From positions 1 through 24,227 of IMG/VR virus record IMGVR_UViG_3300044729_000739: a stretch of 24,227 bases of DNA. The stretch is one strand, 5' to 3'. Positions 1 through 24,227 of the stretch are shown here, one piece after another. Positions within the stretch are counted from its first letter, which is position 1. Each line of letters begins with the position of its first letter. The position numbers and the translations under genes were made by a program. Origin of the DNA: a virus. Under the pieces are notes generated by a model. The model worked only from the letters and a program-made list of their open reading frames with translations. It had not been told where the DNA came from and did not search any database.

Positions 1-1
1 T

Positions 2-436
2 CACTTTACACCCTATGCTTTAAAACAAAAAAACCACAAAAATAGCTGGCTTAAATCGCTAAAAATGAAGGGCATTAAACCGATGGTGTTTGTTGCCCAC
101 AAAGCTGATTCTTTTGAGCAATTAAATCAGTTAGAAAAGGCACAAATTGATTTATTTAGAAAGTGCGTAAACCTAACTAATTTGCGTGATGGCGGTTCAA
201 CTAGAAAGTATCTTGAACCTAAACCAAAAAGTAGTTTTTTAAAGTGGGCTAAAAAAATTGCCAAACAAAAAGGTAACGGCACACCATCTATTGCGGTTCA
301 AGACCAACATGGTACTGTTTACCAATCAATCGCTGTTGCGGCACGACAAGTGGGTTCAACTAGCGGCAACATTAGAAAACACTTGAATGGCAAACACAGC
401 CATGTTAAAGGCTACAAATTTAAGGAGATTCAATAA
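2..436 (+). CDS. GIY-YIG homing endonuclease with NUMOD1-like tail, 5'-truncated
   Basis: The reading frame is open to the left edge of the window, so the catalytic GIY and YIG strands and the true start lie outside; the ATG at 65 is internal. The visible part has the second half of a GIY-YIG domain: a histidine-rich helix with NHKNSWLKSLKMKG, an acidic helix LEKAQIDLFRK carrying the expected catalytic glutamate, then the closing motif NLTNLRDGG. The last 45 residues (QDQHGTVYQSIAVAARQVGS, then NIRKHLNGK) match the NUMOD1 DNA-binding motif common in phage homing endonucleases. Such enzymes cut a specific intronless or cassette-free allele and spread themselves between phages. The gene ends in a TAATG overlap with the next gene. 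Family assignment is fairly sure; target is unknown. Confidence 0.8.
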   Translation, partial: HFTPYALKQKNHKNSWLKSLKMKGIKPMVFVAHKADSFEQLNQLEKAQIDLFRKCVNLTNLRDGGSTRKYLEPKPKSSFLKWAKKIAKQKGNGTPSIAVQDQHGTVYQSIAVAARQVGSTSGNIRKHLNGKHSHVKGYKFKEIQ

Positions 437-999
437 TGGCGAGTGTGATAACGGCAACGACCACCTCAGGTCTAACCCAATCTGCTGACAATAGCGGTGT
501 ATTACAGTTAGCATCGGGAACTGGTAACTTAGTTACTGTGCCATCGGTAACAGGAACAGCGATGGTTAGTGGTAATATGCCAGCGTTTCATGTAGGAAAA
601 AATGGTTCTGCACAGAGCATTAGTAACGCAACTTTTACTAAAGTTACTTTTGATACAGAAACCTTTGATACTAATAATAATTTTGCATCATCTACTTTTA
701 CACCAACTGTTGCTGGTTATTATCAATTTAATGCTAATGCTTTATTTAACAGCATAACATCAGGAACTATTGTAATTATTCAAATTTATAAAAATGGTGT
801 TGGTTACACTAGAGGTAGTGGTGGATATTTAAATAATACAAGCGGTGATATTGAATTAACTGCTTCTACTTTAGCTTACGCAAATGGTTCAACAGATTAT
901 TTCGATGTTTATGTTTATCAAAACAGTGGCGGTGCAAGAGATATTTTTAATTCCGATGTTTTAACTAGCTTTAGTGGTTGCTTAGTGAGGGCGGCATGA
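436..999 (+). CDS. C1q/TNF-like jelly-roll tail fibre or receptor-binding protein
   Basis: 187 aa. Residues 1-45 are a low-complexity Ser/Thr/Gly head typical of short phage fibre attachment segments. From about residue 49 the sequence reads like a C1q-type trimeric beta sandwich: PAFHVGKNGSAQSI, then FTKVTFDTETFDTNNNF, then FTPTVAGYYQFNANALF, ending in FSGCLVRAA. C1q-like heads occur at the tips of many environmental phage fibres and probably bind a cell-surface glycan or protein. The start is set by AAGGAG at 422-427 and the TAATG overlap with the endonuclease upstream. The next gene starts in an ATGA overlap. Function as receptor-binding protein is inferred from fold resemblance and neighbours. 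Confidence 0.7.
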   Translation: MASVITATTTSGLTQSADNSGVLQLASGTGNLVTVPSVTGTAMVSGNMPAFHVGKNGSAQSISNATFTKVTFDTETFDTNNNFASSTFTPTVAGYYQFNANALFNSITSGTIVIIQIYKNGVGYTRGSGGYLNNTSGDIELTASTLAYANGSTDYFDVYVYQNSGGARDIFNSDVLTSFSGCLVRAA

Positions 1000-1157
1000 G
1001 TTTATACGACAAAATCATGGCTCTATATCCTAGCCTGACACAACAGGATTTCTTAACTGTAATTATCTTGCAAAACGATTCAGACGGCAAAGGCGATTAC
1101 ATCGCCAAGTGGGAACACCCAACTTTGCCACGACCAACAGATGAGGAGTTAGCATAA
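996..1157 (+). CDS. XkdW-like small tail protein
   Basis: 53 aa, read directly from the sequence: MSLYDKIMALYPSLTQQDF followed by a segment with LQNDSDGKGDYIAKWEHP and a C-terminal PRPTDEELA. This is the pattern of the XkdW family (named after the PBSX prophage gene), a short protein found beside tail-fibre genes in many phages; a role in fibre assembly is plausible but not established. The ATG overlaps the stop of the C1q-like gene (ATGA), and the stop at 1155-1157 lies one base from the next ATG. Translational coupling with both neighbours is likely. Confidence 0.75.
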   Translation: MSLYDKIMALYPSLTQQDFLTVIILQNDSDGKGDYIAKWEHPTLPRPTDEELA

Positions 1158-1158
1158 T

Positions 1159-2124
1159 ATGTCAATGGTCGTTGGCGGCTCGGCTGGTATTACATGGCCC
1201 GATAACACTAACTTGCCAGCAAGTAGTGTTACTGCCGCTTTATCGCCTGACATTACCAACACCGCTAATGTAATGACCATTAACAAAGCTGTTTTTGATG
1301 GAACAAACGGTTTAACAGCAAATGGTCAAGTTTATACTTCTGCACCGCCTTATTCTGCAACTTATTTAGTAATTGCAGGTGGTGGTGGCGGTGGTTATAA
1401 CTCAGGCGGTGGCGGTGGTGCTGGTGGATATTTAACTGGCACTTTAAATTTATCTCCATCGACTGTTTATACGATTACAGTAGGTGCTGGTGGTTCTGCA
1501 TCAACAGGCGGTGGTCAAGGCGGTAACGGCTCAAATTCTTCTATTAACGCATTAGTCGTAGCTACAGGCGGTGGACTTGGTGGCTCTTTTGGTTCATTTA
1601 ATGACAATGGAGTGGCTGGCGGTTCAGGCGGTGGTGGCTCAGGTTCGGGAACGGGCAATGGTGGTGCGGCAACACAAGGATTTGCTGGTGCGGCAGGAAC
1701 GGCAGGTGCGGCAGGTGGGGGCGGTGGCTCAAGCCAAGCAGGAACGATAGGTGGGGGCGGTGGAATTGGCGGGGCTGGCGGTAACGGCACTTCATCTTCC
1801 ATTACTGGTTCTGCTGTAACTCGTTCAGGTGGCGGTGGGGGCGGCTCAAATGGCGGCTCTTATTCAACCGCAGGAACAGGCGGTGCAGGTCAAGGCGGCT
1901 TTACAGGTGCGGTGGCTGGAACTGCGGCTACAGCTAATCGTGGCTCAGGCGGTGGTGGGGGCGGTCAGGGCGGTGGAAGTGGTGGCAACGGAAGTTCAGG
2001 AGTTATTGTTTTGGTTGTGCCAACCAATCGCTATTCAGGAACGACTACAGGAAGCCCAACAGTAACCACAAGCGGTTCAGATACTATCTTGACCTTTAAT
2101 TCTTCAGGAACATATACAGGATGA
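1159..2124 (+). CDS. Polyglycine-rich tail adhesin
   Basis: 321 aa. Residues 1-65 form a short attachment head; residues 73-285 are dominated by runs of glycine with Ser, Ala and Asn (for example AGGGGGGY and SGGGGGAGGY); the end returns to an ordinary beta-rich segment with VIVLVVPTNRY and TILTFNSSGTYTG. This is the architecture of phage glycine-rich domain adhesins, some of which (S16-type gp38 is the structural example) fold as polyglycine-II sandwiches that present variable loops to the host receptor. Repetitive GGC/GGT codons make the locus prone to slippage and recombination, which would change host range. It overlaps the next gene by ATGA. Confidence 0.75.
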   Translation: MSMVVGGSAGITWPDNTNLPASSVTAALSPDITNTANVMTINKAVFDGTNGLTANGQVYTSAPPYSATYLVIAGGGGGGYNSGGGGGAGGYLTGTLNLSPSTVYTITVGAGGSASTGGGQGGNGSNSSINALVVATGGGLGGSFGSFNDNGVAGGSGGGGSGSGTGNGGAATQGFAGAAGTAGAAGGGGGSSQAGTIGGGGGIGGAGGNGTSSSITGSAVTRSGGGGGGSNGGSYSTAGTGGAGQGGFTGAVAGTAATANRGSGGGGGGQGGGSGGNGSSGVIVLVVPTNRYSGTTTGSPTVTTSGSDTILTFNSSGTYTG

Positions 2125-2447
2125 GCCACTTTGCAAAAATTGAAAATGGTCTTGTAACTGAAGTTATTGTTGCTGAACAAGACTTTATTGACACTATAAG
2201 CGGTCAATGGGTACAGACTTCATACAATACGCATGGCAATCAACATCCTGAAGGCAGACCTTTGCGTGGTAATTACGCAGGAATTGGTGATACATACGAC
2301 CAAAATAATGATGTGTTTTATTCACCACAACCATATCCAAGCTGGTCATTAAATCAATCCACATGGTTATGGGAAGCACCAATACCAATGCCAACGGATG
2401 GTTTGTATATTTGGAACGAAAATTTATTAAATTGGATTAAATTTTAA
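2121..2447 (+). CDS. Small phage tail-region protein, MSHFAKI family
   Basis: 108 aa beginning MSHFAKIENGLVTEVIVAEQ and containing NYAGIGDTYDQNNDVFYSPQ and PYPSWSLNQSTWLWEAP. I recognise this as a widespread protein of environmental podo-, sipho- and cyanophages, generally encoded next to tail fibre or lysis genes, with no proven function. It has no signal peptide or membrane span and is rich in Tyr and Trp, which suits a surface-exposed structural protein. ATGA overlap with the glycine-rich adhesin suggests co-translation with the tail tip genes. Confidence 0.65.
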   Translation: MSHFAKIENGLVTEVIVAEQDFIDTISGQWVQTSYNTHGNQHPEGRPLRGNYAGIGDTYDQNNDVFYSPQPYPSWSLNQSTWLWEAPIPMPTDGLYIWNENLLNWIKF

Positions 2448-2456
2448 GGTGTGGAC

Positions 2457-2687
2457 ATGGCTTTTGAAATTGACCCTGTCAAGTACGGTGTGCTTTGGCA
2501 AAAAGTAGAGGACTACGAACGCAAGTTTGATTCCATGGAACGTAAGATTGACCACATGGAGGCAGACATTAAAAAGCTGGTGAACATGGCTGAACGCTCA
2601 AAAGGTAGCCTGTGGGCGCTGATGGGTGTCGCCTCGGTCGGCGGTGGAATTATCACTTATATTACAGACTTTTTTGTACGCAAATGA
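2457..2687 (+). CDS. XhlA-like membrane protein (holin accessory)
   Basis: 76 aa from the ATG at 2457, chosen because AAGG at 2446-2449 sits at good spacing; a GTG at 2451 is the alternative. An N-terminal acidic and basic helix (residues 15-50, heptad-like, with MERKIDHMEADIKKL) is followed by a single hydrophobic span near the C-terminus (LWALMGVASVGGGIITYIT) and a basic end. This coiled coil plus tail-anchor layout is that of the haemolysin XhlA family found in phage lysis cassettes. First gene of the lysis group and joined to the next by an ATGA overlap. Role in membrane permeabilisation is inferred. Confidence 0.6.
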   Translation: MAFEIDPVKYGVLWQKVEDYERKFDSMERKIDHMEADIKKLVNMAERSKGSLWALMGVASVGGGIITYITDFFVRK

Positions 2688-3034
2688 ACGAACAAGAATC
2701 AGCCAAAGAAGTCGCCGGTAAAGCCATCGGCAAACAAGGTCTGTTTTACATCACCTTTATTGTGGTGATTGGTGTGGGTGCCTCGATTGTGCTAGAAGAA
2801 TCCAAGATGGCCGCAGTCATGGGTCTGTTGGGCGCGGCATTGACCGCTTTGATTTCTATGCTAAACGGCATCGCTGGAGCCACTCCAAAGCAGGAAAAGC
2901 CTGAGTTTGAGATTATGAAGGAACTCATCCTGCGCTTAGACCGTATGGCTGACCGCGACCCCATGAATGTGGTTGTTGATAAAGACAAGGTCTTGGTTAC
3001 TAAAGGCACCAACGAAACCGCCATCGGGAGGTAA
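2684..3034 (+). CDS. Two-span membrane protein, probable holin-like
   Basis: 116 aa. The start is the ATG overlapping the preceding stop (ATGA, 2684-2687). Two hydrophobic segments, about residues 20-38 (FYITFIVVIGVGASIVL) and 44-66 (AVMGLLGAALTALISMLNG), are separated by a short charged turn and followed by a charged cytoplasmic tail. Size and topology fit a class II holin or holin accessory protein. It sits between an XhlA-like gene and a 3TM-type holin gene, so the cassette has three membrane proteins; which one triggers lysis cannot be told from sequence. Confidence 0.6.
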   Translation: MNEQESAKEVAGKAIGKQGLFYITFIVVIGVGASIVLEESKMAAVMGLLGAALTALISMLNGIAGATPKQEKPEFEIMKELILRLDRMADRDPMNVVVDKDKVLVTKGTNETAIGR

Positions 3035-3035
3035 T

Positions 3036-3440
3036 ATGTTTCCACTTACCGCGCTGTTTGATGTAGGCATGAAGGTCTTGGATAAATTTATTCCTGACCC
3101 CGAAGCCAAAGCCAAGGCCCAGCAGGAACTTATGCGGCTCCAACAAGAGGGTCGTTTGGCTGAACTGCAAGCCGACAATATTGAGGCCCAAGAGGTCACC
3201 AAGCGACAGCAGTCGGATATGGCAAGCGATAGCTGGTTGTCCAAGAACATTCGTCCCATGACCCTGATTGCTATTTTGGTGGGTTATTTTGTGTTTGCCG
3301 GTATGTCGACCTTTGGTATGAACGCAAACGAGAAGTACGTGGAACTGTTGGGTCAGTGGGGTATGCTGATTATGTCGTTTTACTTTGGCGGCAGGACGCT
3401 GGAAAAGATTATCGATATGAAGGCCAAGAAGGATGCTTGA
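3036..3440 (+). CDS. 3TM-type holin (GTA holin family)
   Basis: 134 aa. The start follows a strong GGGAGGT at 3026-3032. The N-terminal half is an amphipathic and charged region (DVGMKVLDKFIPDPEAKAKA, then a Gln/Glu-rich helix), followed by SKNIRPMTLI and two clear membrane spans (LIAILVGYFVFAGMS and WGMLIMSFYFGGRTL). The phrase of a Pro-rich start, helix, then WLSKNIRPM and the membrane pair is characteristic of the holin_3TM family used by gene transfer agents and many phages. Its stop overlaps the endolysin start by 8 bases, the usual holin-endolysin coupling. Confidence 0.75.
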   Translation: MFPLTALFDVGMKVLDKFIPDPEAKAKAQQELMRLQQEGRLAELQADNIEAQEVTKRQQSDMASDSWLSKNIRPMTLIAILVGYFVFAGMSTFGMNANEKYVELLGQWGMLIMSFYFGGRTLEKIIDMKAKKDA

Positions 3441-4050
3441 ATCGCAGTTATTAGCCTTGGGAATCGACCCTAAATGGACTGAGGCTCTAAACAACGCATT
3501 CAATAAGTATCAAATCAACACCCCCAAGCGCAAAGCCTGCTTTTTAGGCCAATGTATGCATGAATCCGGTGGGTTCAAGTTTATGCGCGAGAACCTTAAT
3601 TATTCTGCCCGCGCTTTGATGGCGACATGGCCAAGCCGGTTCCCTGACGCTGACACTGCCGCAAAATATGAGCGCCAGCCTGAAAAGATAGCCAACAAGG
3701 TTTACGGTGGCCGGATGGGCAATACCGAGGACGGTGATGGCTGGAAGTATATTGGGCGCGGGTTGATTCAATTGACCGGTAAGGATAACTATGCGGCCGC
3801 CAGCGAGGCTTTGGGCGAGGATTTGGTATCTAACCCCCAGCTTGTGGAAGAACCGCGTGTAGCGGCGCTTACAGCCGGCTGGTTTTGGAATAAACGCGGG
3901 TTAAATGAGTTAGCCGACCAAATGGACATCGCCACCATGACCCGAAGAATCAATGGTGGCAATTTAGGGATTGCTGACCGTCAGGAAAAAATCAACAAGG
4001 TGCTGACAATTCTAAGTTCTCAGCCAAACAATCAAAAGGACGAATATTAA
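3433..4050 (+). CDS. Endolysin, glycoside hydrolase family 19
   Basis: 205 aa, one GH19 (chitinase/lysozyme-like) domain that hydrolyses the glycan backbone of peptidoglycan. Visible motifs are QCMHESGGF (residues 40-48, catalytic Glu44), then YIGRGLIQLTGKDNY (106-120), and the downstream TRRINGGNLGIADR block that shapes the substrate cleft. There is no signal peptide, so export must depend on the holins just upstream. The start overlaps the holin stop. The 3' end overlaps the end of a convergent small gene by 39 bases. No spanin pair is recognisable in the window. Confidence 0.92.
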   Translation: MLESQLLALGIDPKWTEALNNAFNKYQINTPKRKACFLGQCMHESGGFKFMRENLNYSARALMATWPSRFPDADTAAKYERQPEKIANKVYGGRMGNTEDGDGWKYIGRGLIQLTGKDNYAAASEALGEDLVSNPQLVEEPRVAALTAGWFWNKRGLNELADQMDIATMTRRINGGNLGIADRQEKINKVLTILSSQPNNQKDEY

Positions 4051-4215
4051 AGCCGCAAAGTAGGCTTTACGCGCCCAATATTGCTTACGCAAGCGGGCTG
4101 GGTCGTAAATCAACCAAGACTGCAAGTTCAGCATATCGGGGTCGTTCTCAATATATCGCGGCGGTTGATAATATTTGCCGATTTTCACCTTGCCGGTGTT
4201 GTAAGGTACGCTCAT
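4012..4215 (-). CDS. Small C-tail-anchored membrane protein, unknown
   Basis: 67 aa. The soluble part begins MSVPYNTGKVKIGKYYQPPR and is rich in Tyr, Pro and Asn; the C-terminus is one hydrophobic span (YFAALIFVLLIVWL) ending RT. An AAAGGA lies about nine bases before the ATG, and the ATG overlaps the stop of a 35-codon gene upstream (ATGA). It is the last gene of a three-gene leftward operon driven from the promoter at 4650-4678 and runs tail to tail into the endolysin. Function unknown; membrane location next to the lysis genes makes an antiholin-like or superinfection role possible, but nothing in the sequence proves it. Confidence 0.6.
   Translation of the reverse strand: MSVPYNTGKVKIGKYYQPPRYIENDPDMLNLQSWLIYDPARLRKQYWARKAYFAALIFVLLIVWLRT
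4048..4069. other. Inverted repeat at the convergent junction
   Basis: TAAAGCC and GGCTTTA are perfect 7-base arms around an 8-base loop, starting in the stop codon of the endolysin gene. No T-run follows on either strand, so a classical intrinsic terminator is doubtful. It lies inside the end of the convergent small gene. Confidence 0.35.
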
Positions 4216-4319
4216 TTCCAGCCTGTCCTTTCAATAAAAACCCACATTAAAAAGCCTGCCAAAACAGCGCCCATAATACAGGCGCCCAAAATATCCCAAA
4301 ACGATGGTTCTTTATTCAT
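4212..4319 (-). CDS. 35-aa single-span membrane protein
   Basis: Found by reading the reverse strand between two longer genes. The product starts MNKEPSFWDILGACIMGAVL and continues with a hydrophobic stretch ending in MWVFIERTGWK, so one membrane span covers most of it. Support for translation is strong: AAGGAG stands seven bases before the ATG, the stop of the 92-aa gene is ten bases upstream, and its own stop overlaps the next start as ATGA. Function unknown; the size and topology resemble small phage membrane effectors such as antiholins or exclusion proteins. Confidence 0.65.
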   Translation of the reverse strand: MNKEPSFWDILGACIMGAVLAGFLMWVFIERTGWK

Positions 4320-4329
4320 GTTCGGCTCC

Positions 4330-4608
4330 TTATCGTGCGGTTACTTTTAAAGTAATCACTGCGGTGGTTTTGGTGTGCTTGGCAATCAATTCTGCTGGGA
4401 TATTAGCCTCGGCAAACACCGCCTTGTTATCCACTACGTTGCGCTGTGAGAGCGTTACGCAGGCCTTGTAAAGGTTACCCTCAATCTTACCCTCAGTTTG
4501 CTTGAGTTCGGCTTTTATGGCCTCTGCTTGTGCCTCTAAATCGGCGATTTGAGCCAACAACATACCTAATTGGTCAACCTTGGTTACTGCGATGTCAATT
4601 ACTTGCAT
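4330..4608 (-). CDS. 92-aa protein with N-terminal coiled coil, unknown
   Basis: Begins MQVIDIAVTKVDQLGMLLAQ. Residues 10-45 form a likely coiled coil rich in Leu, Ala, Glu and Lys (IADLEAQAEAIKAELKQTEG); the C-terminal half is mixed with a beta-like end TTAVITLKVTAR. I recognise no domain. AAAGGA precedes the ATG. It is the first gene after a promoter with -35 TTGCAT and -10 TAAACT, a repressor-type operator in the spacer and a 5'-terminal hairpin, so it is probably expressed early and shut off in lysogens. It has no membrane span, unlike the two genes behind it. Confidence 0.6.
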   Translation of the reverse strand: MQVIDIAVTKVDQLGMLLAQIADLEAQAEAIKAELKQTEGKIEGNLYKACVTLSQRNVVDNKAVFAEANIPAELIAKHTKTTAVITLKVTAR

Positions 4609-4628
4609 TTTGGTGTCCTTTCTATCTC

Positions 4629-4643
4629 ACTCCCCAATGGAGT
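4629..4643 (-). promoter_or_regulatory. 5'-terminal mRNA hairpin, copy A
   Basis: On the minus strand the stem ACTCC / GGAGT (5 bp, perfect) closes the loop ATTGG, and the next bases are GAGATAGAAAGGA with the ribosome site. The first A of the stem is base seven after the -10 box, so it is probably the first transcribed base. The same element with different stem bases occurs at 6864-6878 and 7912-7926. Confidence 0.65.
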
Positions 4644-4649
4644 AAGGAC

Positions 4650-4678
4650 AGTTTAGTTAAGAAAACTTAACAATGCAA
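4650..4678 (-). promoter_or_regulatory. Sigma70-type promoter of the 92-aa operon
   Basis: On the minus strand: -35 TTGCAT (4678-4673), 17-base spacer, -10 TAAACT (4655-4650), then a six-base discriminator GTCCTT and the predicted start A at 4643. It directs leftward transcription of the three small genes at 4608-4012. Confidence 0.7.
4657..4670. promoter_or_regulatory. Palindromic operator TTAAG-N4-CTTAA, perfect
   Basis: TTAAG AAAA CTTAA, perfect 5-base arms, lies in the spacer between the -35 and -10 boxes of the leftward promoter, where a bound protein would block RNA polymerase. Matching sites stand at 6888, 6951 and 7884. The 76-aa repressor at 6964 is the best candidate ligand. Confidence 0.6.
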
Positions 4679-4688
4679 GGTATTTTAA

Positions 4689-4703
4689 TAGGGATTTACC
4701 CTA
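4689..4703. other. Small hairpin before the leftward promoter
   Basis: TAGGG ATTTA CCCTA, perfect 5-base arms around a 5-base loop, stands eleven bases from the -35 box of the promoter at 4650-4678. On the minus strand it could help terminate transcription coming from the exonuclease operon, but the following TTAAAATA is not a good T-run. A weaker version occurs at 7852-7864 in the duplicated block. The whole 4705-4855 stretch otherwise holds only doubtful ORFs of 25-28 codons. Confidence 0.35.
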
Positions 4704-4855
4704 GGTTGGGGTCAAGATTTGGCTTTTTGCAACAAATGGGCGGGAAAGCCACAAAACCGCGCAATTTAGGCATCCTCTTGAGGTGGCTTAACAACCCCAG
4801 TACTCTGCCTACTCGGCACGTGAATGGCGCTTTTGGCGCCACCTTTCGGCATTGT

Positions 4856-5623
4856 CTATATGTTATTACGAATCCGGTAAAACTTAAGCAGGCACGAGAA
4901 ACAATCCCACCCCTTTTGGAGGTCTTCTTCCGATACACCCACGACCTTGACCTCGTTGGTGGTGCCGTTGACAAAACAAATGGCCGCATTTGCCTTGGGG
5001 ACACCTAAACCCTGTCGATACGCGGCTAATTGCATGATATGCTCAAAGTACACCTCGGCCTTGTCGAGAGGGGTATCCTTTGTCTTGAAATCGACGACCG
5101 CACCGTCCCACTTCTGATAAAAATCGGCGCGGCTCATCAAATCGCACTTGCCACCAAACCCATCCGGATGTGCAAACGACTTCTCTGAGAGCCACAGACG
5201 GCTCCCAAAGTGGGTGTTTACCGCCTCCTCCACAATCTTGACGTATGGCGGCAATTCCGGAATATACACACCCTCATAAAACGATTGGATGATTGCGTGT
5301 ATGGTCTCACCACGTTCTGCCGCTTTGCGTCCGGTCTCTTTGGAGTCCTGCATGACCCTTGCGAGCCACTCCTGCTCCGGTTCACCGTCAATTCTTGGTA
5401 AGGTCAGCGCGGCTAAGAGGACTTGTTGCTGTTTCCATGTATCAAGGCCTGCTTTTGATAACAGTCCGATAATTGTTGTAACACTTGGCAAAAGTCCAAG
5501 TTTCCGCGCGTCGCGTAGCGTTGTTGCACGCTCGTTCCCATTGGCCCCAACCGTTGTATAGGCTGGACTGCCGTCTTTTGAATACCAGTGTCCACTTTCT
5601 GCCACCTTTTCTTTAACAATCAT
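4856..5623 (-). CDS. PD-(D/E)XK recombination exonuclease (RecB/Cas4-like)
   Basis: 255 aa. Nuclease motifs are in the expected order: GETIHAII with His109, GFGGKCDLM with Asp161, AVVDFKTKD with Asp178 and Lys180, then the QLAAYRQGL helix with Gln198 and Tyr202. Phage enzymes of this type resect double-strand ends to give 3' single strands for annealing or RecA-independent recombination. It lies directly after an SSB-like gene in the same operon, with AAGGAC before its ATG, a pairing seen in many phages where exonuclease and single-strand binding partner act together. No lambda-exo-type annealase is visible in the window. Last gene of the leftward early operon. Confidence 0.82.
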   Translation of the reverse strand: MIVKEKVAESGHWYSKDGSPAYTTVGANGNERATTLRDARKLGLLPSVTTIIGLLSKAGLDTWKQQQVLLAALTLPRIDGEPEQEWLARVMQDSKETGRKAAERGETIHAIIQSFYEGVYIPELPPYVKIVEEAVNTHFGSRLWLSEKSFAHPDGFGGKCDLMSRADFYQKWDGAVVDFKTKDTPLDKAEVYFEHIMQLAAYRQGLGVPKANAAICFVNGTTNEVKVVGVSEEDLQKGWDCFSCLLKFYRIRNNI

Positions 5624-5631
5624 ATTAGTCC

Positions 5632-6243
5632 TTAAAATGGGATTTCGTCATCAGGCATTGGGTTTGCCGCATATTCTTGCTCACGCTTTTGCTTACCGCG
5701 CCACTCAGAAGATTCTGTAATCTTTTCTCTGTAATACTTTGGCAGGGCATCGTACTTGGCTTGGTCAAACTCCTGCAACCAAAAGTGCGTGACCGCGTTA
5801 ATTGGCTCCGGCAGGCTACTGCGCAGGGCTGTTGGCACCGCGCTGATACCGGACACATTCGCGTACTTACCGTCCTCAGAATGCACGACCGAGAGCATAC
5901 AGAACTTGCCCAATAGGTTGCGCACATCAAAGTTCTTCCTGTCTTCGGCGGTCATCTTTTTGCCTGACCATGATTCAAGGTCTTTACGCAGGGTCGATTG
6001 GTCGCCAAGGCTTACGGTGTAACGCTTACTAACGATTAATGGCTTGCCATCATCCGTTAGTAATTTTTCGCCGCTATCGGACTCACCATGCAATTCCCAA
6101 GTAAATACCATCTTGTGCATGATTTTGGTTTCACCTTTCCAATCCACAGACTGGTGGCCAAGGTCAATACACGAATACAGCCTTGCAAGGTGGTTGCCTG
6201 CGGGCGCGATTTTAAAGTCTTTGGTTGTATCTGAAATAATCAT
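5632..6243 (-). CDS. Single-stranded DNA-binding-like protein
   Basis: 203 aa from the ATG at 6243, selected because GAGGA lies five bases before it; a TTG at 6255 would add four residues. The product has a beta-rich N-terminal two-thirds (HLARLYSCIDLGHQ, MVFTWELHGE, KRYTVSLGDQSTLRKDLESW, GKFCMLSVVHSEDGKYANV) that fits an OB-fold phage ssDNA-binding protein and ends in an acidic, hydrophobic tip MPDDEIPF like the protein-recruiting tail of SSBs. It would coat single strands made by the exonuclease encoded next. Its start overlaps the previous gene's end region by spacing only eight bases. Confidence 0.68.
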   Translation of the reverse strand: MIISDTTKDFKIAPAGNHLARLYSCIDLGHQSVDWKGETKIMHKMVFTWELHGESDSGEKLLTDDGKPLIVSKRYTVSLGDQSTLRKDLESWSGKKMTAEDRKNFDVRNLLGKFCMLSVVHSEDGKYANVSGISAVPTALRSSLPEPINAVTHFWLQEFDQAKYDALPKYYREKITESSEWRGKQKREQEYAANPMPDDEIPF

Positions 6244-6251
6244 GACTGTCC

Positions 6252-6635
6252 TCAAAATGGTTCAAATTCTGTTTGTTTGCTGTACCGGTGAACGATGATG
6301 CTGTTGTTTTCGCGGTCAATGGTGGTGGAATAACTGCCTTTGCCCCAGTGGGTTGACATATAGGCACACAGCGAACTGCGTAGCGTTTCCATGTCAAAGT
6401 CTTTAATTGGCACCTCGCCCACCGTATCGTCGGTCATATCTTTAATGAACGGCAAGTAGTGGTTACGCAGGGTTCCCATCGGATAATGCAGTGGCCCACG
6501 TTTTTTGCGCTTGTTATACAAGACCTCAAGGGCGCCATGCTTGTTGCCGTCGCTGTCCACAATGGCATACAGCAAATTGCAGGATTTGAGCATACTGATG
6601 GCTCGTTGCAGGGTTATCTTTTCTACGTTATTCAT
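6252..6635 (-). CDS. Early phage protein, unknown function
   Basis: 127 aa. Begins MNNVEKITLQRAISMLKSCN and contains ILYAIVDSDG-like and RNHYLPFIKDM segments and a C-terminal block STHWGKGSYSTTIDRENNSI. I have seen this pattern as a conserved hypothetical protein in early operons of tailed phages beside SSB and exonuclease genes; it shows no catalytic motif I can name. GGAGGTGTGAA precedes the ATG, and the ATG overlaps the stop of the gene upstream. Role in DNA replication or recombination is inferred from its neighbours only. Confidence 0.6.
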   Translation of the reverse strand: MNNVEKITLQRAISMLKSCNLLYAIVDSDGNKHGALEVLYNKRKKRGPLHYPMGTLRNHYLPFIKDMTDDTVGEVPIKDFDMETLRSSLCAYMSTHWGKGSYSTTIDRENNSIIVHRYSKQTEFEPF

Positions 6636-6841
6636 TTCACACCTCCGTAAGGGTTAAGGTCAGCAAACACTTCACGCAGGAAGTTACGTTGCCGGTCTAC
6701 TGGCGCAAAGCCACAACCATAACGCAGGAGGTCAATTTGCTCTTTAGATAGGTCTGTGCCGCCTTCTAGCACATCAAAGATGCGTTCAAGTTCACCTTGA
6801 AGCTGTAGTAAATCATTGGTTTGCGATTCTATTTCACTCAT
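6632..6841 (-). CDS. First protein of the leftward early operon, unknown
   Basis: 69 aa, mostly helical and acidic: MSEIESQTNDLLQLQGELER, then DVLEGGTDLSKEQIDLLRYG and FADLNPYGGVK. The start at 6841 is preferred over an ATG at 6886 because that earlier codon lies inside the -10 box of the promoter; AAAGGA stands eight bases before 6841. It is the first product of the leftward transcript. No family recognised. In lambda-type phages this position is used for antitermination or regulatory proteins, but nothing here demonstrates that. Confidence 0.6.
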   Translation of the reverse strand: MSEIESQTNDLLQLQGELERIFDVLEGGTDLSKEQIDLLRYGCGFAPVDRQRNFLREVFADLNPYGGVK

Positions 6842-6863
6842 ACGAGTTCCTTTCAAAATATTC

Positions 6864-6878
6864 ACCGGCCAATCCGGT
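6864..6878 (-). promoter_or_regulatory. 5'-terminal mRNA hairpin, copy C
   Basis: On the minus strand ACCGG / CCGGT (perfect 5 bp) closes the loop ATTGG and is followed by GA. The first stem base, 6878, is base seven after the -10 box. Stem bases differ from copies A and B while pairing, loop and position are kept. Confidence 0.65.
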
Positions 6879-6884
6879 AACACC

Positions 6885-6913
6885 ATGTTAAACTATCTTA
6901 ATTCCAAAAGCAA
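6885..6913 (-). promoter_or_regulatory. Leftward early promoter
   Basis: On the minus strand: -35 TTGCTT (6913-6908), 17-base spacer, -10 TAACAT (6890-6885), discriminator GGTGTT, predicted start A at 6878. It reads the recombination operon 6841-4856. A repressor-type operator overlaps the -10 box. Confidence 0.65.
6888..6901. promoter_or_regulatory. Operator, one mismatch to TTAAG-N4-CTTAA
   Basis: TTAAA CTAT CTTAA overlaps the -10 box and spacer of the leftward early promoter. One base of the ten arm bases deviates from the palindrome. Confidence 0.5.
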
Positions 6914-6928
6914 ACTTTATTTGAAATA

Positions 6929-6957
6929 TTGCGGTCACAGCCAAGGTCTGTTAAGAT
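6929..6957 (+). promoter_or_regulatory. Repressor promoter giving a leaderless transcript
   Basis: -35 TTGCGG (6929-6934), 17-base spacer, -10 TAAGAT (6952-6957). The usual start seven bases on is 6964, the A of the repressor ATG, and no ribosome site could fit. It is divergent from the leftward early promoter, with the -35 boxes 15 bases apart. Confidence 0.55.
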
Positions 6958-6964
6958 ACCCTAA
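6951..6964. promoter_or_regulatory. Operator over the repressor's own -10 and start
   Basis: TTAAG ATAC CCTAA, one mismatch to TTAAG-N4-CTTAA, covers the -10 box and the start base of the repressor promoter. Binding here would give negative autoregulation. Confidence 0.5.
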
Positions 6965-7194
6965 TGAATCCAACAGCCATTATTAATATCTTGGGCGGGG
7001 CCACCAAGGTCGCTAAACTCTGCGGAGTTTCGGTACCGGCGGTCTCTATGTGGCAAAAAAGCGATATTCCGCGCGATAAATTAATATTTTTAGCCGCAAC
7101 GCTAGAACGCGAAACCAATGGGCTAATTACCCGCAAAACCCTGTTTCCCACGACTTATGGGGTAATTTGGCCGGAGTTGCACAACAAACAATAA
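6964..7194 (+). CDS. Cro/YdaS-type helix-turn-helix repressor
   Basis: 76 aa. The N-terminal 35 residues hold one helix-turn-helix: helix AIINILG, then GATKVAKLCGVSVPAVSMWQ (12-31) with the recognition helix VPAVSMWQ, then the basic turn KSDIPRDKL. The closing ITRKTLFPTTYGVIWPEL is the common end of YdaS/Cro-like phage regulators, which bind palindromic operators as dimers. It has no LexA-type protease domain, so RecA-driven self-cleavage is not expected. It sits between divergent control sites and probably binds the TTAAG-N4-CTTAA palindromes at 4657, 6888, 6951 and 7884. Its message seems to begin at the ATG itself. Confidence 0.8.
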   Translation: MNPTAIINILGGATKVAKLCGVSVPAVSMWQKSDIPRDKLIFLAATLERETNGLITRKTLFPTTYGVIWPELHNKQ

Positions 7195-7206
7195 TTTGGT
7201 TATACT
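7177..7206 (+). promoter_or_regulatory. Promoter of the 7213-7336 RNA
   Basis: -35 TTGCAC (7177-7182) inside the end of the repressor gene, 18-base spacer, -10 TATACT (7201-7206), discriminator GTGCTT, predicted start 7213. The -10 and discriminator nearly repeat those of the rightward early promoter (TATACT GTGGTT). There is no palindromic operator, so this promoter may stay active when the others are repressed. Confidence 0.6.
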
Positions 7207-7212
7207 GTGCTT

Positions 7213-7336
7213 GCAGATTCGACCCTGTTTAGTGCTAAATCGGAAAAGACCCTTTAGGGTTGCTTTGAGCGTTTAGGTAATGCTACCGATTCATTACTTA
7301 AGCGGGTCGAACTTAGAGCAACCTTAAGGGGTTTTT
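7213..7336 (+). ncRNA. Structured phage small RNA with terminator, candidate
   Basis: No open reading frame. Bases 7245-7269 pair with 7312-7336 over about 25 bp including a few G-U pairs; bases 7270-7282 pair with 7292-7304 over 13 bp; the apical loop is CTACCGATT. The only interruption is a 7-base bulge on the 3' side (7305-7311). The bulge region GGGTCGAA (7304-7311) is a perfect complement of TTCGACCC at 7218-7225, and loop bases CCGATT (7286-7291) complement AATCGG at 7238-7243, so pseudoknots or alternative folds are possible. The 3' end is GGGGTTTTT, a terminator-like end. A promoter lies in front. Function unknown; a regulatory RNA of the lysis-lysogeny switch is plausible. Confidence 0.6.
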
Positions 7337-7343
7337 CTATTTC

Positions 7344-7536
7344 TGCGGTCACAGTTGGGCGGGAACCGACACCAGCGACTGCGATACAAGTGCTACTGGG
7401 GGACAATGGATGTAACAGCACAAAAATAGGTGGCGAAGCTAGTGCCTATTCCATGAACGACTGGCGGGTTCTGTAACTCCGATGGAGCAGATGAAGGCGA
7501 ACCTAGGAGGGCTGGGTTCGTTCACCGAAAGAGCAT
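7344..7536 (+). ncRNA. Structured region before the HNH gene, HEARO/omega-RNA-like candidate
   Basis: A non-coding, GC-richer stretch that ends at the HNH start codon. Pairings seen: GAACC (7363-7367) with GGTTC (7467-7471) and CCAG (7372-7375) with CTGG (7461-7464) closing a multibranch domain; GTGCT (7390-7394) with AGCAC (7417-7421); AATAGG (7425-7430) with CCTATT (7445-7450); CTCC (7477-7480) with GGAG (7484-7487), flanked by CTG with CAG. Alternative pairing of GGTTC with GAACC (7499-7503) is also possible. HEARO RNAs are by definition large structured RNAs just upstream of HNH genes, and many are IscB omega-RNAs; this arrangement matches, but the downstream protein lacks RuvC parts. I did not recognise conserved HEARO sequence with certainty. 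Confidence 0.4.
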
Positions 7537-7851
7537 ATGGAAAAACGATTATTAAAAATAGCTTATAAAAATAAATTAAATAAATTATCTAATAATCAAA
7601 TAGCTATTGTTTTTAAAGCACAATCAAAAAACTTTTTAAATTCAAAAGAATGGCGCGATTTGCGTCAAAAAGCATTAAAACTTTATGGGTCAGCTTGTAA
7701 ATATTGCGGTGCAACTAAAAATATTAACGTAGACCATATATTGCCACGCAAGTTTTACCCTGAACTTGCTTTGGACATAAACAATCTTCAGCCCTTATGT
7801 GCGCCATGCAACAAGAAAAAAGGCAACAAAGTGCAAAAAAAACAACACTAA
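7537..7851 (+). CDS. HNH homing-type endonuclease
   Basis: 104 aa. The core is a zinc-supported HNH fold: FLNSKEWRDLRQKALKLYG, then CKYCG (Cys54, Cys57), INVDHILPRK (Asp66, His67), NNLQPLCAPCNKKKG (Asn83, Cys88, Cys91, Asn92). Basic ends flank it. The gene is visibly richer in A and T than its neighbours and stands alone between two control regions, both signs of a mobile free-standing endonuclease. It follows a structured RNA-like region with no gap, and its stop codon coincides with the left edge of the duplicated promoter block. No clear ribosome site precedes the ATG; GGAGGG at 7506-7511 is too far for normal use unless RNA folding brings it closer. Confidence 0.82.
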   Translation: MEKRLLKIAYKNKLNKLSNNQIAIVFKAQSKNFLNSKEWRDLRQKALKLYGSACKYCGATKNINVDHILPRKFYPELALDINNLQPLCAPCNKKKGNKVQKKQH

Positions 7852-7875
7852 GGGTAAATACCTACAAAATAAATG

Positions 7876-7905
7876 TTGCATTATTAAGATTCCTTAACTT
7901 ATACT
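7876..7905 (+). promoter_or_regulatory. Rightward early promoter
   Basis: -35 TTGCAT (7876-7881), 18-base spacer, -10 TATACT (7900-7905), discriminator GTGGTT, predicted start A at 7912. It reads the early genes from 7948 towards RusA and the methyltransferase. Confidence 0.7.
7884..7897. promoter_or_regulatory. Palindromic operator TTAAG-N4-CTTAA, perfect
   Basis: TTAAG ATTC CTTAA, perfect arms, in the spacer of the rightward early promoter, the same place as the site at 4657-4670 in its promoter. Confidence 0.6.
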
Positions 7906-7911
7906 GTGGTT

Positions 7912-7926
7912 ACTGCATAGGGCAGT
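7912..7926 (+). promoter_or_regulatory. 5'-terminal mRNA hairpin, copy B
   Basis: ACTGC / GCAGT (perfect 5 bp) closes the loop ATAGG and is followed by GAGATAGAAAAGGAG. Compared with copy A, one C-G pair is replaced by G-C (ACTCC/GGAGT to ACTGC/GCAGT), a compensatory double change. The stem begins at the predicted first transcribed base. Confidence 0.65.
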
Positions 7927-7947
7927 GAGATAGAAAAGGAGAATCAA

Positions 7948-8235
7948 ATGTACGACCAAAAAGCACTTAAAGCCGCAATTGCAATCAGAAACGCAATGTA
8001 CAAAAACCCAGCTTGGCACGTTGGCCGCCATAGCGATGGTACCCCAGCACTTGACATTGATATGATGAACCGCGAATTAGAGGGCGGTCTTATTGATGGC
8101 TGGCTTGGCATTAAAGAGGTTGAGGCTTGCACCCTTTCACAGTGGTCTTGCGCGATGGATTGGTTGATTTCACAAGAGCGCAATGCTCATTGCGATTCTG
8201 ACCGTTTTGACTACACCAACAAGTACGACCGATAA
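7948..8235 (+). CDS. First protein of the rightward early operon, unknown
   Basis: 95 aa beginning MYDQKALKAAIAIRNAMYKN, with a central acidic helix DIDMMNRELEGGLIDGWLG and a Trp/Cys-containing end (CTLSQWSCAMDWLISQ). A strong AAAAGGAG stands seven bases before the ATG. Directly behind the early promoter, operator and 5' hairpin, it should be among the first proteins made after infection. No membrane span and no recognised domain. Its mixed acidic composition would suit an inhibitor or DNA mimic, but that is a guess. Confidence 0.65.
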   Translation: MYDQKALKAAIAIRNAMYKNPAWHVGRHSDGTPALDIDMMNRELEGGLIDGWLGIKEVEACTLSQWSCAMDWLISQERNAHCDSDRFDYTNKYDR

Positions 8236-8242
8236 ATTACGC

Positions 8243-8256
8243 GCCCCTTCGGGGGC
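8243..8256 (+). other. UUCG-capped hairpin between early genes
   Basis: GCCCC TTCG GGGGC, a 5-bp GC stem with the very stable C(UUCG)G tetraloop, lies between two early genes. There is no T-run, so it is not a classical terminator; it may protect or separate the upstream message. Confidence 0.5.
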
Positions 8257-8270
8257 ATGAAAGGCTCCAC

Positions 8271-8561
8271 GTGAAACATATTGAATTCTTCTGCATTACA
8301 TTTTTTATAACGATGTGCGTTGGTATTCAGACCACCAAAGCCCAAACCTACGTTATTACTAACCCTCAAGGCTTTCAAACCGGCACAGTCCAAATACAGG
8401 GCAACCAAGCGCAAGTCGTAAACAACGCTGGGGTTACAGTCCAAAATTTGACCATTTACCCAAACCAAGTCGTGACCCCGCAAGGTTACGCAATCGGCAC
8501 ACCAGCCTATACCGTACCACCAAGCCCACCATCACCACCCAGCCCACGCGTGTTGCAATGA
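8271..8561 (+). CDS. Small secreted protein with signal peptide and Pro-rich end
   Basis: 96 aa from a GTG start (AAAGG eight bases upstream). Residues 1-24 look like a Sec signal: short basic start MKH, hydrophobic core FFCITFFITMCVG, and a likely cut after TKA. The mature part is short, polar and repetitive (TNPQGFQTGTVQIQGNQAQV, then TPQGYAIGTPAYTVPP) and ends in PPSPPSPPSPRVLQ. It should end up in the periplasm or be released. Early-operon exported proteins in phages often act at the envelope, for instance against superinfection; that is inference. Its end overlaps the next start by ATGA. Confidence 0.65.
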   Translation: MKHIEFFCITFFITMCVGIQTTKAQTYVITNPQGFQTGTVQIQGNQAQVVNNAGVTVQNLTIYPNQVVTPQGYAIGTPAYTVPPSPPSPPSPRVLQ

Positions 8562-8716
8562 CCTACCTTATTTATGATGAGTTTGGTGACCTGATTCGCA
8601 AAAGCAGTTCGCGGCAAGAGGCGCGGTACTTACTTAAGATTTATCAGGGCTGGACGATGAAGGCCATTAAAAACAAACCAGTGGACTTATCACACCTTGG
8701 GGAGGCGCCATTTTGA
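8558..8716 (+). CDS. 52-aa early protein, unknown
   Basis: Product MTYLIYDEFGDLIRKSSSRQ continuing through EARYLLKIYQGW and ending HLGEAPF. It overlaps the previous stop (ATGA) and is itself overlapped by the next start (TTGA), so it is translationally embedded in the early operon. The first strand and turn followed by a helix suggest a small folded alpha-beta protein. I recognise a common short phage hypothetical style but no function. Confidence 0.6.
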   Translation: MTYLIYDEFGDLIRKSSSRQEARYLLKIYQGWTMKAIKNKPVDLSHLGEAPF

Positions 8717-8811
8717 TTGAAACTGTCATGATTGTGTTTGCAATTGGCACCTTTGTTGTTTTTGCGGTGTTTATGATTGTTGCCGCATTTCTTTACTATT
8801 GGATGGACTAA
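8713..8811 (+). CDS. 32-aa membrane peptide with TTG start
   Basis: Starting from TTG at 8713 the product is MIETVMIVFAIGTFVVFAVF followed by MIVAAFLYYWMD, a single long hydrophobic span with an acidic end. GGGGAGG at 8698-8704 is well placed for the TTG and less so for the ATG at 8728, and both gene junctions overlap (TTGA before, TAATG after). Small hydrophobic phage peptides of this kind often act on host membrane proteins or respiration, but function is unknown here. Confidence 0.5.
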   Translation: MIETVMIVFAIGTFVVFAVFMIVAAFLYYWMD

Positions 8812-9164
8812 TGAACGCATACGAAATGGCAGATGAATTGCTAAGAGATAACACTCAATTAACTGTAAAAGCGGCATATATGTTGCGCCAACAAGCAAAC
8901 CGCATAGTAGAGTTGGAAAAAGAACTGTATTTTAAAAATTACTATGAAGAATTGCCTGATGCACCAGTTGGAATTATTGGCAAAATTGGCGATAGCCCAA
9001 TACATGACTTAGTCCACAGAACCACACCACAAATAAAAGAGTTAAGTGATGAGGAAATTATTAAAATCGCTAACTATTGTTCATCCGCAACAGCGTGGCA
9101 TGGCCCTGATTTAGACCCTATTAAATTTGCTAAAGCAATACTAAAAAAAGCGAGTGAGAAATGA
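8811..9164 (+). CDS. Early phage hypothetical protein
   Basis: 117 aa from the ATG at 8811 (TAATG overlap). N-terminal helices MADELLRDNTQLTVKAAYML and RQQANRIVELEKELYF form a likely coiled coil, followed by a loop-rich middle and a C-terminal module ELSDEEIIKIANYC with FAKAILKKASEK. The SDEEI...IA...FAKAI module is common at the ends of phage early hypothetical proteins. No catalytic residues recognised. Its stop overlaps the next ATG by four bases. Confidence 0.65.
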   Translation: MNAYEMADELLRDNTQLTVKAAYMLRQQANRIVELEKELYFKNYYEELPDAPVGIIGKIGDSPIHDLVHRTTPQIKELSDEEIIKIANYCSSATAWHGPDLDPIKFAKAILKKASEK

Positions 9165-9538
9165 CATTTGAGGCTTTCTATTTCATGTACCCGCGAAAAA
9201 TTGGTAAGCGTGCGGCAGAAAAGTCGTGGAACCGTTTAACTAAGGACGAACAGCAGGAGGCTTTGGCCGCGTTGCCTAACCACCTTGCATATTGGAAGTT
9301 CAAGCAAACCGAAAAAGACTACATTTGCCACCCCGCCACTTGGTTAAACCAAGGTCGCTGGGAGGACGAATTAGAGTTTGAGAAGGCTAAAAAGCCGGAA
9401 TTGCCTTGGTATAGCACCAACGACCTCACGCTTAAAAAGGCCGCCGAGGTTGGTGTCAACCCATACGCTGGTGAGGATTGGCCACAGTTACGCGCCCGCA
9501 TCAGCGCACAGATGAAACGGTTGGAAGAGCAAATGTGA
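9161..9538 (+). CDS. Replication-protein-like C-terminal domain protein
   Basis: 125 aa. YFMYPRKIGKRAAEKSWNRL near the N-terminus and YICHPATWLNQGRWEDEL around residues 54-71 are the hallmark pair found at the C-terminal end of many phage replication-initiation (O-like/DnaT-like) proteins. Here that module is the whole protein; no N-terminal winged helix is present. It may recruit host helicase loading machinery or bind single-stranded DNA. The next gene starts with GTG overlapping this stop (GTGA). Confidence 0.65.
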   Translation: MTFEAFYFMYPRKIGKRAAEKSWNRLTKDEQQEALAALPNHLAYWKFKQTEKDYICHPATWLNQGRWEDELEFEKAKKPELPWYSTNDLTLKKAAEVGVNPYAGEDWPQLRARISAQMKRLEEQM

Positions 9539-9708
9539 ACAAAGAAAAACAAAGAATTGAATATTTAGCCCAGTGGTACATAGGAGTCGGGCAACGAAGA
9601 GGCTGGGATGAGGTTAAACGATTGATTGAGCAGTACCCTGAAGATGCCGAAAAGGTGAGAGAGAGGATGAAGGAAATATGGAAAAATACGACCCACACGA
9701 AGCAATAA
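9535..9708 (+). CDS. 57-aa helical protein, unknown
   Basis: GTG start at 9535 overlapping the previous stop; GGAAGAG is suitably placed. The product MNKEKQRIEYLAQWYIGVGQ continues with RRGWDEVKRLIEQYPEDAEKV and a basic end. It is helical and charged. Its last 31 bases overlap the next gene, whose ATG lies at 9678. I can give no function; a replication accessory role would fit the position. Confidence 0.5.
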   Translation: MNKEKQRIEYLAQWYIGVGQRRGWDEVKRLIEQYPEDAEKVRERMKEIWKNTTHTKQ

Positions 9709-10007
9709 ACTACATTTACACGCACTCCGATGCGTATGCCGAGGCCAAAGGACACCTTGCAGAACTTGAGGTTTGGAAGTCTAGCCTGAAGGCTATCAAG
9801 ATGGCAGAGTCCAACGAACAGACGGTGACTGCGCAAGAGCGTGAGGCTTACCGGTCTGAGGATTATCAAAACCTTTCCAAAGCAATTGGTGAGGCAACCC
9901 GCCAAGTTGAGGCCCTGCGCTGGAAGTTGGAGGCCGCTAAGATGCGGTTCCAAGCATGGCAAACCGAATCCGCAAATAACCGTCAAATTGAAAGGCTCAC
10001 CGTATGA
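9678..10007 (+). CDS. Coiled-coil early protein, conserved in phages
   Basis: 109 aa. Starts MEKYDPHEAINYIYTHSDAY and is almost entirely helical: AKGHLAELEVWKSSLKAIKM, TAQEREAYRSEDYQNL, and a C-terminal VEALRWKLEAAKMRFQAWQT. The core with AQEREAY and the final W-rich helix is a phage family I recognise, always near recombination genes and without known activity. It overlaps the 57-aa gene before it and the 56-aa gene after it. Confidence 0.65.
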   Translation: MEKYDPHEAINYIYTHSDAYAEAKGHLAELEVWKSSLKAIKMAESNEQTVTAQEREAYRSEDYQNLSKAIGEATRQVEALRWKLEAAKMRFQAWQTESANNRQIERLTV

Positions 10008-10174
10008 CCCTGACCGAAGAGTTGTTAATCCTAAAAATGAATATCAAGTTTTTTGAGGCGGCGCTTGCTAAAAACGACGTTGAATTAATGTTGCAAGTGG
10101 TGGTTGATTTATCGGAGTCCGCGCAAAAGCTGGAGGAGAGAACCTTTGAACACGCAAACAAAACTGATGCGTAA
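10004..10174 (+). CDS. 56-aa helical protein, unknown
   Basis: Read directly: MTLTEELLILKMNIKFFEAA, then KNDVELMLQVVVDLSESAQK and an end EERTFEHANKTDA. It consists of two predicted amphipathic helices. The ATG overlaps the previous stop (ATGA) and its last 29 bases overlap the nuclease gene. GGCTCACC before the start is a weak ribosome site, so translation probably depends on coupling. No function suggested by sequence. Confidence 0.5.
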   Translation: MTLTEELLILKMNIKFFEAALAKNDVELMLQVVVDLSESAQKLEERTFEHANKTDA

Positions 10175-10526
10175 TCCGTATGCCACGCATACCGACTACT
10201 CAGAATTTAAAGGACTAATACCCGACAACCCAAACTTTGTCCCAAGTAATGTGGACGGTATTTGTGAACGCAACGGCAAGTTCTTAGTGATGGAATGGAA
10301 ACGCGATGGTGAGAAGGTCAGCAAAGGTCAGCAAATACTGCTACAGTCATTAGCCGCACTTCATAACTTTATGGTTGTGATTATTTACGGAGACACTGAC
10401 AACGAAACGCGGATTGGAAAGTATTACATCGTCCAACCCACCGGCAGTTGTATTTTGGCTGGCAACGGCATTAATATGTTTAAAGAATATTACAGAACAT
10501 GGTACGACTGGGCAGATGGCAAGTAA
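10146..10526 (+). CDS. VRR-NUC-like PD-(D/E)XK nuclease
   Basis: 126 aa if translation begins at the TTG at 10146, favoured by GGAGGAGAG at 10132-10140; an ATG at 10167 lacks a ribosome site. The core shows a compact PD-(D/E)XK site: NVDGICERNG with Asp37, FLVMEWKRDG with Glu50 and Lys52, and SKGQQILLQSL with Gln62. This layout resembles the small stand-alone VRR-NUC-like nucleases of phages, proposed to process branched DNA. It is followed at once by a Ref-like HNH nuclease and RusA, forming a three-nuclease cluster. Confidence 0.6.
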   Translation: MNTQTKLMRNPYATHTDYSEFKGLIPDNPNFVPSNVDGICERNGKFLVMEWKRDGEKVSKGQQILLQSLAALHNFMVVIIYGDTDNETRIGKYYIVQPTGSCILAGNGINMFKEYYRTWYDWADGK

Positions 10527-10791
10527 ACAGGAACGGCAACATAATCAAAAAATGGCATCCATCGGGTGCATTCTTTGTGCGCATCTCGGCTACACCGAGT
10601 CGCCAGCCGAACTTCACCATATACGAAATGGAAGTACTCGAAGAAGTGACGCGCCTGTTATCCCCCTCTGCCCTAATCACCATCGATTTCCACCCGATGG
10701 ATTTCACCACTTGGGTCGGAAAGCATTTGAGCGCAAGTTTGGACTCACCCAAGAGCATTTACTACAAATGGCATTGGAAAAACTGTGTTGA
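10516..10791 (+). CDS. Ref-like (RecA-dependent) HNH nuclease
   Basis: 91 aa from the ATG at 10516, which overlaps the previous gene by 11 bases. GCILCAHLGY (Cys18, Cys21), ELHHIRNGSTRRSDAPVIPL (His34, His35) and LCPNHHRFPPDGFHHLG (Cys52, His55, His56) form a zinc-stabilised HNH site, and the end has KFGLTQEHLL. This is the pattern of the P1 Ref family, nucleases that cut DNA in RecA-bound displacement loops, or close relatives. It is a shorter stand-alone form. It probably works with RusA, whose GTG start overlaps this stop. Confidence 0.7.
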   Translation: MASKQERQHNQKMASIGCILCAHLGYTESPAELHHIRNGSTRRSDAPVIPLCPNHHRFPPDGFHHLGRKAFERKFGLTQEHLLQMALEKLC

Positions 10792-11144
10792 TATTGTCAC
10801 TCCCACTGCCGCCATCTGTGAATCATTATTGGGGGAGCCTCGGCACAAGAAGGTTCGTAAGCAAAGCCGGCAAAGAGTTCAAACTCAAAGTGCAGGAATA
10901 TGTGCTGGAATACAAAGTCCCGAAATTGGGAACCGCCCGCCTGCAAATGACGGTGACATTGCACCCCCGCGACAAGCGTAAGCAGGACATTGACAATCGA
11001 ATCAAGGCTTTATGGGATGCGTTGGCTGATGCCGGTGTATTTGATAACGACGAGCAAATTGATGTTTTGATGGTGCAACGCGGTGCAATCATAAAAGGTG
11101 GCGCTTGCCGCGTGGAAATCGAGGTTTTAGATGCTTGTGAATAA
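10785..11144 (+). CDS. rusA: RusA-type Holliday junction resolvase
   Basis: 119 aa. PLPPSVNHYW at the N-terminus and DKRKQDIDNRIKALWDALAD with Asp68, Asp70 and Lys74, then VFDNDEQID with Asp89, are the catalytic and structural signatures of RusA. The enzyme resolves four-way junctions made during recombination and before packaging. The start is GTG at 10785, with overlap of the preceding stop by seven bases and GGAAAA upstream. The methyltransferase start lies inside its 3' end. Confidence 0.9.
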   Translation: MLILSLPLPPSVNHYWGSLGTRRFVSKAGKEFKLKVQEYVLEYKVPKLGTARLQMTVTLHPRDKRKQDIDNRIKALWDALADAGVFDNDEQIDVLMVQRGAIIKGGACRVEIEVLDACE

Positions 11145-11811
11145 CCTGACCGTCACCGAATATACCAAAGATTATTACGACGAACACGCTGAAAAAGGGC
11201 TGGATTACCTTGGTCATGGGTATTGGCAGGAAGAATACGCAAAGATGGTCACAGAGGCCTGCAAAACCCCCACAGACGGCTTTGTTGTGGACGCTGGTTG
11301 TGCTTGCGGCTCAATCCTAAAAGGCTTTCACAAGCTGAATTTGCGCGTTTTGGGGGCTGATTTAAACCAACATATGATTGATATTGGGCGCGAACACTTT
11401 GGGTTTTACACCAATGAACTGATATGCGAATCGATTTCATCCCTGCCGGCATTGACCGAGAGCGTTGATTTAGTCCACACCGCTCAAGTCTTAGAGCATA
11501 TCCCACAAGAACACATGGACGACATCCTGCACGAGTTTAGGCGCATTCTAAAGCCGTCCGGTCGCGCATTTATCTGTTTGGATGCGGTGAAAGACGGTGA
11601 AACTAAGGAAATGTACATGGGCGACCCCACCCATGTGAATATCCAGCCCATACAGTACTGGTACAGGCTGTTTGAAAAACATGGTTTTATGTTTGATGTC
11701 GAGGCATATAACCGGTTTGTGCGGTCAAAATACAAACCCACCGCAGACAAAGAAATGAATTTTTTTGACGAATATCCTTATTGGAGCGTATGGATTTTGC
11801 AAAAAACCTAA
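11131..11811 (+). CDS. Class I SAM-dependent methyltransferase
   Basis: 226 aa. SAM-binding motif I is VVDAGCACG (52-60), followed by LGADLNQHMIDIGR with Asp77, and VDLVHTAQVLEHIPQEH (112-128) for motif IV; a C-terminal beta-sheet cap follows. This is the Methyltransf_11/UbiE-like type acting on small molecules, lipids or sugars rather than the DPPY/NPPY type acting on DNA bases. Substrate unknown. The ATG overlaps RusA by 14 bases, GAGG upstream. Two-Cys motif I (GCACG) is slightly unusual. Confidence 0.8.
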   Translation: MLVNNLTVTEYTKDYYDEHAEKGLDYLGHGYWQEEYAKMVTEACKTPTDGFVVDAGCACGSILKGFHKLNLRVLGADLNQHMIDIGREHFGFYTNELICESISSLPALTESVDLVHTAQVLEHIPQEHMDDILHEFRRILKPSGRAFICLDAVKDGETKEMYMGDPTHVNIQPIQYWYRLFEKHGFMFDVEAYNRFVRSKYKPTADKEMNFFDEYPYWSVWILQKT

Positions 11812-11817
11812 TATAAT
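11812..11817 (+). promoter_or_regulatory. Candidate -10 box TATAAT with hairpin behind it
   Basis: TATAAT is a perfect -10 box, but no convincing -35 lies 16-18 bases upstream. Six to seven bases on, AACT / AGTT (11823-11826 and 11832-11835) closes a loop ACAGG. Position and loop resemble the early 5' hairpins, but here the 3' half contains the ribosome site. Confidence 0.4.
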
Positions 11818-11839
11818 TGCGTAACTACAGGAGTTTCCT

Positions 11840-12199
11840 ATGCAAGAAAATTGCTCACTCTTCTTGGCAACGTTGCTACATTCGGCAACCAATACGCATT
11901 TTTTCCACTGGAGTACGGACTCCTACGCAAAGCATCAGGCGCTTGGCACCTACTATGACGAAATCGTGGACTTGGTTGACACGCTAGCAGAATCGTATAT
12001 GGGCAAATACGGCAAACTGACCAGCTTTCCAAGCGTTTACCACCAGCCAAGCGAACCCATTAAATACTTGGAATCATTGCAAAAGTTTGTGGCCGAGGCG
12101 CGCATGGATTTGCCGCAAGATACTGAACTGCAAAACATTATTGATGAGATTGCAGACCTCATTAACACCACGACTTATAAACTTAAGTTCTTGAAATAA
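11840..12199 (+). CDS. Dps/ferritin-like phage protein (DUF5856-like)
   Basis: 119 aa, all helical. The first half reads like the ferroxidase part of Dps: THFFHWSTDSYAKHQALGTY with His20, His23 and His32, then YYDEIVDLVDTLAESYMGKY with Asp40, Asp47 and Glu51, in the same HW...H...D..AE order. The C-terminal helices are LESLQKFVAEAR and IIDEIADLINTTTYKLKFLK. This corresponds to a phage family I know as DUF5856, whose function is not proven. A ferritin-like activity that protects DNA during infection is inferred. A strong CAGGAG precedes the ATG. Confidence 0.72.
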   Translation: MQENCSLFLATLLHSATNTHFFHWSTDSYAKHQALGTYYDEIVDLVDTLAESYMGKYGKLTSFPSVYHQPSEPIKYLESLQKFVAEARMDLPQDTELQNIIDEIADLINTTTYKLKFLK

Positions 12200-12210
12200 A
12201 AGGATATTTT

Positions 12211-12396
12211 ATGCCACTCGTTAAATCCGCAAGCAAAGAGGCAGTCGGTAAAAACATCAAAAAAGAGATGGAGGCTGGCAAGCCTAAAAAGCAGGCAGTT
12301 GCGATTGCTTTGTCAGAACAGCGCCGCATGGCTAAAGGTAGCCGCAAAGCCAAGCTAGAAGACGCTTACGCTAAATACATTGAAGAAAAAGCATGA
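12211..12396 (+). CDS. DUF6496-like small basic protein
   Basis: 61 aa beginning MPLVKSASKEAVGKNIKKEM, with GKPKKQAVAIALSEQRRMAK. I recognise this as the short basic phage family DUF6496, often placed near head or packaging genes. Lysine-rich helical composition suggests nucleic-acid contact. AAGGATATTTT precedes the ATG. Its last codon overlaps the next start (ATGA). Confidence 0.7.
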   Translation: MPLVKSASKEAVGKNIKKEMEAGKPKKQAVAIALSEQRRMAKGSRKAKLEDAYAKYIEEKA

Positions 12397-12659
12397 GTAG
12401 ACGCGACCAAATTCGTGCGGCAATGGATAAGCACGATAAGCCCATCGCTAAAACGACAAAGGGCAAAGGTCGCCACTATTTATCAACCGAAGAGGGCGCC
12501 GGCATGACTGCGGCGGGACGTGCGGCTTATAACCGCAAAAACAACGCTAATCTACAAGCACCACAAGCCAGTGGCCCGCGCCATGATAGTTTCTGTGCAA
12601 GGTCAAAAGGCTGGACTGGTGAGCGTGGCAAGGCGGCTAGAGCAAGGTGGAAATGCTAA
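12393..12659 (+). CDS. DUF6321-like basic protein
   Basis: 88 aa. Contains EGAGMTAAGRAAYNRKNNAN followed by PRHDSFCARSKGW and ends with ARARWKC, which is the recognisable pattern of the phage family DUF6321. Highly basic with a conserved SFCAR block. It is translated with its neighbours through ATGA and TAATG overlaps. Function unknown; head-interior or DNA-binding roles are guesses based on charge and location. Confidence 0.7.
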   Translation: MSRRDQIRAAMDKHDKPIAKTTKGKGRHYLSTEEGAGMTAAGRAAYNRKNNANLQAPQASGPRHDSFCARSKGWTGERGKAARARWKC

Positions 12660-12847
12660 TGAAAGACGGACTTTATGCCAATATTCACCGTAAACGCGCT
12701 CGTATCAAAGCGGGTTCCGGTGAGCGTATGAAAAAAGCTGGCGAAGAGGGTAGACCAACCGCCAAAGACTTTAAAGAGTCGGCTAAAACTGCCAAGAAAC
12801 CTCGCCGTCAGCATATTGCCGAGGCCATGGCAAAGAAAGGAATATAA
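12659..12847 (+). CDS. Small basic phage protein MKDGLYANIH family
   Basis: 62 aa from ATG 12659 (TAATG overlap, AAGGTGG before it); a GTG at 12647 would add four residues. Starts MKDGLYANIHRKRARIKAGS, followed by GERMKKAGEEGRPTAKDF and AKTAKKPRRQHIAEAMAKKG. This is a short lysine/arginine-rich protein recurrent in phage genomes next to DUF6321-type genes. It probably binds nucleic acid or is packaged in the capsid, but that is not shown. Confidence 0.65.
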   Translation: MKDGLYANIHRKRARIKAGSGERMKKAGEEGRPTAKDFKESAKTAKKPRRQHIAEAMAKKGI

Positions 12848-12993
12848 TGTTTAAAAAAGAAAAGATAAAACCTGAAAACAGTTTGTTGCAACCGCACAAA
12901 AAGTCTACGCTTGAAAAGAATCAAGACAAGCGTGAAAAGCGCAAAGCAGAACTGATAAAACACTTTAATAAGTTTGCCAAGGATATTGCGTAA
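12847..12993 (+). CDS. 48-aa basic helical protein
   Basis: Product MFKKEKIKPENSLLQPHKKS followed by a helix with KNQDKREKRKAELIKHFNKF. The ATG overlaps the previous stop (TAATG), and its stop is next to the following ATG at 12994. AAAGGA lies upstream. Extremely Lys/Arg-rich, fourth in a row of small basic proteins. No family recognised. Confidence 0.6.
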   Translation: MFKKEKIKPENSLLQPHKKSTLEKNQDKREKRKAELIKHFNKFAKDIA

Positions 12994-14433
12994 ATGGCTA
13001 CATTGGCTGAAGTTCTGCGCCAAGCTGGATATGTAACACCCCAAGGTCAGGTGGTAGGCCCACGCACAACCACTGCTCAAACCATGAGCAATTACATTCG
13101 GAACATTATTCCAAATGCCGCTCAAAATCTTGCCCAGCAACGCGCTGACATTGATGCCGCGCTAACAATGGGCGACCAAGGCATACAAGTAGGCGACAGA
13201 GCCGCATTTGAGCGTCAAATGGAGCAAGTGCCTAATCTTGGTGGCATTATGAAAGTAAGTGGTGCCATGCGTACCGCCCAAAAAAACGCCGCTTTGCCTG
13301 TTGAGCAAGGTGGATTGGGTTTGCCGCCAACAAACACCGCAACAGATAGAGCCGCGGCTTTAGGCTTTAGGGATTATTACCATGGCACAGAACGCTTAGA
13401 CCGATTGTTAGAGGGAAAAACCCTTAATCCCAAACGAGCTACTTCAGGCCCTATGCCGTTTGGCGCAAGCAATCCTGAGGTTGCATCAAATTACGCAATT
13501 GGTAAAGCAGACACGTCTCGTATTGCTACCGACATGGGTGATATGCAGAATTACTTTCAAGTTAGCCCTAAAGAACTTGGGTTTACTCGCAGTCGTTCAC
13601 CTTACAGCGTAGAACAAACTTGGTATTTTTTATCCCCTGAGAAAAAAGCCGAAATATTAGACAAAGCAAAAAGAGTTGGATATGAAAATTTAGATGATTA
13701 TTCGGGCAATTTTGTAACGCACCAAGTTGGCACAAAAGGTATGCCAATTAGTGAAGATACATGGGAATATTATTTAAAGCGTGAATCCCAAGGTAACCCA
13801 TTGACTGCATTAAGAAAAATTTGGGCAGAATCAGGCAATTTAGGCCCATATGACCAAAGCAAATTAGCCGATATTTACAAACTTGCTGGTTATCCTTATG
13901 AAATAAGCCAATCTAACGCACCATGGACTTCAGCTAAAGGTGTGCTGGCTGGCAAAGCCCGCATTACAAACCCATTAGATACAAGTAATGCTGATGAAAT
14001 ACAAACCAAAGTATTGCCCGCATTGGAAGAAGCATTTAAAAATGACCGCACAAGAATTAAAGCTGGCGGTGCTGACCAATGGGACAAAAACACACGATAC
14101 ACACCAAAACAATGGGTTGAGCAATTAAAACAAGACCTTGAAAAAGGTGAAAATTCTTATGTGTGGACTTCTATACCCGATAAAGTAACCAAACAATTAG
14201 AAAAACTTGGTTATAACGGCATATTTGATACAGGCAACAAAGGCAAAATGGGTTTAGATTATGATGTAATTATTCCATTTAAGCCCGAACAAGTGCGCTC
14301 ACGCTTTGCCGCATTTGACCCCAAAAAGATTAATAAACCTGATTTGTTGGCTGGCTCATTAGCCGTACCATTAGCCGATGAGGATACAAGACGCTCAATA
14401 TTAGAGAAACTGTTTGAAGAAAAGACAAAATAG
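12994..14433 (+). CDS. Large protein with ART-PolyVal-like ADP-ribosyltransferase signatures
   Basis: 479 aa. After an N-terminal helical part (1-120) comes FRDYYHGTERLDRLLEGKTL (125-144) and PMPFGASNPEVASNYAIG (153-170), resembling the first half of an ADP-ribosyltransferase fold (a Y/H-G-T strand and a 'FTSDPEVA..YA' helix). The second half, YNGIFDTGNKGKMGLDYDV and IIPFKPEQVRSRFAAFDPKK (407-445), is the typical closing strand pair of the ART-PolyVal toxin-like family of phage polyvalent proteins. The gap of about 235 residues between the halves is long. These proteins are thought to be injected with DNA and modify host targets. A catalytic Glu cannot be assigned with confidence. Confidence 0.55.
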   Translation: MATLAEVLRQAGYVTPQGQVVGPRTTTAQTMSNYIRNIIPNAAQNLAQQRADIDAALTMGDQGIQVGDRAAFERQMEQVPNLGGIMKVSGAMRTAQKNAALPVEQGGLGLPPTNTATDRAAALGFRDYYHGTERLDRLLEGKTLNPKRATSGPMPFGASNPEVASNYAIGKADTSRIATDMGDMQNYFQVSPKELGFTRSRSPYSVEQTWYFLSPEKKAEILDKAKRVGYENLDDYSGNFVTHQVGTKGMPISEDTWEYYLKRESQGNPLTALRKIWAESGNLGPYDQSKLADIYKLAGYPYEISQSNAPWTSAKGVLAGKARITNPLDTSNADEIQTKVLPALEEAFKNDRTRIKAGGADQWDKNTRYTPKQWVEQLKQDLEKGENSYVWTSIPDKVTKQLEKLGYNGIFDTGNKGKMGLDYDVIIPFKPEQVRSRFAAFDPKKINKPDLLAGSLAVPLADEDTRRSILEKLFEEKTK

Positions 14434-14440
14434 AGTAGAA

Positions 14441-14470
14441 TTAACTTATCTTAATCAATTACTTGGGTAA
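14441..14470 (+). promoter_or_regulatory. Operator-like palindrome and hairpin before the terminase genes
   Basis: TTAAC TTAT CTTAA (14441-14454) differs from the early operator palindrome by one arm base. A TAGAAT at 14436 with TTGAAG at 14414 is one possible promoter; TATCTT at 14447 is another. TTAC TTGG GTAA (14459-14470) forms a 4-bp hairpin next to the ribosome site TAAGG. Confidence 0.35.
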
Positions 14471-14473
14471 GGT

Positions 14474-14770
14474 ATGTCCGAAAAAGTATCGAAATCTGAC
14501 GGAAACTTAAATAGGAACGGTAGACCTAAAGGTGTGCCGAATAAGTCCACAGCGTTGGCTAGAGAGGCTATTGCACGCTTTGTTGATGGTAATAGCCACA
14601 AATTACAGGAGTGGCTTGAGGCTATTGCTGAAGACCCTAAGTATGGCCCCAAATACGCATTCGATTGCTTTATGCAAGTCGCTGAATACCATGTGCCTAA
14701 ACTAGCCCGAACTGAACACACCGGAAGTGAAGACAAACCCATCCGTTATGTGGTTACATGGAAGAAGTAG
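14474..14770 (+). CDS. Terminase small subunit, probable
   Basis: 98 aa. Begins MSEKVSKSDGNLNRNGRPKG and has the basic GRPKGVPNKST motif, a DNA-binding N-terminus common in small terminase-like proteins, followed by helices AREAIARFVDGNSHKLQEWL and YAFDCFMQVAEYHVPKLART. It overlaps the large terminase gene by 13 bases, the normal arrangement. Small terminases recognise packaging sites and regulate cleavage. Assignment rests on position and size more than on a strong motif. Confidence 0.65.
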   Translation: MSEKVSKSDGNLNRNGRPKGVPNKSTALAREAIARFVDGNSHKLQEWLEAIAEDPKYGPKYAFDCFMQVAEYHVPKLARTEHTGSEDKPIRYVVTWKK

Positions 14771-16116
14771 ACTTTGATGAGCGGGTAATTGAACTTTATA
14801 CCCCAAGAACAGTATTTGAGGACTTTCACGACAGAACCCAGCGTTGGTCTGTAATCATCGCCCACAGACGTGCAGGAAAGACCGTAGCCTGCATTAATGA
14901 CATTCTGTGGCGGGCATTGACTGAAACCAAAGAAAACGCTCGGTACGCTTACATAGCGCCATACTACGCACAGGCCAAATCGATTGCTTTTGACTACCTA
15001 ATGCAGTTTAGTGAGCCTGCAAGGGTCAAGCACAATATCTCAGAACTATGGGTTGAACTCTTTAATGGGGCGCGAATCAGGCTGTTTGGTGCTGACAATC
15101 CGGACGCTTTGAGAGGTCTGTACCTTGATGGTGTGGTGCTGGACGAATACGCTGACATGAAACCCAAGATATGGGGCGAGGTCATACGACCATTACTAGC
15201 TGACCGGCAGGGCTGGGGTACGTTTATCGGTACACCAAAGGGCCACAACACTTTTTACGATATTTACCAGTATGCAACCCTGCATCAGGACGAATGGTAT
15301 TGCAAGGTGCTACGAGCCAGCCAAACCAAGCTGATAGCCCAGTCAGAACTGGATGATGCCCTAAAATCCATGAGCATTGACCAATACCAGCAAGAGTTTG
15401 AATGCTCGTTTGAGGCGGCCATCATTGGTGCCATCTACGGCACAGAGATGCGCCTGCTTACGGATGCCGGCAGGATTACGAAGGTTGAGTGTGACACCAT
15501 GTATCCAGTTCACACTGCTTGGGACTTGGGATATAACGATGCCACAGCCATTTGGTGGTTTCAGGTGGTACATGGCGAGATACGCGTACTTGATTACCAT
15601 GAGGCGCATGGCCAGCCAATCATTTACTATGCCAACCAAATTAAGGAGCGACCATACGAATATGGCACGCATTGGTTGCCGCACGACGCACGAGCCAAGA
15701 CATTGGCAAGCGGTGGAAAGTCAATAATTGAACAATTAATTGACAAATTACCCCAAAAAAGTGGAAATTTGTTTAAAATAGTTCCAAATCTGTCACTTCA
15801 AGACGGTATTCAAGCAACGCGCATGGCATTGGCCCGCACTTGGTTTGATGGAATGAAGTGTCAGGATGGGATTGAATGCTTGCGGCAATACCAAAGGGAA
15901 TACGATGAAGATAAAAAAGTATTTCGTGACAAGCCTAGACACGATTGGACGAGTCATGGAGCGGATGCTTTTAGAATGCTTTCTATTGCTTGGCGCGATG
16001 AAACAGACATTGAAAAGCAAAATCAACCGCTTAAAGGCATATTTGTCGGACAGACTGACGTAACCCTTGAAGAAATGTGGCGAAGCACACCTAAGACTAC
16101 TCACCAAAGGTATTAA
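14758..16116 (+). CDS. terL: Terminase large subunit
   Basis: 452 aa. ATPase half: Walker A AHRRAGKT (35-42), Walker B GVVLDEYADM (125-134), and coupling motif IGTPKGHNTFYDIY (157-170). Nuclease half of RNase H type: TAWDLGYNDATAIWWF (253-268) with a catalytic Asp, and HDWTSHGADAFRML near the C-terminus with the closing acidic residue. It pumps genomic DNA into proheads through the portal encoded next and cuts concatemers. Full length for the family. Confidence 0.93.
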   Translation: MEEVDFDERVIELYTPRTVFEDFHDRTQRWSVIIAHRRAGKTVACINDILWRALTETKENARYAYIAPYYAQAKSIAFDYLMQFSEPARVKHNISELWVELFNGARIRLFGADNPDALRGLYLDGVVLDEYADMKPKIWGEVIRPLLADRQGWGTFIGTPKGHNTFYDIYQYATLHQDEWYCKVLRASQTKLIAQSELDDALKSMSIDQYQQEFECSFEAAIIGAIYGTEMRLLTDAGRITKVECDTMYPVHTAWDLGYNDATAIWWFQVVHGEIRVLDYHEAHGQPIIYYANQIKERPYEYGTHWLPHDARAKTLASGGKSIIEQLIDKLPQKSGNLFKIVPNLSLQDGIQATRMALARTWFDGMKCQDGIECLRQYQREYDEDKKVFRDKPRHDWTSHGADAFRMLSIAWRDETDIEKQNQPLKGIFVGQTDVTLEEMWRSTPKTTHQRY

Positions 16117-16118
16117 AT

Positions 16119-18419
16119 ATGAACGACACCCTGAATAAGACCTACGAGGATTGGTATAACACCATCGCCCAATATGACAAGGCTTTCAGGGAGTGGGAGG
16201 CAAGAGTCCCCCGAATCATCAAGCGCTATCGTGACGACAGCCGCACCCGCAACAACCCCAACGCTCGGTTTAATATCCTTTGGTCTAACGTCCAAGTCAT
16301 TAAGCCAGCCATCTTTGCCCGCTTGCCTCGTCCGGACGTAAGCCGACGCTTTAGAGATAACGACCCTATTGCCCGCGTTGCATCAATGATGCTTGAGCGT
16401 GCCTTGGAATATGAGATTGAGCATTACAGCGACTACAAATCCGCGATGGATAACGCTGTATTTGACCGTCTGCTCGGTGGGCGCGGAACCGCGTGGGTTC
16501 GTTACGAGCCACATATTGTTGCAGAGCAAAACGATATGAACACCGGTTTAGCCGGACAAGACGTAGGCAACGGACTGCAAATAACGGAGGATGCTGATGA
16601 GGCCGAGACGAAAGACGCTGAATTGGTGGAATCGCAGGAACGCATTGAGTATGAGTGCGCTCCAGTCGATTACGTTCATTGGCGCGACTTTGGCCATACT
16701 GTTGCTCGTACTTGGGAAGAAGTAACCGCCGTTTGGCGCAAGGTTTACATGAGCCGCCAAGCCTTGATTGACCGGTTTGGTGAGGAAATGGGTAGCAAGA
16801 TACCTTTGGATACCAAGCCTGAGTCGGACAAGTGGGCAAACAAACAAATGACCGCCGAGCATTACCAAGCCTGCATTTATGAGATTTGGGATAAAGAGCA
16901 AGGAAAGGTCTTTTGGGTCAGCAAGTCGATGGGCGATATTCTTGACGAGAAGGACGACCCGCTCCAGCTTGAGGGTTTTTTCCCATGCCCCAAACCTTTG
17001 TTTGCTACGCTCACGACAGACAGCCTTGAGCCGGTTCCTGACTTTGTTTTATACCAAGACCAAGCCAAGCAATTAGACACGCTTGCAGACCGCATTGACG
17101 GCCTTGTCAACGCTTTGCGTGTGCGCGGTGTGTATGATGCATCCGAATCCAGCCTTGCCCGCCTATTTTCTGAGGGTGAGAACAACGCACTGATACCGGT
17201 CAAGAACTGGCAAGCCTTTGCTGAAAAGCAGGGTATGAAGGGCGCGATTGACCTTGTTGACCTTGCACCGTTTGCCCAAGCCTTACAAATGGCTTATCAA
17301 GCTATGGAGCAAGTCAAGGGTCAGATTTACGAGATTATGGGTATCGCCGACATCCAGCGTGGTCAGACCGACCCCAATGAGACGCTAGGCGCCCAAATTA
17401 TTAAGTCCAACAACGCGGCCGGACGACTAAAAACCATGCAACACGCAGTTGTGGACTTTGCGACCGACTTGTTGCGTATCAAGGCACAGATTATCTGCAA
17501 GCACTTCACCGACGACACCATCGTCAAGATTAGCGGTGCCATGCAGTTAAGCCCACAAGACCAAGCCCTGATTCCACAGGCATTGATGTTATTGAAGGAC
17601 GAGCCAGCTAAGAACTTCCGCGTGGAAGTGACCAGCGACTCGATGATTTTCCAAGACGAACAGCAAGAAAAAGCCGACCGGATTGAGTTCTTATCAGCCG
17701 TCAGCCAGTTCATGAACAATGCCTTGCCAATCGCAACCACCGCGCCCGAACTGACCCCGCTCTTGATGGAAATGCTGAAGTTTGGAGTGACAGCGTTTAA
17801 GGCTGGTAAGGGCATGGAAGGTTTGATTGATGAGACCGCCGACCAGTTTAGAAACCAAGCCAAGGCTATGCAAGGTCAGCCCAAGCCACCTCCTGTTGAA
17901 GTTCAGAAGATTCAAGCGCAAGCACAGGCCAAGATGCAGGAATTGCAGATGGCCGCACAAATTGAGATGCAGAAGTTACAAGCACAGACTGAAAACGAGA
18001 AAGCCAAGCAGGAATATCAAGCCCAAGAAAACCAGCTTAAGTTCCAGCTTGAAGACCAACGCAACGCTCGTGAACTTGAAATGCAGGCACAGCTTGAGAA
18101 ACTTAAAGCTGAAATGGAAAGCAACAAATCGATTCTGTTGGCTTATCTTGATAACAGCACTAAAATTGAAACTGCTCGTATTACTCAGGGTCTTACTGAC
18201 GGTTCCGAAGCGTTTATGGAAGCGGTCAGTCAGGCTAAGATTATGCAAGACCAAATGGGGTATCCAAACATGGCAAATCATCCATTGCAACCGATAATTG
18301 AAAATATGCAACAGAGCAACAATCAAATGGCTCAAGTTTTGGCGGCTTTGATTGACCGATTGAACCAGCCAAAACAAGTGATTCGCGATGAAAACGGTAA
18401 AATAGTGGGAGTCCAATAA
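16119..18419 (+). CDS. Portal protein
   Basis: 766 aa. The N-terminal part (NARFNILWSNVQVIKPAIFA, RLPRPDVSRRFRDNDPIARV) is the portal opening of P22-like and related large podophage portals; the middle has SKMGDI-like wing regions, and KGQIYEIMGIADIQRGQTDP is the conserved stem/clip segment. Residues about 570-700 form a long Gln/Glu/Lys-rich coiled coil (AQAKMQELQMAAQIEMQKLQ), suggesting a barrel extension into the head. The length exceeds lambda- or T7-type portals. Portals form the 12-fold DNA channel and terminase docking site. The start ATG is two bases after the terminase stop; its stop overlaps the next ATG (TAATG). Confidence 0.85.
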   Translation: MNDTLNKTYEDWYNTIAQYDKAFREWEARVPRIIKRYRDDSRTRNNPNARFNILWSNVQVIKPAIFARLPRPDVSRRFRDNDPIARVASMMLERALEYEIEHYSDYKSAMDNAVFDRLLGGRGTAWVRYEPHIVAEQNDMNTGLAGQDVGNGLQITEDADEAETKDAELVESQERIEYECAPVDYVHWRDFGHTVARTWEEVTAVWRKVYMSRQALIDRFGEEMGSKIPLDTKPESDKWANKQMTAEHYQACIYEIWDKEQGKVFWVSKSMGDILDEKDDPLQLEGFFPCPKPLFATLTTDSLEPVPDFVLYQDQAKQLDTLADRIDGLVNALRVRGVYDASESSLARLFSEGENNALIPVKNWQAFAEKQGMKGAIDLVDLAPFAQALQMAYQAMEQVKGQIYEIMGIADIQRGQTDPNETLGAQIIKSNNAAGRLKTMQHAVVDFATDLLRIKAQIICKHFTDDTIVKISGAMQLSPQDQALIPQALMLLKDEPAKNFRVEVTSDSMIFQDEQQEKADRIEFLSAVSQFMNNALPIATTAPELTPLLMEMLKFGVTAFKAGKGMEGLIDETADQFRNQAKAMQGQPKPPPVEVQKIQAQAQAKMQELQMAAQIEMQKLQAQTENEKAKQEYQAQENQLKFQLEDQRNARELEMQAQLEKLKAEMESNKSILLAYLDNSTKIETARITQGLTDGSEAFMEAVSQAKIMQDQMGYPNMANHPLQPIIENMQQSNNQMAQVLAALIDRLNQPKQVIRDENGKIVGVQ

Positions 18420-18823
18420 TGCCAACGAACCTTAAATATTCCAATGGAACACGTAACGCTCAACAGCAGGGTTTGATTACCTACGCTGGTTCAGGCGCCT
18501 TAATTAACATTTACTCCGGTAGCCAGCCAGCTAACGCAAACACAGCAATTAGCGGACAGACTTTGCTGGTAACGCTTACCGTTTCAGGTTCATTTGGTAC
18601 GGACAGCAATGGAACAATTACTTTGTCGACTGTAACCAACGGCACCGCAGTGGCCACCGGTACAGCGACATTCTTCCGCATCACCCAAAGCAACGGCTCA
18701 ACGGTGGTCATGGATGGTTCTGTAGCAACCAGCGACGCAGATTTGGTCTTGAATAACACAAGTATTGCAACCGGTCAGGTAGTCAGCATCTCGGCAGGCA
18801 CAATCATCCGCGCCAACCAATAA
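18419..18823 (+). CDS. Small phage structural protein, beta-rich
   Basis: 134 aa. Starts MPTNLKYSNGTRNAQQQGLI and holds LINIYSGSQPANANTAISGQ, LLVTLTVSGSFG and a Ser/Thr-rich beta region VATSDADLVLNNTSIATGQV. The YSGSQPAnA phrase is typical of a small conserved phage structural protein encoded next to portal or decoration genes. No catalytic motif. It may decorate the capsid or the neck; the sequence does not decide between these. Confidence 0.6.
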   Translation: MPTNLKYSNGTRNAQQQGLITYAGSGALINIYSGSQPANANTAISGQTLLVTLTVSGSFGTDSNGTITLSTVTNGTAVATGTATFFRITQSNGSTVVMDGSVATSDADLVLNNTSIATGQVVSISAGTIIRANQ

Positions 18824-18832
18824 GGATAAATC

Positions 18833-20317
18833 ATGGCTTTAGTCCTAAAAGACAGGGTCAAAGAAACGACGACAACCGTCGGGACAGGCTCTTTTGCGCT
18901 TGCCGGTGCGGTGACCGGATACGATTCATTTGGTCAAATTGGGTCGGGAAACACGACTTATTACGCGGTTTACCTCGATGGTGGCTCAGAATGGGAGGTT
19001 GGCATCGGTACTTATACCGCGCCCAGCACGCTTTCCCGCGATACTATCTTGGCATCAAGCAATTCAGGGTCAATCGTCACCTTTTCTGCGGGTCAAAAGA
19101 CCATTTGGTGCGATTATCCGGCTGGTAAGGCTGTATATACCGACGCTACAGGCTCGATTAGCCAAACAATCGTCAATATTTCGGGCATTACTGGCGATAT
19201 TTCCACTCCTGATTCCATTACTTTCGACACAGCGGCCGCAGAAGCCTCGGCAACAGCCAAGTTATTTTGGGATGATGGCGATGGTGTCTTATCAGCAGGC
19301 TTAAAAGGCGGCAACGTCACGCTACAAATTGGAACGCAGTCTTATGCAAGGGTTTATAACGACAGCGGCACAACCTTAACCAAAGGTCAAGCCGTTTATA
19401 TTTCAGGCGCGCAAGGTAATCGCGTAGCAGTCAAGCTGGCAAGAGCAAACGTTGAGGCCACATCCTTTGGAACCATCGGTTTGGTTGCTGAAACCATGAC
19501 CAACGGTGCAGAAGGCTTCATTATTGTATCGGGCGCCTTGTATAAGCTAAACACCACAGGCTTAACAGCCGGTGCAACCGTATATTTATCACCAACCACT
19601 GCGGGCGCGGTAACCACAACTAAGCCACAAGCGCCTGACCAGCTTGTCGTTATTGGCTGGGTGGAGCGTGTTGACAATACGGTCGGCTCTATTTACGTCA
19701 AGATTGACAACGGCTACGAATTAGACGAACTGCACGACGTCCAAATCACAAGCCCTCAAAGCGGCAATCTTTTGATTTATGATGCGACCACAACCCCTGT
19801 TGGTGTGTGGAAAAACGCTAACCTAACCGATGGCACCGGCATTACGATTACCGAGGGCGCAGGGTCAGTCACCATTGCAAACGCTGGTGTTACTGCTCTG
19901 TCTGCCGGAACAGGCATTTCTGTATCAGGCTCAACCGGTAGCGTAACGGTTACTAATACCGCGCCCGACCAAACGGTGGCAATCAGCGCTGGAACAGGCA
20001 TATCGGTATCAGGAACTTACCCAAGTTTCACGATTACCAACACAGCGCCGGACGTGCCTTTTACTTATACGACCAATTACGTCCCATACGGCCAAGGCAC
20101 TACAACCCCGAATCAGTCTGCAAACTTTACTTACAACGGCACGACTTTGACCGCCCAAGTCATGCGGGCAAGCAACGGAATTGTGGTGAACAGCCAAACC
20201 GTATCTGCCAGCTATACGATTGCAAGTGGTGATTCAGCAATGTCGGCTGGCCCTGTAACGGTTGCAAGCGGGCAAACAGTCACTGTTTCAAGCGGCTCTC
20301 GCTGGGTAGTCCTGTAA
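18833..20317 (+). CDS. Phage structural/fibre-like protein with beta-repeat region
   Basis: 494 aa, rich in Gly, Ser and Thr. The N-terminus MALVLKDRVKETTTTVGTGS and AVTGYDSFGQIGSGNTTYY, with PSTLSRDTILASSNSG, is a common head of virion proteins of environmental phages. Residues 330-400 contain repeated beta motifs (ITITEGAGSVTIANAG, then twice ALSAGTGISVSG- or AISAGTGISVSG-type). Low Cys and strong beta content indicate a trimeric fibre or spike. AAGGAT precedes the ATG. It lies in the head block rather than with the other fibres. Confidence 0.6.
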   Translation: MALVLKDRVKETTTTVGTGSFALAGAVTGYDSFGQIGSGNTTYYAVYLDGGSEWEVGIGTYTAPSTLSRDTILASSNSGSIVTFSAGQKTIWCDYPAGKAVYTDATGSISQTIVNISGITGDISTPDSITFDTAAAEASATAKLFWDDGDGVLSAGLKGGNVTLQIGTQSYARVYNDSGTTLTKGQAVYISGAQGNRVAVKLARANVEATSFGTIGLVAETMTNGAEGFIIVSGALYKLNTTGLTAGATVYLSPTTAGAVTTTKPQAPDQLVVIGWVERVDNTVGSIYVKIDNGYELDELHDVQITSPQSGNLLIYDATTTPVGVWKNANLTDGTGITITEGAGSVTIANAGVTALSAGTGISVSGSTGSVTVTNTAPDQTVAISAGTGISVSGTYPSFTITNTAPDVPFTYTTNYVPYGQGTTTPNQSANFTYNGTTLTAQVMRASNGIVVNSQTVSASYTIASGDSAMSAGPVTVASGQTVTVSSGSRWVVL

Positions 20318-20318
20318 T

Positions 20319-21107
20319 ATGCAAGGCTTTAATGCCTTTTCCGAACAGGCAATATCCGACATCAGCTTGCCGGTTATTACCGGTGTTTTGTATGCGGTAG
20401 ACAGCAACGACACAGCCGCCCTGCTTGGCGAGGTGCTAGTCGAAGGTCAAATCAATACCACCGATGGCAACGACTTTGCTTTATTAAGTGGTGAGAACCG
20501 AGTCGATGGGGTTATCGATACCACCGACACAGACGATACCGATGCCTTTGTGTGCGCGGTTGCCGTAGCTGGAACCATCAATACAACCGACTCAAATGAC
20601 ACTGCCGCGCTTGCGGGTGAGGTTGGTGTTGACGGAATACTAGACACAACCGATGAAAACGACACAGCGCTATTGGTTGGTGAACTTGGCCCTGAACCCA
20701 GCCCGACCGGTGTTGACACCCATGACGGATTCACACCGGAAGAGATACGCAGGGCAAGAAAGCTGGACGCAAAGATACGCGCCAAGCAGTTGGCTTTGTA
20801 TAAAGCACAGCAAGAAGCCAAGCAACGCAGAAAGCAACAGATTCGTGATTTGGTTGACCCCAAGCCTGTTGCAAAAGTTAAGAAAAATAAACTACAATCT
20901 ACACAAGAGGTTAAGGCTGATAAACCGTCAGTCGATACTACAGAACTTGAGCAGTCTATCGCCTACCTTGAGAACCAACGAAGTAAGTTGATGCGGGCGG
21001 TAGATTTAAGAAGGCAACAGGCTCAGATACAAGCACAGTTAGCGATTCTTGAAGCCCAGCGACAAGCTGAGTTGGACGATGAGGAATCCTTACTGATGCT
21101 TTTATGA
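20319..21107 (+). CDS. Virion-associated protein with five 21-aa repeats and a coiled coil
   Basis: 262 aa. Residues 22-122 consist of five tandem 21-residue units, starting at Gly22, 43, 64, 85 and 106, with consensus G-x-I-x-T-T-D-x-N-D-T-A-x-L-x-G-E-V-x-V-D. A Pro/Gly linker (GPEPSPTGVDTHDGFTP) leads to a charged coiled coil of about 120 residues (EEIRRARKLDAKIRAKQLAL, then KAQQEAKQRRKQQIRDLVD and LRRQQAQIQAQLAILEAQRQ). The repeats look like short Ig- or beta-helix-like turns; their role is unknown. It overlaps the glycosyltransferase gene by four bases. Confidence 0.55.
   Translation: MQGFNAFSEQAISDISLPVITGVLYAVDSNDTAALLGEVLVEGQINTTDGNDFALLSGENRVDGVIDTTDTDDTDAFVCAVAVAGTINTTDSNDTAALAGEVGVDGILDTTDENDTALLVGELGPEPSPTGVDTHDGFTPEEIRRARKLDAKIRAKQLALYKAQQEAKQRRKQQIRDLVDPKPVAKVKKNKLQSTQEVKADKPSVDTTELEQSIAYLENQRSKLMRAVDLRRQQAQIQAQLAILEAQRQAELDDEESLLMLL
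20382..20684 (+). repeat. Tandem 63-bp repeats coding for 21-aa units
   Basis: About 4.8 copies of a 63-base unit, conserved at the protein level more than in DNA (for example ATCAATACCACCGATGGC against ATCAATACAACCGACTCA). They encode residues 22-122 of the repeat protein. Divergence between units suggests an old expansion kept by selection. Confidence 0.7.
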
Positions 21108-21997
21108 CACCATACGGACAATATAAAAAAGGCTTGGACTTGCTCCACATGGGGCATTATCAATCCGGCTTTCGCTTATACGAATTTAGGTGGCACCCAA
21201 AGACCCGCGAAGCCACTGGTGAAAAATGGCAAAAATGGATTAAAGCACCCAAGTGGAACGGTGAGCGTTTATACGACAAACACATCACCGTACAGATGGA
21301 GCAAGGCTTTGGCGACATCATTCAGTTTGCTAGGTTTCTGCCGATGCTCAAGGCATGGGGCGCCCGCGAAGTCTCAGTGATGTGCCACAAATCTCTGATG
21401 CAGTTGCTTGGTCAAATGGATTGCATCGACACCATATCCTGCATTCGTGATGAGGGTAAACCCCTAGAGGCAGACTTTTGGATTGGTAGCATGAGCCTGC
21501 CATTCTTTGCCATGCACGCGCCCATGTATGTCCGGCAATCATTCCCAATTACTAAAGAACACATTGTTGGCTCTGAGGGCTATTTAAACGCAACACCAAG
21601 CCAAATCGAGCGTAAGGTCGGGGTGAACTGGCACGCAAGCACAGGGCCGTTACATTACGTCAAATCCATCGATGTCAAGTTCCTGCGCGAGACCCTTGGT
21701 AATGACGTGTATTCCCTAAATTTGGCGACAGACGATATATTCCAACCCCTGCCGCCGGATGATTGGAAAGAGAACTTTTACCGCACAGCCTGCCATATGA
21801 AGGCCATGAAAGCCGTTGTAGCACCGGATACGGCTACCGCCCACCTTGCAGGCGCATTGGGTGTCAAATGCTTTTTACTATTGCCGGAGGATTCTTATAT
21901 CTGCTGGCGCTGGAAAAATGGGGTGTGGTACGACTCGGTTGTACCGCTAAGACAACACGAATGGCACAAGTTGCCGCATTTATTGGAGCAGATATGA
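21104..21997 (+). CDS. Glycosyltransferase family 9-like protein with a TPR-like start
   Basis: 297 aa. The N-terminus GLDLLHMGHYQSGFRLYEFR resembles one tetratricopeptide unit; residues 66-78 EQGFGDIIQFARF and 238-260 VVAPDTATAHLAGALGVKCF match the conserved nucleotide-sugar-binding blocks of GT-B heptosyltransferase-like (GT9) enzymes. Host GTs of this kind add sugars to LPS or flagellin. A phage copy between structural genes might glycosylate virion proteins or alter host LPS to block superinfection. Its stop overlaps the next ATG. Confidence 0.65.
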   Translation: MTPYGQYKKGLDLLHMGHYQSGFRLYEFRWHPKTREATGEKWQKWIKAPKWNGERLYDKHITVQMEQGFGDIIQFARFLPMLKAWGAREVSVMCHKSLMQLLGQMDCIDTISCIRDEGKPLEADFWIGSMSLPFFAMHAPMYVRQSFPITKEHIVGSEGYLNATPSQIERKVGVNWHASTGPLHYVKSIDVKFLRETLGNDVYSLNLATDDIFQPLPPDDWKENFYRTACHMKAMKAVVAPDTATAHLAGALGVKCFLLLPEDSYICWRWKNGVWYDSVVPLRQHEWHKLPHLLEQI

Positions 21998-22368
21998 TAT
22001 GTCCTAAGTGTGGATACACCGAATCCAAGCACGTTGAAACCAAGTCAGATAAGGACAAATACCTAGAGTTTTGGGGTTATACCCTTGGCACACCGGAGGC
22101 CGAGGAGGCTTGGAAGTTAAAACAGGAAATGACCGCCCGCGATGCCCCAATGGTCATGCCTGACATTGATGGTTATGTTTCTCAGGTTGATGGCACATGG
22201 ATTAAAAGCCGTAGCCACCACCGCGAACACCTCAAACAGCACAAGATGATTGAACTGGGCAACGACGTGCCTTTACAGCACAAGCCTGTTGAATTAAGCC
22301 GTAAGGAGCAAGATGCCCGCAAGCGCAAAATTGCAGAACTTACATACGCAAAACTTAATTACCGTTGA
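21994..22368 (+). CDS. Zinc-ribbon-type phage head-region protein
   Basis: 124 aa from the ATG at 21994, in ATGA overlap with the glycosyltransferase. It starts MICPKCGYTESKHVETKSDK, half of a zinc ribbon (Cys3, Cys6); no second CxxC is present, so metal binding would need His residues or a partner. The C-terminal half contains DGTWIKSRSHHREHLKQHKM followed by IELGND, the well-known SRS-HREHLK-H module found in proteins next to phage scaffold and portal genes. Function unknown; close association with scaffold and capsid genes suggests head assembly. Confidence 0.6.
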   Translation: MICPKCGYTESKHVETKSDKDKYLEFWGYTLGTPEAEEAWKLKQEMTARDAPMVMPDIDGYVSQVDGTWIKSRSHHREHLKQHKMIELGNDVPLQHKPVELSRKEQDARKRKIAELTYAKLNYR

Positions 22369-22379
22369 AAGGAACCACC

Positions 22380-23438
22380 ATGGCAGACCGCAGAGAAATG
22401 TTAGAGGCCGCACTTGATGAGGCTTTAGAGCCTGCAACCGAAGAAGTTCAGGAAACTGAAGTTGAGCAGGAAGTCGACGCGGAACCAGCCCGCAACGAAA
22501 AAGGACAGTTTGTAGCAAAGGAGGAGCCTGAACAAGAAGAAGAGCCGGAAGTTGAGGCAAGCGCTGAAGAAGAGCAAACCGAAGAAGAGCCTGCACAAGA
22601 GACGGAAGTTGTTGACATTCCAAAGCCAACCACATGGAAAAAAGACCTACTGCCCTTATGGGATAAGATTGCTAAGGGCGAGACGCTGACTAAAGAGGAA
22701 AGCAAAAAGCACCTTGAATACTTGAACCAACGCGAGAACGAGTTCAAAAAGGGTGTCAGCGTTTACAAGGCAGAGGCGGAGCGTGCCAAGGCTTTGGAAG
22801 AGGCTATCAACCCATTCGTGCCGGAGTTGCAAGCGCAGGGAATCCACCCAGCCGCATGGATTAATAACCTTGGCCGCGCCCACATGATTTTGACAAAAGC
22901 ACCATACGAGCAGAAGGTGCAGATGTTTCATAGACTTGCGCAAGATTATGGAGTAAACTTAAATCAAGTTAACGAACCGCAACAACCGCTTGATGCATAT
23001 ACTCAACAGTTGATGCAACAGCTTAATCAGGTTAACCAAGAAGTTAGCACAATTAAGTCTAGGTTCGAGCAGGAAGAACAATCGCGTTTGGTTGGTGAAA
23101 TCGAGCGCGTAAGAAGTGACAAAGAGCGGTTTCCGCACTTTGATATGGTTAGGGAAGAAATGGCTCAATTACTTGAGTTAGGAAAGGCCCAAGACCTTGA
23201 ATCGGCTTATGCCAAAGCTGTGCGCCTGAATGACGAAGTTTGGGCAAAGGAACAGGAAAGACTCCTGACCGATGCTAAGAAACAAGCGTCTAAAGCCCAG
23301 CAAGTAGCACGAGCCAAAGCGACGGCTGTTAGTCCAAAATCCGTTACTCCTAACGGAACGCAGGCGAAAGTCGAAGCAAAGGACAGGCGCTCTCTGTTGA
23401 TGGCTCAATTGGCCGATGCAGAGAACGGTAGGCTTTAA
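22380..23438 (+). CDS. Capsid scaffolding protein
   Basis: 352 aa from the ATG at 22380 (AAAGGA upstream); a TTG at 22365 is less likely. Residues 1-75 are extremely acidic (TEEVQETEVEQEVDAEPARN, then EQEEEPEVEASAEEEQTEEE), followed by KPTTWKKDLLPLWDKIAKGE and long helices and a coiled coil (YTQQLMQQLNQVNQEVSTIK). The basic C-terminal end (QQVARAKATAVSPKS) is where scaffolds usually contact the coat. It lies directly before the major capsid gene. This layout is that of phage scaffolding proteins, which guide prohead assembly and then leave. Confidence 0.8.
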   Translation: MADRREMLEAALDEALEPATEEVQETEVEQEVDAEPARNEKGQFVAKEEPEQEEEPEVEASAEEEQTEEEPAQETEVVDIPKPTTWKKDLLPLWDKIAKGETLTKEESKKHLEYLNQRENEFKKGVSVYKAEAERAKALEEAINPFVPELQAQGIHPAAWINNLGRAHMILTKAPYEQKVQMFHRLAQDYGVNLNQVNEPQQPLDAYTQQLMQQLNQVNQEVSTIKSRFEQEEQSRLVGEIERVRSDKERFPHFDMVREEMAQLLELGKAQDLESAYAKAVRLNDEVWAKEQERLLTDAKKQASKAQQVARAKATAVSPKSVTPNGTQAKVEAKDRRSLLMAQLADAENGRL

Positions 23439-23459
23439 TTAACTTAAAAAGGATATATC

Positions 23460-24227
23460 ATGGCATTTGCTAACTCAGCAATCACCGATATTATCGCTAC
23501 CACCATTCAAAGTCGTAGCGGTGAATTGGCTGATAACTTGACGCAGAACAATGCGATTCTGCAAAGACTCAATTCCAAAGGTAACGTGCGCCCATTCTCA
23601 GGCGGTAACGTAATCTTGGAAGAGATTATGTACAACGACCCAAATACCAATAACGCTAATTCTTATAGCGGTTACGAAGTATTGAACATTGCTCCTGACA
23701 GCCCAATCTCGGCCGCTCAGTTCAAGATTGCTCAATATGCCGCCGCTGTAACCATGAGCGGATTGGAAATGCTCCAAAACTCAAGCAAAGAGGCAATCAT
23801 CGACTTGTTAGACGGTCGTATGCAAGTTTCTGAGGCTCGTCTTTTGAACCGTATCTCCGGCGACCTATATGGCGACGGTACTGGTAACGGTGGTAAGAAT
23901 ATCGACGGTTTAGCCGCCGCTGTTTCTACTTCCCCAACGACCGGCACATACGGTGGTATTAACCGCGCAAACTGGTCTTTTTGGCAGAACCAAGTCACAA
24001 CCGGCTTGACCTCTACCAACACCTTGGCAAAGATGACCGAAGCCGCTATCAAGCAAGTTCGTGGCACAGACAAGGCTGACCTTTACATTGCTGGTAACAC
24101 CGCATATCAGTATTTCGTAGGCGCTTTACAGGCTATTCAGCGTATTACTACCGAAGAGAGCGGTGCGGCTGGTTTTGCATCCCTCAAGTTCTACGGTGGC
24201 GGTACTTCTGCTGATGTAGTACTCGGT
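23460..24227 (+). CDS. Major capsid protein, 3'-truncated
   Basis: 256 codons are visible and the frame runs off the window. Begins MAFANSAITDIIATTIQSRS, with GELADNLTQNNAILQRLNSK and GNVRPFSGGNVILEEIMYND. Later segments such as SGLEMLQNSSKEAIIDLLDG, ISGDLYGDGTGNGGKNIDGL and NTAYQYFVGALQAIQRITTE resemble HK97-fold major capsid proteins of the kind paired with large P22-like portals. AAAGGATATATC is the ribosome site. Position after the scaffold gene supports the call. The end of the protein and the next genes cannot be seen. Confidence 0.85.
   Translation, partial: MAFANSAITDIIATTIQSRSGELADNLTQNNAILQRLNSKGNVRPFSGGNVILEEIMYNDPNTNNANSYSGYEVLNIAPDSPISAAQFKIAQYAAAVTMSGLEMLQNSSKEAIIDLLDGRMQVSEARLLNRISGDLYGDGTGNGGKNIDGLAAAVSTSPTTGTYGGINRANWSFWQNQVTTGLTSTNTLAKMTEAAIKQVRGTDKADLYIAGNTAYQYFVGALQAIQRITTEESGAAGFASLKFYGGGTSADVVLG

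Follow-up and report, generated by a model that had tools for sequence, protein, structure and literature searches.

A covarying RNA hairpin at the predicted 5' ends of early messages in P22-like phages, a candidate message stabiliser

Each of the three early transcripts predicted on a 24,227-nt stretch of viral DNA (hereafter the window) would open with a short stem-loop, and hairpins of this kind are found across a widespread, uncultured family of P22-like freshwater phages. Sequence analysis gave the anatomy of the element, its covariation, its spacing from the −10 hexamer, its spread in the family and its independence of the downstream gene. We propose, with a probability of about one half, that this stem belongs to the standard make-up of the early promoters and would shield the 5' ends of the early messages from host RNA decay. 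Stems at the 5' terminus are known to stabilise individual bacterial messages; a literature search, in which subscription journals were thinly covered, found no earlier description of a phage lineage with such a stem built into its early promoters and kept through dozens of stem changes.

Three hairpins at three early promoters

All three hairpins (Table 1) are perfect 5-bp stems whose first base is base 7 past the −10 hexamer, and GA lies directly 3' of each. The pattern ACNNNATWGGNNNGTGA matched the window three times, at A, B and C only, and gave no match there when read backwards. A covariance model, whose rows are mostly relatives but include the window's own three copies, returned A, B and C alone when the window was searched unfiltered (E values of 3.5e-7, 1.4e-6 and 1e-4). 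Both searches thus returned the positions, at a fixed distance from −10, at which a preliminary description had placed the hairpins. Its opinion that such agreement is unlikely by chance also stands: at the composition of the window the chance of a perfect 5-bp stem is p ~1e-3, and that of three at given places ~1e-9, a post hoc estimate that becomes ~1e-7 with loop size left free. Folding of the three leaders gave the expected stem-loops, at −5.7 to −7 kcal/mol, and left each ribosome-binding site open. Rfam had no family match at the leaders; its sole match in the window, RF02932, lies elsewhere.

Table 1. Promoters, hairpins and genes of the early region of the window
Feature	Position	Strand	Details
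Promoter A	4650-4678	−	−35 TTGCAT 4673-4678; −10 TAAACT 4650-4655
Operator-like TTAAGTTTTCTTAA, promoter A	4657-4670	−	
Hairpin A	4643-4629	−	ACTCC-ATTGG-GGAGT; predicted +1 4643; kept in relatives
First gene, transcript A	4330-4608	−	92 aa; no Pfam/PHROGs match
Promoter B	6885-6913	−	−35 TTGCTT 6908-6913; −10 TAACAT 6885-6890
Operator-like TTAAGATAGTTTAA, promoter B	6888-6901	−	
Hairpin B	6878-6864	−	ACCGG-ATTGG-CCGGT; predicted +1 6878
Operon B	4856-6841	−	69-aa MSEIES protein, 127-aa protein, 207-aa protein, exonuclease
MSEIES protein, first in operon B	6841-6632	−	69 aa
207-aa protein, operon B		−	phrog_862
PD-(D/E)XK exonuclease, operon B	5623-4856	−	
P22-Cro/YdaS-like repressor gene	6964-7194	+	−10 TAAGAT 6952-6957; 76 aa
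Promoter C	7876-7905	+	−35 TTGCAT 7876-7881; −10 TATACT 7900-7905
Operator-like TTAAGATTCCTTAA, promoter C	7884-7897	+	
Hairpin C	7912-7926	+	ACTGC-ATAGG-GCAGT; predicted +1 7912
First gene, transcript C	7948-8235	+	95 aa
Replication-initiation-like protein, downstream on transcript C	9161-9538	+	
RusA, downstream on transcript C	10785-11144	+	

Operon B is a PL-like recombination operon and transcript C a PR-like operon. The P22-Cro/YdaS-like repressor is the likely reader of the TTAAG-N4-CTTAA operators, and at promoter A the operator-promoter arrangement is kept in relatives. The repressor message is predicted to be leaderless, its ATG (6964) being base 7 past the −10. At B a mechanically called ORF (6632-6886) begins within the −10 hexamer; as we read the leader, the start codon lies at about 6841, after a Shine-Dalgarno sequence.

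The hairpin appears to be anchored to the transcription start, as placed from the −10 hexamer. Of 206 scan matches, 190 had a spacing of 6 nt between −10 and stem, and when operator promoters were chosen without requiring a hairpin, the hairpin signal still peaked at +1 (91/116). Unlike this spacing, the distance from hairpin to start codon is variable. The early promoter cassette reads −35, repressor operator, −10, six bases and hairpin. Both loop and distance had been described as fixed in the three copies; the distance is, whereas the loop differs in copy C and ranges from 4 to 6 nt in relatives.

Pairing and letters across the phage family

About 40 different hairpins occur in the family, with stems of 4-6 bp, loops of 4-6 nt and a total length of 13-16 nt, and an RNA hairpin structure in the early leaders is well supported. 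Across 38 distinct leaders, 95.3% of cells were paired, compared with 67.4% in shuffles (0 of 500 shuffles reached 95.3%), with a covariation score of 0.62 against 0.12; slid registers of the same set were 28-43% paired. A second set, mostly contigs outside the model building, was 92.8% paired (covariation 0.474 against 0.10). The stems thus covary as first proposed, with compensatory changes in many homologues, and the loss of pairing in homologous phages, which would have spoken against the proposal, was looked for and pairing was found conserved. Stem pairs 3 and 4 are unbroken in all 88 distinct rows, and G-U wobbles occur at pairs 4 and 5. On the exonuclease tree the 5' arm changed at least 19 times at A, 18 at B and 9 at C, together at least 46, although recombination may reduce the number of separate events. 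In an IMG/VR scan for the DNA pattern that did not require pairing, all 65 promoter-bearing matches (so judged by inspection) had a stem 4 bp or longer, compared with 4 of the 35 matches without a promoter.

Among near-complete close relatives nearly all carry three hairpin sites, the exceptions being two with a weak extra match and a truncated record with one site. In clade 2, whose nucleases are about 51% identical, two of the three sites have hairpins, in different letters: ATGGC-AATAAC-GCCAT at site C, where the AC...GUGA frame is absent, and (A)CTAGC-AATCAA-GCTAG(T) at site B. The site A hairpin is weak or lost there, and four-base stems, with a folding energy of about −3 kcal/mol at 37 °C, are weak; both points count against a stabiliser. 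Clade 1 shows no variation in its outer A-U and C-G pairs or in the G that follows the stem, in scans whose AC...GT frame favoured such outer pairs, and base +6 is almost always A. These letters exceed what a stabiliser would need on purely structural grounds; they could reflect common ancestry or a preference at the start site. Some B leaders have a second, internal tandem AC...GTGA hairpin, which protection of the 5' end would not require.

Outside the family the element was not encountered in the material searched. An IMG/VR scan without an operator requirement saw promoter-linked hairpins only together with the family's operator, a scan of two other phages with more distantly related exonucleases gave none, and seven relatives in bacterial genomes, with nucleases 40-51% identical, had no such hairpins. 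An exonuclease search of 399 genomes of the order had a Limnohabitans MAG as its single match, and 401 genomes of that MAG's family yielded no hairpin under stricter filters and without a positive control genome. The term phage-specific, used in the preliminary description, therefore holds at the level of the family.

A putative 5'-end stabiliser and its alternatives

In the mechanism that we favour, each early transcript would open with a 4-6 bp stem-loop preceded by no or one unpaired base, and its 5' triphosphate would be held within the duplex, so that RppH and the RNase E 5' sensor would be unable to begin decay. The protection and the enzymes named are deduced, as is the start site. In bacteria RppH and RNase E need single-stranded 5' ends, and bla mRNA was stabilised by an added 5' hairpin (PMC3997798). 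The hairpin may in addition hold the short leader back from base-pairing to the ribosome-binding site. Of the functions proposed beforehand, such a cap-like stabiliser is the best supported. Whether phages have to evade RppH has been little studied, and for T4 the role of the enzyme was named among those still awaiting investigation (PMC3014915). Natural variants with re-paired stems are at hand in this family for that question, and the leader, being short and portable, could be of use in gene expression.

More than 30 unrelated first genes lie behind hairpin leaders at the A and C sites, and within a phage the A, B and C loops match one another no better than chance; we therefore prefer a generic 5'-end role to a sequence-specific RNA-binding protein or a boxB/put element. 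A site for a host or phage RNA-binding protein, controlling translation or stability of the early messages, is conceivable but unlikely. Clade 1 keeps its AC...GUGA frame and an A first in the loop, some B leaders have the tandem copy, and in T4 the translational operator for gp43 is a hairpin in the leader of an early message, but that operator serves a single gene whose own product binds conserved loop bases (PMC3014915), while here the letters of stem and loop are free to vary and site C of clade 2 dispenses with the frame. On the unmatched loops within genomes a fixed loop-binding protein was rejected; the landing site suggested earlier is not supported for a sequence-specific RNA-binding protein. 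Antitermination or RNA polymerase modification, by which a minimal boxB- or put-like element read through its structure would allow terminators to be passed, is improbable. The boxB of lambda is a similar hairpin of a 5-bp stem and a 5-nt loop, and as with the lambda/P22 nut sites the hairpins stand on PL-like recombination and PR-like replication transcripts of a P22-like phage. However, boxB lies within the leader and not at +1, the loop ATTGG is outside the boxB type, stem and loop vary in one genome, and in place of one GNRA-like loop class in both leaders we found ATTGG, ATGT, AATAAC and others mixed within genomes. A search of the transcribed strand of the leaders for boxA, in its exact form GCTCTTTA only, had no match, PHROGs and Pfam recognised no N-like gene (N proteins are short and divergent), and site A precedes one small gene only. 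A lambda nut site was rejected on the absence of an exact boxA together with the unmatched loops. HK022 put is likewise a cis-acting early-transcript structure, with putL just downstream of PL, but it spans ~70 nt with two stem-loops and binds the zinc-binding domain of the polymerase beta' subunit (PMC9378689); the window leaders have one 15-nt stem-loop, and two occur in some B leaders only. A put-like antitermination, also raised in the preliminary description, is not borne out by so small a leader lacking the exact boxA.

A hairpin serving merely as a translation insulator, there to prevent base-pairing between the leader and the ribosome-binding site or coding region, would agree with the open ribosome-binding sites and with the generic use before different genes; it is rather improbable, since the anchor is the −10 and not the start codon, and a placement at +1 is needless for insulation. 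Most inverted repeats that lie at promoters are operators, and the hairpin might be a dyad bound as duplex DNA by a second regulator. This is very unlikely: a dimeric regulator would call for fixed half-site letters and spacing, whereas about 40 stems and loops were found, the loop is asymmetric and always oriented with transcription, and TTAAG-N4-CTTAA, likely the true operator, keeps its sequence. The G-U wobble pairs and the loops of 4-6 nt point to RNA, and together with the mirrored stem changes they led us to reject a DNA operator. Chance or common descent alone, with pairing unselected, has hardly any credibility left. The promoter cassette is shared and part of the likeness is inherited, but double stem changes occur in many lineages, and the covariation in both leader sets and the peak at +1 at promoters chosen blind to the hairpin refute this reading. 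An intrinsic terminator or attenuator was rejected on the absence of a U run after the stem, where GAGATAGAAA, GATAACAGG and the like are found instead; one weak terminator-like match, at B only, is within shuffle expectation. In an unlikely variant the minimal hairpin would be a structure-only 5' tag of the early transcripts, with RNA polymerase or a host RNA-binding factor as its reader and with the leaderless repressor message set apart. Such a tag would, if real, amount to a cap analogue in phages, for instance to modify elongation or recruit ribosomes.

Relation to known leader elements

The closest counterparts of the proposed stabiliser are the ompA and papA stabilisers of E. coli, which act on 5'-end-dependent decay by RppH and RNase E (PMC3997798). 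In ompA-type elements the stem lies 0-2 bases from the 5' end, and pairing matters while letters do not; here too the stem starts at most one base from the predicted +1, pairing is kept over letters, and the ribosome-binding site is open in the window leaders. The phage element differs in being a short 15-nt module, locked to the −10 at all early promoters of the family, before many unrelated genes, and its stabilising effect is the presumed part of the likeness. The SAS and ESAS of cluster K mycobacteriophages (PMC3203893, PMC11373665) are likewise repeated leader and promoter cassettes before many unrelated small genes, with a promoter inverted repeat, in one phage group. In SAS a 13-bp sequence is conserved at the start codon, and in ESAS a DNA inverted repeat around the promoter, whereas in the present family the stem letters vary and the element is anchored at +1.

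The hairpin promoters and their distribution

The window, a 24,227-bp virus contig from IMG/VR without a close relative among the phage records compared, encodes a terminase, a large portal protein, an endolysin, a P22-Cro/YdaS-like repressor, a PD-(D/E)XK exonuclease and a replication-initiation-like protein. We call its phage 'P22-like' because of a PHROGs portal match and because MW202674, a distant relative that shares the exonuclease-repressor region, is annotated as a podovirus whose portal and coat are P22-like. The three 5'-terminal hairpins, A, B and C, lie exactly where the preliminary description had placed them, and both a motif search and a covariance model located the motif at these sites only within the window. 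A palindrome, TTAAG-N4-CTTAA, overlaps all three promoters (it is imperfect at B) and probably serves the 76-aa repressor as its operator.

Positions of the hairpins and neighbouring elements in the window
Feature	Position	Strand	Remark
Hairpin A	4643-4629	-	upstream of a 92-aa gene
AGGG-N5-CCCT palindrome	about 4690-4702	-	site A
Hairpin B	6878-6864	-	upstream of the recombination operon (PL-like)
P22-Cro/YdaS-like repressor gene with its -10	6952-7194	+	predicted leaderless: -10 TAAGAT, ATG at +1
RF02932 'Betaproteobacteria-1' RNA	7348-7469	+	Rfam; between repressor and HNH endonuclease gene
HNH endonuclease gene	7537-7851	+	
AGGG-N5-CCCT palindrome	about 7852-7864	+	site C
Hairpin C	7912-7926	+	upstream of the PR-like rightward early operon, which contains replication genes

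With the exonuclease as search handle we obtained 80 related contigs. Scanning related contigs gave 54 occurrences of the strict motif; under relaxed criteria the number of operator-linked candidates was 206, comprising some 40 different hairpins and a few chance matches. The covariance model, whose E-values are rough, made exactly three matches in most near-complete genomes of close relatives, with a weak fourth in two of them; one 29.7-kb record gave a single match, the locus there being near the contig end. The promoter architecture is kept in a second clade (contigs L084 and L094-L100), whose nuclease is about 51% identical to that of the window. Most of its members have ATGGC-AATAAC-GCCAT at site C, so that the second pair is exchanged too (C-G to T-A), and site B has (A)CTAGC-AATCAA-GCTAG(T); the hairpin is weak or lost at site A, and L094 has lost that of site C. 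The element was not found in more distant relatives from bacterial genome records.

Base pairing and position of the hairpin

Judged from sequence comparison, the element is RNA-like and located at the predicted 5' end. In a first alignment of 38 distinct leaders, standard pairs filled 95.3% of the pair cells, compared with 67.4% after shuffling and 28-43% after sliding, and two-sided changes occurred at pairs 3, 4 and 5. A second alignment, with rows largely from contigs outside model building, gave 92.8% versus 68.4%, a figure biased toward the covariance model to which it was fitted. Pairs 3 and 4 were never broken in the 88 rows of both alignments. The exonuclease tree implies a minimum of 19 changes of the 5' arm at site A, 18 at B and 9 at C, although recombination between phages could make the separate events fewer. 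G-U wobbles are present (ACGGT...GCCGT, ACGGC...GTCGT), and stems measure 4-6 bp and loops mostly 4-6 nt. The loop, which is asymmetric, is oriented in the direction of transcription in every case.

The gap between the -10 box and the hairpin was 6 nt in 190 of the 206 candidates, the other 16 being mostly chance matches or misread -10 boxes, whereas the distance to the start codon was variable. The alignment and first scans were selected with the AC...GT frame in mind; less biased were a scan not requiring pairing, a set of promoters chosen without the hairpin and a scan not requiring the operator. Without the pairing requirement, all 65 promoter-bearing matches in IMG/VR had a stem of at least 4 bp. 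Among 116 promoters selected only by operator, -35 and -10, the hairpin stood at +1 in 91; most of the others came from the palindromic operator's reverse strand, unrelated contigs, a misread -10 box and leaderless C sites (as in L127). When the operator was not required, hairpin promoters were found in IMG/VR only adjoining it, apart from five operator-free matches of chance-like appearance.

Possible function of the leader hairpin

Behind the leaders of sites A and C we found more than 30 unrelated first genes, and the role of the hairpin is therefore a generic one. The window leaders are predicted to fold into the 5' hairpin with the ribosome-binding site open. Both RppH and RNase E require single-stranded 5' ends, and messages are stabilised by 5' secondary structures (PMC3997798). 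We therefore regard a 5'-terminal stabiliser as the best explanation, with a probability of about 0.5. It does not explain the fixed AC...GU frame or the A at +6 seen in clade 1 (the window and its close relatives), nor the tandem second hairpin of some B leaders.

The hairpin might instead be a protein-binding site on the leader, an antitermination element or a translation insulator. Within genomes, the loops of A and B agreed in 5 of 32 cases, against 3.2 by permutation, and agreement among A, B and C was likewise no higher than permutation; a phage-specific protein reading the loop is therefore disfavoured.

Leader variants and neighbouring elements

Family-wide, the first gene at sites A and C is swapped among many unrelated small proteins, and these positions act as slots for variable cargo behind a promoter-hairpin cassette that stays constant. 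At the C sites of L083 (near 580, -) and L127 (near 4291, -), the place of the hairpin leader is taken by the start codon of a small membrane-like protein, located at +1 or close to it. The B leaders of L044, L050, L071, L065, L067, L124, L135 and L140 carry another AC...GTGA hairpin after the first, near the ribosome-binding site; in L044 the two could pair into one long stem.

The repressor message is predicted to be leaderless in the window and nearly all of 142 family members: its -10 TAAGAT is 6 nt from the ATG in the window, and the spacing is 5-9 nt in nearly all of these relatives. The AGGG-N5-CCCT DNA palindrome, possibly an activator site, lies some 60 bases before the start in 33 of 106 A sites and 35 of 71 C sites, and never at site B. 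A tRNA-Asn gene of L143 (3435-3510, -) is just upstream of a hairpin promoter. The RF02932 RNA, whose presence hints at a betaproteobacterial host, is close to site C in 3 of 11 relatives scanned (L026 3738-3860, L056 4395-4516 and L079 3123-3244), and its association with the HNH gene merits attention.
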